Assembly: GCA_015179045.1 (NCBI GenBank)
Contig: WHUZ01000016.1
Coordinates: 186,001 to 250,000, forward strand
From: Kalaharituber pfeilii
Lineage: Eukaryota; Ascomycota; Pezizomycetes; Pezizales; Pezizaceae
Direction of reading: 5' to 3'
DNA: 64,000 bases
Shown here: piece after piece, positions 1 to 64,000 of the stretch
How the letters are laid out: every line of letters starts with the position of its first letter
Position numbering within the stretch: position 1 is the stretch's first letter
Notes under the pieces: generated by a model
Databases searched by the model: none
What the model saw: the letters and a program-made list of their open reading frames with translations, nothing else
Told to the model about the DNA's origin: nothing
Position numbers and translations under genes: made by a program

Positions 1-297
1 GAACTTGAGCGATTCTTACCTGACCCCTCTCTTCCCACTCTTTCTTTAAGAGTTGCAGCCCGTCAGCAAGGTCAAGTCAATACCATGGCAATTGAATCAG
101 TCCCCTTAGGTTCATGTAGGTGTACTGGAAAGTGCGATTCAATGCGCTGTGGATGTGTAAAGGATAATAGGATATGCTCACTTCGTTGTCACAAAGGATC
201 AGACCATACTAGATGTGTTAATAATGCTTTAGCAAGAGGTTCAGAAGGGGCCTTTAATGTAGCTGTTTTTTCCTGTCGCCGGAGGGGTCCTTTATGA
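1..297 (+). CDS. C-terminal end of a CXC-type cysteine-cluster protein (partial)
   Basis: The frame is open from the first base of the window, so the gene starts upstream; the ATG at 85 is probably internal. Residues after position 110 form a dense cysteine cluster (CRC..KC....CGC......C...CHKG followed by a C near RCVN). This CXC/CHKG arrangement is known from the C-terminal tails of some integrase-like (Ginger/KRBA2-type) transposon proteins, where it probably binds zinc. The catalytic part is outside the window, so that assignment is inference. The last ~14 codons and the stop lie inside the minisatellite at 255-645, so the original C-terminus has probably been replaced by repeat sequence. 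Confidence 0.5.
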   Translation, partial: ELERFLPDPSLPTLSLRVAARQQGQVNTMAIESVPLGSCRCTGKCDSMRCGCVKDNRICSLRCHKGSDHTRCVNNALARGSEGAFNVAVFSCRRRGPL

Positions 298-645
298 AGC
301 TGTTTTTTTTTTTCGCCGGAGGGGTCTATGAAGCTGTTTTTCCTGTTGCCGGAGAGGGTCATTCATGATGCTGTATTTTTTTTTTTTGCCCTGTCGCCGG
401 AGGGGCCCTTTATGAAGCTGTTTTTTTTTTCGCCGGAGGGGTCTATGAAGCTGTTTTTTCCTGTCGCTGGGGGTCTTTGATGAAGCTGTTTTTTCCTGTC
501 GCTGGGGGTCCTTGATGAAGCTGTTTTTTCCTGTCGCCGGAGGGGTCCTTGATAAAGCTGTTTTTTCCTGTCGCTGGAGGGGTCCTTGGTAGAGCTGTTT
601 TTTCCTGTGGCAGGGAGGGGTCTTTAGTGACGCTGTTTTTTCAAA
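255..645. repeat. Minisatellite, about 33-44 bp unit, ~10 copies
   Basis: Tandem units of the form AGCTGTTTTTTCCTGTCGC then CGGAGGGGTCCTTGATGA repeat about ten times. T-run length varies, and some units lack the CCTGTCG part. The array overlaps the 3' end of the upstream open frame. Minus-strand frames through it only encode repetitive peptides. Confidence 0.85.
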
Positions 646-737
646 CAGTGGATGTGGGATGTGTGGACGCGCGAGTGTGTGTGTGAGAGTTTGAGAGGGT
701 GAATTGTAGGTAGAATGAGAAAATTCAAATTCTGAGT

Positions 738-838
738 GGCCCGGGCCAGTCACGAACCAGCGTTCCATTGAGTAGTCCGGGCTAGTGGCCAGTGGTCCGG
801 GCCAGTGGCCACTGGAACGTTTGTTACGAATGGCCCGG
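738..838. repeat. Imperfect palindrome with GGCCCGGGCC motifs
   Basis: The block at 738-770 reappears inverted at 810-838, sharing CCGGGCCA, GTTCCA and the spacing between them. Short direct copies of GTCCGGGC(C/T)AGTGGCC lie between the arms. It abuts the MITE starting at 865 and may be a remnant of another inverted-repeat element. Confidence 0.5.
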
Positions 839-864
839 CACATGTATATACCATGCATGCGCTA

Positions 865-1711
865 CTGTGTTTCACCACATCTCGACGCACACCACAATTC
901 GACGCACTTTCCCACCAAAACTGAGCGAATGAGAACCTGTATATTTCCACGAACAGAACCTACTTTTCTATGCGCCTTTTAGGAGGCTTAAAGCAAGCAT
1001 CATTCTTCAGATCCTGCATCTCTACTTTAAAAAAAAAAGTAGTTATGGATGAATTATATCTCTGCACATTTACACATAAGTCTTGGCATATATTTTTGCG
1101 GTAAAATTGCAGATATGGAAATCTACCCACTGCACCTGCAACTCATTCAATAGAAACATTTAAACACTTTATTTGAGTAATTTATCCCTATGGAGATATA
1201 CAGGAATGGTATCAACAAAACCCTTGAAGTAATCATTGAGTTGTTCAAAATATTTTCATTCTCATAGAAATATTGCATATGAATAGTATCGGAAGAGGAC
1301 CTGAAAATATATATCAGCATGCCAACTATGCAATATATCAAGATGACCTGAATAAAGTCAAGTGAGTCAATATACAGCTAGAAGAGACCCTTTAACCACA
1401 AGACTATGGCCATTGGTGTGATAGTGCTAAAAAAGAGTAGTATGTTCAGTCCGCTGAAATATTGTATGAGAATCCTGTACAAATAAATGCCAAGACATTG
1501 TTACAAATTTCGCTGTGCCATAATTCCTTGAGAATGCGTTCCTTGAGCGAGCAGAGGTGCGGAACATGAAGAACAAGTATTTATTTAGTGTCTCTAAATA
1601 GCGCTTACAAAATTCTGCTCTAGTGGTTGAGGTACACGCTCTTCTGCGTGGCTAGTTTTGGTGGGAAAGTGCGTCGAATTGTGGTGTGCGTCGAGATGTG
1701 GTGAAACACAG
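865..1711. mobile_element. MITE with perfect 58-bp terminal inverted repeats, TA TSD
   Basis: Positions 865-922 and 1654-1711 are exact reverse complements over 58 bp, beginning CTGTGTTTCACC. Each end is flanked by TA (863-864 and 1712-1713), the insertion signature of Tc1/mariner transposons. The 847-bp interior has no transposase frame, so the element is non-autonomous. Its interior shares phrases (AAATAAATGCCAAG, CCATAATTCCTT) with the 846-bp element at 4854-5699, so both belong to one family. Confidence 0.9.
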
Positions 1712-1713
1712 TA

Positions 1714-2685
1714 TGTGACAGCAGTAAAATGTGTTGCTATCATAAAGGTGATATGAACTGCTAAGAAGAACTAGTTAGAATTGCTAGTTAAGTTTCTTTT
1801 TCACTTAGTACAGGTTAATTCTCTGTGCATACTATCTTTATTACTTATACTGTTGAAGTATTCATTTCTATTCTAATAAGGGTCTATACCATACGGAATT
1901 ATATTACATTAAGGACAATATGAGACTTGACTAGTAAACTTATTCCGCTGCCATGTATCTCATAGGTATTAGTTCTATAAGTATAATATGTATATTATTC
2001 ACTGCTTATAATACACATTCGATACTTACTCACTGGTGCGGTTATAGTAGTCCTATAGGATCTAATGGAGTCATGTATATCCTACATAAGCTTACAAGCA
2101 ATAGCATGACAGTGCTAAGGCATGTTTCTAAACCTCTAGCGACTCATATTGGGCATACACTGCTACGTACTATGTGAGGAAGTTAGGATTTTACATATAT
2201 GTATATCTTGTAGTGCTCAACTGCCTCGACTATTTGTCAATGCTGCAATCTATTCAGATACATTTCCCTATGCATGTATTACAATTATATAGCTTTACAG
2301 AGTCTCTGTGCATCTTTCTCATCAAATAATAGCTCAATACCGCTACCAATCTAAGTAAGCGAAAATGTATTTTTTGACATGGCAGTAACTCTGTACTGAT
2401 AAGTCCAATGATCACAAAACTTGGTGTACTTACTTAGCATAAGCAATAGAGGATATATTGAGATGCAAAGGCCTCAGGTAATCTCATACACATATGGTGA
2501 CTCAAAAGTATACACTAGAATAGGGTTGCATATATTCCAGTATATATCACCCCTCAGGTGCGACAAGCTGGGAAAAAAAAGTGCAGGAAATAGTTTACTA
2601 TGTTCTCCCATGCTCTGGCTTTAATTTGAGGCCACTTGAGTGTCATTTGCATTCACAGCAGCTCTGTATGTAAGTTAATGGACTT
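1714..2685. other. Non-coding stretch, nothing recognised
   Basis: AT-rich sequence. Open frames are short (74 aa or less) with no recognisable motif, and I see no repeat boundary or RNA gene here. Confidence 0.4.
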
Positions 2686-2689
2686 GATC

Positions 2690-3509
2690 GGTTTCCCGGT
2701 GATGATCGGATTCTAGGTGAAGCACTCTATTTCGCTAATGCTCAATATTCCGGTAGCATGCATTACTAGAATATAAGAACTATGTTACAAAAGACGTGGG
2801 AGAGGCCGATGCCTGACCAGTAGGCCCCTATCCGCAGCACGTGAGTCCGTAGAGGATAGCGAGCTATACGGATACTCCTGTATATCTCGACTATACTCCC
2901 AGCGGTCACCAGTAGTTCTACCTTTTGGTGCAACGGTTTGTGAAACGGTTGGTTGCAACCCGTAACAGTACGGTAGTACGGTCGGGATATATAGGAGTAT
3001 CCGTACAGCTCGCTATCCCCTGCGGACTCACGTGTTGCCTATGGGGGCCTGTTGGTCAGGCATCGGCCTCTCCCACATCTTCGCACTACCCTAGTGACAC
3101 ATGTTACCCGTGTAACATCACTCCTCCGCAGGCAGAGTATGTCCTAGACTCTCTATATATTAACCCCCACCTACCCGTTACCACCTTAGGGCTTCAATTT
3201 CATATGCCACCCCTTACACTACTTTCTAACCAACGACCGGCTAGTGGCTGTAAGCCATCTAACTCAAGGGTCACATGCAGTATCTGACGTTCGCTACATG
3301 TAAGGTTTGAACTGGCGACCCCAGCGGTGCCGGCGGTCACCGGTAGTTCTACCTTTTTGTGCAACGGTTTGCGAGACGGTCAGTTGCAATCCGTAACAAT
3401 TCTAGAATATACTTTTAAGTTACTATATATAAATAAGATTATGTGAGGGGCTTTGCATTTCAATATATCTTCTATTCCTTGATCGGTTTCTAGGTGAAGC
3501 ACTCTAGTA
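2690..3509. repeat. Composite repeat with ~100-bp palindrome inside direct repeats
   Basis: The arm at 2790-2895 reappears inverted at 2983-3088 (sharing GGCCGATGCCTGACCA and GATACTCCTGTATAT), giving a long hairpin with a ~90-nt loop. The loop phrase (CTTTTGGTGCAACGGTTTG, GGTTGCAACCCGTAAC) recurs at 3340-3400 and again inverted at 58815-58930. A ~25-bp direct repeat (CTAGGTGAAGCACTCTA) lies at both outer ends. A block at 3122-3165 (GACTCTCTATATATTAAC) recurs inverted at 29766-29810. No coding capacity; it looks like a non-autonomous dispersed element. Confidence 0.6.
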
Positions 3510-3912
3510 CTAATTCCCCAATGTTTGACTCTCTTGGCATATAACACGTCGGGGGCTCCCCATATAAAGTATTAAATTTTGATCTTATATTTCTCAATAC
3601 CACATCTTTATATTTTAATTGGGAGACTGAAGAGTTGTAGAGCAGATGAAATAGTACATTACTACGGGTTTTAAATTTTTATCAGATATGGTTAAGTAGT
3701 GAAATATAATTTCTCGTTGAAGGCAATAATTTTGATCGACAGGGGTCCCTTCTCGATGAACACCACCCTACGCAGTCAAAGCTGTAGCAAACTAACATTC
3801 CCCAGTTCCACTGTTACTTCTTACCTGGTTTCACCTCTTGGCTGTTCGTACCGATGCTAGTTCTAAACTATCGATAGGACCTCCTAAGTTGTCAGGGGAA
3901 TTGTTAAGGCTA

Positions 3913-3914
<2 letters not shown>
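3510..3914. other. Non-coding stretch, nothing recognised
   Basis: AT-rich with no convincing frame. It ends at the poly(T) of the adjacent minus-strand LINE-B copy. Confidence 0.4.
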
Positions 3915-3949
<35 letters not shown>

Positions 3950-4075
3950 CTTGAGTCACGTAACCCCGCATACAGGCTACCAGCCTATGGCAGGGACCCA
4001 TATACCCGGGTCAGGTTACAGAGCGCTAACTACATACTCTACATACACACCCCGACCCCCCCAGTACCATCCCAG

Positions 4076-4590
4076 CTACCCCAGATCATGGCTGGCAAAC
4101 CAATGCTCGACCGGATCGCCCTCCACATCCTCCTGCTTCCACCCTTTCTCCTCTAAGTCCTCCCAGGATTGCCAGGTGACTTGTACCCCATCCTTATCCT
4201 TCCTCTGAGGTCTCTCTAGCTTGGTGCACCTGAATACCACATGCTCAGCACTCCACTCCTCTCCACACGTGCATTGCACCTCCTCACCACCGATCACCCT
4301 CCTCCAGATCGCTCCGCCTTTTTCGGTCCGCAGCCAGGTGTAATTTGTCAATGCTCTCCTGCCCCACCGCACAAATTTGCCCTTCCCAAACCCAGCTCGT
4401 TCCCTCTCCTCCTTTCTCTTTCTCGCCATAGCCCGTTGGGCGGCACGCGAGTATTGATATAAAAAAAAAAAAAAATCCTTTCTCTTTCGACTAACTTCTG
4501 TCTCAGACCGCCCTCAGTGGACTGGCCATCATACCTCATGCAGGTGGCCCCTCTTTGGCCATCTCATCTGCCTTAAAGGCGACATTTGTA
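4076..4590 (-). pseudogene. LINE-B ORF2 C-terminus (RNase H end plus zinc finger), broken
   Basis: The minus strand encodes the end of a LINE polyprotein. A KADEMAKEG block (the last RNase H motif) is followed by a basic linker and WGRRALTNYTWLR. A CTCGEEWSAEHVVFRC finger follows, typical of the C-terminal cysteine finger of RNase H-bearing LINEs. Frame is lost around the 54-bp insert at 4422-4475. The same protein is better preserved at 50995-51632. The RT part is absent through 5' truncation. Confidence 0.75.
4422..4475 (+). mobile_element. Hairpin-only LINE-A tail insert, 54 bp
   Basis: The insert starts exactly at the CTCGCCATAGCCC hairpin base and ends TGATAT plus 15 A. The 12-bp TSD TCCTTTCTCTTT is perfect (4410-4421 and 4476-4487). 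The duplicate segment at ~31760 has the uninterrupted target, so this is a genuine retro-insertion containing nothing but the tail. Confidence 0.95.
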
Positions 4591-4853
4591 GGCGCTAAAT
4601 TCTCAGTAAAGGAATATAACCATTCAGCATGACAATACGAAATGTTAAAAACCAAAGTCTCTGAATGCTCTTTCATCCGAGCATTTAATAATGGGATCTT
4701 GTACGTATACCCAGAGTTTGACTTGATGTACATTGGGGTTAGTAAGAATTGAAAGTGTAGCAGGCAGGTTGTTTGGATATGGGCAGCTTACAAGACTAGT
4801 TGTGTTTCACTCGTACTGTAAAGTGTCTTGATTGCCACTGAAAATATATTGTA

Positions 4854-5699
4854 CTGACTCTAATTCACCACCAAGCGGGCCACACCAGCAATCGGGACAC
4901 CTTCCTCACCAAAATTGCACAACTTTCGCACTGAATATCTCAACAACCACACCAGCATTTCTTAATGTGCTTTATGTAGCTATTAACCAAAAGACCATTC
5001 TTGCAATCTAGCACTTTTGCCTGCTCAAAAATTGTAGATGTGAAAGGAATTATGGCTTGTCGCATTTCCATAAGAAGGCTTGGCATTTATTTGCATGGGA
5101 TGCCCATACAAAATGTTCGCAAGACTAGAATGTAGTCCTACTCTTCAACGGTAATTACATTACGTATGATATTATATGTCAAGAGTCATCTGAAGAGCCG
5201 TAGTAAGGTGGTGTATTCATTTGGCTTAATCAGTTGAACTGTAGATTTGGCAACACAATTTATCTACTTTGGGGGGGTTGTTCTCATACAAACGCTCTCT
5301 ATGGGGGTATGCTATTGTGAAAAATTTCACAATCACTACAGGTATTACCTAACTATGTTGCCCATATATTCCTAATGAGCGATCCTGTTGCATGTGAGTG
5401 TCAGGATTTTTTTTAATGTATTTATTGCAGGTGTAGCATACAGAATTCGGAGGCGGTGGCACTTGTATGGGCATCCCATACAAATAAATGCCAAGCCTTC
5501 TTATGGAAATGCGACAAGCCATAATTCCTTCACATCTACAATTTTTGAGATTGCAAGAATGGCCTTTTGGTTAATACCTACATAAAGCACATTAAGAAAT
5601 GCTGGTGTGGTTGTTGAGATATTCAGTGCGAAAGTTGTGCAATTTTGGTGAGGAAGGTGTCCCGATTGCCGGTGTGGCCCGCTTGGTGGTGAATTACAG
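4854..5699. mobile_element. Foldback MITE with ~250-bp arms, TA TSD
   Basis: The left arm (4854 to ~5118) and right arm (~5461-5699) are inverted copies with small indels. Both ends are flanked by TA (4852-4853, 5700-5701). The duplicated segment has the empty site at 31969-31970 with a single TA, proving insertion and TA duplication. The element is 846 bp, related to the 847-bp element at 865-1711, and has no transposase. Confidence 0.95.
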
Positions 5700-5701
5700 T
5701 A

Positions 5702-6359
5702 TTGCATGTCGTTTTGAAAGCAGTAGGCTGTAGCAGATAGTAAAGATACTGCTAGAGCAATGCCACTAGCGATTCCCTAATGCACTAGGCATACCTGTGA
5801 TACACATGAAGCCAGATAGATACGTTTCTTGATGATTAATATAACTTTACTCTAGTTCTATCGGGAGCCGCTCAGTCCCTTCGCGAATGGTATGTAGTTT
5901 CTATTGCTCTGGAATCAGCATTCTCAAGCTCGAGAGTTCAACACATGTGAGGCTCTACATTTATTGAAAATCCATTCTATACATATTTTCTAAATATGAA
6001 TGATATAAAAGAAATAAAACATGAAAATCTAAATGTTTCAAGATCTTAGTACAATCCTTGTGTGTTGTAGTACAAAGCTCTACTGCTGAAATTTACGGGA
6101 TGTCTCACTAAAGTGCATAAAAATTTATCGAGCGATATTGAAAGTTTCTGATGCATAGGAATTACCCAGTCCGACACTGTTAGAGGAAGGACAAAGTCCA
6201 TTGATTAAAGTTCAACCTACGTACACGAGGAAGTTCGAGACCTATTTATAATTGAGATCTCGAGTACAAAAAGAATGTAGATATTTCCAAATAAGGAATG
6301 AAAAAGCAAGTCACGTGGATGTAACTTTGTTGCTCACATGACTTTAGAAAGATCTAGAA
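5702..6359. other. Non-coding part of duplicated segment
   Basis: Matches 31970-32618 almost base for base. No frame of interest and no RNA gene seen. Confidence 0.6.
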
Positions 6360-6372
6360 GTATCAAGAGGAA

Positions 6373-7541
6373 TTTTTTTTTTTTTTTTTTTATATCATTG
6401 ATCGCATGCCGCCCTATGGGCTATGGCGATGTTATAGCTATGAACTAAAATAGTTAACTAACTAATTCCCCCCCCCCCCCGCTACCCCCTTTTCTCCCCT
6501 CCTTCCCCTTACTCCCCAGCATTGTCAATAGCACCTCTATCTGGTCTCTCTCCCCCTCCCCCTCTTCGATGGTCGCCTCACCTGCTCCTCACCCCCTGGC
6601 CACCTCCTCTTCCACACCCTGCACTCTCTGAGCAGGTGGACCGTCGTCTCCTCCTTTTCTCCGCACCACCTGCACTCTGGTCCATCCCCTTCCCGATCTT
6701 CCACCTCCACGCTCTCAGACCCTTCCCACCCAGGAGACCCGCCAGCTTCCCTATCTCCCTGCCCACTCTTTCCAGCGGTCTGTATGACAAGTCTAGTCTG
6801 TTCCTCTCCTCCCCTCTATCCCTCCTGGCCCTCTGTCTCTGACCAGCCTCCGTTACCACCTCCGCCTTGTACTGCAGCGCCGTGCCCCACCCCGCCGCCC
6901 TGTCTGCCCTCTCGTTCCCCTCTATCCCGGCGTGGGCCTTCACCCACATTACCGCCACGTCTAGGTCCCCTCTTTCCACCCTCTCCTCCCACGCTCTCCT
7001 CAGCTTATGCGTCGCACCGTCCTGAGTCATATCTCCTCTTGCCACCGCCTTCATCCTCCGGATTGCATGCTTCGAGTCTGTCAGGATTAGCAACTCTCCC
7101 TCCACTCTTCCCAGCGCCTCACTTATCGCCACCAGCTCCGCGTCGTTCACTGTGGCCTCCTCGCCCAAATACCATGACTTTGACCTCTCTCCCCACCATG
7201 CCCCTGCTCCCGCCTTGCCATCCCTCAGACTCCCGTCCGTATATACCGCGATCCACCCTTCGTCTGTATTCTGTCTGATGTGTCTCTCCCATTCCTCTTT
7301 CTCCGCCGCTGACTGCATGGACCGGATTTCCGAGAGCGGCAGCTCCGACCCGTGTGTCAAGGACCCCCTAAGGTACTCCTTCTCTTCATCCGCCCCCCTT
7401 AACGTCTCTTCCTCGAACCTCAGCGCCCTAGCCTCCACTCTTGTCGCTTCCCACCTCACGAACGTATCCACTGACTCCAGGTTAGACAGCCCCTCGACGA
7501 CGTCCCGTCTCGTCCCCCAGGGCGCCCCGGTTATGCTTCTC
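6373..7541 (-). mobile_element. LINE-A, 5'-truncated copy
   Basis: Poly(T) at 6373-6390 is followed by the reverse LINE-A tail (ATCGCATGCCGCCCTATGGGC) and the C-terminal coding part. TSD GTATCAAGAGGAA (6360-6372) / GTATCAAGAGAAA (7542-7554). The duplicated segment at 32627-32640 has the uninterrupted target. The 1169-bp insert stops inside the region between RT and RNase H. Confidence 0.95.
6513..7540 (-). pseudogene. LINE-A ORF2 RNase H domain, frameshifted
   Basis: The C-terminal RNase H of LINE-A ORF2 degrades the RNA strand during retrotransposition. Visible motifs in order are YTDGSLRDGKAGAG (first catalytic Asp), NDAELVAISEAL (Glu), LTDSKHAIR (Asp) and VKAHAGIEGNERADRAA (His/Asp region). 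The terminal cysteine finger (PECRWCGEKEETT) is reached only after a ~1-bp shift near 6690, and a second shift lies near the end. The RT part is missing by 5' truncation. The RNase H core residues look intact, so decay is recent. Confidence 0.85.
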
Positions 7542-7895
7542 GTATCAAGAGAAAAGAACGTAAAGACAGAAACATCCAGAATACATGGTGTATGACAAAT
7601 GAATACATGACGTATGAGAGAAAACTAGAAAGTAGTAGAACATTAGAGAATGATATAGAAGAAATAGAAACAACAGAACGCGGTGGAAAGACTGAACATT
7701 GTACTATACCATTTTCAACAGACACTGGTGACTGACTGAGTGCTGCTGCGACGTTGCCTGTATGCTCCATAAAAACCAGGGTAAAAGCAATCTGTGCATA
7801 AAAATATTCCAATATCATTGAATACTTGCTGAAAAGATTTTCATGTACCCTGAGAAATGGGGCTGCTCTGGAGCGGACTGAGCCCGGACAAGACT

Positions 7896-8464
7896 AGGAG
7901 AGACTAGTCTACAGGTAGGTAGGCAGAGGAGATAGCAGCGCACTGGACGAAAGGGATGCCAGGGGTGGAGAGGGCAGAACGCCCTGTCTTAGGAGAAACG
8001 GAAGAGCTGGTCTACATGCAGCAGAGGAGAGAGAGGGATGGGATCAAAATTTCGCGGAAGGGGAACTAGGAAATCTTCAGAGTCACAACCTACCAAGACT
8101 AGCAATCTTAAATCTGAACGTGTGGGTATTCTATCAATTTCCCTAGTTCATCTCTACCCCTATCCAGGTATGTTCTCGCCGTGTATTTCGAGGCGTATTC
8201 AGTTGGCGTTCTCCATTTTTGCTTTGCTCCGCTCTTTCGTTCTTTCCCTTTGGCTTCTACTTCTACTTCTGCGCACTCACGTCCCCATGATATAGCCCAC
8301 CATGCTTTCGAAACGGTACGTCTTTCCAGCTACCACCTTACCGCCAGTCTTTCCAGTCCCTTCCTCTTGCCATTATTACCTCCAGTTTTTCCGACCTTGC
8401 AATGTAATCTACTTTCTTCTTCGCCGAGCCTTCTATTACCCCACTTCCCTCCCTGCCATGGCGG
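7896..8464 (+). mobile_element. Probable 3' part of a LINE-B-tailed element
   Basis: The sequence after the duplicated segment runs into CCCTGCCATGGCGGAAAGCTG (8453 onward), the first half of a LINE-B type tail. The second half, CGGGGTCACGTGAT plus A-rich tail, resumes at 16216 beyond the inserted LINE-A. The upstream 500 bp has no clear protein and is probably UTR. Its left limit is uncertain. Confidence 0.45.
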
Positions 8465-8918
8465 AAAGCTGCACGCCACACACCTCTACAACCTCCTCGG
8501 GCCACGTCCAAGATCACGTGACCGAGCCCGTATCTCGACCCACAGGACAGCTAGCGACAAGCGGACAACGACAGACGACGCCCCTCGGCCCGAAGGTCGC
8601 GGGGACCTCTAAATATCTACCAAAAACGAACATTTAGACACCTTCCCCAAAGAAACAGCCATCAACGCTCTGGGAACGCCCCCCAGAACCTCCACCAACC
8701 CCCCAACCCACCTTCAGCTCGTACAGTCGCCTCGACGGCGGGGGCACCCCGAGACCCCATCAGCGGCCTCCCCACCACTACGAAAATACGCAAACCAGAT
8801 AAGGACAGTATTTGCCACCCACTATTCGCCACTCACATCCACTAGCTACACACACCCCTTGCCACCCAAACGCCACCCAACATACTAAGACCAATAGCGT
8901 ACAACCCACCAGCCACCG

Positions 8919-9755
8919 ATGGCTCCAACCACGAGAGCCAGAAGAGGCCGAACCAACAGCCGGGCCGACCCTCTTCGGCAAGCCAGAAGCGCCACACGGA
9001 CGGCAAAGCGCCGTCCAAGGGTAAATAACATAGAGTTTTATATGGTGAAGGACTGGAAGGCGCATGAAGACATGACATTTATCGCCGAAGACCAGCAATG
9101 GACCCTTCATAAGTTTGCTGACATTATCCAACACACCAGAAAGGGAGAACCGGAAAAGGCAGAAAGAATGGAAAATGCAACCACCCTAGCGGTGGGGCGA
9201 GGCGTATTCGCAGACGAGGAGGACATTGAGGTCCCTGTTAGGACAATAACTATCGACGACATACAGGCAGGCAGGGTTCTGACCCAGCAAATAATTGAGT
9301 TCATCGAAAGAAGCAAGGCCATGGACTCCCGCCCACCCGAAGACCAGATGGAGGAGACAATTGTAGTAAAGCCACCCGCCCCTAATACCTACGACAAGAT
9401 GGAAGAAATGATCATGGTGAGACCACCAGAATTAAGAACTACGATTCCGGCGACATATGACAATGAGTCAGAGGTCCCGGATTCACAGGAGGAACCTGCA
9501 TCCACAAGCAAGACCACGTCCCTCCCCCTATACAAGGACCCAGACTTTAGTGACAATGAAGGGTACACCCCGGTGCCTCACGCCGGAGCACACATGCCCA
9601 TTAAAGATGATGACACACAAAGCGAGTCATCAGACGACACAGTAATATATATACCGGCAACTCCCAGCACTCGGCCACCAACTCCGGACAGACCCCGAAC
9701 CCGGACATGGATGAGAGTGCCTATGAGGAGCAATTCATGCTGGATACAGCAATAG
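8919..9755 (+). pseudogene. LINE-A ORF1, N-terminal part
   Basis: The ATG at 8919 opens a basic leader (TTRARRGRTNSRAD) followed by an acidic, Pro/Ser/Thr-rich protein. A homologous N-terminus lies on the minus strand at 34483-34990 in the second LINE-A copy. Comparison shows the true reading continues into the frame opening at 9707 (DESAYEEQFMLDTAIAAARQ), so a 1-bp frameshift lies at about 9690-9710. ORF1 proteins of LINEs bind the element RNA. No enzymatic motif is seen. Confidence 0.75.
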
Positions 9756-11545
9756 CCGCAGCGAGGCAGGCACGCTCCTGGGAAACCAAGATGACTCAGG
9801 GCCGTATGAAACAAGAGACTGCCAGATATATGGGAGCTTCAGCAGCAGAAGGCCTACGGGGACTAGAGAAACGATTCGGACTGGGCAGGTGGGAAAGAGA
9901 AGTGGATAATGACCTTAAAAGATGGACGAGGGATATGGCTGATAAATACTGGGCCTGGAGGAACGAGCAAGCAGCAGGAACGGATAGCATCCATACTGAC
10001 ATAAGCCGGGAACTAGAAGAGGCACAACAAGACCTAAAACAGCACATGAGAGTGTGCTTAGAAACACACCACGAGGGCATTCGCCACTTCATGCTCAACC
10101 AGATGGCAGTCGAAAGAAAGAAAATCAAGGACGAAATACTATACGAGATATTCAACCGAGACACCCTCAGAGAGCAGGACGACAGTTGGGTGAGGATTAT
10201 CCTAGACGCCTTACAATACCACAGCAATATCTTGGATGACCTAAGAAGAAGACTCGGGGTAGTCACGCCAGGCAGAATCGAAATGGAACCAGAACTCACA
10301 CTGACACATATAACAAACTGGAATGACCTTACCTCAGGAGCAAACACGCCCGAATTGACAGCAACGGCCACACCCTTGGAGACAAAGACGCCTACATTAA
10401 TTGACCTCAGCACGCCTAGCGCATCACCCATGCCAAATAACAAACTAACTACTGAAGAAGGAGGGGACCAAATGGACAGAAGTTATACAAACGTGAAACT
10501 TGAGGATAGCAGGCACGCGGTCAGGCTCAAGACAATACCATCGCCCCTCACAGGAATGATACGAAGGCCGGTAGGAAAGAGAAGCTCCTCGGTACCTGCC
10601 CGGAAGACTACAGAAGAAGGAGGAGATAGTATGGATTATGACCTCACCAATACGAACCTCAAAGACAGCAAGCACGCAATCGAAATTGACAGAGACATAG
10701 CCATGCGAGACAACACAGACATGTCGAGTACCATACACATGTCCAACAGCATACCAACAAACTCAAGCCCGGCGCAAGAACCTGTGGTAAAGTCTACAAC
10801 TACAGTACAGCTTCCTAAGACATCACGAGGTGGATCCAAGCCCCAAGGAGATGGACGAAAGGGAGCAGCTACCAATAGAACAGCTAGAAATAATACTAAC
10901 AAAACAGCCACCAGTGAGGGTGCTCCTACCACTGAGAAACTGGACAATAAGAAGGGGGCCGAGACGAGAGGCACAAGTAGTACTCCCAACATACCGACAC
11001 ATAAAGGAGAGAAAAGCAAGGAGAGGACACCAGAGAATGAGACAAAACCCTCCCAATCCACTGAGAAAAGGAAATCATATGCTACGGCAGTAAAAGAAGC
11101 CAAACTCACAAGAGAAGACAAACCCCAAGCAGGAACCCCAACTCAGAGACAAGAGGAAAAGCGGACACTACTCAAGGGGCCAGCACAGAAGGGTGAGGAA
11201 GAAGTAATACCCAAGGAGAAACTGTGGCAGGCGAGAGTCTTTGGAGCGCAAAACTGGCAGAGTATTAGTGAGGATCCAAGATCACACTCAGTGTTCGAGC
11301 ACAAAAAGGCCATGAGAGACAGGATCAATCGAAACCTAGGAACGGAAGCAGAGTACCAAGTGAGATTCGTTGCCCTGGACCCAGAATACCCCCACGAAAG
11401 AATCTTAATCATGGGAGATACTCAGTATAAGAAAGGACTTAGGTCTCTAGGCCCCCTAGAGAAAGCAACATGCAATGGACACCAACATCTAAAAGTCGAC
11501 TGGGATCACAGAATGGTTGAGCTAGTAACTTTTAACATAATATAG
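9707..11545 (+). pseudogene. LINE-A ORF1, central part
   Basis: This continues ORF1 after the frameshift. A helical segment (residues ~25-180, rich in Glu/Arg/Lys, e.g. LRGLEKRFGLGRWEREVD) is followed by a long Thr/Lys/Ser-rich low-complexity stretch. A more ordered block follows (KLWQARVFGAQNW to HLKVDWDHRMVELV). It ends at a TAG (11543-11545) and a further shift near 11590 leads into the finger-containing part. The GLEKRFGL block is shared with the copy at ~34200-34260. Confidence 0.75.
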
Positions 11546-11585
11546 GGGTATATCAGGAAGGCTGGGCATTTGATTATGATATTGA

Positions 11586-12128
11586 CGGGTTTCTACTATA
11601 GGAACCAATGAGGCTCCGAGCAGGGTGGAGAGAGAATTGAGAGCTGACAATCCAGGAGTATTGGCCAATAGATCAGTACGCAGATTAACTAACAAACAGG
11701 TCCCAACACAAGGAAACAAGGCACTATCCATTTTTGTGACTGATGGAGTAGTCGAGACCCTAAAATCAGGCTTACTCTTCAGAGGTGATAGAATAAAGCT
11801 ATACCTAAGACAGGATCTAGGAAAGGAGACCTCGAATAAAGCCAGAAGATATAGGTACACTGCTCCAGATGGATACTGCCGACATTTCGTAGTGGGGCAG
11901 GTAATCGAGTGGCTCCCCAGACAACGCAACCTTCCAGAACATCTGAAGAGCTCACCAGCAAGGCGAGACTACGAAGACCCAGTCGACCTCAATGAAACTC
12001 CATTTGCAAAGTCATGCCAGGCTTGTCGAAAGAAAGGCGGACACGAGGAAGGGTGTGAACGAGCGAGAGCAGCACAGGAGAAAGCGACCCCATATAGGGC
12101 ACCAGGGTATCGACAAATAAGACTATGA
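11586..12128 (+). pseudogene. LINE-A ORF1, C-terminal part with cysteine finger
   Basis: The frame is open from 11586 and gives TNEAPSRVERELRAD, then a compact domain (DGVVETLKSGLLFRGDRIK, RRYRYTAPDGYCRHFVVGQ). It ends in a CxxCxxxxxHxxxC cysteine finger (CQACRKKGGHEEGC), a variant of the retroelement zinc knuckle. The stop TGA (12126-12128) overlaps the ORF2 start ATG (12125-12127) as ATGA. A matching segment (FRGEIIKVQLK to GQVIEWIPRQR) occurs at 48594-48760. Confidence 0.8.
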
Positions 12129-14209
12129 TTAAGGTCGCATACCAGAACGTTGGCAGGTCAATACTGGGGACGGACCTAGCCCTACAGGAAGCAGCAGACA
12201 AGAAAATAGATATACTTTTTATAGGGGAATGCTGGAGAGCACCAAGGGGAGGAACTACATTTCATCCAAGCTATACGAACGTACATTCTCCTATAAAAAG
12301 CGGAGCAATAACAGCCTACGTAAGGAAGGACAGAATAATGAGCATGAAAATAGACGGCAAAGCCAACCACATCACAGTACAATTAGACGACCGAATGATT
12401 ACTGGAGTGTACTGGAACAGAGACACCGATATTGAGAAGGAATTGGAAGAGATAGGAGTAACGGATATGATAATAGGGGACTGCAACAGCCATCACTATG
12501 ACTGGCCTCCGAAACAAGATACTAGAGGCATACTACTAAAAGACACCCTCCAAGCACGAGGACTACTCCAACAGATAGATAGAAATACTATCACATGGAC
12601 ACGGACAATCAATGGACAGATAAGAACGGCACTCTTGGACCTGGTATTCGCAAGACCCAGGGAATGGAAAACAACAAAGACAACATGGATTTCTGGTACA
12701 GACCATGTGATGATTATCGGAACATTGGATACCAGAAAGAAGACAGAGGCCAAAACCATTAAAGTAACAGACTGGGACAAATGGGAAGAATTTGTTGATA
12801 AATATGGCAACAGAAAACTAGCCGAAGGTATTGATGGGTATGAACTACTATGTGAATTAAGCCAAAAGTTTACAAAAGATGCATACATCACCAGACGCAC
12901 GAAACGATGGTTCGACAAGGAGGTAAAAGAGGCACGACAAATGACCAGAACCATTCTAAAGAGCGGGGCTAGCCACACAGAGAAAACAAGAGCGAGAAGA
13001 CTACTTAGGGAGATAATAAGAGATAAGAAGAAGGAATACTGGGAAGGCTTCTTAGAAGAGGACAGAATCACCTCACCATGGGATATTTTCAGGCTAGCAA
13101 GAGACCCTTTCCGCCAAAGAGACCTCATGGGGATACCAGGCTCAGACGAGGAGATAGCTAAGGTATTGATTGAGCGCAACTTCATATCACAAGGACAAGA
13201 AACTACGACCACTACTATCAGACCAACAGGACTCACCGTCGAAAAAGATCAAGCCAGGATGATGATAGAAAAGGCACTAACAAAAGCTAAACCAAGATCA
13301 GCACCGGGACCCGATGGCATACAATATGGCTTACTGAAGCTTCTGAAGGGTACGACTCTATGGACTGCTGTAAGAGAGAGAATTGTAGAATATATAAACG
13401 GTGACTACGATTTTGCCAGAGGCTTTGAGGTGGTTATGATACTCAAGAAAGGGAAACCCAGAGATCAGGTAGGGAGTTGGAGACCCATAACGCTTCTGAA
13501 CACAGTAGCGAAGCTAGGTCAAAAAGTCATCGCAGACCTGCTACAAAGAAAAGACGACCTTTTCAGAGACACTCAGCTTGGAGGAAGACGCCATCGAGGT
13601 GCAGAGGATCTACAGCGACAAGTGCTGAAGGAGACAGAGAAGAGGCTACAGAAGAAAGAATGGGTAGCCCTAGTGGGAGACGATATTAAGTCAGCTTTTA
13701 ACTTTCTTCGAAGGGACAAGGTGGTTGCTCGAATAAGACAAACAGACCATAACCTAGCAAGCTTCGTAGAAGCTTTTATGATGCCGACCAACTACAACAT
13801 GACATGGGATGGCAAAAGGAGAGCTACAGGGAGGATGACAGATGGTACACCACAAGGATCTCCACTATCCCCGGTACTATTCCTGATAGGTGTAGCACCT
13901 GTGGCAAAGAAGGTAGACCAACACAACTTCACCAGGTCATATGTCGATGATTTCCACAGTGTAATCTCACATCCGTCACTCCTAAAACTCCGACAAGCCA
14001 TAAAGATACACAGGGCAAAAATCACCGAAACAGCAGCAGAGCATGGATTCGAAATTGACCCAAACAAGTCCGAGACACTAATAATTGGGGTAAAAGGCCC
14101 TGACTATAGGCTAACCGGATTGACGGTAGATTGGGAGCTAAAATTTACTCGACATCATAAGAAGAGACTACTTCTCGGGAAGGCAGCATGGGGAGTGGCA
14201 TCGAGACTA

Positions 14210-14503
14210 TTTTTTTTTTTTTTTTTTAATATCAGTACTCGCATACCGCCCTAAGGGCTACGGCGAGGGTTTTATTATAACAGAAATAAAAACAAGTCAA
14301 CGTCTAGTTACATGTAGTGCCCGCGAAACTCCTTCATGGTGCGGGTGGCATGCCCGGTATGTCCTACTTCCGTCCCCTCTCCGATTCATACCGGTCCGAC
14401 CTTAACCAACGTCCCCCGAGCCTCACCCTCCCAACCTCGGTCTCCTTCTCCAAGTAAACTACCGCCGAGCGGGTTGCGCGGGGTGGTGCTCCCGTGGCTG
14501 TGG
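14210..14503 (-). mobile_element. Element C (ORF1-only, LINE-A-tailed), truncated copy
   Basis: Poly(T) and a reverse LINE-A tail begin at 14210. The minus strand then encodes the element C C-terminus (SAVVYLEKETEVGRVRLGG..., ending in a stop). TSD GGCATCGAGACTA at 14197-14209 and 14504-14516, perfect 13 bp. It interrupts the LINE-A ORF2. Confidence 0.9.
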
Positions 14504-14889
14504 GGCATCGAGACTAACTCGCCTCACACCAGGCAAGAAACGACAGATATATACAAGCATCGCACGCACAATCGCCACATGGGGATGCAGGGCATGGCAG
14601 GACTACTCAAGACAGTCTCCACCAGCAACCAAGATCAAAGACATAGAAAAATGGCAATACACAGTAGCACAGAAGATTACTGCAGCCCCGTGGGGTACCA
14701 GGCGAGACGTAGTCGAAGGAATAGCCAACCTAGAATCAGCCCAAATATTCCTAGAAGGAGAACGCCAGAGGGTAGAAGCCAGGGCCCTACGGTTCCACGA
14801 TGAGATAATCCAAAACAGGGATAATGAGTGCAGGTACCTACGGGGGTCCCTCTCACACAACAACCCCCTACCACTAGCCATCCTACCAG

Positions 14890-15262
14890 TGTGATGACGG
14901 CTCAACAGCATCCACTGTTTCGCACGGGTACCGGTATCTAGAGCTGGCGGAACGAAGCCTCAAGGGCGGCCTCAATAATCAAATGTCAAGAAAAGAGTCT
15001 TCAATTGTCTTGTCTGTGCGTGTCCATATCTGTCCATGTCTGTATATCTCCGTGTATATCTGTCCGTTGCTCCTTGCTTCCACAGTCCTATCTACATACA
15101 ATTTATAGACCACCTTCGCCTTCCAACTGAGCCTATACATACATATCTCGCTTCTTAATCATAGTTTTCTTCCCATGTGTCATCATGTGGCCCTACCGCT
15201 GAGTACCGCTTCAGCCCGCGTATGGCCTTATTCTTTCCATCGGTACCGTGGTTACCACCACA
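14890..15262. mobile_element. Solo LTR, 373 bp (TG...CA)
   Basis: An insertion in LINE-A ORF2 starts TGTGATGACGG and ends ACCACCACA. It is flanked by CCAG (14886-14889 and 15263-15266), possibly ACCAG. Removing it and one flank rejoins the ORF2 frame between LPLAILP and LPANADKLEFE. Size, TG/CA ends and short TSD fit a solo LTR of a fungal LTR retrotransposon; no internal coding is present. Confidence 0.75.
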
Positions 15263-16204
15263 CCAGCACTACCTGCGAACGCAGACAAGCTCGAGTTCGA
15301 GAATGCCATAGCCAATGCCGAGGACGAGGGGTGGAACTCCGTCTACACTGACGGGAGCAGGATAGATTACAAGACAGGCCTAGGCACCTACGCAAAAGAC
15401 ACCTCTACTTCCACATACCTAGGGGAACAGACTACTGTCAATGATGCAGAACTCATTGCCATGAGCGAAGCATTACGCAATCAAGCTGGGGAACTCCTGA
15501 TCATAACCGACTCTAAGGTATCGATATCCAAGCTCCTAAAGATCGCCCAGGGAGAGCCCACCCACAAAGGACCAGCAAAACTGGTTAGAGACGCCTGGAA
15601 AGCGAGAACAGACCGAGGTGACTGGGACGTTGCAGTGATGTGGGTCAAGTCCCATATAGGAGTCAAAGGGAACACCGAGGCAGACACAGCTGCGAAAATA
15701 GGCACATGCCTCCCCTACCAAGATGAAACCATAACAGAAGATGGGATACGACAAACCTCGAGACATCACCGCGCCACAGAGAGAAACCGGCTAGGGCTCA
15801 GCTACCGTCCCTTGACAAGACTTGGAAGTCGACACATAGCCACACTAGCAGGAATACTGGGCGGCTAGTTACTACGGAAATGGCAGTACGAAATCGGGAA
15901 AGCAGACAGCCCAGAATGTCGATGGTGTGGGGAGGAGGAGGAGACTACTGAACATGTGCTCACTAGGTGCAGGACATGGAAACGAAAGTGGCCAGGAGGC
16001 ATGCAAGACTTGGTCACTCCTCCGAAGAGCAAGGACACAGGCCCACTAAGAGACATCTTGGAGTGGGCAGGGGCATAGGAGACACACAGGATCTTTTCTT
16101 ATTCCTTTTCTTCTACCTTCATATGTATCTAATCTCATGTAACTAATCTCGCCATAGCCCCCAGGGCGGCACGCGAGTAATGATATAAAAAAAATAAATA
16201 AAAA

Positions 16205-16240
16205 AAAGCTGCACGCGGGGTCACGTGATAAAAAACAAAC
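16205..16240 (+). other. Second half of the split LINE-B tail
   Basis: TSD AAAGCTGCACG, then CGGGGTCACGTGATAAAAAAC, completing the LINE-B type tail begun at 8453. This proves that the 7.7-kb LINE-A landed inside an older LINE-B-tailed element. Confidence 0.85.
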
Positions 16241-16295
16241 AAAAAAACCCACTTCCCTTCTTCAGTGCCTGGTATTGCAATCCTCTCCATCTCCT

Positions 16296-16578
16296 TTTTT
16301 TTTTTTTTTTCTTTCATTAATCGCATGCCGCCCTATGGGCTATGGCGATATTTAAATACATAAAATAAGTGAAATATATGCGTCACTCTCATCTATTCTC
16401 CCCGTGCCCATTCCAAGATCTCCCGTATGTTTACTCCCTTATCAATCTGTCTTATACCTTCCGCCCCCCCGCATTTCCTAGCCCACGCCTTGCAGTCTTT
16501 CCGTACATGTTCCCAGTTTTCCGGGGCCTCCCCGCACCACCGGCATTCCGGTGATTCGGCCTTCCCTATGTGGTATCT
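16296..16578 (-). mobile_element. LINE-A 3' fragment, 283 bp
   Basis: Poly(T), reverse LINE-A tail and the last ~60 codons of ORF2 on the minus strand (ESPECRWCGEAPENWEHV, finger, stop). Perfect 13-bp TSD CTCTCCATCTCCT at 16283-16295 and 16579-16591. Confidence 0.9.
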
Positions 16579-16591
16579 CTCTCCATCTCCT

Positions 16592-17664
16592 GCCTCAATG
16601 CTCTTTTGCCACTCGCTCTATCACCTATTTTAGTGCTATATAGCTATTATGCTGTGGCTTTTGTCATCCCTGTGAAGAGTTGCCTCCAGTTCTTGGGTTG
16701 ATCCCCAACTGGCTATTTCCTATACGTGAGAAGGATCCAACCAGGTTTCTTCGCCATTTTGATACTTGGCCTCCTCTGCAGGTTGAATGGAGCGCTCAGT
16801 TATTCTCCAATACATTATTCCTTGTCACCATTTTCTATGTACATTTTATCCCCGTGAAGAGGCAACACTAACACCACTGATTCATCCTCGTTGGCATCTT
16901 GACAAGTCAGCATGGAACCCTCATCAATTATGAACTATGATGCTTGATTACCATCAAGGCCACATTTACCTGCACTGCTCGTGATACTCAACCTTCTGCC
17001 TTACATTCAAGGTTGGCATGGCTTCATTTCGACAACATACAATCTCTAGAGCTATTTCACTGCACAACCTGCTCACATCCACTAGCAGCACATCAAGTTC
17101 GTGAGTTTAACTTACAGTACAAGAATTGCAAAATCGCTGAAAAACTTCTAGTTTTCCAACCACTACTTATTTTACCTTCGTCAGAACAAGCTTGCGGACA
17201 CAGTTTCAAACAGCAGTAGGCACACTGACCTCATGTTGCCCACAAGGCATTACTGTACTTCCGTTCATTGGCATACTGGAACTGAGGTGACTGAAGTGGG
17301 GTTAGCTAGACATTGAGCTTTGCAACAGCACGATGATGTTGCTAACCATCACACTCATCAACGTTATTGTTTTGCTGAAGCGCCGGGGTTCGCTGAAAAT
17401 CCAGAGATGCCAGAGTACCATGACACACTCACGCAGGACGTTGGAATAAGTGGATCAATGTAGGCGTGGAATGTAGACATGGGTTGTACGTAGTTACTAG
17501 TACATTAGCAGTCGCTTTGATATATATGTAGTTAGCGCCACTTATTCCGGCTTCCGTCCATTCAGAAAGTGACTGAACAGGGACATTCCGCACAATGAAC
17601 GTGAGGGAACATGAGAGAAGACGACTAAGTGCTCAAGACATGATTAACTCTGCCTGCTCAATCC
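16592..17664. other. Relic sequence without recognised gene
   Basis: The base composition is more gene-like than its neighbours. A 91-codon plus-strand frame (16944-17219) contains two Cys pairs (HCTTCSHP, QACGHS) but no family I can name. Short open pieces in other frames (16680-16871) suggest a decayed coding sequence, perhaps of a DNA transposon. I cannot assign a function. Confidence 0.3.
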
Positions 17665-17673
17665 TGTTGAGGA

Positions 17674-17730
17674 TTTTTTCTTTTTTTTTTTATATCACTA
17701 CTCGCTTGCCGCCCTGTGAGTTATGGCGAG
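17674..17730 (-). mobile_element. Hairpin-only LINE-A tail insert, ~57 bp
   Basis: T-run and reverse tail ending exactly at ...TATGGCGAG. Flanked by TGTTGAGGA (17665-17673) and TGTTGAGG (17731-17738). It stands beside two longer LINE-A copies that use the same target motif. Confidence 0.8.
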
Positions 17731-17738
17731 TGTTGAGG

Positions 17739-18762
17739 TTTTTTTTTTTTTGTTTTTTTTTTTTTGTTTTTTTTTAAATTATTCGCGTGCCGCCCTATGG
17801 GCTATGGCGACGTTTAGTTACATGTAAGGAGATAACTTGAAATATCAAAAGATAACATGTCGCAAGATAACATGAAGTGAAATGTCAAAAGACAACATGT
17901 GGGAAGATAACTTGAAGTGTCGGAGTCTGAAAGATAAGCCTAAATGATACTATGAAATGTAGGAGATGGAATATTAAAGGTTCTTCTATTGCCCCGCCCA
18001 ATCCAATATGTCCAGCAATGTGTCTCCGTCGTTACCATCTTCGTCGTTTCTGAGGCGGCAGAGGTCGTCTTCGTCTTCGGGGCATTTCTGTCTCCAGACC
18101 CTGCACTGTGTCAGTATGTGTTGTGTGGTCTCGGTATCTTCGCCGCACCAGTGGCACTCCGGACTGTCGGTGGTACCGATTTTGTGCTTCCAGTGGCGTA
18201 GGCCTTTTCCACCGAGGATCCCGGCTAAGGTCGCAACCCTGTGGCCCAGTCGTTGTAGTGGTCTGTATGTCATGTTCAGTCGGCTTCTTCGCTTGCTCTG
18301 TTGGCGCGTGCCGTCTGTCTTATCCCTGCTTCGGTGACCACCTCGTCCTGGTATTGTAGGTATGTCCCGATCTTCGCCGCTCTGTCTGCTTCTGTGTTGC
18401 CGTTAACGCCCCTGTGAGCCTTTACCCACATCACTGCCACGTCCCAGTCGCCCCTGCCGATTCTCGACTCCCACTTCTCCCTTACTAGTTGTGAGGCGCC
18501 GTCGTAGGTGGGGTCCCCGTTGGCTATCTTTTGGAGCTTGGCTATGGCTACCTTGGAGTCCGAGATGAGCAGCCGTTCTCCCTCATGGTCTGCCAGTGCC
18601 TCGCTCATTGTTATCAATTCAGCGTCGTTTACCGTGCAATGGGTACCCAGGTATTTGGATGTATGTTTCCGGTTGTGGTATAATCCTGCCCCAGTGATGT
18701 TGTCTATCCGGCTGCCGTCCGGGTAGTGGCTCTCCCAGCCTTCACCTTCAGTGTCTGCTATC
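17739..18762 (-). mobile_element. LINE-A copy (3' part; continues at 20172-20317)
   Basis: T-rich tail at 17739-17775, then reverse LINE-A tail, 3' UTR and RNase H region. The copy is split by the plus-strand LINE-A at 18763-20171 and resumes at 20172. Its flanks are TGTTGAGG (17731-17738) and TGTTGAGGA (20318-20326). Confidence 0.85.
17986..18762 (-). pseudogene. LINE-A RNase H domain, frameshifted
   Basis: The minus strand gives EGEGWESHYPDGSR (the usual T before the catalytic Asp is P), NDAELITMSEAL, ISDSKVAIAK and KAHRGVNGNTEADRAA, then a frame change near 18275. After it come the C-terminal block (MTYRPLQRLGHRVATLAG) and finger (ECHWCGEDTETTQH), ending at 17986. The N-terminal portion lies beyond the nested element (20182-20317). 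Confidence 0.8.
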
Positions 18763-20040
18763 TTCAATGACCACTTCGGGAAACGTCTCAACCTAGGGAA
18801 AGCAGCCTGGAGGGTAGCGACTCGTCTAACACAACTCCCCCCAGCCAAGAGAAGACAACTGTATACCAGCATAGCCAGAAACATCGCCACATATGGAAGC
18901 TGGGCCTGGGTGGATTACGCCAAAGGCTCCCCATCCGAACACAAAATGAGACAACTAGAAAGATGGCAGTACACGGTGGCCAGGGACATCTCTGGAGCAC
19001 CCTGGGGCACCAGGCGAGACATCGTTGAAGGCATTACCAATCTGGAGAGTATCCAAACATTTGTGGCTGGTGAGCAGGACAGAGTAGAAGCCCGCACTCT
19101 ACGCTTCGAACGCGAACCTCTCCGGAAACCTCAGCCAGACACACGATACCTGAGAGGGTCACTCATCCACCGAGATCCCCTTCCCATACACATCCACTCT
19201 TTCCACCCACGCGATCTGACGTCAAATGAATGGGAAAACATAATTGGCAGAGAAGAGGACGAAGGCTGGATTAGCATATACACAGACGGCAGCCGCATGG
19301 ACGGCATCACAGGTGCAGGGGTAGTACAACAGGACACAGACACAGACTCCTCCTTCTACCTCGGACATAGGAGCACGGTGAATGACGGCGAGCTGATAGC
19401 TATAAGCCACGCGATGGACACCCCCGGGGAACTTCTGATACTCACGGACTCCAGGACAGCAATAGCCAAACTGCAAAGCATAGCCAGAGGTGACCCAACC
19501 CCCGACGGTTCAGCACAAGCGGTCAGGGAGAAATGGGAAGCCAGAACCGCAAACGGAGATCATGACCTGGCCATCCTTTGGATCAAAGCACACGTCGGCA
19601 TCTCAGGCAACACCAAAGCAGATAAGGCTGCGAAGGTCGGCACCGCCCTTCAATACCAGGACGAAATCGTCACCGAGGCGGGCATACGACAACAAATGAG
19701 AGCCTACAGAGCAGAGGAGAGAGACCGCCTGAAGCTCGCGTATCCACCACTACAAAGGCTAGGGAGAAGACATCTGACGGCCACCTTGGCAGGCATACTA
19801 GGAAATAAGGGGCTCAGGGAATGGAGGTACAAGATAGGGAAGGCAGACTCGCCCGAATGTCGATGGTGCGGACGGGCACCGGAAAACCTGAGCCACATCA
19901 CGACGGCCTGCTCGGCATGGAAGAAGAGAATACCTGGAGGATTAGAGGACCTGAAAACACCGCCGAAGACAAAGGGGAAGGAAGAGGGGGAGGAAGGGGA
20001 TCTTTTGACGGAAATCTTGACATGGGCGGGGCAGGACTAG
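18763..20040 (+). CDS. LINE-A ORF2 C-terminal half, uninterrupted (5'-truncated)
   Basis: An uninterrupted frame of ~425 codons covers the RT thumb (LNLGKAAWRVATRL, QYTVARDISGAPWGTRRD) and the connector (RYLRGSLIHRDPLP). RNase H follows with all expected residues: YTDGSRMDGITGAG, NDGELIAISHAM, LTDSRTAIAK and KAHVGISGNTKADKAA. The C-terminal finger is ECRWCGRAPENLSHI. It stops at 20038-20040, ~60 bp before the hairpin tail. The frame enters from flanking sequence, so no native start exists and a functional protein is unlikely. It is the cleanest RNase H domain in the window. Confidence 0.85.
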   Translation, partial: FNDHFGKRLNLGKAAWRVATRLTQLPPAKRRQLYTSIARNIATYGSWAWVDYAKGSPSEHKMRQLERWQYTVARDISGAPWGTRRDIVEGITNLESIQTFVAGEQDRVEARTLRFEREPLRKPQPDTRYLRGSLIHRDPLPIHIHSFHPRDLTSNEWENIIGREEDEGWISIYTDGSRMDGITGAGVVQQDTDTDSSFYLGHRSTVNDGELIAISHAMDTPGELLILTDSRTAIAKLQSIARGDPTPDGSAQAVREKWEARTANGDHDLAILWIKAHVGISGNTKADKAAKVGTALQYQDEIVTEAGIRQQMRAYRAEERDRLKLAYPPLQRLGRRHLTATLAGILGNKGLREWRYKIGKADSPECRWCGRAPENLSHITTACSAWKKRIPGGLEDLKTPPKTKGKEEGEEGDLLTEILTWAGQD

Positions 20041-20171
20041 CGGAGTTATCATGCCAGTGTTACTTTAATATTTCCTATTTTCTGACCTATATGTACTTAC
20101 TTAAACCTCGCCATAGCCTTTCAGGCGGCATGCGAGTAATGATAAAAAAAAAAAAAAAAAAAAAAAAAAAA
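18763..20171 (+). mobile_element. LINE-A, 5'-truncated copy nested in opposite orientation
   Basis: TSD GTGTCTGCTATC at 18751-18762 and 20172-20183. The hairpin tail at 20108-20142 is followed by a ~27-nt A run. The copy contains the end of RT, the thumb, RNase H and finger in one open frame. Confidence 0.95.
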
Positions 20172-20317
20172 GTGTCTGCTATCACTCTTCCTTCCCGGTG
20201 TCCGCCGGGAGGGTTGGTAGCATTGCTAGGGGTAGGGGGTTTCGGTGTTTTAATGTTCCCCGTAGGTATTTGTGTCCTTTGTCTTCCCTTCTGAGTTGTT
20301 CATCTTGGAAGCGTAAG
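20172..20317 (-). mobile_element. LINE-A copy, 5' remainder of the 17739 element
   Basis: The minus strand encodes LRFQDEQLRREDKGHKYLRG and PLPLAMLPTLPADTGKEE, directly upstream of the RNase H part at 18762. It ends at TGTTGAGGA. Confidence 0.8.
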
Positions 20318-20326
20318 TGTTGAGGA

Positions 20327-21463
20327 TTTTTTTTTTTTTTTTTTTTTTTTAATTTCATTAATCGCATGCCGCCCTAAGGGCTATGGCGATGTTTAGGTAC
20401 ATGACTATAGACTTGTAAAAAATAAAAAAAATAAAACCTACTCCTCCCCTGCCCATTCCAAGATTTCCGCCAAGTTGGTGTCCTTGTCCGGGTGTCTTAG
20501 TCCATTCGCTCCGTCTTTCATCTTTTTCTTCCATGTCCGACAGTCGTTGGTTATGTGTGTTAGATTTTCTGGGGCTCTCCCGCACCATCTGCACTCTGGT
20601 GAGTCAGCCTTTCCTATGGCGTATCTCCACTCTTTGAGTCCCTTGTTCCCTAGGATTCCGGCCAGGATTGCGATTCTCCGGCGGTTGTCTATGCTTTGGA
20701 GGGGTCGGTAGGAGAGGTGGAGGCGATTCCGTTCGTCGGCCCTGAGGCTTTTGGCTTCCTGTCTTATTCCCGCTTCTGTGATGGTGTCGTCTTCGTATTG
20801 TATTGCCGTGCCTATCTTGGCCGCCTTGTCCGCCCTGGTGTTTCCTTCTATCCCTTTGTGTCCTTTGACCCACATCGCGGCGATGTCTAGGTCTCCCCGG
20901 TTGGGTCGTATCTCCCACTGTCTTCTGACTTCCATGGATGAGCCTTCTACGTTCGGGTCGCCGTTGGCTATCTTCTGGAGTCTGGAGATTGCTGTGCGTG
21001 AGTCGGTGATGACCATTAATTCTCCTTCTTGTTCGAGTGCCTTGCTGATGGCGATCATTTCCCCGTCGTTTACTGTGCATTTGCCTCCCAGGTATATGTA
21101 CTCGTCTTGGCCTCGACAGTGCGTTCCCGCTCCGGTCTGGTTGTCCATTCGGCTCCCGTCGGCGTAGGCGCTCTTCCATCCCTCGTCCTCCTCTTTTGCG
21201 ATGATCTCCTCCCATCTTTCCTTGCTCGTGTCACTGGGTCGGAAGGGAAGATGTGTATCGGGAGGGGTCTCGGTGTGAGAGGTCGCCTCTCAGGTACGTA
21301 GAGTCCGGTATCGGGTCTAGTATCGGTTCGTCGGGGAACCTCAGGGTCCGGGCGTCCACGCGTTCTTTCTCCCCGTGGGTGAATGTTTCTACCGATTCTA
21401 GATTGGCTATCCCTTCCACTATTTCTCTCCTGGTCCCCCACGGAGCGCCGGTGATGTCCCTCA
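20327..21463 (-). mobile_element. LINE-A, 5'-truncated copy
   Basis: Poly(T) 20327-20350, reverse hairpin tail, 3' UTR and coding. Flanks AAGTGTTGAGGATT at both sides (from ~20315 and ~21463), the third use of the TGTTGAGGA target within 4 kb. Confidence 0.9.
20438..21463 (-). pseudogene. LINE-A RNase H region, frameshifted upstream
   Basis: Going along the minus strand: DITGAPWGTRREIVEG and TLRFPDEPILDP, then at least two frame changes between ~21240 and ~21140. A clean stretch follows: NQTGAGTHCRG, NDGEMIAISKAL, ITDSRTAISR, KGHKGIEGNTRADKAA, and finger ECRWCGRAPENLTHI. It ends ILEWAGEE and stop at 20438. Confidence 0.85.
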
Positions 21464-21572
21464 AGTGTTGAGGATTATCATCGTATAGCTTTGATATGCA
21501 ACGCATTGTTTCATCATTGTGCTTGAGGTCTACTTATCTTTACTTCACTATGACAGCCTACTGACATATGCA

Positions 21573-22676
21573 GTATACTTGGAGAAGACTACCGAGGTCG
21601 GGAAAGTGAGGTTCGGAGGATGTTGGTTGAGAGTGGACCAGTATGAATGGGGCAGAGGACGGCAGTAGGAGGACAAGGCCTCCGATCATGCTGACTGGTT
21701 TTTCATCACCCACATCACCAGAGAGAGCCGTGGGCATCTACAGTCACTGGTCAAAAGCCTTGGTGAAAGGGATCTAAGCACCAAGTGGCGACAATGTCCA
21801 TTTGAACAAAAATTGAGATATCTCTACGAGAAGTGACCCAATTAACCTACAACTTGAACTGGTGATAGTAAGTAGTATGATTTATGCTACAGCACAGGAC
21901 GTACTTATAGCACACTGATTGCAGTGTAAAAAGTTATGGAATACTAGGTATTCCATACAAAAACTGTAAATTTTTAGAATGTAATGTATCTTTAGCACCA
22001 CAACTAGATAGACAAACAGGATTTTTTCTATGATAGATACCATCTGAAACTTCATCGTTCCAGTTGTAGAACAGATGTTGGGGTCATATGGCTGCCGAGA
22101 TAAATCACAAACTTCAAAGAACTCCAAGATTGCCAAATTCCCATACAAAATTGTCATTTTAGGGTCAAGTATCGGTGTCTGGAAATAAATAGCTCCACAC
22201 AGAACCTGCAACACAACATAAAAAATATCAAAAATATGAAATAAGATGGACTCAGTATGTATTTTCATAGCAAAATTTACTAGCCCCAAAATATTCTCCT
22301 TGTACAGAACTACACTATTATGCAGAGAGAATTTAGGTAAAAAATGCAAGAATTTGCTCCTGATTTATTGGTCCATATAATTGACTACTACTATTCTCAT
22401 GATTGCTGCATGTGATATGCAAGACTATAGACACGGTGCTATCAATTGCAGGTGCAACTTCTGTAATTGAGCTGTGGATCATGGAGATATGAGCATTTGA
22501 AGTTGCGCAAGCAAGCATTTTAAGGTGTCAAGAAAAGTGGCGTCACCAAGACTTTTGACCAGTGACTGTACATCTTGATTAATTATTTCATTTCCTTTTA
22601 TTTCCTATGTCACTAACTACCTCGCCATAGCCATTAGGGCGGCATGCGAGTACTGATATAAAAAAAAAAAAAAAAA
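21573..22676 (+). mobile_element. Element C copy carrying a nested MITE
   Basis: TSD TGACATATGCA at 21562-21572 and 22677-22687. The left part encodes the end of the element C protein (LEKTTEVGKVRFGG, DQYEWGRGRQ, stop at ~21670). The right end is the LINE-A hairpin tail (22621-22650) plus poly(A). Without the MITE the insert would be ~270 bp. Confidence 0.9.
21740..22568. mobile_element. MITE nested in element C, TA TSD
   Basis: A 26-bp terminal inverted repeat (CAGTCACTGGTCAAAAG then Y-CTTGGTGA, one mismatch) lies at 21740 and ends at 22568. TA flanks both ends (21738-21739, 22569-22570). The 829-bp interior has only non-specific frames. CAGT ends and the TA target point to Tc1/mariner mobilisation. 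Confidence 0.85.
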
Positions 22677-22919
22677 TGACATATGCATTGAAACATGATT
22701 ATGGTCTGTCGTGATGATATGAGAGAGCAGGTTGGCGATACTGTTTTTCATTTCTGTTCAAACTGAGGATTTCTCGTTTTCACAAAAAGTTGTATATATG
22801 TCGCTTGGTGTTCCTGTATCTATTGCAATGCAATAAGCGACGTGCCCAATTCAACAAGTGCAAAGAGATCCGTTGGGACGATCTTCATGTTAGTGAGCGT
22901 CTAGTCACTTTATCTTAAG

Positions 22920-23028
22920 TCATGCACTGAATCTTTATTTTCTTTCCTTTCTCTTTCCTCATTTTCATATCTAACTAATGTCGCCATAGCCCACAGGGCG
23001 AAATGCGAATTAAAAAAAAAAAAAAAAG
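22920..23028 (+). mobile_element. Short LINE-A-tailed insert, ~109 bp
   Basis: A degenerate LINE-A tail (GTCGCCATAGCCCACAGGGCG) and A-run end at 23028. A possible 6-bp TSD GTCACT lies at 22914-22919 and 23029-23034. Contains only 3' UTR-like sequence. Confidence 0.6.
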
Positions 23029-23029
23029 G

Positions 23030-23588
23030 TCACTGCTATGTCGAGGTTGTTGCTAAGTCGGATGTAGTTGGCTGTCAGCCCCATTCGGTAACCCGCTTCG
23101 GCTTAACAATTATCACAATCATCATGAAACGGGTACAGGCATTTACCACTAAGCAGTATTTGGGTTACCGATATAGTCCATTAATGTCTAAAGAAGATCT
23201 CTGATAACTAGGCCGCATTTGCCATGGGTCAATTGGTTGTGACCGATCATGTAAGCTCCAGGTAAATTTCCATTGCTTAAATGTTGTACCAACTTGTATA
23301 ACGAGCCCAAAGAGCCACACATCCCTTGTCATCGCGAACGACTTAATTACTAAAAATACTGTATCGCCGGTCTAATAATGGCAAAACATTCGAGGATTCA
23401 ATAAAGGCGGTAAACAGAAAAAGATTCCCCATGAACAATTAAGCAACCAGACGCCACAATGCCTAGCACATCCCCTGAACAACAGACATATTACATCGTG
23501 CGATAACACAAGTGGTGGTATGTACTATCCGATGATTGTAATACCAGTTACAACACGCCTGTAGGCGAGCACTCCTTTCGTTTGTCAA
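23030..23588. other. 3' flank of the methyltransferase gene
   Basis: No gene or repeat recognised. The sequence is presumably the 3' UTR and intergenic region of the minus-strand gene ending at 23589. Confidence 0.4.
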
Positions 23589-25076
23589 TTAATCTTTTCC
23601 TGACTTTCTTTTCTTCTCAGGCTTTCTACCGTGGACAAACCAACTGAAATCAATGGATTAACTCTTGATGCGTCAAAAAAAATTGAAAATTCATCAGCAT
23701 ACATACCCATGGCAGTAGTACTTTCCAACATTGAAGTCGGCGATGACCTTGGCTGAAAACGCTTTGATCTCATCGTAGGTCCATCCTTCTTTGGTCAGAA
23801 GATGAAGAGCAAATGGTAACGTGCTATCCTTAACCCCTACTTTGGCCCATTTGCCGATTTCTTTGAGCCGTTTGTCTTTTGGCCAGGGTCCCTGTGGCCA
23901 GATGGCGACATGCTCTTTCACATCCACGAATCCTGCCTTTTCCAACCTCTCCCTCATTCCTCTTGCTATCCCCGCCATTGGCCGTCCTTGCTTTTCGGCA
24001 GCCATACCGATGTAGTACATGTATTGCCCGGCCGGAGGTTCGTCTGGACTCTGTCCGAGCCGTGTTCCGTCTGGAAGGAACAATTCACATCCATAATCCT
24101 GGAACTCAATGTAACCTCCTGGCTTTGTTTTTCTGTTTCGGACCGGAATATTAGATGATATGTGAGACAGATGCGATTAGGGTGGACAAACCTGTATGCT
24201 TGAGCCAAGATAGCATCCCAACTACGGAAGGACCCACTAAGTGAGCGGATATGGATATAGTCGAAGAAATCATCATGATAAGTCCAGTCCTCTTCCATAT
24301 CATCGACCTCAAATTTAAGGTTTGGTGGCACCCTGGCTTTGGTGGTTAGTGAAATTCACTGTTGCAGGGACCTGGTGACGGAAAGGCTTACCACTTGGGC
24401 TGGATAGGACTGAGATCATTTCCCAGAACCTGGGACTCAGGGTGCTGACTGGTGGCCAGCATTTCGTTAACGGCAAGAACAAAACCAGAGCACTAGATCA
24501 ACAATTTTTGGAAGCTTACTCCGCAAAATCAATAGCCCATATGCCAGTGCCGGTGCCAACATCTAACACATTTTGCGGCTTGTCTAGCGGTGCTGTATAT
24601 AGCTTTCCACCCAATAGTGAGAGAAAGATGTGGTGATAGATATCCAGGCGATCCTGCTCCATTTCGTCGTTTGGTAGGAAATACTCCGCTTTGGAAAACC
24701 GATCGGAGTGATAGCGACGCCCATTTGCGTAGGTGAAACTGAATACACTGGAGGCTATAGATGTTGTCGAACTGCTTTGGGAACTACCAGGTGTCAGCAG
24801 CCGCGGGCTTTAACATAGGAACATCGCCTATGAAAAGTAGCACTTACGTGCCCAACCCGGATTCAGCAAGGTCGCCATCCGACGTTTCCGCTTCCTATTT
24901 TCCTGCGTTAGTCCACTCCTCCAATTAGTTTGAAATGACGATTCCGGTGCTGCTGCAATTTTCGGACTTACATCAACCTGGACACTGATTGGTTCGGTGC
25001 TAACGCTTAATGGTAGTTCACCGTGTTGCGTAAAATCGAACTGGGGCTCAGCCGCTGCGGCGCTTGATTCCGGCAT
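23589..25076 (-). CDS. LaeA-like SAM-dependent methyltransferase, six exons
   Basis: Exons on the minus strand: 25076-24848, 24754-24520, 24448-24392, 24332-24192, 24132-23707, 23643-23589. They total 1143 nt (380 aa). All junctions are GT-AG (GTAAGT, GTAAGC, GTAAGC, GTTTGT, GTATGT donors), introns are 93/71/59/59/63 nt, and phases agree throughout. An unordered N-terminus (residues 1-75) precedes YHSDRFSKAEYFLPNDE. SAM motif I VLDVGTGTGIWAIDFAD spans exons 2-3. GNDLSPIQP and the acidic loop VDDMEEDW follow, then the post-II motif KPGGYIEFQDYG. The C-terminus KYYCHGWFVHGRKP is diagnostic of fungal LaeA/TAM-type class I methyltransferases. This family includes regulators of secondary metabolism, but most members have no known substrate. 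No cluster genes are adjacent, and the frame appears intact. Confidence 0.9.
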
Positions 25077-26595
25077 GTCTTCAATTCAAAGAGGTCGATT
25101 TAATACCCGTGTTGATTGTTTGAGTTTGTGCTTCCACATCGCGGACCAGCACTTTATTTAAGTTTACGCTCTTTTGCCGATCTACGATCCCTCTGCACTC
25201 CTCAATGGCCCTGGCGACAGTTTGAGGTGGCCAGCCCCACCCGACAGGCTAGCTTTGTCCGGAATTGGCACCGAATACTAGGGTACGTGCCGCAGCCATT
25301 TTTCAAGGCGATGTGCAACAGGGAGGCGGTTTCTTCACTTTCAACGAAATTGCCCGCATGTGGATACTTTTGCTGGAACATGGGGGGCGGGTGCAGCTAC
25401 CACAGTCTTCTGCAAACTGTACTCCAGGGTAGAGGAGAATACTCAGAAGCACTATGCATGTATAATGTGCGCCACCTGACCGGGGGTCAAAAGTGAAGTA
25501 GGTTGACTTTTTGTCGAAAAGTCTACACACAAAAATACGACACACGTAATTTTAACTGCATACAAGTCAATAAATTGTTGCATAATTGTCACCCAACAGC
25601 CATAATAGCAAAGCTAATCTGGCGCACTTCTAATTTATGATAGGACCTGTTCTTTTGTTATTTTATCCCACTCTTCCTGAGGTTTTCCACCTTGTTTGTG
25701 CATTCATCGCGTACTCTACAATAATAATTCTGACATGCTGAACTTGAGTAGTTTCTCGATTGTGAATCTCATGACTGAACTTTTCATTTTGATATTGTAT
25801 GCAGGCTTCAGCAGGTGATTCGAGGCTGTGACAGGGAAATGGAGTTCTGTAAGTTGGTTGAAAAACAAAGAATTAAAGCGTGTTACTCTGTGAAGCGTGT
25901 AGGAAACTACAGAAAATACGTGTAGAATAACAAGTATTACATAACCAACAGGTCAACTCTATCCTAGCAACTATCCCTGTCACATTGTATGCGCTTCTGA
26001 AGACTTACCCTTACCCCCCGAGTACAGCTCGTCACGTTTTGTCATGCTGTGAGTCCACGAGAGCTTGCGCTTCTCCCACCACTAGATTTTTTTATACATA
26101 TACTGTAAGGGAAAGGTAGGATAGATGTTCTGTGAACTGGTCTGAAGTATATCTAGAACCCATACAATCTTTACATAATTTCAATTCTGTACAAAAATAG
26201 GAAGGGAATGAGGGACCATTTTCAACGGGACTAGGATTTTTTCTTGTCTAATAATCTTATCCAATGGTCTTTGATCCACAAAAGAATCCGGGTCAATTTG
26301 AGGTTGAGATGATTGGCTAATGTAGTCTGTGCATAAAACCGAAGATAGGAAGTCGCAACATGCCACTGTATCCTGTGAGTGGGGTAAGAATTTATATCCA
26401 GAGAGTAGAACGTATGTGTCGCATGCATTGTTTGGGATCATGTAATTAAAATCAGACGTCGCTACCTCTTTGCAATAAAACAAAACTTCATGGGGCGATG
26501 CTAGTGGAAAGCTAAGGGGCCCATGCGCCGCGCAAAGACATATTGATGTCAAAGAACTGATTCAGAGCACCCAACCATAAACCACAGTCAGATTA
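25077..26595. other. Intergenic, no gene recognised
   Basis: 5' flank of the methyltransferase, then AT-rich sequence. Open frames at 25116-25496 (+) and 26181-26552 (-, 123 codons) have no recognisable motif or codon pattern, and I do not support them as genes. Confidence 0.4.
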
Positions 26596-27327
26596 GTGGT
26601 TATCAGTTATGCGTTACGTTACGTTACGTTAGGTAACCCATGTCAATCAACTAAGCCTAAGTGAGAGGGGAGTAGCTGATTTCCCCCATGTAACTCACGT
26701 TACCGTTCCATATCGTCACATCCGTAACATCACCATGCCCCGCACCTCGTTTCAACTTTCCAGCATCCAAATAACTAGTCTCTCAATTTCGTCGTTTGTC
26801 CATGCAAGGTTACTAGTTTGCTTGCTCATGGGAGTAGCAGAGCACGGAGTAGCAGAGCGTGAAGTAGCAGCGTGTGAACTTGCTGCTGTTGTAGCGGACA
26901 TTTGCTGACTCATGGTGATAGAAGCTAGCGAGCTCTCAGTAGATTTTTTTTTTTTTTTTTTTTTTTATTCACGTAACCCCGCATACAGGCTACCAGCCTA
27001 TGGCAGGGGACTCTCAGTAGATTAATATGCTCATGAAATGGTAGATTAAAGACGTGTCATGCATATGCATCTGTTGTTCAAATCTTGCTGATTTAGGTAA
27101 AAAACTAGTCAGAAACCCCTGAGCTTAGCCGAAAACAGGTTGCATATCCTTGTCGTTACCCAGAGTTACGTGAAGTTATGGCGGTTACGCGACGATTTGG
27201 CAACGTGATCACCGTTACGTCGCGTAACGAAAATCGGTGGTTTCAGGTAACGAAACCAGCCAATCAGAGCATTTGCTTATGTCATGTCACCTAACGTAAC
27301 GTAACGTAACGCATAACTGATAACCAC
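26596..27327. mobile_element. MITE with perfect 39-bp TIR containing GTTAC repeats, TA TSD
   Basis: 26596-26634 and 27289-27327 are exact reverse complements, starting GTGGTTATCAG and running into (GTTAC)n. TA lies on both sides (26594-26595, 27328-27329). Additional GTTACG motifs sit subterminally. No coding capacity. A 66-bp hairpin-only LINE-B insert plus its TSD copy occupies the middle; before it the element was ~654 bp. Confidence 0.9.
26945..27010 (-). mobile_element. Hairpin-only LINE-B tail insert, 66 bp
   Basis: T-run and reverse LINE-B tail (CACGTAACCCCGCATACAGG, ending at CCTATGGCAGGGGA). Perfect 12-bp TSD CTCTCAGTAGAT at 26933-26944 and 27011-27022. Contains no sequence upstream of the structured tail. 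Confidence 0.95.
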
Positions 27328-27329
27328 TA

Positions 27330-29270
27330 TTATCTCTCAGTTTTTCTTCACGACTGCATGTTTGGTAATTCAAAGAAAAGGTTAGTGTAATGTAACTCAA
27401 AGGCGCCAGGTAAGAAAAAGAAGTGCGTTGTCGTTTTCATGCGATTCGTGTAACCATAATAATCGACAGTCATGCACCAGCAGGCGAAACTGGGTGCCTT
27501 CCCCTAAGGATTTACGTGAAATTCAAACCCTGGTCCGTATCCCTGTTTTATTGTTTGGTAGAGCGTTCGCAACAATTTTTTGAAAGAGGGTACCCCCCCA
27601 CCTCTTTCAAAATACTCACTTTTCAACAATAAACAATGAATTACAAAACGTTAGTTAGAGTACACTACTGCTGAAGTAGCATAGTTTATAATAACTATAC
27701 CATATAGAGGATATTTAAATTCACATTTGCATCATTTGTACGTATCCTGCTTGCATATGTACTATCTAGTAATGCCTCCAGCAAAGAATTTTTACTCCAA
27801 GAGTTTAGTCTTCGTTACTCTTTCGCTTTTTAGATACATTGATACCTGACTGCTACCTAGTACTTGCCGGCAGAACTTTACTACTGTTTCTTAAGACCTA
27901 GTAGTCCCTCTTGGTGCTTGAGAACTCATGTTGTCTTTCGTGGTGAGATTGACAGCTTGTTGGCTGACTCATAATTTCTGCATTTAAGGTGTAAATCCTG
28001 CAGCATAACAAAAAGTTTTCTAGATTCATTATTTACTCACGTCCAAGTGCTTAGCGAAACTACCTCCTGCTTGTAGTGGAAATGTACCCTAGTAAAATTT
28101 GGTTTGAAATTCATATAAAACCTTAGGGAGATAACAGAGGAAAGACTGGAACTACTGAGTAATTCCCAGTAGTTGAACCCGCTATTCCGGTAGATCAGTA
28201 AAACAAGGTAATTTTTTGAGACCTATCAAGTTTGCCGTTATTGATCACTTGTGTTGCCATTCTCGGCTTGTATTCGCGGTTATCTTCTGCGCCCCGCTCG
28301 GAAGCACGGAGCTTGAAAAATGATTTGCCATCCGGCAGGTTTGTAGTTCGGATTCTGCATTTTCTTGCATGAAGCTTGAAAGGCAGCTGCTGTTAAACCA
28401 TATATTACGAGCTAATGCGGTGGGATACAATTTACTGATTCTTGCAGAATATTATTGAACAAGCATCCAAAACGGCCCTACCTATTTATACATGAAGAAC
28501 TACTTTCATACCCAACTAGACAATTTGATGCGGTATGTAGCGCATAGTAGCGGATTCAGACGGTAAAGCATGAAATCATAGAAACGTCAGTCTATATCGT
28601 GGCCGATGGCAACTCGGGTGTACATAGCCTAATTCCAACAGCAGTCGATTCTCCTATCCGAACTATGCACCTGCTCGTAAGCATCCTTGCGTATGTGTGT
28701 GGCACCTTAGCTAGACCCTAGTTACTAGATTGACCTTCATTGCTACGGACTGGCGGAACGGAAGATTCTTTGGTTGCGACGAACGTGCCTACGTAAGCGC
28801 GGAGATATGGTGCCGGTACAGGGGAGTAAAGCCAGCAGACTTTTCCGTGGATGTGATACCATGCCGTCGCTAAAGTGGGGGCGCCATGTACATCGTAAAA
28901 TTCCGCGAATAAGAGCCTCCCACTATCTTATTACGACACCTGTGCAAGAAGCACGCGTGAGGGTCATGCTACTAAGGTATCTTCCACGAGGTATGATCTC
29001 TAAGTGTGTGCTTTAGCACCCTTACGGCTAATAACTTCCAGGCACATACACGTAATCCATATGTCAATTCAAGTTACTGCTACATATTCAGCGCATACTA
29101 GCTTTGTCCAAACGGGAGTTTCAGCATCTTTCATCCAGTTATTACACGAGCCAGCATCACCTGAACTCTGCGAAAACGTGTTTTTCTAGATCGGATTAGC
29201 TGATTGATCTCCTGATAGGCTGATACGATGAATGAACTGGATGTCTACGAACGACACGGTAGTAGGAGGC
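27330..29270. other. Intergenic, nothing recognised
   Basis: No frame above 80 codons has a protein-like pattern. No repeat ends, tRNA or LINE tail seen. It could hold decayed elements beyond recognition by eye. Confidence 0.4.
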
Positions 29271-29278
29271 GCGCCTAA

Positions 29279-29337
29279 TTTTTTTTTTTTTTTTTTTTAA
29301 TATCATTACTCACCTGCCGCCTGGTAGGCTATGGTGA
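29279..29337 (-). mobile_element. Hairpin-only LINE-A tail insert, 59 bp, with compensatory changes
   Basis: Perfect 8-bp TSD GCGCCTAA (29271-29278, 29338-29345). The insert is poly(T) plus a reverse tail. In sense orientation the stem reads CTCAC..GCCT/AGGC..GTGAG instead of CTCGC..GCCC/GGGC..GCGAG, so two base pairs have changed together. Confidence 0.95.
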
Positions 29338-29714
29338 GCGCCTAAGTCACTATAACCGGGCTGATGCGGGCGCGAACCCCGTAGGTCACGTAGGTTATAT
29401 GTTGTAGCTCGATAACACACACACGATCAGATTAAGTCCGAGGGCATGGGAGATGTCAGAGATGACAAGTCTAGCAGCAACTGGCATACGAAGAGTGTCC
29501 GTTGTACATAGTCTTCGTCTTTTATCTTTCCTGTCATCATTCATTCATCGTCCCATTCGTGTTTATTTTCGTTACCTACAACCTTTCTACAGTTATACCC
29601 TCTTAATATTTGTGCCTGTACTTCATATACGATCGAACAACACCTGCTTACACTCATTGATCTCTTCTACTCACTACGTGATACTGCCTTGACTTCCTCT
29701 TTTGCCCAACGACC

Positions 29715-29826
29715 TCCGGGTGCCCTGCCATGGCGAACAGCTGCACGCGCGAGCATCTGGGAGTTAATATATAGAGAGTCCGAGGCATACTCTACCTGCG
29801 AGGGAGTAATATGATGGCTTAGCATA
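29715..29826. repeat. Truncated LINE-B tail and dispersed repeat block
   Basis: CCCTGCCATGGCGAACAGCTG at ~29722 is the start of a LINE-B tail that is cut off before its poly(A). It is followed by GTTAATATATAGAGAGTCC and CATACTCTACCTGCG, an inverted match to 3122-3165. Confidence 0.6.
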
Positions 29827-29834
29827 CCATGGCG

Positions 29835-30747
29835 CAATGAATCCAACAGGCCAGGCCGGCCGACCAGGCCGCCTGGCCTGGCCTGACAGGCCGTGATCTG
29901 CATTGGACTGAAACCGCCTGGGCCGGTCCAGGCCGGTATTCTCAGTGGCCTGGACCGGCCTGATCCACATGAATCAGGCCAACCAGGCCAGTCCAGGCCA
30001 ACCAGGCCGGTCCAGGCCATTCAGGCCGGTTCAGGCCACTCAGGCCGGTTCAGGCCATTCAGGCCGGTTCAGGCCAATTAAACGAATCACTCCACAGCTA
30101 AGGCTAGCATTTACCAGATTGTTTGAGTATTAAATGAGTAGAATCTCCCATATGTCTAGAATTTTAAACAGCAGCCGTCTACGACTTTTGTCAAGTATGT
30201 ATCACACTTTGTATTCAAGTATATATACTAAGAAATATTTTAGAAATGATGGACCTTCCAGGTAATACAACAGACTGGACTCAATTCTTCGATGATGATA
30301 CCTGATGCGCAACTGTCAATTACTGATAGTGGAAATATCCAGGACTATTAAAATCTAATTCACCTGGGTTAAATTCCAAAATCGCTTGAATTTACGTAAA
30401 TGGCCTGGTCGGCCTGGACTGGCCTGGTCGGCCTGGACTGGCCTGAATGGTCTGGACCGGCCTGGTTGGTCTGGACCGGCCTGGTTGGTCTGGGCCAGCC
30501 TGAATGGTCTGGACCGGCCTGGTTGGTCTGGACCGGCCTGGTTGGTCTGTGCCAGCCTGAATGGTCTGGACCGGCCTGGTTGGTCTGGACCGGCCTGATT
30601 GGCCTGGACCGACCTGAATGGCCTGGACCGGCCTGATTGGCCTGGACCGGCCTGATTGTTCAGGCCAGGCCAGGCCCAGAATTTCACGGTCCAGGCCAGT
30701 CCAGGCCTCCGGTTGGCCTGGCCTGGCCTGGCCTGTTGGATTCATTG
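29835..30747. mobile_element. hAT-like non-autonomous element with GGCCTG subterminal arrays
   Basis: Ends CAATGAATCCAACAGGCC / inverse are perfect inverted repeats, flanked by the 8-bp direct repeat CCATGGCG (29827-29834, 30748-30755). An 8-bp TSD is the hallmark of hAT transposons. Both subterminal regions (29855-30078; 30402-30730, inverted) consist of degenerate repeats of GGCCTGGACCGGCCTGAAT-type units. The ~320-bp centre is AT-rich and non-coding. Long frames through the arrays (up to 119 codons) are repeat artefacts. Confidence 0.8.
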
Positions 30748-30787
30748 CCATGGCGGCAGAAGGAAGCTGATTACTAGTACGTGTGGA

Positions 30788-30915
30788 CGTCTAATTCCAC
30801 CTTCGTTGAGGTATTTCTAAGGGTTTCAGGAGTCCATATGGTGCATGGCAAACAGGTTTGATATGGGAGCAGGTGTCACAGTTCCGGATGTCGCGGGCTA
30901 TAGTTGTACGGGTGC
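30788..30915 (-). pseudogene. Ty3/gypsy integrase fragment
   Basis: The minus strand encodes ARDIRNCDTCSHIKP and APYGLLKPLEIPQRRW. These are the second half of the integrase zinc-binding (HHCC) domain and the conserved linker into the catalytic core of Ty3/gypsy pol. Only ~42 codons remain. It is joined, head to head, to an RNase H fragment in the other orientation across the insert at 30921-31080. Confidence 0.8.
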
Positions 30916-30920
30916 TAAGC

Positions 30921-31080
30921 GAAACACATGTAGTTAGGATGGGTTTGTTAGGCTTGGGGTTTTTAGGCGGAGTCTTCAGTCGTTTAGTCATTTTAACCTT
31001 TCAATTTTTATATAGCACAGTATCGCCATAGCCCATAGGGCGGCAAGCGATTAATGATATAAAAAAAAAAAAAAAAAAAA
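30921..31080 (+). mobile_element. LINE-A-tailed insert, 160 bp
   Basis: LINE-A hairpin tail at 31022-31060 plus 20 A. Perfect 12-bp TSD CGGGTGCTAAGC at 30909-30920 and 31081-31092. The 100 bp upstream of the tail is non-coding, presumably LINE-A or element C 3' UTR. Confidence 0.9.
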
Positions 31081-31310
31081 CGGGTGCTAAGCATAGCATC
31101 AAAGTCTACACAGACCATGACAACCTCCGGATGTTCAACACAATTAAAAAGCTATCTCGCCGTCAAGCACGATGGGTAGAAAAACTCGCACCATTCGACT
31201 ACACCATCATCTACCGAAAAGGAAAAGCAAATGCAAAGCAGATGCCTTATCCAGATGTGGTGACCACGCCCTGAAGAAGGGGAGTGGACAGCAAGATCAG
31301 CAAGAAACCA
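31081..31310 (+). pseudogene. Ty3/gypsy RNase H fragment
   Basis: Reads KVYTDHDNLRMFNTIKKLS and RRQARWVEKLAPFDYTIIY, then KADALSR after a 1-bp frameshift near 31220. This is the end of the RT-RNase H domain of Ty3/gypsy pol (motif TDH.NL, RQARW, DALSR). It breaks off at ~31328, where the LINE-B fragment of the duplicated segment begins. Confidence 0.85.
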
Positions 31311-31328
31311 AATTTTGGGAAGAAGGAA

Positions 31329-31790
31329 CATGGCAGGGACCCATATACCCGGGTCAGGTTACAGACCGCTAACTACATACTCTACGTACACACCCCGACC
31401 CCCCCAGTACCATCGCAGCTGCCCCAGATCAAGGCTGGCAAACCAATGCTCGACCAGATCGCCCTCCACATCGTCCTGCTTTCACCCTTTCTCCTGTAGA
31501 TCCTCCCAGGATTGCCAGGTGACTTGTACCTCATCCTTATCCTTCCTCTGAGGTCTCTCTAGCTCGGTGCACCTGAACACCACATGCTCAGCACTCCACT
31601 CATCTCCACACATGCACTGCACCCCCTCACCACCGATCACCCTCCTCCACATCGCTCCGCCTTTTTCGGTCCGCAGCCAGGTGTAATTTGTGAATGCTCT
31701 CCTGCCCCACCGCACAAATTTGCCCTTCCCAAGCCCAGCTCGTTCCCTCTCCTCCTTTCTCTTTCGAACTAACTCCTGTCTCTGAATGCT
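31329..31790 (-). pseudogene. LINE-B C-terminal fragment (duplicate of 3988-4490)
   Basis: Same content as 4076-4429: WGRRAFTNYTWLR, the CMCGDEWSAEHVVFRC finger and DKDEVQVTWQSWEDL. The structured 3' tail is missing at the left edge, where gypsy sequence abuts. No hairpin insert is present at ~31760, giving the empty site for the insert at 4422. An upstream ~160 bp is deleted. Confidence 0.8.
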
Positions 31791-32969
31791 CTTTCATTCG
31801 AGCATTTAATAATGGGATCTTGTACCTATACCCAGAGTTTGACTTGATGTACATTGGGGTTAGTAAGAATTGAAAGTGTAGCAGGTTGTTTGGATATGGG
31901 CAGCTTACAAGACTAGTTAGGTTTCACTCGTACTGTAAAGTGTCTTGATTGCCACTGAAAATATATTGTATTGCATGTCGTTTTGAAAGCAGTAGGCTGT
32001 AGCAGATGGTAAAAAAACTGTTAGAGCAATGCTGCTAGCGATTCCCTGATGCACTAGGCATACCTGTGATACTCATGAAGCCATATAGATACGTCTCTTG
32101 ATGATTAATATAAATTTACTCTAGTCCTATCGGGAGCCGCTCAATCCCTTCGCGAATGGTATGTAGTTTCTATTGCTCTGGAATCAGCATTCTCAAGCTC
32201 GAGAGTTCAACACATGTGAGGCTCCACATTTATTGAAAATCCATTCTATACATATTCTCTAAATATGAATGATATAAAAGAAATAAAACATGAAAATCTA
32301 CATGTTTCAAGATCTTAACACAATCCTTGTGTGCTGTAGTACAAAGCTCTACTGCTGAAATTTACGGGATGTCTGAACTATGCATACAAATTTATCGAGC
32401 GATATTGTAAGTTTCTGATGCATAGGCATTACCCAGTCTGACACTGTTGGAGGAAGGACAGAGTCCATTGATTAAAGTTCAACCTACGTACATGAGGAAG
32501 TTCGAGAACTATTTATAATTGAGATCTCGAGTACAAAAAGAATGTAGATATTTCCAAATAAGGAATGAAAAGCAAGTCACGTGTACGTAACTTTGTTGCT
32601 CACATGACTTTAGAAATATCTAGAAGTATCAAGAGGAAAAAACGTAAAGACAGAAACATCCAGAATACATGGTGTATGACAAATGACTACATGACGTATG
32701 AGAGAAAACTAGAAAGTAGTAGAACATTAGAGAATGATATAGAAGAAGTAGAAACAACAGAACGCGGTGGAAAGACTGAACATTGTACTATACCATTTTC
32801 AACAGACACTGGTGACTGACTGAGTGCTGCTGCGACGTTGCCTGTAAGCTCCTTAAAAACAAGGTAAAAGCAATCTGTGCATAAATATCATTGAATACTT
32901 GCTGAAAGATTTTCATGAACCCTGAGAAATGGGGCCGCTCTGGAGCGGATCTGAGCCCGGACAAGACCA
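31329..32969. repeat. Segmental duplication, copy 2 (partner 3988-7895)
   Basis: Collinear with copy 1 but without its three insertions; empty target sites are at ~31760, 31969-31970 and ~32627. It ends at CCGGACAAGACCATG, where a LINE-A poly(T) starts. Confidence 0.9.
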
Positions 32970-33125
32970 TGTTTTTTTTTTTTTTTCTTTTTTTTCTTTT
33001 TTTTTTTTAACTCGCATACAGCCTTGTAGGCTACGGCGAGGGTGTAGATACATGCAAAATAATAAACGGAAAATAAACAGCATATAAAACCATAAATTGA
33101 AAGGAAAAAGTGAGACTATATCCGG

Positions 33126-34085
33126 TTACTCCGCCGCCCAGTCCATCACCTCCACCAAAGTTATGTCTCCCCCCTCCTTATCTCTTGACAGCTCCCTTAA
33201 CCCCGCCTCTCCTCTCGGTAGTCTTTTCTTCCACACTTCACACCTACTCATGATGTGCTCAAAATTTTCGAAGTCTCTTCCGCACCATCTGCATTCGGGA
33301 GAGGTCTCCTTCCCTATCTGATATCTCCACTGTCGTAGTCCCTTGTTTCCCAGAATTCCTGCGAGAGCGGATACCCGCCTCCTGCTCCCCAAATACTCCA
33401 GTGGTCTGTATGACAACTTCAGTCTCTTCCTCTCTTCGGCTCTCCACTCTTTGAATTGCTGTCTAATACCCGCCTCAGTCACTGTCTCGTCCTGGTATTG
33501 CATTGCTGTAGCAACCTTCGCCGCCATATCTGCCCTAGTATTACCTCTGACTCCTCTATGCGACTTCACTCACATCACCGCTATGTCATGTTCCCCCCGA
33601 TTAATCCTCTCTTCCCACCTCCTCCTCACGAGCCTAGCGGGCCCCTCCGGTGTCAAGTCTCCTCTCGCTATCCTTTGCAGTTTCGCTATAGTAACTCTGG
33701 AATCCGTAATGACCAGCAACTCTCCCTCTCTCTCCAGAGCTTCTCCCACCGCTATCGGCTCTCCGTCATTCACCGTACATTGCCTCCCCAGGTAGACAGA
33801 AGTATCTTTGCTACCTTGGTGTACCCCGGCACCTGTCTTGCCTTCTCTCCTGCTCCCGTCTGTATATATACTCGACCACCCCTCCTCTTCTTCTCTAGAA
33901 ATAATGTCCTCCCATTCCTCTCCGCAAAGGTCCTTGGAATAGAACGGATGTACATAAACTGGTAGTGGGTCATGGTGATCGAGTGAACCTCTCAGGTATC
34001 TGGTCTCCGGTTGAGGGTCGTTTATCGGTTCCTCCCCAAACCTCAACGTCCTAGCTTCCACCCTCTTCGCCTCTCCGTAAGGATC
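33126..34085 (-). pseudogene. LINE-A RNase H region of deleted copy
   Basis: On the minus strand: RVEARTLRFGEEPINDP, RYLRGSLDHHDPLPV, YTDGSRREGKTGAG, NDGEPIAVGEAL, ITDSRVTIAK, KSHRGVRGNTRADMAA. The C-terminal finger ECRWCGRDFENFEHI follows, ending at 33126. An in-frame stop near 33570 separates the two halves. In the Glu motif EL is replaced by EP. The C-terminal half is otherwise clean. Confidence 0.85.
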
Positions 34086-35060
34086 TGAATGTATGGTTTC
34101 ACTTCTACCATCTCGCTGTTCCATTCTTCGTTCCTGTCCTCTTGTGCTCTCCATTACCAGTAGTCCCAAGTCATCTTGTCTGCCCATTCCTTCGTGTCCT
34201 TGGCTACTTGTCTTGTCCAGTTGTTGAGACCGAATCTCTTCTCTAGTCCTCTCTGAGCTTCCGTGGCAGATGCTCCGATGTATCTTGTGGTCTCGGTCTT
34301 GATGTATCCTCTTGATGCCTTAGCTTTCTACTCTTGGGCCTTCTTGACCACGGCTCGGATCATTACAATTAGGAAGTTCTCCTCCTCAATGTTGTCTATG
34401 TCAGCAGTGGTAGGTCAGTCTAGTGTTGGGAGGCTAGTTCCAGATATTGGTGTGTACCGTTCATCATCCTGCAAAACTGAGTCTATGTAAACTGGAAGTG
34501 TAGGCCCCGGGGATGTGGGTGTGTTCGGTAGGAGACCAGTATGACCGTTCTGGTTGATTCATCGCTTTTGTTACTCCCGGCGTCGACGATGAATCCTTCG
34601 AATATGATTTCGGATTCATTATCATATGTTAGTAGGATCGTGGGCTGTATCACAATTGTATCAGTTATTTGGTCTTCTGGTAGCCTTGAGTCCATCGCTA
34701 CACTTTCATTGATGAAGTCAATAATTTGTTGAGTCGAGACTTGTCTAGCTTCTATATCTTCAATTGTTATCTTCCTGATTGGTATGTCGAAGCCCTCCTC
34801 GGTTAGTACTGCACCCCTCTCTACGGCCAAAGTAGTGGCATCCTCGATCTCTTGGGCTGTTTCTTTTCCCTTGTCCCTCTTCATGTATTGGATGATGTCT
34901 CCAAACTTGTGGAGGGCCCATTATTGGTCCTTCTTAATGAACGTCATATCCTCATGTGATTTCTAGTCCTTTACCCTGTAGAATTCCAGGTTGTTGACCC
35001 TGGGTCTTCTTCTCAGTTGTGCCCGCATAGCACTTCTCATTGAGAAGTGTTTACCGGCCT
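34086..35060 (-). pseudogene. LINE-A ORF1 N-terminal part of deleted copy
   Basis: Homologous to 8919-9990. It includes IEDATTLAVERGAVLTEE, TIEDIEARQVSTQQIIDF and YIGASATEAQRGLEKRF, then the deletion junction. Stop codons and frame changes are present. Comparison shows that the two frames of the 8919-9755/9707 ORF1 belong to one protein. Confidence 0.8.
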
Positions 35061-35144
35061 CTTACGACGGGCATTGCTCTTTCCTATAGGAGGTGAGTAT
35101 GCGGTTGGCAGGTGCTATACCTACTCGAGTAGCAGGTAGTGTGT

Positions 35145-35762
35145 CACGGCCATGCGCCTGGAAAGAGGGAGGTGCAGGGCATGGTTGAAGAGGATAGAAG
35201 TGGCAGAATCGGAGAAGTGCAGCTGTGGGGAGGTCCAGACGGGGAGCACCTAGCCTTCCAGTGCAGTCAGCGAAGTTTCACCCAGAAGGCTTTGGAGAAT
35301 GGGGGGATATGGAGAAGAACTGGAAAAGGACGGTGGAGAACGGGGAGGAGTGGTAGTCTCATACCAAGCCCCTAGGGAGGAGTGGGATGAGTTGGAAAGG
35401 TTCTTTTCCGGGATCAGGTTTTAGAAGCGCGCGATTTCCCGACCCGTGTCGGGGAATGAGGAGGGGGGATGACGTCATGTAATGAGAAATTTTCGTTCCG
35501 GGCTGCGAAGGTGTGGAGGGTGGAGGAAGGAGAGGAGAGAAGAAGGAGAGGAGAAGGAGGAGGCCATGGAGTAGCCTTCCCGATGTAGAAACCGGAAGGA
35601 CGTCCGGAAGGTTCTAGAATCAGGTTTCTAGAAGGGGAAAGGGGGTGGTGGAACGGGGATGTGTATGTAGAACTTTCTTTGTTAAGGCTTACCCAGGGAC
35701 CCTGCCATGCCTCAGCGCTGCAAGCGGGGTTACGTAAGGTAAAAAAAAAAAAAAAAAAAAAT
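35145..35762 (+). mobile_element. LINE-B-type 3' fragment inserted in LINE-A 5' region
   Basis: Perfect 15-bp TSD TAGCAGGTAGTGTGT at 35130-35144 and 35763-35777. Ends with a LINE-B-like tail (CCCTGCCATGCCTCAGC, GCAAGCGGGGTTACG) and poly(A). The start encodes a finger remnant (SEKCSCGEVQTG) of a LINE C-terminus related to but distinct from the copy at 51050. The remaining ~450 bp is a G-rich 3' UTR. Confidence 0.9.
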
Positions 35763-36348
35763 TAGCAGGTAGTGTGTATCGTTAGTGGTAGTGGATCGCA
35801 GGTGGCCGGTGGCGAGTGCTGTTCTTGTCTTATTCGGCCAATAGCCTGGTCGTCCTAGTTGGTGTATGTGCTCTATCAAAAAGTAATATGTGATGGGTCT
35901 GGAGTGGTCCGCATGTGATCTGTCTATCTTATTGGGTCGATAACCTGGGCGCCCTGGTCGTCACGGTTATGGGGATCGTAGCAGTTTCTGTGGTCCACGT
36001 TGTTGGTGCTATTCTGGTAGTGTGGTAGGCTGTCGACGGGGTCTCAGAGTGTCCCCACTGTCGAGGTGACTATGCGAGTTGGAGGTGAGTTGAGGAGGTT
36101 GTGGCAGTTCTGGAAGGCATTCCAAGGGAGCTGATAGTTGTTTCTTTGGGGGAAGCTGTCTATATGGTCGTTTCTTGTGAATATTTGGAGGCTCCCGCGA
36201 CCGTCAGGCCGAGGGGCGTCGTTTGTGCTTGTCCGTTTGTCACTGGCTGTTCTGTGGGTCGAGATACGGCCTCGGTCACGTGAGCCATGCACATCTGGAA
36301 TGAGAGTCGCCATATAATGCATGCATAGCTCGATCTCGATTTACCTCC

Positions 36349-36400
36349 CTGCCATAGGCTTATAGCTTGTATGCGGGGTTATGTGCACCAAAAAAAAAAG
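36349..36400 (+). mobile_element. LINE-B tail remnant
   Basis: CCCTGCCATAGGCTTATAGC, GTATGCGGGGTTATGTG and A-rich end. I could not define a TSD or a 5' limit. Confidence 0.6.
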
Positions 36401-36554
36401 AAAAAAAAGCGATTCAGCAGTCCTTCATCTGGAGACGTAGAGAAATGTCGACCAGTGCCCTAGACGTAAATACCGTCCTCCTGTAGCCCAAAATCTGCGC
36501 CGGTGCACCCACGTTTTCCCAGGCCGATAAATTCCCACATTACCCCCATACGCT

Positions 36555-36614
36555 CCCACGCATAGGCTGGTAGCCTGTATGCGGGGTTACGTGAATTTAA
36601 AAAAAAAAAAAAAC
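36555..36614 (+). mobile_element. LINE-B tail remnant
   Basis: CATAGGCTGGTAGCCTGTAT, GCGGGGTTACGTGA and 15 A. The AGGCT/AGCCT inner stem is intact. No clear TSD. Confidence 0.65.
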
Positions 36615-36715
36615 CCCTCTGTTACCAACTTCCTCCATCACAGTCTCACGTGAGTGCTGGCAAACCTCCTGCCTGTTCACATTTCTCAATCTGTCATTCC
36701 TCTACCAACCTTTCA

Positions 36716-36810
36716 TCCGTCGTGGTGTAGTGGCTAGCATTTGAGACTCTCATCATTCCCAACACAACAATGTGACCTCTCAGAACCCGGGTTCAATTCC
36801 CGGCGACGGA
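36716..36810 (+). tRNA. tRNA-Glu (CTC) with 24-nt intron
   Basis: The acceptor stem TCCGTCG/CGACGGA pairs over 7 bp. The anticodon stem TGAGA/TCTCA encloses anticodon CTC at 36749-36751 (U33 and A37 present). The intron at 36753-36776 follows position 37, the standard site. The T arm CCGGG-TTCAATT-CCCGG is perfect. A T-rich run ~30 bp downstream could act as a pol III terminator. Confidence 0.93.
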
Positions 36811-37195
36811 AATTCTTTTACTTCCAAGTGCACCTTGCTTTCTTTTTTTTTTTATTACCCAAACAAAGGGGGGTAGGAACGACAAGAGCAATGCCCGAAG
36901 GAAACATGAAATAGCTATGTCAAAGAACCCACTAGACCACAGCCAAATAAAATGTAGATTTCTACGTTCCCACGTCCGAATATGTCACAAACAATACTGC
37001 GCTAATTCGATATTCCAAAAAAAAGTGAAACCACACATGCCTAATAAATAACAGGGGATATAAGTATGCAGGGTTTCCCATGTAAATCCTCCTTTCAAGC
37101 CGCGAGAAAAAAAAAAAAGGAAAAAAAAAACATATGCCCAAAGTATGGAGTGAGTGCTTGAAAGTAAACTTGGTGGTATGTATCGATGCAAAATT
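36811..37195. other. Spacer between tRNA and tandem array
   Basis: T-rich then A-rich sequence with no gene. Phrases related to the downstream array appear from ~37080. Confidence 0.4.
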
Positions 37196-37259
37196 CACCC
37201 CGTTCCCCATCAAGCTCAAACGCGTAAATGCCCCTAAATTTCAACTCCCGAAAATCAAG

Positions 37260-37293
<34 letters not shown>

Positions 37294-38130
37294 TATAACA
37301 AAAAACGTGAATAACAAATATATCGAACCCCAGATCCCCTCACCGACATTTCCGTCCCCGCTCAATTCTCTTTCCCAAACACATAAATGCCCCTAAATTT
37401 CACTTCCGAAAATCAAGAAAAAAATAAAAAGAAAAAAAAAAAACAGTATAACAAAAAACGTGAATAACAAATATATTGAACCCAGATCCCCTCACCGACA
37501 TTTCCGTCCCCGCTCAATTCTCTTTCCCAAACGCGTAAATGCCCCTAATTTTCACTTCCGAAAATCAAGAAAAATAAATAAAAAATAAATAAAAAAAAGT
37601 ATAACAAAAAACGTGAATAACAAATATATTGAACCCAAGATCCCCTCACCGACATTTCCGTCCCCGCTCAATTCTCTTTCCCAAACGCGTAAATGCCACT
37701 AAATTTCACTTCCGAAAATCAAGAAAAATAAAAACAAAAAAAAAAGTATAACAAAAAGGTGATAACGGATATATTGAACCCAGATCCCCTCACCGACATG
37801 TCCGTCCCCGCTCAACTCTCTTTCCCAAACGCGTAAATGCCCTAAATTTTCACTTCCGAAAATCAAGAAAAAAAATTAAAAAAAAAAAAAAAAAAAGTAT
37901 AACAAAAAACGTGAATAACAAATATATCGAACCCAAGATCCCCTCACTGACATTTCCGTCCCCGCTCAATTCTCTTTCCCAAACGCGTAAATGCCACTAA
38001 ATTAACAAAAACGTGATACACATATATTGAACTCAGATCCCTCAGTGACATTTCCACCCCCGCTCAATTCTCCCAAACGCGTAAATGCCCTAAATTTTCA
38101 CCCGACATTTCCACCCCCCGCTCAATTCTC
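37196..38130. repeat. Tandem array, ~150-bp unit, ~7 copies
   Basis: Units share TTTCCGTCCCCGCTCAATTC, CCCAAACGCGTAAATGCC, CACTTCCGAAAATCAAG, an A-rich run and GTATAACAAAAAACGTGAA. Spacing shrinks from ~160 to ~95 bp toward the right end. The array lies immediately 3' of the Smr-domain gene. Frames in it only arise from A/T runs. Confidence 0.9.
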
Positions 38131-38186
38131 CCGTTAGATTCAAAATCACATATTACCAAACATCAGTCAGTCCAGAATGCGCCACT

Positions 38187-40793
38187 CTATCCTTCCTTCC
38201 CCACCACCTCTACCCACCCATCCCCGACCTCCACCCTCCACCCTCCCCGCCTCAGCATCCCTACCACCCCCGGCCCCAGCACCCCTTTCCCGTCCTTACT
38301 ATGCCTTCCTTTCCCCGTGATGATCCTCACCTTGCCCCCTACCGCGCGCCCCCTCCTGCCCTCCCCTGGCCTCGGCTCCACCGGCTCTCTCAGCGCGCCG
38401 ACCATATAACCCCTCCACCAGTTGTCCACCACCCCTGCCACGACCTCCTTCGCCTCCGCCAGCCTCAGTCCGTGCAAGTCGATGACGTGGAACGTCGGGT
38501 TCTGCGGATCGACGTCGACCATGTCGAGGGCACGGGAGACTTGCATTTCCGAGATTGCCGAGACGAGCCTGGAGGCGTGCTGCGAGTAGTACGATGCCGC
38601 GGACGAGAGGTGGTTCTGGGCGCTTGCGCGCTGGTGGTGCGTGCTGGTGGAGGAGAGCGCGGTTTGGAGAGAGTTGGTGAGGGTCCTGAGGTTGGAGCCG
38701 CCGGGGAGGTACACGGGAGCGGAGGCGGAGGGTATGGAGGCGCGGCGAGGGTTGATGGTGATGAAGTTGCCTGAGGCGGGTCTTGGGAGAGGTGGGGGGC
38801 GGATTTTGTAGGCGGGGGAGAGGATGGGGGAAGTGATGGGGGAGGTGATGGGCGAGGTGATGGGGGAAGTGATGGCGGAGGTGATGGGCGAGGTGATGGG
38901 GAGGTTGGCGGGGAGATGGCGGTGGGGGACCATGAGGTGGAGCTTTGAAGGATGGCGGCGAGGGTGAAGAGGTCGGAGAGTGAGGACTCTGCAGCAGAAG
39001 CAGCAGAAGCCGCTGCTGTTCTCGGGATGCAGGGGCTGTTGCGGTGTAAGCGTTGCTGTGGTTACTGCTGGTACTTCCCCGCCTGCCAACATTCCCACCT
39101 CCCGTCCCTGTGACACTCCACCCGCTCGGCGCCGGGAAGAGTGCTGTTCTCGGGGACGCAGGGGCTGTTGTGGTGTAAGCGTTGCCGTGGTTACTGCTAG
39201 TACTTCCCCGCCTGCCAACATTCCCACCCCCCCTCCCTGTGACACTCCACCCGCTCAGCCCCGGGACTCTCCCCTGCGCCGAATACGCCGCTGCGATAGT
39301 CGGGCTCGTCGGCGGAGACCTCCACGCTCCGTTTGCCGCCCCAACACCAATCCCATTCTGCCCGCCCACCACGCTGTCCCATTCCCTCCCCACCACAATC
39401 CTCCACAAGCCCCTCAGAACCCCTTTGCCCACATCCGGAAACGACTGCGCCAGCAGCTGTATCACTTCGTCTCTTTCGTTATTCTGCTCCGTGACTCCGT
39501 CCCCCGTGTCCAACAACTCGTGCGCCCCCGCGGCGGATAAGAACCTCCCCACCAGTGCCCCCACCATCTCTCCCAAGTCCCCTCCCGCGGCGTGCGCAGC
39601 CGATGACACCGTCTGATGCGGGACGCTCATCGCCGCGCTCACGAACGAGATATCCCGCTGTATCACCTCCCACCTTGAGGTCTGCGCCCTCTCCACCCCA
39701 TCCGCGGCTGATGCCTCCGACCTGCCGTTGCCCCACGCTCCACCCGACCCCGCTCCATCGCCCCACGCACCCGCGCCAACTGGAGGCACTTTCTTCCTCT
39801 TCCCCTTCCTCTTTCCCTTCCTTCCGCCCCCACTATTCCCATTTCCCTCCTCATCGTCAAAAAACCCATCCACGCCTTTCCCAATCCCTTTCCACACCCG
39901 CCCTCCCCCTCCCCCCCCCTCCCCCTCCCCCCCCTCCCCCTCCTCCCCCGTTCCTGCCCCCTTCATCCCCCTCATCTCCATCAATAAACACCCTATTCAA
40001 CAGCTCGTCCACCGCGGTCTCCAACCTCCTCTCCCCGCTCGGCGCGCGCGCAAGCGCCCTCTCTATTGTCTGTGGGAGGACCCCCGGAAACATCCTCCGG
40101 AGAATCCTGAGCGGGTTTGCATCTGCGCCCTCCTCACCGCCCTCAGGATCGCTGTCCGGCGTAGGAGGCGCGTCCCCTGCCGCGGTCCAGTCCTCGTCGT
40201 CCCAGTAGCCAACCGACGCCGAGGCGGATGCGGAGACGGAACCTCTTTTAGATGCGGACGCAGACCGCGAGCCGCTGGTGTTGTTGAGGTTCAGCTCGGA
40301 GGGCGACATGCTCGTGCTGTCGCGGCGCGAGTACTGGTCGTCGGCAAAGGAGGCATCGTCATCGACGGCGTCGGTGGAGGTTACTGCCGCAAGCCGAGCG
40401 AGGATCTGTCTGGAGGTGGACAGGGATGTCGGAGTATCGTTGTGGATCGCGGCGATGAGGGACGAGTCGAGCGTTGGGAATTCAGACTGGGTGGGTTAGT
40501 AAAGCGGTGGATTTGTGCCAGGGGGCAACTAGGCATGGCGAGATGGGCGGAGGAGCGGGGAGGGGTACCTCGAGAATCGAGAGATTGCAGACCGATAGTA
40601 TGATGTCGTCTTCAACCGTGGTACTATCTGACGCAGAGGTGGAGGCGAAGGTGGGGTCCACATGTGGCGCTGCATTGGCGGTGGAGGGGGAGGCGTCGGC
40701 AGAAGCGCTGTTCCTACGGTTAGATCCGCCCGCGGCGAAGGAAGATTTCTTCTCGTTGTTTCCAGGTTTTGACGTTGACTGTCTTCGCGGCAT
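38187..40793 (-). CDS. CUE / DUF1771 / Smr-domain protein, with three homopolymer frameshifts
   Basis: Exon 1 is 40793-40569 (ATG at 40793, MPRRQSTSKPG). The 82-nt intron 40568-40487 has a TACTAAC branch site and CAG acceptor. Exon 2 is 40486-38187. Order: Ser-rich N-terminus, a CUE-like ubiquitin-binding helix set (NPLRILRRMFPGVLPQTIER, AVDELLNRVF), and a low-complexity linker. A duplicated 43-codon module follows, then DUF1771 (AASYYSQHASRLVSAI). The C-terminal Smr domain (VIDLHGLRLAEAKEVV, IITGKGRHSKDGKG) has RNA/DNA-nicking relatives. The reading frame changes within the G-tract ~39901-39955, at ~39024-39026 and at ~38898-38901. The last two equal one missing G each, judged against neighbouring repeat units. 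This looks more like sequencing error than decay, but a pseudogene is possible. Confidence 0.85.
39016..39272. repeat. 129-bp in-frame tandem duplication inside the Smr gene
   Basis: 39016-39143 and 39144-39272 are two near-identical units encoding SGWSVTGxGGGNVGRRGS. The left unit is 128 bp because a GGGG run has lost one G; 129 bp is 43 codons, so the duplication itself keeps frame. Confidence 0.85.
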
Positions 40794-42084
40794 ATTTCTA
40801 CCGATACTTATTATATCTGTCGCCACTTGTGTTATCGGCAAACTGATCGATAACTCAGGGGGAATTGAAAAAACTGGTAAAAATCAAAAACTCAATGCGA
40901 TGCTCCCTTTTGCCCCTAAAATGTTCGCTGTAGGTATGTTGTAAAATAATATCGAATGCGATGCCGCTCAATGACGCGAAATAAATATCTGAGGGAAAAA
41001 ATGTGTTGGTTGTTGTTGTTGTTTGCTCCGAACGCCAGAGTTTTTTTTTTCTGTTTAGCGATCGTAAAGCTTGCCAGCACGTTGGTCACTCGCTTGCACC
41101 GATAGGTTCGGGGTTCGGTTAGTTCCGGTGCTAAGGGGGCTGTACTTGTAAGGCCCGACGCCCCCCCTTGCAGTGGACTGTGATGAGGTGAGCGGGGCAG
41201 GGGCGGGGAAGGCGCTGCCTAGTTGCTATTTTGTGCGAATTAAGCGAAAATCGTGTTCTCTTGAACCTTATTTGCGCATCCCCAGTCTACCAATAGTCAC
41301 ACTCTTATGCAAACGAGAACACATTACCATTCTATTCAAACACCTATTAACATGAACCCGTATCAACACTGATCCCTTCGCCACCGCGATGCACTGCCCT
41401 CGTGCACGTCCTCTGCCGACTTGATAGACAGAAAAACCCACCCAATACCACGACACGGTCTTATCTTGGAGTACGGGCGTACAATAAATATTTAGGAGCG
41501 CGAAAACCGTCAACCAGGATCTTGCTCTTTACTATGGCTTTGTTCATGTGTGTGTCGTGTGACATCCAACAAATCCTCACCTGCAGCAACTCGAAATTCA
41601 ATAAACCCAAGCTTATTGGACCTGGCATTAATTGCGTGATGTATATGAATAACCTATGTACCTAATTGGTTGCGGTTTTTTTCCATTGTCGCTCGTCTCC
41701 ACCTTCCCAGCTCTGTCGCCGGCTAGGCACGTCTTTGCGGCTGAGAAAGTGCGCTGCGGGGGATACACAGTATAAGCACACCTGCACGCCCCAGGTTGGA
41801 GTGCGGCGATGTGGCGTCTCTCGGATTACGTACTCTTCAAACCAAGCTTCTTTTTTCCAAGGTTAAAATAAGCTTTTCAAGACGAGCGAAGAAAACAACC
41901 AAAAAAAACAAAATCCTTCGTCGACGCTATTCTAGTTTGCTCCAGCTGTGTTTTGAAGCGAGCACAAAACGAGCAAACCGGTGCCTAGAAGAGTTTGGCA
42001 ACCTTGCCAACCGGGGATATCATTGTGGCGACTTGGCGGCCACGTCAACCAAGTAGGAAATTTCAACATTCTGTGAATCACACC
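40794..42084. other. Upstream region of Smr gene, no gene recognised
   Basis: Presumed promoter and intergenic region. Frames of 60-87 codons have no motif. An element such as a TATA box cannot be asserted. Confidence 0.4.
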
Positions 42085-42745
42085 ATTCTGCTTACGTTTT
42101 TTTTGTTTTCTTTTTAATATCATTGATCGCTTGCCGCCCTAAGGGCTATGGCGATTTAAAGTACATGGGAAATAAAAATAAAAGAGAAAGTATCAAGGAA
42201 ATGCCCCGGGCCCGTCCTGGCTCATCCCTGGAAATTCACCATTGCAGTAGGTGACCCGTTGTCTCCATGATCCCCGCACGGGTCAGTCAGTTTCCCCTAT
42301 CTTGTATCTCCAGGCTCTCAGGTCTTCCCCTCCAAGTTGCCCGGCGAGTTTGTCTACTTGGTGTTCCAGTCTCTATAGCGTGTCTGTATTTCAGTTTCGG
42401 GTGGTTCCTCTCCTCCCCCCTGCGCGACTTCACCGCTTGTTTGATTCCCGGTTCCGTGACTATCTCATCTGCCAGCAGTTTTGCGTCGTGCTTTGTGTCC
42501 TAGGTAGATGGATGTCGTTCGTATCTGTGTATGCACTCCCGCCCCTGCCCTGTCCTCTATTCTGCTCCCATCAGCGTATACGCTTGTCCACCCTCCTCTG
42601 CTATTTGCCGTTCCCATTCTTCTTTTTCTGAGTCCGGCGCTAGGGTGGGGTGTAGGGAGCCCCTGGGGTATTGGTGATCCTCCTCGGGATTTTCGATGGG
42701 TTCGTCCTCGAATCGGAGTGTCTTGGCATCTATTCTCCTTTCGAG
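42085..42745 (-). mobile_element. LINE-A 3' fragment, degenerate
   Basis: T-rich run, reverse hairpin tail (GATCGCTTGCCGCCCTAAGG) and a decayed 3' coding part on the minus strand (SVYADGSRIEDRAGAG near 42590, the RNase H first motif). Several frame changes. It meets a plus-strand LINE-A fragment at ~42745. Confidence 0.75.
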
Positions 42746-42900
42746 AAGGCACACATTGGCATCACGCAGCAACGGGAGAGCGGACCGAGCGGCAAAGCTC
42801 GGAACCTTCATCCGAGGCACGGAGAGCGCAACCGCCTACAAACCACTCCAACGACTAGGCGCACTTACCGGCAATCTGGCAGGGCCGATGGCCTGAGAAG
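42746..42900 (+). pseudogene. LINE-A RNase H fragment in opposite orientation
   Basis: The plus strand gives NGRADRAAKLGTFI and TAYKPLQRLGALTGNLAG, the end of RNase H. It is fused head to head with the minus-strand fragment, with no tail of its own. Confidence 0.65.
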
Positions 42901-43170
42901 AGGAGACACCGACAACAACCACTTCAGAACGAGCATTCGGAAGTGACTCTACAACCGCAATGTCCCCCCCCAGCGAAACCCACATAGATCGAAAGCTCTC
43001 AGTGCGCTGAGTCTTTTGATCTAATTTCTATCCTCCAAAAATGCAACCTACAAGTTTCCCTCTCGAGGTGAAAGTTTAAGGAAATCCTTCACTCACCACC
43101 TCGTTGTCACGCACCAAGAACCAAGTCACGGAGGGACGCCCCCCCCCAACCCCCCGCCTCCCTCCCGCCG

Positions 43171-44756
43171 TTGGACCAAATACCAGAATGGGGGCCCTTG
43201 AAGGAGGAGCTTTTAAATAAAGATATTGAGTGGGCTATGGTGGTCGCCTCAATGTGGAAACACCATATGGGACACGATCGTGGTCCAAAGGAAGGGTCGT
43301 TCCTATGTATAGAATTTTGCGACGATGAATTCGATGCAGTTTTCTTAAACCCCGAGGGTCCAGACGACCCTCATCTACGGTCCGACGACCCATCCCCCCC
43401 ACCTGCTACCATCCTGGGCCCCAGCACCATCACCACCGTACACTCGGAGAAGCCCTTCAGAGTTATGGAACCCACCCTGACACCAACAGCACTGCCCCCC
43501 CTCCTGTGGCGACCCCCTAACTCAGACATCCGTCTAGCCAGGACGCTTATGCCATTAAGTGCCGGCTGAGCGACAAGGAGGCGAAGAAGATAGCCTTAAC
43601 ATCCCCGGTCACACCCAAAGCAGGTGGTGCGCCTGCCACCACCGAAACACCGAAACCACCAACCCCCACACCCGCCCTCTCCCCCCGCCCCCAAACCTCA
43701 CCTCCACATCCCAAAGCCAGCCCACACGCCCCGACCGGCCCCAACAACACCCCACAAAACATGGCATTGTCGTCTATGGCATAGCCCTGAGGAAAGACTT
43801 GGGGAATGTCAGAAGATGGTTGGAGGCCTCTAACAGTTACGCAGGCGGACCGGAGAAGACCCCCCCCCCCCTGGCACTCCACCGCTCTCGCAGCACCACC
43901 ACCAGCGCCATTGACCAGCCCCCCGCACCACCACCTGCCGACACACTTTGGGCTCAGCCCAATTACAAGCATAGAGACGGCACCGGAGCCCGAAGCCCTG
44001 AACTTCAGCGGGGTCTCCACGACATATTCGGTAGATCCCACCCCCACCCCGCCCCGATCCCCACCAGAAAGCGCAAAGCGGCGTCGCCACAAGACCCGTA
44101 CGCCCTAAAGAAGAGACTAGACGACAAGGAGGCAATAAAGATTGCCTCCGCGCCTTCGATCAGGACTCCATCACCACCCGCGGATAGCCCCCCGCCGCCA
44201 GCACATATAGGACAAGCCAACCAACCCTCGCGCCCACTCCCGCTCCCATGCCCATGCCCACGCCCACACCGATGAACAATCCCCCTCGCGCTCCCAAAGC
44301 CAAATCCCCGTTCCATCCAAACAACCCTGCTGCCACCACCCCGAAGTTCGGCATCGTAGTACACGGGATAGCCCTGAGAAAGGACCTCAGGAATGACCGA
44401 ACACACCACCACCGTCGCCACACAAGCCAAGACGGAAGCTTCCGACCCAGCAAGAAGCGTTCCGGCGACACCGTGCCACCACCAAGACCTCTGTCAAGAC
44501 TGGAATCGTTGTACATGGGGTAGCATTGAGGAAGGATCTGGGGAACGTACAACGATGGCTGGTTGCAGACAACAAGGACCTGAAGAAGGTGGTTGGGATC
44601 CGTTGGTTGAGAAAGAAGGACCTACTAGTTGGAGAGGGGAAGAAGACGAGCTCCATAGTGGTTTATCTGGAAGACCAACAGGACATCGACAAGGTGCGAC
44701 TCGGAGGACGATGGTTGAAAGTGAGCCAGTACGAGGCGGATAGGGGACGGAGATGA
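43171..44756 (+). pseudogene. Element C protein: ORF1-like, Pro-rich with RNA-binding-like C-terminus
   Basis: The first part (43171-43569, EWAMVVASMWKHHMG, FCIEFCDDEFDAVFLNP-like) is followed by Pro/Ser/Thr-rich sequence in shifting frames. The block GIVV(H/Y)G(I/V)ALRKDLGN occurs three times (near 43760, 44345 and 44505). Only the last continues into the full C-terminal domain (VGIRWLRKKDLLVGEGKKTSS, IVVYLEDQQDIDKVRLGGRW), which ends ADRGRR and stop at 44756. This GIRWL...SSIVVYL...VRLGGRW pattern resembles the RNA-binding domain preceding the zinc knuckles in LINE/Tad-type ORF1. Here the protein stops before any knuckle. Confidence 0.6.
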
Positions 44757-44931
44757 GGAAGGAGATGAGACGGACTGGCCGCTCCCCCCGCAACACTATG
44801 TAAACCGCGGGCATCATGTATTTAAAGTTGCTTACTTCTTTCTTTTTGGAGTTTTTTAATAAAAACCCTCGCCATAGCCCTTAGGGCGGCAAGCGAGTAT
44901 TGATATAAAAAAAAAAAAAAAAAAAAAAAAA
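43171..44931 (+). mobile_element. Element C, longest copy
   Basis: Coding sequence for an ORF1-like protein, a ~100-bp 3' UTR, and the LINE-A hairpin tail (44873-44902) plus A-run to 44931. No endonuclease, RT or RNase H sequence lies anywhere in the copy. The left limit is uncertain. Confidence 0.75.
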
Positions 44932-45420
44932 GTCCAAAGATGGATGGAGGCAAATAACAAAGACCTAGGGGTTCTTTTGGGGATACGATGGCTAAGAAAG
45001 GAGACGACGCTAATCGAGGAGGGAAAACAGACAAGCTCGGTGGTGGTCGTGTACCTGGAGAGACCAACTGAAATAGACAAAGTGAGGCTAGGCGGAAGAT
45101 GGCTCAAAGCATGCCGGTACGAGTGGGACAGAGGCCGGAGATAGGATGAAAGACGCCTCCTCACCTACCGACATGACTGTTACTGTCATTGTTGTATCAC
45201 TTCCCCTCCACACAGGAGTTTCCGAGGATCTCTACTTGTATCTGGTACTGTCATTGTTGTTATTTCTCACTTCCCCTTCACATAGGAGTTTCTGGGGATT
45301 TCTACTTTTATATCTTACTTTCCTTTTATTTCATATGTAACTAAACATCGCCATAGCCCGTAGGGCGGCATGTGATTAATGATATATAAAAAAAAAAAAA
45401 AATAAAATAAAAAAAAATAA
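44932..45420 (+). mobile_element. Element C, second tandem copy (5'-truncated)
   Basis: Starts VQRWMEANNKDLG, runs through VVVVYLERPTEIDKVRLGGRW to a stop at 45144. It carries the hairpin tail (ATCGC...GTGAT version) at 45349-45380 and an A-rich run. It begins directly after the poly(A) of the previous copy. Confidence 0.85.
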
Positions 45421-45745
45421 GTAAGACCCTAGAGATCAGATGGCTGCGGAAGAAAACAATCTTAATGGAGGAAGGCAAGCAGACCAGTTCGATGGTGGTA
45501 TACCTCGAGACACAGAAGGACATTGGGAAAGTGAAACTCGGGGGAAGGTGGTTGCAGACGAGCGTGTACGAGCCGGACAGAGGAAGGAAATAGACAGGTC
45601 TCGGTACATGACTCTCGGTTTTGATATTCTACCCGCATCATGTATGAGCACCGCATGTATCTATCTACTTTCTTTTCTTTCATTTATAATAAACCCTCGC
45701 CATAGCTCTTAGGGCGGCATGTGAGTATTGATATTAAAGAAAGAA
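45421..45745 (+). mobile_element. Element C, third tandem copy (5'-truncated)
   Basis: Starts at KTLEIRWLRKKTILMEEG, includes SSMVVYLETQKDIGKVKLGG, ends EPDRGRK and stop at ~45600. Hairpin tail at 45697-45727 with a short degenerate A-run. It follows immediately after the A-run of the second copy. Confidence 0.85.
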
Positions 45746-46049
45746 GAGGAGACAAGAGAACACATATGGGATAGGTGCAGAGCCTGGAAGATCAGATGAC
45801 CAGAAGAGAAGGACGCCGGCAGCTTCAACTTGTGCTATAACAGGTAGAAGCTTCTCTTTGAATATTTATGTTTACTCGCGTGCTGCCCTGGGGGCTATGG
45901 CGAGATGTTAGGTACATAGGAGATAGTATATGGATATAAAAATTGAGATACATGCGAGGTGTATGGATGGAAATAAGATAGGATAAAGAGTTGTGTAAGA
46001 AACTGACTCCCCGTTATCATTTTCCTTCGGCGGGTGTGATAGGTCTTCC

Positions 46050-48590
46050 CTGCCTCCGGGCCAAGTTTTCTCCCTCCAGATCTGGCACTCGTCTAGGAGA
46101 TGTCTCGTAGTCTCCTCTCGTTCCCCACACTATCTGCATTCGGGGCCGTCGGCTCTCCCTATTCTGAATCTCCATGCCCTGAGTCCCTTGCCCCTGGGTA
46201 GCCCTGTGAGTGCGCCCACGTGGTGTCCCCGTCGTTGTAACGGTCTGTAGTTCAGTCTTGGTCGGTTCGTTTCCTCCGTTCTTCGTGCTTTTGCCTTCTG
46301 GTTGATGCCGGGTTCTGTGATGATCTCGTCCTGGTATTGTAGGAATGTTGCGATCTTGGTAGCCCTATTGGCTGCCGTGTTCCCGGAGATGCCCTTGTGG
46401 CTCTTGACCCATAGGACCGCCATTTCGGGGTTGCCCTTGGCGACCCTGTCTTCCCACTGGCATGCCATCCTGAGTGCATTGGTGGCGCCGTCCGGGGTGG
46501 GGAGGCCTTGGGATATCTTCCACATCTTCCCTATGGCTACCTTGGAGTCTATCATGATTAGCATGTCCGCCACGTCCGTCTTGAGGGCTTCAGCGATCGC
46601 CAGGAGTTCCGCATCGTTGACTGTTGCTCTGTGTCCCAGGTGGGTCGATGCCATCCAGGTCTGTGTGTGTAGTCCCGCCCCTGCTCTCTTCTCCATCCTG
46701 CTGCCGTTGGCGTACGCACTCGTCCATCCCTTGTCTTCTTCTTCCGCAATGCGTAACTCCCATACTTCCTTCTCCGAGTCTGGAGCCAGGGAAGGAAGGA
46801 TTGTCAGGGAGAGGGGTTGGCCGAGTTGTAGAGAGCCCTTGAGGTGTGTCTGCCATTCTTCCGAGTCTTCAAAGGGTTCGTCTCTGAATCTGAGTGCCCT
46901 GGCTTCTGTTCTCGTGAGTTCTCCTTCCGCGAAGGCGTGGATTGACTCCAGGTTGGCCAGGCCCTCGGCAATGTCCCTTCTAGTGCCCCATGACGCCTGG
47001 TTATAGATCTCGTTACTGTGTATTGCCATTTTTCCAGGGTCCGCAGGTTGTTTTCGGCCGGTTTCGTGTTGAGCCACGCCCAGCTTCCCCACGTCGCAAT
47101 GAGTCATGCAATCGACGTGTATAGCTGTCTTCTTTTGCTTGGTGATAGCTTTGTGAGGCGTGAAGCTTCTGTCCATGCTGCCTTCCCCAAATTTAGTTTT
47201 CTGTTATGGTGTTCCTGGAATTTTAGCTCCCAATCGACCTGGAACCCGACCAGCCGGTAGCTCGGGCCCTTGACCCCTAGGATTAGTGTTTCCCGTTTTT
47301 TGGGGTCCAGCTTGAAGCCTTACTCTCCAATTTCCCATTCCAGTCTTGTTCGGTGCTCCTTGATCTTTTTTTTTTCGCTTTTATGTCAGTAATCGCATCC
47401 CGCCCTATGGGCTATGGCGATTTTTAAGTACATGTAAAGGAGAATAAATAAAAGGAAAAATGAATGCGGAATGACGGAAAGTGAATACGTGAAACCATTA
47501 TTCTTTCATGTGTCCCATCAAGCTCATCAGTGGATCTCTGTCTCCGCCCTCTGGGGGTCTTGAGATGTCCGCCCTTCCTCCCGGCCATACCCTTTCCTTC
47601 CAGACCTGGCACTCGTCCAGTAGGTGGCTGGTCGTCTCTTCTCGTTCCCCGCACCATCGGCAGTCCGGGCCGTCGCTTTTGCCTATCTTATGGCGCCAGG
47701 CTCGCAGGCCTTTGCCCCCCATCAGTCCAGCCATGATTTTCACGTGGTGGCCCAGTCTCTCCAATGGTCTGTAGCTCAGGTGTAGGCGGTTCCTTTCTTC
47801 TGCTCTGCGGGCTTTTGTTGCTTGTCGTATTCCAGGCTCCGTGACCAGCTCGTCGTGGTATCGCAGGAATGTGCCGACCTTGGCCAGTTTATCTGCCTCG
47901 CTGTTGGCAGGTAGCCCTTTGTGTCCTTTTACCATAGAACCGCCACGTCTTTGCCCCCTCGTGATAGTCTCTCCTCCCATGCCAGTCTAAGTGTGTTGGT
48001 TGCGCCATCGGGGGTCGGGTGTCCCTGGGCTATTTTCTGCATCCTCCGTATGGCCGTATTGGAGTCTGTCGCTATCATGACTCCGTCTCGTCTGACTTGA
48101 GTGCCTCGGCAATCGCCAGTAGCTCTGCGTCGTTGACCGTGGTGTGCTCCTTGATCGCTTTCTTGAGGATTGTCCTACACTTGCTGGAAATAACACAGTG
48201 TTTGTCGTCCACGTAGGCGCGTGTTAAGTGCCTGGCGCTGGTCTGTCTGATCGCTGTTCTTATGCTGGCTAGGAAGAGTACTGGTGAGAGGGGAGAGCCC
48301 TGTGGTGTGCCGTCTGTCATCGTGGCGCTGGCACGTTTTTGTCCGTCCTAGTGTAGGTTGAAGCGGGTTGGTTGTAGGATCCCTTCTACGAGTGCCGCGA
48401 TGTTCTCATCTTTTTCCCGTATCTGTGTCGTCGCCTTTTCTCGTCTCAGAAAGTTGAACGTGGATTTTATGTCGTCGCCGACTAGTGCTGTCCATTCGGC
48501 CTTGCTGAGTCTGTCGCGTGCCTCTTTGAGTGCTTGCCTCTGTAAGTCCTCAGCCCCTCGATGTGGCCTACCGCCTAGTTGCTGTTCTCG
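46050..48590 (-). pseudogene. LINE-A ORF2 (RT and RNase H), mutated
   Basis: Along the minus strand from the right: GGRPHRGAEDLQRQ, VGDDIKSTFNFLRR, TDGTPQGSPLSPVLFL and YVDD (~48210). The nested element follows, then the thumb (NLGKAAWTEASRLT) and RNase H. The first RNase H motif reads YANGSR instead of YTDGSR, so the catalytic Asp is Asn. NDAELLAIAEAL and MIDSKVAIG follow. The last domain reads NTAANRATK where NxxADRAAK is expected. A stop at 46130 cuts the C-terminal finger. Catalytically dead on sequence grounds. Confidence 0.85.
47366..48143 (-). mobile_element. Nested LINE-A, 778 bp
   Basis: Perfect 13-bp TSD GTGCTCCTTGATC at 47353-47365 and 48144-48156. Poly(T), reverse hairpin tail and the RNase H end on the minus strand (EADKLAKVGTFLRYHDELV, DCRWCGEREETTSHLL, stop at 47498). 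Confidence 0.95.
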
Positions 48591-48593
48591 GAA

Positions 48594-49270
48594 GATGGTT
48601 CAGAGGGGAGATAATCAAGGTGCAGCTGAAAGATGATGTGGGGAGAGAGTCAACCGGAAAAGCAAGACGATACAGATACGCCGCACCAGATGGTTACTGT
48701 CAACACTTTCAAGTGGGCCAGGTCATCGAGTGGATCCCACGCCAAAGAGAAAGGACAGGATGGAGGACATCAAGATGGAAGGAAAGGACGGGCATGTATC
48801 AGCGACGATAAAAGGGATGAAAATCACTGGAGTATACTGGAATAGTGGGGCAGACATAGAGAAGGAATTAGAAGACATTGGACCGACAGACATAATAATA
48901 GGTGACTGCAACAGTCACTACCGCGATTGGTCAAACAAACAGGACACACGAGGAACCAAACTGAAAGACAAAACCGACTGCTGGGGCCTAGAGCAACAAC
49001 TCCCAAAGGGCGCAGTAACATGGGCAAGAATGGTCAACGGACTCACTAGAACAGTAACACTAGATGTAGTATTCATTGAACCTGGGGACTGGAAAGGTAC
49101 CGGGCTATCATGGATTGTCGGATCTGACCACGCAATGATTTTCGGCAAACTTACCTCAGCAAGAGTAGGAATGAGAACCATAAAGGTAACGGATTGGGAC
49201 AAGTGGGAAGAATTTGTGGAGAAATGGGGAAACAGAACCCTGGCAGAAGGCGTCGATGGCTATGAGGAAT
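48594..49270 (+). pseudogene. LINE-A ORF1-end/APE endonuclease fragment
   Basis: Begins in ORF1 (FRGEIIKVQLKDDVGRE, ARRYRYAAPDGYCQHF) and, after a ~390-bp internal deletion at ~48755, continues in APE endonuclease. It shows MKITGVYWNSGADIE, IIGDCNSHYRDW, WARMVNGLTRTVTLD and SDHAMIFGKL. It ends at VDGYEEF, where orientation flips. Confidence 0.8.
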
Positions 49271-50150
49271 TCTCGGTGCGCCTTTATGGCCTGGAGTAAT
49301 TTGGGTAGTGATGTGTGGAATAATATGCTATGGAAGTCATCTACTTATGATCTTGTGAGGTTCTTCTGGTCTGCCTTCCCTGCTACTGGTACTACTCCTA
49401 TTAGGAATAATGCCGGTGATAGTGGAGATCCCTGTGGTGTGCCCTCCATTATTCTACCCATGGCGCGTTTCTTGCCATCCCAGGCTGGGTTGAAGTCGTT
49501 TGGCATTAGGAATGCTTCCACAAAGGCTGCTAAGTTGATGTTGACTTCCTTAATTCGTACTACTACCCAGTCCCTTCTAAGGAAGTTGAAGGCTGATTTA
49601 ATATCGTCTCCTACGAGTGCTACCCATTCTTTCTGCTTCACCCTGTAGTCTATCTCTTTCAGTATTTGTCTCTGTAGGTCTTCCGCCCCATGATGGGGCC
49701 TTCGCCCCAGTTGTGAGTCTCAAAAGAGTGAGTCTTGCTTTTGGAGGAGGTCTGCTATGACTTTCTGTCCTAGTTTGGCTACTGTATTGAGCAGAGTTAT
49801 CGGTCTTCAGCTTCCAGCTTGGTTTCTTCGTTTCCCCTTTTTTAGGATCATAACCATGTTGAAGCCCTTTGCAAAGTCGAATTTGCCATTAATATAATGC
49901 ACTATTTTTTCTCTTACTGCTGTCTACAGTGTTGTACCCTTTAGAAGTTTCAGTAGCCTGTATTGTATGCCATCAGGGCCCGGGGCGGATCTTGATTTTG
50001 TCCCTGATAGGGCTCTATCTATTGCTTTCTTAGCCTGTTGCCAGTCAATCGCTAATCCTGTTGTGGTAATTGTCAGGCTTGTGTGGTCCTTTTCTGTAGT
50101 GATGAAGTTACGTTTTATTAGAATATTAGCAATTGATATAGCTTTGGCCT
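49271..50150 (-). pseudogene. LINE-A reverse transcriptase fragment, inverted relative to 48594-49270
   Basis: The minus strand carries SRSAPGPDGIQYRLLKLLKG (~49980), KKGKRRNQAGS, TLLNTVAKLGQKVI, LVGDDIKSAFNFLRR and EGTPQGSPLSPALFL. YVDD lies just after a stop at ~49345. Stops and frame changes are present. No poly(A) or RNase H. Confidence 0.8.
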
Positions 50151-50994
50151 AAGCTCAAGGGCTGAAGTGCCAACTACTCCTGCAACCTGAGCTTAACTCA
50201 ACAAGTATGACAGGTCTCCCCCGCCAGCGCTGAATTTGACAGATATGACAGGTGCGGCCCGACGGCGTGAGGTGTGCCATAGTGAGTTGAATTTAATAGA
50301 TGGCAGGCCCCACGGCCTCAGGTGAGGAAGAATGAGCTCAATTTCACAGGTATAGCAGGCTCCACCCACTGCTGCGAGATGAAGTAGAGTGAGTTGAACT
50401 TGACAGGCATAGAAGGCCAATCCAACGGCATAAGATAAGGTTAATTTAATACGTATGGCTGAGCTGAATTGATAGACATAGCAGGTACGGCCCGACGGTA
50501 TGAGATGAGGTCAATTTGACGGGCATGGCAGGATCGGCCCGACGGCGTGAGATGAGCCAGAATAAGCTCAATTTGATAGGTATGGCAGATCCGACCCGCC
50601 GGCATAAGATCAGGCAGAAGGAGCTGAATCTGACAGGTTTGGCAGGCCCTATCCGACGGCACGAGAGCAGATAGAATGAGATGGACTTGACAGGTATGGT
50701 GGGCCCAACCTGCCGGCACGAGATGATGCAGAATGAGCTGAACTTGACACGTTTGGCAGGCCCTATTCGGCGGTGTGAGATGAGCCAGAATGAGCTGAAT
50801 TTCATAGGAATTGCAGGCCCGACTAACGGCACGAGATGATACAGAATGAGCTGAATTTGATAGATGTGGCAGCCCCGACCTGTCGGCGTGGGATAGGGTG
50901 GAATGAGCTGAATTTGACAGGTATAGCGGGTACGCCCCGACGGCGTGAGATGAGGTGAAGTTCACAGGTATAGCCGGCCCACGAGATGAGACAG

Positions 50995-51632
50995 TGCAGT
51001 CCACAAAGCAGGAAAAACTGGCAAGGCAAGAACCGCAGACCTAGCGCGGGTGATAGAGCTGATTGCAGAGAGGCGGCGGAGGCTAAGGAAGGCGGATGCA
51101 GTGAAGCTGGCATGGGTCAAGGCCCACGTGGGGATAGAAGGCAATGAGAAGGCGGATGAGTTGGCCAAAGAGGGGGCCAAGTGCATGAGGTATGATGGGC
51201 AGGCCACTGAGGGTGGGCTGCGTCAAGAGTTAGTTCGAAAAAGAAAAGAGGAGAGGGAGCGTGCAGGGTTTGGGAAGGGCAAATTCGTAAAGTGGGGCAG
51301 GAGAGCACTCACAAATTACACATGGCTGCGGACTGGAAAAGGCGGAGCTATTTTTTTTTTTTTAAACATCATTACTCGCGTGCCGCCAAGGCGGAGCTAT
51401 GTGGAGGAGGATGGTCAGTGGCGAGGAGGTACAATGCACATGTGGTGAGGCATGGAGTGCTGAGCATGTGGTGTTCAGATGCACCGGACTGGAGCGGCCC
51501 CAGAGGAAGAACAAAGATGGGGCGCATGTCACCTGGCAGTCCTGGGAGGACCTAGAGGAGAAAGGCTGGAAGCAAGAAGGCGTGGAAGGCGACCCGGTCG
51601 AGTACTGGTTTACCTGCCTCGGTCTGGGGTAG
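50995..51632 (+). pseudogene. LINE-B ORF2 C-terminus (RNase H end, zinc finger)
   Basis: Reads GKARTADLARVIELIAERRR, AWVKAHVGIEGNEKADELA (final RNase H motif with His and Asp), EGGLRQELVRKRKEE and WGRRALTNYTWLR. After a 49-bp interruption it continues WRRMVSGEEVQCTCGEAW and SAEHVVFRC, then GDPVEYWFTCLGLG and stop at 51632. Only the hairpin insert at 51352-51387 breaks the frame; removing it and one TSD copy restores continuity. Best LINE-B sequence in the window. Confidence 0.85.
51352..51387 (-). mobile_element. 36-bp half-hairpin LINE-A insert
   Basis: Perfect 13-bp TSD AAGGCGGAGCTAT at 51339-51351 and 51388-51400. The insert is a T-run, AAACATCATTACTCGCG and TGCCGCC only. That is the 3' half of the hairpin, truncated at the loop. 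Smallest insertion in the window. Confidence 0.9.
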
Positions 51633-52042
51633 CCGGGGACCGGGGGACGGAGGGCACTGGGTGCTCAAGGAGTGTATGTAGATTCCGTAGTTAGTTGTCC
51701 CAAACCTGGCCCGGGTATATGGGTCCCTGCCATAGACTGGTAGCCTGTATGCGGGGTTACGTGAATAAAAAAAAAGAAAATAAAAAAAACCTGAATTTGG
51801 CACGTATGGCAGCCCCGACCCGGCGGTGTGAGATGAGGTAGAATGAGCTGCATTTGATAGGTATGGCAGCTCCGATCCGACTGCACGAGATGAGGTGCAA
51901 TGAGCTGAATTTGACAGCTAGAACAGGTATGGCCCGATGGTAAGAGATGAGGTGAATTTGACAGGTATGCCTGGCCCGAGGCGACGGTGCAAGATGAGGT
52001 GGAATGTATGGCAGCCCCGACCCGACGGCACGAGGTGAGGTA

Positions 52043-52246
52043 TTTTTTTTTTTTTTTTTATATCATTACTCGCATGCCGCCCTGTGGACTATAGATCCAG
52101 GAGTGGGTCTCCCTCCTGTTCCGGCGGGTCCAGGAAGTCTTCCTTCCCTCCTGGCCATATCCTGTCTTTCCATACTCGGCACTCCCCTAGCAGATGGCTG
52201 GTTGTCTCCTCCCATTACCCGCACCAGCGGCAGTCCGGGGTGTCAG
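52043..52246 (-). mobile_element. LINE-A 3' fragment, 204 bp
   Basis: Perfect 12-bp TSD CGAGGTGAGGTA (52031-52042, 52247-52258). Poly(T), reverse tail truncated inside its 3' UTR, then the last ~40 ORF2 codons on the minus strand (finger region, DCRWCG, TTSHLL). Target is the satellite. Confidence 0.9.
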
Positions 52247-53029
52247 CGAGGTGAGGTAGAATGAGCTGAATTTGAGACCTATGGCATGTCTGACCCGAGC
52301 CATAAGATGATGCAGAATGAGCTGAATTTGACACATGCGGCAGGCCTGATCCGATGGTATGAGATGAGGTAGAATGAGCTCAATATGACAGGCATGGCCG
52401 GCCACACGACCCGAGGTAGAATGAGCTTAATTTGGCATGTATGGCAGGCCGGCCCGACGGCATGAGCTGAATTTGACAGGTATGGCTGACAGGAATAGCA
52501 GGTACGGCCCGACGGCAGGAGATAAGGTCAATTTGACAGGCATGGCAGGGTTCGGTCCGACGGCGTGAGATGAGCCAGAATGAGCTGAATTTCACACGAA
52601 TTGCAGGCCCAACCTGACGGCATGAGGTGAGGTGAATTTGACACATATGGCTGACAGCTATAGCAGGTACAGCCCGACGGTGTGAGATGAGCCAGAATGA
52701 CCTGAATTTCACACGAATTGCAGGCCCAACCTGACGGCATGAGATAAGGGGAATTTGACACATCTGGCTGACAGCTATAGCAGGTACAGCCCGACGGTGT
52801 GAAATGAGCCAGAATGAGCTGAATTTCACACGAATTTCAGGCTCGACCCAACGGTATGAGGTGAGGTGAATCTGACACGTATGGCGGACAGCTATAGCAG
52901 GTACGGCCCAACGGCAGGAGATAAGGTCAATTTGACAGGCACAGGGTTCGACCCGACGGCGTGAGATGAGCCAGAATGAGCTGAATTTGACACGTATACT
53001 AGGGCTGAATTTGACAGGCATGGGCAGCC

Positions 53030-53490
53030 CTAGCAATTTCAGTACCCATTCCGGTAGCCATTTCAGCAGCCATTTCAGTACCCATTTCGGCAGCCATTTC
53101 AGCAGCCATTTCAGCAGCAGTTTCAGTAGCCATTGAAGTAGCCATTTCGGTAGCCATTTCACGATCGATTTCAGTAGCCGTTTTGGCAGCCATTTTAGCG
53201 GCCATTTCGGTAGCCCTTTCACCAGCCATTTCACCAGCCATTTCGGCAGCCATTTCACCAGCCATTTCACCAGCCATTTCACCAGCCATTTCGGCAGCCA
53301 TTTCACCAGCCATTTCACCAGCCATTTCACCAGCCATTTCACCAGCCATTTCACCAGCCATTTCACCAGCCATTTCACCAGCCATTTCACCAGCCATTTC
53401 ATTGTGCATATCGGCAGCCGTTTTGGCAGCCATTTCAGCATCCATTTCGGCAGCCATTTGGGCAGCCACTTCGGCAGCCACTTCGGCACG
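53030..53490. repeat. 12-bp repeat array (TTTCACCAGCCA)n within the satellite
   Basis: A pure to degenerate 12-bp repeat, most regular at 53220-53400. It has no stop in several frames and so produces artefact frames such as repeated MAGE or AISP peptides. Confidence 0.9.
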
Positions 53491-54114
53491 TGATACGTAT
53501 GGCAGTTCCGACCCGAGGGCACGAGATGAGGTGCAATGAGCTGAATTGACAGGTAGAGCAGGTACGGCCCGACGGCGAGAGATGAGGTGAATTTGACACG
53601 TGTGGCCAGCCCGATCCGACGGCACGAGATGATGCAGAATGAGCTTAATTTCACAGGTATGACAAGTCCGGCCTGGTGGCGTAAGATGAGGAAGAATGAG
53701 CTGAATTTGAGAGGTTTGGCAGGCAGGACCTGACAGTATGAAGAGGTGAATTTGACAGGCTGGGCAGGCCCTATCCGACCGCACGAGAGCAGGCAGAATA
53801 AGCTGAACTTGACAGGTTTGGCATGCCCTATTCAACGGCTTTAGATGAGCCAGAATGACCTGAATCTCACACAAATTGCAGGCCCGACCAGACGGTACGA
53901 GATGAGGTAGAATGAGCTGAATTTGAGACGTACGGCAGCCGGCCTGAGCGACGAGAAGATGCGAAATGCGCTGAATTTGACATATATAGCCGACCCGACC
54001 CGACGGCGCGAGATGAGATAGAATAAGGCGAGTGTGGTAGATATACTAGGTGCGGGTCTTGGTATTTTTTCCTAATTGGGACGAAAGGCCCTGGGCAGCT
54101 TGTAATCAACCCGT

Positions 54115-55413
54115 CTGCTCCTCAGCAAGCTGAGTTCGCTCCTGGGCACCAGCGCTGCCCGCACCATAGCCACATGGGGATGCTGGGCCTGGAAGGAATA
54201 TGCAAGAGGGGGCCCCAAGCCTGTCTCCGGGCTTCGAGGGCTCGCCCAGGGACCCTGCCATGGCTTGGCGCTGTAAGCGGGGTTATGTGATTTTAAAAAA
54301 AAAAAAAAAAAAAAAAAAGAGGGGCCCCCGAAGAGACCAAAACTAGAGATCTCGAAAAGTGGCAATACATGGTAGCCCGAGAAATTACTGGTGCACCATG
54401 GGGAATGAGGAGAGACCTGGTGGAAGCACTAGCCAACCTGGAATCAGTACACACGTCCACGGCAGTGGAATGCACGAGAGTGGAGGCGAGAGTGCTACGA
54501 TTTACTAACAAGAAGCTGAGGGAGGAGGACCAGAACCACAGGTACCTAAGAGGAACGTTGATCCATACATTCCCTCTTCCTCTAGCCCTATTACCAACCC
54601 TTCTAAGGGATGCCGACAAGGAAGAATGAGAGAGGGTCATTGCCGATTGCCGAAGAGGAAGGTTGGAATAGCTTCTATACAGACGGCAGCCGAATAGACG
54701 ACAAAACTGGCGCCGGCACATTTCACAATGGAACTAGAAACTCCACATACCTGGGCACACAAAGCACGGTCAATGACGCTAAACTAATAGCCATCGGAGA
54801 GGCACTTACACGCTAGGAGGGAGGGATCTTAATAATGACTGACTCCAAAATAGCCATTTCCAAGCTTCAAGAGATTGCCAAAGGGGAACCCACCTATGAA
54901 GGCGCATCACAGATGGTCAGGGAATGCTGGGAAATGAGGGCCAGAAGGGGTGATCTAGACGTAGCTGTGCTGTGGGTAAAAGGCTACAGAGGGGTCAAAG
55001 GGAACACAGAAGCCGATAAAGTCACCAAAATTGGTACTCGCCTCCAATACCAAGACGAAACGGTTACTGAGGCAGGTATGTGACAACTATCGAGAGTACG
55101 GAGGGCCATGGAAAGGAACAGGCTGAATCTCAACTGCAGACCACTCCAACAACTGGGACAAAGAGTTTCGACACTGGCAGGCATACTAGATGGCAAAGGC
55201 CTAAGGCGATGGAGATATGAAATAGGCAAAGCAGATGGCCCGGAATGCCGGTGGTGCGGAGAGGAGGAGGAGACCACCCCCCACGTTCTAGCACGGTGCA
55301 AGGTCTGGAAAACGAAATGGCCCGGAGGAGAGGAAGACTTGCTCAGACCCCAGAAAGGCGACAAGAAGGATCACGACATGTTGGCGGACATTCTAGAATG
55401 GACGGGACGATAG
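54115..55413 (+). mobile_element. LINE-A copy without recognisable tail
   Basis: Coding from the RT thumb through RNase H to the terminal finger, split by a LINE-B-tailed insert at 54217-54318. No hairpin tail is seen after the stop at 55413. Confidence 0.8.
54115..55413 (+). pseudogene. LINE-A ORF2 thumb and RNase H, with stops
   Basis: Thumb remnant at 54120-54216. Then QYMVAREITGAPWGMRRD, VEARVLRFTNKKLREED and RYLRGTLIHTFPLPLAL, with a stop at 54627. RNase H follows: FYTDGSRIDDKTGAG, NDAKLIAIGEAL (Glu replaced by Lys), a stop at ~54817, MTDSKIAISK, KGYRGVKGNTEADK and a stop at 55080. The C-terminal finger ECRWCGEEEETTPHV and stop follow at 55413. The Glu-to-Lys change and stops make it inactive. 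Confidence 0.85.
54217..54318 (+). mobile_element. LINE-B-tailed insert, 102 bp
   Basis: Tail CCCTGCCATGGCTTGGCG, GTAAGCGGGGTTATGTGA and a 25-nt A run. Near-perfect TSD GAGGGGGCCCC / GAGGGGCCCCC (54206-54216, 54319-54329). ~40 bp upstream of the structured tail is included. Confidence 0.8.
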
Positions 55414-55429
55414 TTTCCATTTTTCGTTA

Positions 55430-56260
55430 TTCCTTGCATTGCTATCTCAATGCTTTTCTTTACAATATCTGTGAGCTTCTCTGGTGTCATTATTTGCAGT
55501 ATATTAATTGGTTTTTATGGTTGGTCAAGTATCGTTTGTTTAGAGATTTTGGGAGCTTTCTGTAGTAGTTGTAAGGCCTCTGATATAATATTTTCAAAAC
55601 CCGACGGCCAGTTCCACGGCAGCAGGTTTGTTAGGTCAAGTCCCTTCTGCTGCCTATTGGTATTCGACTCCTGAGGTTGTGGCAACGTAGAGGTTGAGGA
55701 TCTCACTGTCAGGTCCTGTATTATATCGGTTTCACTTCCCTGAGTCAATTGTAAAGAGACTGGTGCTTCAGGTAATGCAAGCCTTTGTGGAATCTGGGGA
55801 GCAATAGTTGCGTCTAGAAATGAGATAAACTCTGGGGAGGACAGTGATGATGTAGATGATCTTGTAGGCTGGTCCGAAATCTGGTCGGCAGTAGTTGTCT
55901 CTGGAGATGATATACCCTCTGGGGAGGTTTGTAATGAAGTAAATGATCTTGTAGGCTAATCTGCAGGTTTGTCCTAGTCAGTATCTATCCAGATAAGCAG
56001 TTGCTCTGTCGACACTCTGTCTTTGCCTAAGAGACTACAGCTTTGTTCAGAATGTTCCTGAGTTCTCTCTAGGAGAGTATTTCCCTTCGAGTCCTCACAG
56101 GAGTCGACTCCAGGACGAGCTGGGCTTGATATATGTCTTCCTCATCATCACTAGTTAATGCCCCCCTTTCCTATAGGTTGATGATAAAGGCTGCGGCCAG
56201 CAGCAGTTTCCTTGGGATAGTGTCTGACTTCACGGTGGCTGATGCCAGTGTGCAGTTCGT
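55430..56260 (-). pseudogene. Degenerate Ser/Thr-rich frame, function unknown
   Basis: The minus strand from ~55960 to 55515 is open and protein-like: PTRSFTSLQTSPEGISSPET, then a second related module DQPTRSSTSSLSSPEFISF, then NRQQKGLDLTNLLPWNWPSG. The ~36-residue module is repeated, with a stop (TAG) between further upstream modules. It may be an ORF1 or gag relic; I cannot assign it. Confidence 0.4.
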
Positions 56261-56439
56261 TCACAGCTAGTTCGAATCCTATCCTGTTTGACACCACTTG
56301 TGAGGGGGACTTACGTCTGTCCCCTCAGATGGAATGGGCTCGAGGGCGAGGGCACAAGACGAATGGCACGAGGCGCATAGCATGAGGCGAATAGCACGAG
56401 GCGAATAGCACGAGGCAGCGTGAGATATATATTGAAGTC

Positions 56440-56590
56440 TAAAGAAAGAAAAGTCCAGGAGTTTCTCCTCCCTGAAATACCCTCCATACCACCCCACTAC
56501 CGTCACTACCCGAAGAAGTAAGGACCCTCCATGCCATCTCGCTATCGCTACTACCCTAAGAGGTAACCTCTCACTACTACCCGAAGAAGT
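56440..56590 (+). repeat. Short tandem repeat CTACCCGAAGAAGTAA
   Basis: Three to four imperfect copies (56510-56600) of a ~60-bp unit containing CACTACCCGAAGAAGTAA with CCTCCAT. They directly precede a LINE-A fragment. Confidence 0.55.
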
Positions 56591-56849
56591 AACCTCACAG
56601 GAGGCGAGATCCCTCCATTCCCTGGAAGAGAGAATGAGAAATACGGAAGAGGAGGAGACGGTATAATTATGAGGGTCAACGGAATGGAGACACCCCTTGG
56701 TGCTGATAACCCTCCAAGCTACAAGCAAAGACGCGGAGAGCCCGGAATGGGAGCTACACATCGACGAGGAAACGGGCCGATGCTGGAAGCCAGGCTACAC
56801 AGACAGGAGTCGGATCCAGGGTAGGGCTGGGGAAGATGCAATGGAGACT

Positions 56850-57045
56850 GATTAAGAACCCATTGTATGTATTATTGCGCTTGGTCCACTGTCTGTCTGC
56901 ATTTGTTCATCTGCAGCCACGGTGAAGTCGTGTAGATAGACAAGTAGCATGGGTGATCCGGCCCACAATCCGGTGTCACAGACCTGCCTCCTGGTAATAA
57001 AGGGTCCTGCCATAGGCTGAGAGCCTGTATGCGGCGTTGCGTGAT

Positions 57046-57078
<33 letters not shown>
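56850..57078 (+). mobile_element. LINE-B-tailed insert in LINE-A
   Basis: Tail CCTGCCATAGGCTGAGAGCC, GTATGCGGCGTTGCGTGA and a ~30-nt A run. The left limit is uncertain, as I found no clear TSD. The 160 bp before the tail is non-coding. Confidence 0.6.
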
Positions 57079-57079
<1 letters not shown>

Positions 57080-57296
57080 CGGCCAAAGTAGGTGCATTCC
57101 TGCAATACCAAACAGAAACGGTCACGGAAGCCTGAGCCGGCATCCGATCAGAATACAAAGCCAGAAGGTCCGAGGAACGATAACAGCTCAGTCTGAGCTA
57201 CAGACCTTTACAATGCCTAGGTACACTGACAGGGACACTCGCCGGTCTACTGGGGGGGAAATCCCTAAACTGGTGGAGATTCAAGGTACACAAAGC

Positions 57297-57335
57297 GCCC
57301 TGCCATGGCGAACAGCTGCAAGCGGGGTCACGTGA

Positions 57336-57367
<32 letters not shown>
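57297..57367 (+). mobile_element. Hairpin-only LINE-B tail insert, 71 bp
   Basis: Starts GCCCTGCCATGGCGAACAGC and ends with the A-run. Perfect 13-bp TSD AGGTACACAAAGC at 57284-57296 and 57368-57380. It interrupts LINE-A coding sequence. Confidence 0.95.
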
Positions 57368-57370
<3 letters not shown>

Positions 57371-58024
57371 TACACAAAGCGAACACGGGGGAGTGCCGGT
57401 GGTGCAAAGAAGCAGGGGAAACCAGAGATCACACATGGGGGAGATGCCGAGTCTGGGCACGAGAATGGCCAAAGGGGAGAGAAATGATACAAGAACCCAG
57501 GGGACTAACAGGGGACGACGAACTAGTACGCATGCTCATCTGGGCAGGAAAGAATTAATAAAGGATCGGAAAGGACCAGTTTCATATCTTTCATTCCTAT
57601 TTTCTTCTTTTCTTTATTGTCACTCTGCCTTATCTCACTTCCACTATGTAATCAATCTCGCCATAGCCCTCGGGGCGGCACGCGAGTACAGATATTTAGA
57701 AGAAAAAAAAAATACCTCCAAGCCTTACTAACCGCGCACGGAGGCGGTCTTGGCAGGAGGCTCCATTCATGGTGTGCTTACTAAGCTACCCCTTCGTGAG
57801 CAGCTTGGCGGCCAGACTATTCCTGGTGGTCATATGGGAGTTACAAGTTTCATCATTCTCTTCACCCCTCGTACGCTCCACCAACCTAAGGCTCGGCTGC
57901 TACACCCATGCCGCCTTCTAGTTCCCTTTTTTCATAATACCACATTGCTGCTTCTTGACGCTTTACTACCGCTCTATTCTCCCCTTGCCTCCTTCCGCCT
58001 CGCTCCAAGAGCAGGTTTGCCATT

Positions 58025-58082
58025 TTTTTTTTTTTTTTTTTTTATATCAATACTCGCTTGCCGCCCTATGGGCTATGACGAG
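58025..58082 (-). mobile_element. Hairpin-only LINE-A tail insert, 58 bp
   Basis: Perfect 12-bp TSD AGGTTTGCCATT at 58013-58024 and 58083-58094. Poly(T) plus the reverse tail ending one base beyond the hairpin base. The host sequence resumes unchanged. Confidence 0.95.
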
Positions 58083-58814
58083 AGGTTTGCCATTGCAAAG
58101 CATGGCATCCATCGCGAGTTCTCAGTCTACCGATAATCTGGATCACTTCATGCCGTGTGTACTACCTAGGAAATACCACTTTAAGGGAATGCTGCTCACA
58201 ATGAGGAACATGTAGCGATGACCCCACAGAGTACAGAAACAAGCTGGAACAAATGCTGTCTAGGGGTATCAATGTGGAGGGCTGCAGGGCAGCCCTGGCC
58301 ATGATGGAAAAATTCCCTCCCAAGGTCTACGTCAAGCTTACACCCCAGGAGACCAGAATTAAGGAGCTGCAAAATCTTCTGCAGGCTGCAGAGGTGGATG
58401 AGCCAACTAAGGCAAATGTCACAACATTGGTGCTGAAGTATCATGTAATAAGCTGACCAAGTGCGGGTGCAGGTTAACGTCAGGGCGTGCGTCAATCTCT
58501 ACAAAGCCGGTAAAATCGAGTTTAAACTTGGATTTTATTACGTGGTGAAAGATGGTCTGTTGGCTGAGGGGCCAAAACCCGTTGACTCATTGGATTGGAT
58601 AGCGCTTGGCAACACTTACAAGGGAGAAAACATCTGGGTCGAGGAGGTTCGTGAAAATTTATATGGAGGGAGTTTTCCCTGCTTTGCTATAATGTTTACT
58701 GACGTGCAAGCAGTGCCATGGACCACATTTCCTGCTCCCAAGCTATTGAAGCTTACTTCCTACTGCTGGCCACCATAATGTATGAGTTTGATTGGATGAT
58801 GTTCTTGAGCTTTG

Positions 58815-58945
58815 TGTTACGGGTTGCAACCGACCATTTCGCAAACCGTTGCACCAAAAGGTAGAACTACCGCCATTTCGCAAACCGTTGCACCAAAAGG
58901 TACAACTACCGGTGACCGCCGGTAGTAAGGTCGGGATATATTGAG
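58815..58945 (-). repeat. Dispersed repeat copy (related to 2930-3400)
   Basis: CGCAAACCGTTGCACCAAAAGGT occurs twice within 60 bp, followed by ACTACCGGTGACCGCCGGTA, an inverted match to 2930-2960 and 3335-3395. Confidence 0.75.
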
Positions 58946-59181
58946 TTGTCCGGCGCTGTCCAGCCGCTCGCGCCAGGTCGCTGGCCACCCAAGAACTCGG
59001 GAACCCTGGTCATTGGTTTGTTTCTAGGCTTCGGCCTACTGGGAAGATTTTCAGCTTCTGATGTGTATGTAGTATTCACTTAGAATTCGACCAGTGGGGT
59101 CAATACATTTCGTTGATTTGTCCTATACGGACGATACAGGAGCAACGCTTCCAACTGTGTTTGAGATTGACCTTCCTTCGT

Positions 59182-59373
59182 GCGTGTATGAGACAGACAG
59201 GGGAAGGAAATAGACGTTGGGTGTTGTTCTACCCGCATCACGGAGGACAAGCGGGCAATACTTGTATTTAGTTTTTAGTCAGTCTTTTGTGTTAGTTCTA
59301 GTTTATATATACCTCGCCATAGCCCATAGGGCGGCACGCGAGTAATGAAATAATAAAAAAAAAAAAAAAAAAA
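59182..59373 (+). mobile_element. Element C, 192-bp truncated copy
   Basis: Perfect 12-bp TSD GACCTTCCTTCG at 59170-59181 and 59374-59385. Begins at the last codons of the element C protein (VYETDRGRK, stop), followed by 3' UTR, the hairpin tail (59313-59345) and poly(A). Confidence 0.95.
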
Positions 59374-59443
59374 GACCTTCCTTCGACGGCTTTACCGCCG
59401 GCATATGGTTACTGGGTGCCGTGGAAACAGTTACGCACAGCTA

Positions 59444-59513
59444 ATGCCCTGCCATGGCGAACAGCTACAAGCGGGGTCACGTGAAATAAAAAAAAAAAAA
59501 AAAAAAAAAAAAA
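59444..59513 (+). mobile_element. Hairpin-only LINE-B tail insert, 70 bp
   Basis: Starts ATGCCCTGCCATGGCGAAC. Perfect 11-bp TSD ACGCACAGCTA at 59433-59443 and 59514-59524. Structured tail plus ~28 A only. Confidence 0.95.
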
Positions 59514-59861
59514 ACGCACAGCTACTGTAATGGGGATGTGCAAAGACGTACGATTTTGCTTAAGGTTGCGATGAAGCTACAGAACAACACCTGCTCGCAA
59601 TTTTTTCAATTTCAATTTGTGGTTCATCAGGGCATCCCAGGAGCTGACACGAGACTTGGTGGCCCGGTTCTTCGCACTATCGTGTTTCAAGGAACTGCTC
59701 CAAATGGCCAAGGGATTATGTACCTATCTCAAAACAAATCCGGGTTAGTACGTCAGCTATCTGTTGTATGATTATTTTGCGTTCTCCGGCGTAAGTCAGA
59801 ATCCTTTTGATAATATAATCATTTACTAATGGCTACTAGTGTATACTCTTTCTGCTTGTTT

Positions 59862-60170
59862 TTTATATCATTTATCGCGTGCCGCCCGTGGCGATTTAAA
59901 TACCTAAAGTAGGAAAAGATAATATTAAAGGATAAAATCAAATAACGATTGCATCCCCTTGAGCTTCACTGTTCCATCCATTCCAAAAGTGCCATCAATG
60001 GGTCTCCATCCTCCTCTGTGTCCCCCTGGGGGGGGTCTGAGGAGGGCTTCTCTGCCTCCGGGCCATCTCCTGCTCCAGGTCTGGCACGCGGTCAACAGGT
60101 GTGCTGTGGTCTTCTCCTCTTCCCCGCACCGGGACCTCTCCGGGCAGGCCAGTCTGGCCTGCCCGCATGC
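59862..60170 (-). mobile_element. LINE-A 3' fragment with deleted tail loop
   Basis: Short T-run, then ATATCATTTATCGCGTGCCG CCCGTGGCGAT: the tail lacks its GCCC loop arm. Minus-strand coding covers the finger region (RCGEEEKTTAHLLTAC) and GMDGTVK to a stop at 59925. Confidence 0.75.
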
Positions 60171-60559
60171 AGGGGTATCGACAGGGGAATGTAGTCTACT
60201 TAGCCTGCCCGGTTGCAGAGGTTCTACTAGCCGAAAAATAAGTATCCGGACAGGGAATAAATGCATACCATGCGCCATGCAGTAGTTGGCATAAACTAGC
60301 ATATTTTCGTATGCTTGGCTGTGGATGTTTATGAGACCAGTCCAAATTTCGTGGATAGTGTCCAATTTTATTATGCCAGAAGTATACGGACTGCTGGCAT
60401 AATGAATTTGGGACTTGCCACACCAACAGTCCTATACCTACATATCAGGACAAGGAAAATAGATAGAAGTCCTCTACTAGGAATATAAAAATGGCACTGC
60501 AGATAACCTTGAGAAGCACAGGTTCAGGCATTATAATCAAAACTTACTATTCTGATAGG

Positions 60560-61020
60560 TCCTAAGATTTCGAGACTGCTCTTCAGGGCTTTTCTAGAAG
60601 CTTTTCCAAGGCTATTCCAAGAGCTGTTCCAGGGGCTGTTCCAGAGGCCATTGAAATACTGTTTGAGAGGCTGTTCGAGCTCAAACGGCCTCCGAAACGG
60701 CCTCGGAAGTAGCCTCCGGAACAATCTCTGGAACGACCTCCGGAACAGCCTCTGAACAGCCTCTGAACAGCCTCTGAACAGCCTCTGGGACACCCTCTTA
60801 AACAGCTGCTCGAACAGCTGCTCGTAGCATTTTTTTTTTTTTTTTTTATATCACATGACCCCGCGTGCGGCTGCTCGCCAAGGCAGGGCCCCTGGGTCTT
60901 CGACCCTCAAAGCCCGGAGGCAGGCTTCTGCTCGTAGCATGTCAACCGCTACCCAAACAGCTTCCGAAACAGCCTCCGCAAAAGCTTCCAGAAAGCCCCC
61001 GGAACAGGCTACAGAAGAGC
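60560..61020. repeat. 12-bp minisatellite (GAACAGCCTCTG-like) inside the TIR element
   Basis: Degenerate tandem copies of GGAACAGCCTCC/GAACAGCCTCTG run through the element centre, split by the insert at 60831-60927. The minus-strand frame here (repeated RLFRR-type peptide) is an artefact. Confidence 0.8.
60831..60927 (-). mobile_element. LINE-B-tailed insert, 97 bp
   Basis: Perfect 13-bp TSD CTGCTCGTAGCAT (60818-60830, 60928-60940). T-run, ATATCACATGACCCCGCG and the reverse tail, plus ~40 bp upstream of it. Confidence 0.9.
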
Positions 61021-61745
61021 ACTGCAATAGCAGTGAAAACAAATACCTTCATTGTTGTAGATATTATTTTTATTGATAAAAGCAATATTGGGCTATTTGG
61101 TATGCGAATATCTCAATGTAGGCCCCAATAGCTACTCTTTTCTGGGGGGTTATTTCAGCACCTATGAGAATATTATTATCTTACTAAGTATGATACTTGA
61201 GTTTTTACCTGACCTTTTTTGCCTGCCGTCCGTATATATACTACCTTGTTCTTGTGTTCATTCTGCTGCTGTATAATAGGCCCAAATTCATTATGTCAGC
61301 TGTCCAGATACTTCTAACATAATAAAATTTGGACAATCTACCACGAATTGGACTAGTCTCATAGATATCCATAGCCAAGCATACTAACATATGCTTGTTT
61401 AGACCAAATGCTGCTTATCGCAGAATATGCATTTATCCCCTGTCCGGATACTGATTTTTTCGGCTAGCACAGGGGACGGCACAGGTCTTCAGATTGCATA
61501 ATAGACTCAAGGTGTATGTATGCTGTCTATAGAGCCAATATATACATACCTCGCCTCTCACGCATATGTATATGGTGCCGGCAGCTTAGTACCAACACCT
61601 TGTAACATTTTGCTTGACACTTAGTCAGCAGTATTTTTTTTTTTTTTTTTTTCCCCGTTTGATGCCGCCGAACGGTCTTGCTCACCATACGACGCCCAAA
61701 CCCCCTTGACATTGCCTGCATAACAGTACTCCCCACCACCTCGAA

Positions 61746-63848
61746 ATGGCACCATATAGTAAAAAAAGAAAGGCCTGCCGTGCTGCTTTCGAAATAGGCC
61801 GGAATATACTCCGTCAGCGCAAAGGATTATGCATACCAGTACTGTTGGAGCCAGAAGAAGGGCGTGAAGAGTTAGGTGAAGAGGTAGAGGAAGGGTCAGA
61901 GGAAGAGCTTGAGGGGGTGCAGATGGAGAATTGGTGATGGCAGAAGATGCTTTTACACATTTAATGGCTATGGCTATAGCTGATCATGAGGGTACTGGCA
62001 GAGAATGCAACATAAAGTATCACCGAGGGCCTCAAAGATCACGGCAAACATTATGGCGAGATCAAAAAAAAAAGAAACTCTCCGGCAAGCAGCTGCTAAT
62101 ACTACACCAATTACCCAGTTCTTTTCCACGCATCCAATTCAAGTTCCGAGTCCAATACTACCTTTGCCTTCCAAGTCTGATTTAATTCGGACAGCAATCA
62201 CCGATCTTAAAATACTTCTCCAGTCAAAAAAGGCACCAATCGGTCAAAACCTTATGCGACATACTGCAGTACTTCAATTTATGCAGTTGCAGCTTAAAAG
62301 ACCAGACGCTACTCGCAAAGAACTCTCATTATGTATTGCAGAGGCCTTTAGTCGTGGAGAGAATACTGCTCGACGAATACATATCTGGGAGAAGTCATGG
62401 ATTACTTCTCGCTATATCAAAGTGGGTATGCGAGGGAAGTATGCGAAGGTTTCTAGCTGGCTGAATGATGAAGGAGTCTTACTTGCTATACGAGAATATA
62501 TTACATCCGTTGGTGAGAAGCTGACCTCCCATGGTCTTGCTCAGGCTATTACTGCATATCTAAAAGAGGAGGATATTGTTAATGGGGCCGATAAGCTAGA
62601 GAATTCAATATCTGAGCGAACTGCAAGAACCTGGTTGAATAAGCTTGGTTTTCAATGGAAAGATGTACGAAAGGGGGTCTATATTGATGGCCATGAACGG
62701 GAGGATGTAGTTGCTTACCGACAAAAAGTTTTTCTTCCTGCTCTTCAGAAATTGGAAGGATTAAGGCAGTGGGATGAGAAAGGCAATATTATACCATCAG
62801 CAATACCAGCCGGAGAGAAAGAAAAGATTTTTGTCACTCATGATGAGTCTACCTTTAATGCTAATGATGGAAAACGACAAATGTGGATTAAAGATAATGC
62901 ACAACCGCTTCGCAAAAAAGGTCGTGGGAAAGGCATTATGGTATCAGAATTCTTAACTCCTCGTGGTCGGCTTGCAGTACCTCCCAATATTAGTGCAGAA
63001 GGTCTTCCCCGCCGTCAAGCAACCGAATTTCTTGAATATGGTCAGGATAATTATTGGACAGGCGAAAAAATGGTGCAGCATGTAGTTGATGTTGCAATTC
63101 CAATTTTTGAGCGAGCATTTCCTGGCTGTCAAGCTGTTTTTCTTTTGACAATGCATCCAATCATGCTGCCTTTGCTCCGGATGCCTTGGTTGTCAATGAG
63201 ATGAATTTGGGCTCTGGAGGAAAGCAGCCAATCTTGCGTGAGGGTTTTATTCATGCGAAACAGCGTCCTCAAGCCATGGTCTTTCCTGACAACTATCCAG
63301 ATCCTGCACTCCGCGGCAAACCAAAAGGTATAAAACAAATACTAATAGAGCGAGAACTTTGGCGTACAGGTATGTTTTCTTAATAGTAAATATAATCAAT
63401 AACTACTAATAGAAGACTTTGATATATAGGAATGAGACTTGATTGTAAGCCAAAATGCCAGGAGGGTATGAAAGACTGCTGCGCACGTCAATGCTTAAGG
63501 AATGAACGTGATTTTAAAGAGCAGAAAGGCTACTTGCAAGAAGCTATAGAAGCTCGTGGTCATAGGGTAATATTTTATCCTAAATTCCATTGTGAATTGA
63601 ATTTCATTGAGTTCTTCTGGGCAGCAGCCAAAAGGCATGCACGAGAGAACTGTGAATACTCTCTTCAAGGCTTGCGGGATACTATTCCACAGTCTCTAGC
63701 CTCAGTATCAGAGACAACAATTTGGCGATTTTATCAAAAATGCCAACGGACAATGCAAGCATACCGCGATGGATGTCACTACGGCACTGCTGAATTCAAG
63801 GATCGAGTATACAAAAGCCATCGAAGAACCCGGAAGTGCAATAAATGA
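61746..63848 (+). pseudogene. DDE-superfamily transposase, one intron, at least three frameshifts
   Basis: The ATG at 61746 begins a basic N-terminus (PYSKKRKACRAAFEIG) and acidic stretch. The frame shifts at ~61930, then within an A10 run at 62066-62075, and near 63147. The body shows EYITSVGEKLTSHGLAQAI, a helix-turn-helix-like region (SISERTARTWLNKLGF), and DDE motifs VTHDEST (first Asp), FDNASNHAAFAPDAL (second Asp, after the 63147 shift) and FHCELNFIEFFWA (Glu). A 60-nt GT-AG intron at 63370-63429 joins ELWRTG to MRLDCKP in frame. Stop at 63848. D2-E spacing (~135 residues) is long for Tc1/IS630. The transposase is close to intact but inactive as it stands. Confidence 0.8.
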
Positions 63849-63864
63849 TGCCAAGACTAGCTGA

Positions 63865-63912
63865 CTAAGCGCCAAAATTGCCTATTCCGGCGCCAAAATT
63901 GCCTATTCCGGT
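63865..63912. repeat. 21-bp tandem duplication after the transposase
   Basis: GCGCCAAAATTGCCTATTCCG occurs twice in tandem. It could be a subterminal motif of the transposon, whose right end would lie near the window edge. Confidence 0.6.
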
Positions 63913-64000
63913 AATTTTTGCCTTCTTGGCGTATAACAATTTTTACCCTTTCCCATACAAAATGTCCTCTTTTATTTTCCTATTCACGTGTTCAGTTTTT

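What the first reader, a model, noticed from the sequence alone, without database searches (positions are those of the whole stretch)
29279..29337. Hairpin-only LINE-A insertions: the element's 3' stem-loop moves alone
Four inserts (4422-4475, 17674-17730, 29279-29337, 58025-58082) are 54-59 bp and consist of the LINE-A tail hairpin plus poly(A) only, three with perfect 8-12 bp TSDs. Their 5' ends fall at or within a base or two of the hairpin base, not at random positions. Either RT stalls reproducibly at this structure or a tiny transcript (~35 nt plus poly(A)) is mobilised as a minimal SINE. I know of no described retroelement this small, but I cannot search.
Basis: partly seen in the sequence, partly recalled or inferred. 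Interest (0 to 1): 0.88.

Follow-up and report, generated by a model that had tools for sequence, protein, structure and literature searches.

The report
Hairpin-only retrotransposon insertions in a truffle
In a desert truffle genome, the small RNA hairpin at the end of a jumping gene is often inserted alone, as a piece under 70 letters long, and a sister hairpin has spread widely as what may be one of the smallest jumping elements known.

Summary
The host is Kalaharituber pfeilii. LINE-A ends in a hairpin plus poly(A); 2317 exact tails genome-wide, reversed-pattern control 0. Among the 100 tails listed, 19 inserts begin within -6..+2 of the hairpin base (17 at the stricter score) and 5 in the apical loop, 6 with one read by eye; permuted flanks give 0 in both windows. 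A separate contiguous 264 kb gives 8 and 2 of 40. Paralogous empty sites confirm two inserts. Bare LINE-A hairpins are as diverse as the other tails: recurrent truncation, not one tiny master.

A second hairpin, C, resembles the tail of another LINE (LINE-T) but carries a diagnostic TC. Of 12 C copies held, 10 are bare hairpin plus A20-31 with TSDs, one of these weak. Genome-wide there are 810 exact C hairpins, none with the LINE-T 3' body tag; of 100 listed LINE-T-type hairpins 48 have it. C looks like a stand-alone ~40-nt SINE. Why inserts stop at the base, and how C RNA is made, is inferred.

The parts
4423..4475 (+). LINE-A hairpin-only insert; TSD TCCTTTCTCTTTC at 4410-4422 and 4476-4488
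   Evidence: empty site in rc(51215-51310)
17674..17730 (-). LINE-A hairpin-only insert (hairpin mutated) beside another LINE-A tail; 8-bp TSD CCTCAACA
   Evidence: non-canonical predicted fold
29279..29337 (-). LINE-A hairpin-only insert; TSD worn here, GACTTAGGCG on both sides in the duplicate L002
58023..58082 (-). LINE-A hairpin-only insert; 10-bp TSD TGGCAAACCT
51351..51387 (-). half-hairpin LINE-A insert (3' arm, tail, poly(A) only), 37 bp; TSD TAGCTCCGCCTT
   Evidence: empty in paralogs 4280-4372 and 31620-31705
26944..27010 (-). tail-B hairpin-only insert, 11-bp TSD
57297..57367 (+). hairpin-C element (bare hairpin plus A31), 14-bp TSD
59444..59514 (+). hairpin-C element (bare hairpin plus A30), 10-bp TSD
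60830..60888 (-). TC-type tail that does carry a LINE-T-like body (TSD 39 nt upstream): the exception among the 12 C-type copies
12125..14254 (+). LINE-A ORF: AP-type endonuclease (PF14529) and reverse transcriptase (RVT_1); a minus-strand LINE-A fragment (tail 14210-14250) interrupts its end
15248..15868 (+). RNase H ORF, taken to belong to the same LINE-A copy (same strand and order; not tested)
16148..16207 (+). 3' hairpin and poly(A) of that LINE-A copy
54253..54320 (+). LINE-T tail hairpin with 3' body (GGGGTTATGTGA type)
35700..35761 (+). LINE-T tail hairpin; copy truncated about 555 nt upstream (15-bp TSD)

Best explanation
SHOWN: LINE-A makes many insertions that contain only its 3' hairpin and poly(A), with the TSD lengths and tail lengths of its longer copies; their 5' ends cluster at the hairpin base, with a minor cluster at the apical loop. 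A related hairpin, C, occurs as bare hairpin plus poly(A) in nearly every copy examined and forms its own lineage, close to the tail of LINE-T. INFERRED: LINE-A and LINE-T are stringent-type LINEs whose protein holds the template by this hairpin. Target-primed reverse transcription starts in the poly(A) and copies the hairpin; once the hairpin has become RNA:DNA duplex the protein loses its grip on the template, and in about one event in five the template is released there (or already at the loop), giving an abortive hairpin-only insert. Hairpin C is the parasite form of this unit: an RNA that is little more than the recognition hairpin and poly(A), copied in trans, as a minimal SINE.
For: Pile-up at the base 19/100 and 8/40, permuted null 0. 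Loop cluster 5/100 (6 with L050 read by eye) and 2/40, null 0; 5' arm 0/100 and 0/40 at score >=8. Median TSD 11 vs 12 and poly(A) 24 vs 22 for base vs longer truncations. Empty sites. Source diversity equal in bare and other tails. Hairpin pairs kept in 86-92 of 94 tails, with C-G/A-T and C-G/T-A exchanges at two pairs. C: 10 of 12 copies bare with TSD, permuted null 0 of 110; 810 exact C hairpins, 0 with the LINE-T body tag, against 48 of 100 listed TT hairpins with it; subfamily linkage in C, Fisher P 3e-13. LINE-T 3' body encodes an RNase H end and C-terminal region 35% identical to LINE-A's. Stem-loop recognition by LINE protein is established for ZfL2-1/ZfL2-2 (PMC4176376, passages).
Against: No RNA or biochemical data: release at the hairpin is inference. 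Loss of grip does not by itself explain stops in the loop. Copies ending 3' of the stem would be missed, because the pattern needs the 3' arm. The 17674 insert has a non-canonical predicted fold. At TSD score 7 one tail (L079) falls in the 5' arm. 50 of 100 tails have no dated 5' end. The RNase H match of the LINE-T peptide is below Pfam's cut-off (21.5 vs 25.8 bits). C rests on 12 copies with flanks, one weak (L046), one undated (L010) and one body-bearing (window 60888). No pol III box was found in C and no promoter is known.
Confidence: 0.45

Rival explanations
1. Template-limited: LINE RNA is trimmed before reverse transcription. A 5'-3' exonuclease stops at the (protein-bound) hairpin, an endonuclease cuts upstream or in the loop, and the hairpin plus poly(A) fragment is copied to its end.
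For: Ends sit at the two single-stranded/double-stranded borders and in the loop, with none in the 5' arm. C shows that a bare hairpin can serve as template. All LINE-A subfamilies contribute.
Against: A loop-cut RNA no longer has the whole hairpin that a stringent LINE should need, so the cut would have to follow binding. No RNA data.
Confidence: 0.35
2. Trimming of the cDNA: host nucleases shorten the single-stranded cDNA until they meet the hairpin that it also forms, or open its loop, before second-strand joining.
For: It predicts the same two end positions. TSDs are of normal length.
Against: It does not account for hairpin C as a separate lineage. Nothing here distinguishes it at LINE-A.
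Confidence: 0.1
3. Hairpin C is just the truncated tail of a LINE whose long copies were not sampled.
For: 12 copies with flanks is a small sample; window 60888 is a TC-type tail with a LINE-T-like body; four TC tails with a body exist genome-wide. LINE-A and LINE-T also leave bare hairpins (L026 may be one for LINE-T).
Against: 0 of 810 exact C hairpins carry the body tag, against 48 of 100 listed TT hairpins. Bare fraction 10/12 for C vs 19/100 for LINE-A, Fisher P 2e-5. Linked diagnostic sites form subfamilies. A LINE with an unrelated body is not excluded by the tag test.
Confidence: 0.25
4. Ordinary random 5' truncation that happens to include very short inserts.
For: Longer LINE-A copies do show scattered ends from -28 to about -530.
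Against: 19 ends in 9 nt where about 0.4 are expected from the longer dated truncations.
Confidence: 0.02

Closest known systems
Stringent-type LINEs with a 3' stem-loop tail (UnaL2, ZfL2-1/ZfL2-2)
   Same: A conserved 3' stem-loop just before the 3' repeat; in ZfL2 its deletion abolishes retrotransposition and the protein region between EN and RT binds it (PMC4176376, passages).
   Different: Here the hairpin is also the unit that is inserted alone; in the passages I saw hairpin-only genomic copies are not described. Tail is poly(A); the EN/RT/RNase H type is fungal.
SINEs that share the 3' tail of a partner LINE (eel, plant and Chlamydomonas pairs; PMC3747384, passages)
   Same: Non-autonomous, tail hairpin homologous to a LINE tail, poly(A), TSDs, high copy number, subfamilies.
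   Different: Hairpin C has no tRNA, 7SL or 5S head and no A or B box at the mismatch limits used; it is the tail alone.
5'-truncated LINE copies
   Same: TSD-flanked 3' ends of a LINE. PMC3747384 (passage) says truncation is at various positions, copies 100 to 1,000 bp long.
   Different: Here a fifth of the tails end at one structural border and the inserts are under 70 bp.
Platy-1 (about 100 bp primate SINE; PMC10378772, search listing only)
   Same: A very short SINE with thousands of copies.
   Different: Roughly 1.5 times the whole C insert and of different origin.

Membership tests
LINE (non-LTR retrotransposon), for LINE-A | endonuclease and reverse transcriptase in one element, with RNase H | tested here: met
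   PF14529, RVT_1 and RNase_H above Pfam cut-offs in window ORFs; that they form one element is read from order and strand
LINE (non-LTR retrotransposon), for LINE-A | TSD-flanked, 5'-truncated copies with poly(A) and empty sites | tested here: met
Stringent-type LINE, for LINE-A | conserved 3' stem-loop | tested here: met
   fold -12 to -14 kcal/mol for consensus forms; 86-92 of 94 tails keep each of nine pairs; the 3' arm was partly fixed by the search pattern
Stringent-type LINE, for LINE-A | protein needs the stem-loop | not testable with these tools
   needs a binding or retrotransposition assay
SINE, for hairpin C | non-autonomous, TSD-flanked, dispersed, tail shared with a LINE | tested here: met
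SINE, for hairpin C | RNA polymerase III promoter or small-RNA-derived head | tested here: not met
   no A box (<=2 mismatches) or B box (<=3) in the hairpin (box consensus recalled); no Rfam match at the window's C copies
SINE, for hairpin C | own lineage with subfamilies | tested here: met
   diagnostic TC and linked sites
Minimal-SINE lineage, for LINE-A hairpin-only copies | copies more alike than the LINE pool | tested here: not met
   5.22 vs 5.22 pairwise differences, subset test p about 0.5

The most novel reading that the evidence does not exclude
Hairpin C is a retroelement reduced to the recognition element itself: an RNA of about 40 nt plus poly(A), with no body and no recognisable promoter, spread to hundreds or more copies by a LINE that also leaves its own hairpin behind as an abortive product. 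It would be among the smallest self-spreading retroelements known, and would show that the LINE recognition hairpin alone suffices for natural mobilisation.
Probability: 0.5. Interest if true: 0.85.

Novelty: new variant of a known kind. Interest (0 to 1): 0.72.

Why it matters
If right, the lower size limit of a mobile retroelement is the recognition hairpin plus poly(A). The pile-up of 5' ends at structural borders gives a genomic readout of a step in target-primed reverse transcription (template grip and release, or template decay) that is hard to see in living cells, and K. pfeilii offers thousands of natural events to test it. Such inserts are under 70 bp and would be missed by repeat annotation with usual length limits (my inference).

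Tried and rejected
Rejected: smooth truncation; a single LINE-A mini-SINE master; assembly or annotation artefact (paralogous empty sites; several contigs). One search printed inner-stem pairs with a wrong offset; one search replaces them. Tail B gave few copies in held sequence and one clear hairpin-only case (window 26944-27010), so no rate is claimed. Rows dropped before counts: L001 (the window itself); window 29723 (degenerate duplicate of the L002 C insert); L019 2741, L066, L048 and similar, whose TSDs look plausible by eye but fail the score; L003-L008, chosen by similarity to the 29279 insert, were left out of all LINE-A rates (L002 counts in C). L050 was put in the loop group by eye (script chose -487). 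About 4.4 of 100 permuted tails reach score 8 somewhere upstream, so a few longer truncation calls are chance. The output was cut; only rows shown are used. Ten paper searches listed no hairpin-only LINE insertions or SINE this short; only titles, abstract starts and, for two papers, passages were seen, so absence from print is not established.

Full report
What is there. The window lies at G000:C68:186001-250000 of a 78.03 Mb, 360-contig genome. A 905-aa frame from contig C1 matches a Kalaharituber pfeilii protein at 96% identity on a contig of exactly C1's length (2,993,692), so the host is that desert truffle. LINE-A has AP-endonuclease, RT and RNase H domains and ends in a 5-bp plus 4-bp hairpin with a 3-nt loop, about 12 further nt and poly(A). 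Each of nine pairs is standard in 86-92 of 94 full-hairpin tails, with C-G/A-T exchange at the closing pair (67 and 13) and C-G/T-A at the innermost (77 and 7). These exchanges follow subfamilies, so they are few events, and the search pattern partly fixed the 3' arm.

Checking the observation. The four inserts are real. To test the claim without bias I counted exact 3' tails genome-wide: 2317, reversed control 0, and took the 100 that the tool listed, in contig order (C1-C3), with 620 nt upstream. TSD scoring with a match/mismatch scheme gave a base cluster (rel -6..+2) of 19 tails at score >=7 and 17 at >=8, a loop cluster (rel 12..18) of 5, and none in the 5' arm at score >=8 (one, L079, at 7). 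Eight permutations of downstream flanks gave 0 in the base and loop windows; elsewhere upstream they gave 4.4 chance calls per 100 at score 8. L050 adds a sixth loop case by eye. The disjoint contiguous sample of 264 kb has 40 tails, 8 at the base and 2 at the loop, none in the arm. Expected base count from the 25 longer dated truncations spread over 594 nt is 0.4. Half of the 100 tails have no dated 5' end, most probably longer than the fetched 620 nt or worn.

Empty sites. The 4423-4475 insert and the half-hairpin insert 51351-51387 lie in copies of one repeat; each is absent, with a single TSD copy, from paralogs in the window.

Recurrent or single source? Bare and other LINE-A tails are equally diverse (5.22 vs 5.22 differences; random subsets 5.20 +/- 0.89; p about 0.5), include C-G and A-T closing types, and have like TSD (median 11 vs 12) and poly(A) lengths (24 vs 22). 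The hairpin-only copies therefore come from the whole LINE-A pool through the usual machinery.

Hairpin C. Tails outside LINE-A led to a second hairpin, GCCCTGCCATGGCGAACAGCTRCANGCGGGGTCACGTGA-poly(A). In the held 361.8 kb there are 12 TC-type copies: 10 bare with a TSD ending 0-3 nt before the hairpin (L016, L057, window 59447, L002, L024 twice, window 57298, L015, L091, and more weakly L046), one without a clear TSD (L010) and one with a LINE-T-like body (window 60888). By script 8 of the 11 ungapped copies pass score 8 at -6..0 against 0 of 110 permuted pairs; L024-6729, with an indel, is. Genome-wide there are 2423 matches within 2 mismatches of a 34-mer (this includes TT-type LINE-T tails) and 810 exact 29-mers. 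The upstream tag TGTCTCCGGG occurs before 237 GCGGGGTTACGTGA tails and 4 GCGGGGTCACGTGA tails, and none of those 4 has the C hairpin; 48 of the 100 listed of 336 exact TT hairpins coincide with a tag hit. Absence of the tag does not exclude an unrelated body. In the 100 listed exact C copies two sites are linked (60:1 vs 13:26, Fisher P 3e-13, counted by hand), as in SINE subfamilies.

Where C comes from. The body before TT-type hairpins encodes an RNase H end and C-terminal region 35% identical to LINE-A's (Pfam RNase_H 21.5 bits, below its 25.8 cut-off), with copies truncated about 555 and 630 nt upstream. I call it LINE-T. C resembles its tail and is probably mobilised by it; that is inference.

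Mechanism. Both end clusters lie at borders that exist only while the hairpin is folded. An RT halted on meeting the stem would leave ends 3' of it, which these are not, though inserts with such ends could not be seen because the search pattern needs the 3' arm. Release of the template once the gripping hairpin has been copied, template RNA trimmed to the hairpin, or cDNA trimming all predict the base peak. The loop peak fits endonucleolytic cuts or a loop-bound protein; in ZfL2-2 the protein recognises the loop specifically (PMC4176376, passages). I favour release during reverse transcription for LINE-A and a truly short template for C, with the odds given.

Known or new. Stem-loop recognition and SINE/LINE tail sharing are known (PMC4176376 and PMC3747384, passages). 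Hairpin-only insertions as a distinct class and a tail-only SINE were not found in ten searches of an open-access library, which is no proof of absence. I file it as a new variant of a known kind.

Noticed in passing
window 50233-54040: Array of 57-bp imperfect repeats, with a 12-bp tandem array (52972-53536) inside it that keeps long open frames on the minus strand.
   Followed up: no
window 37112-38003: Five copies of a unit of about 150 bp, several ending in a poly(A) run.
   Followed up: no
window 29130-29487 and L002: Segmental duplication between contigs C68 and C319 that includes the hairpin-only LINE-A insert and a hairpin-C insert.
   Followed up: partly
G000:C1: Of the exact LINE-A tails listed on the 2.99 Mb contig C1, 19 of 21 lie in its first 0.55 Mb; the rest of the contig is nearly free of them.
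   Followed up: no
L026:7043(+): A TT-type (LINE-T-like) hairpin that looks bare, with an imperfect TSD: LINE-T may also leave hairpin-only copies.
   Followed up: partly
window 36716-36811: A tRNA gene by Rfam, between repeat copies.
   Followed up: no
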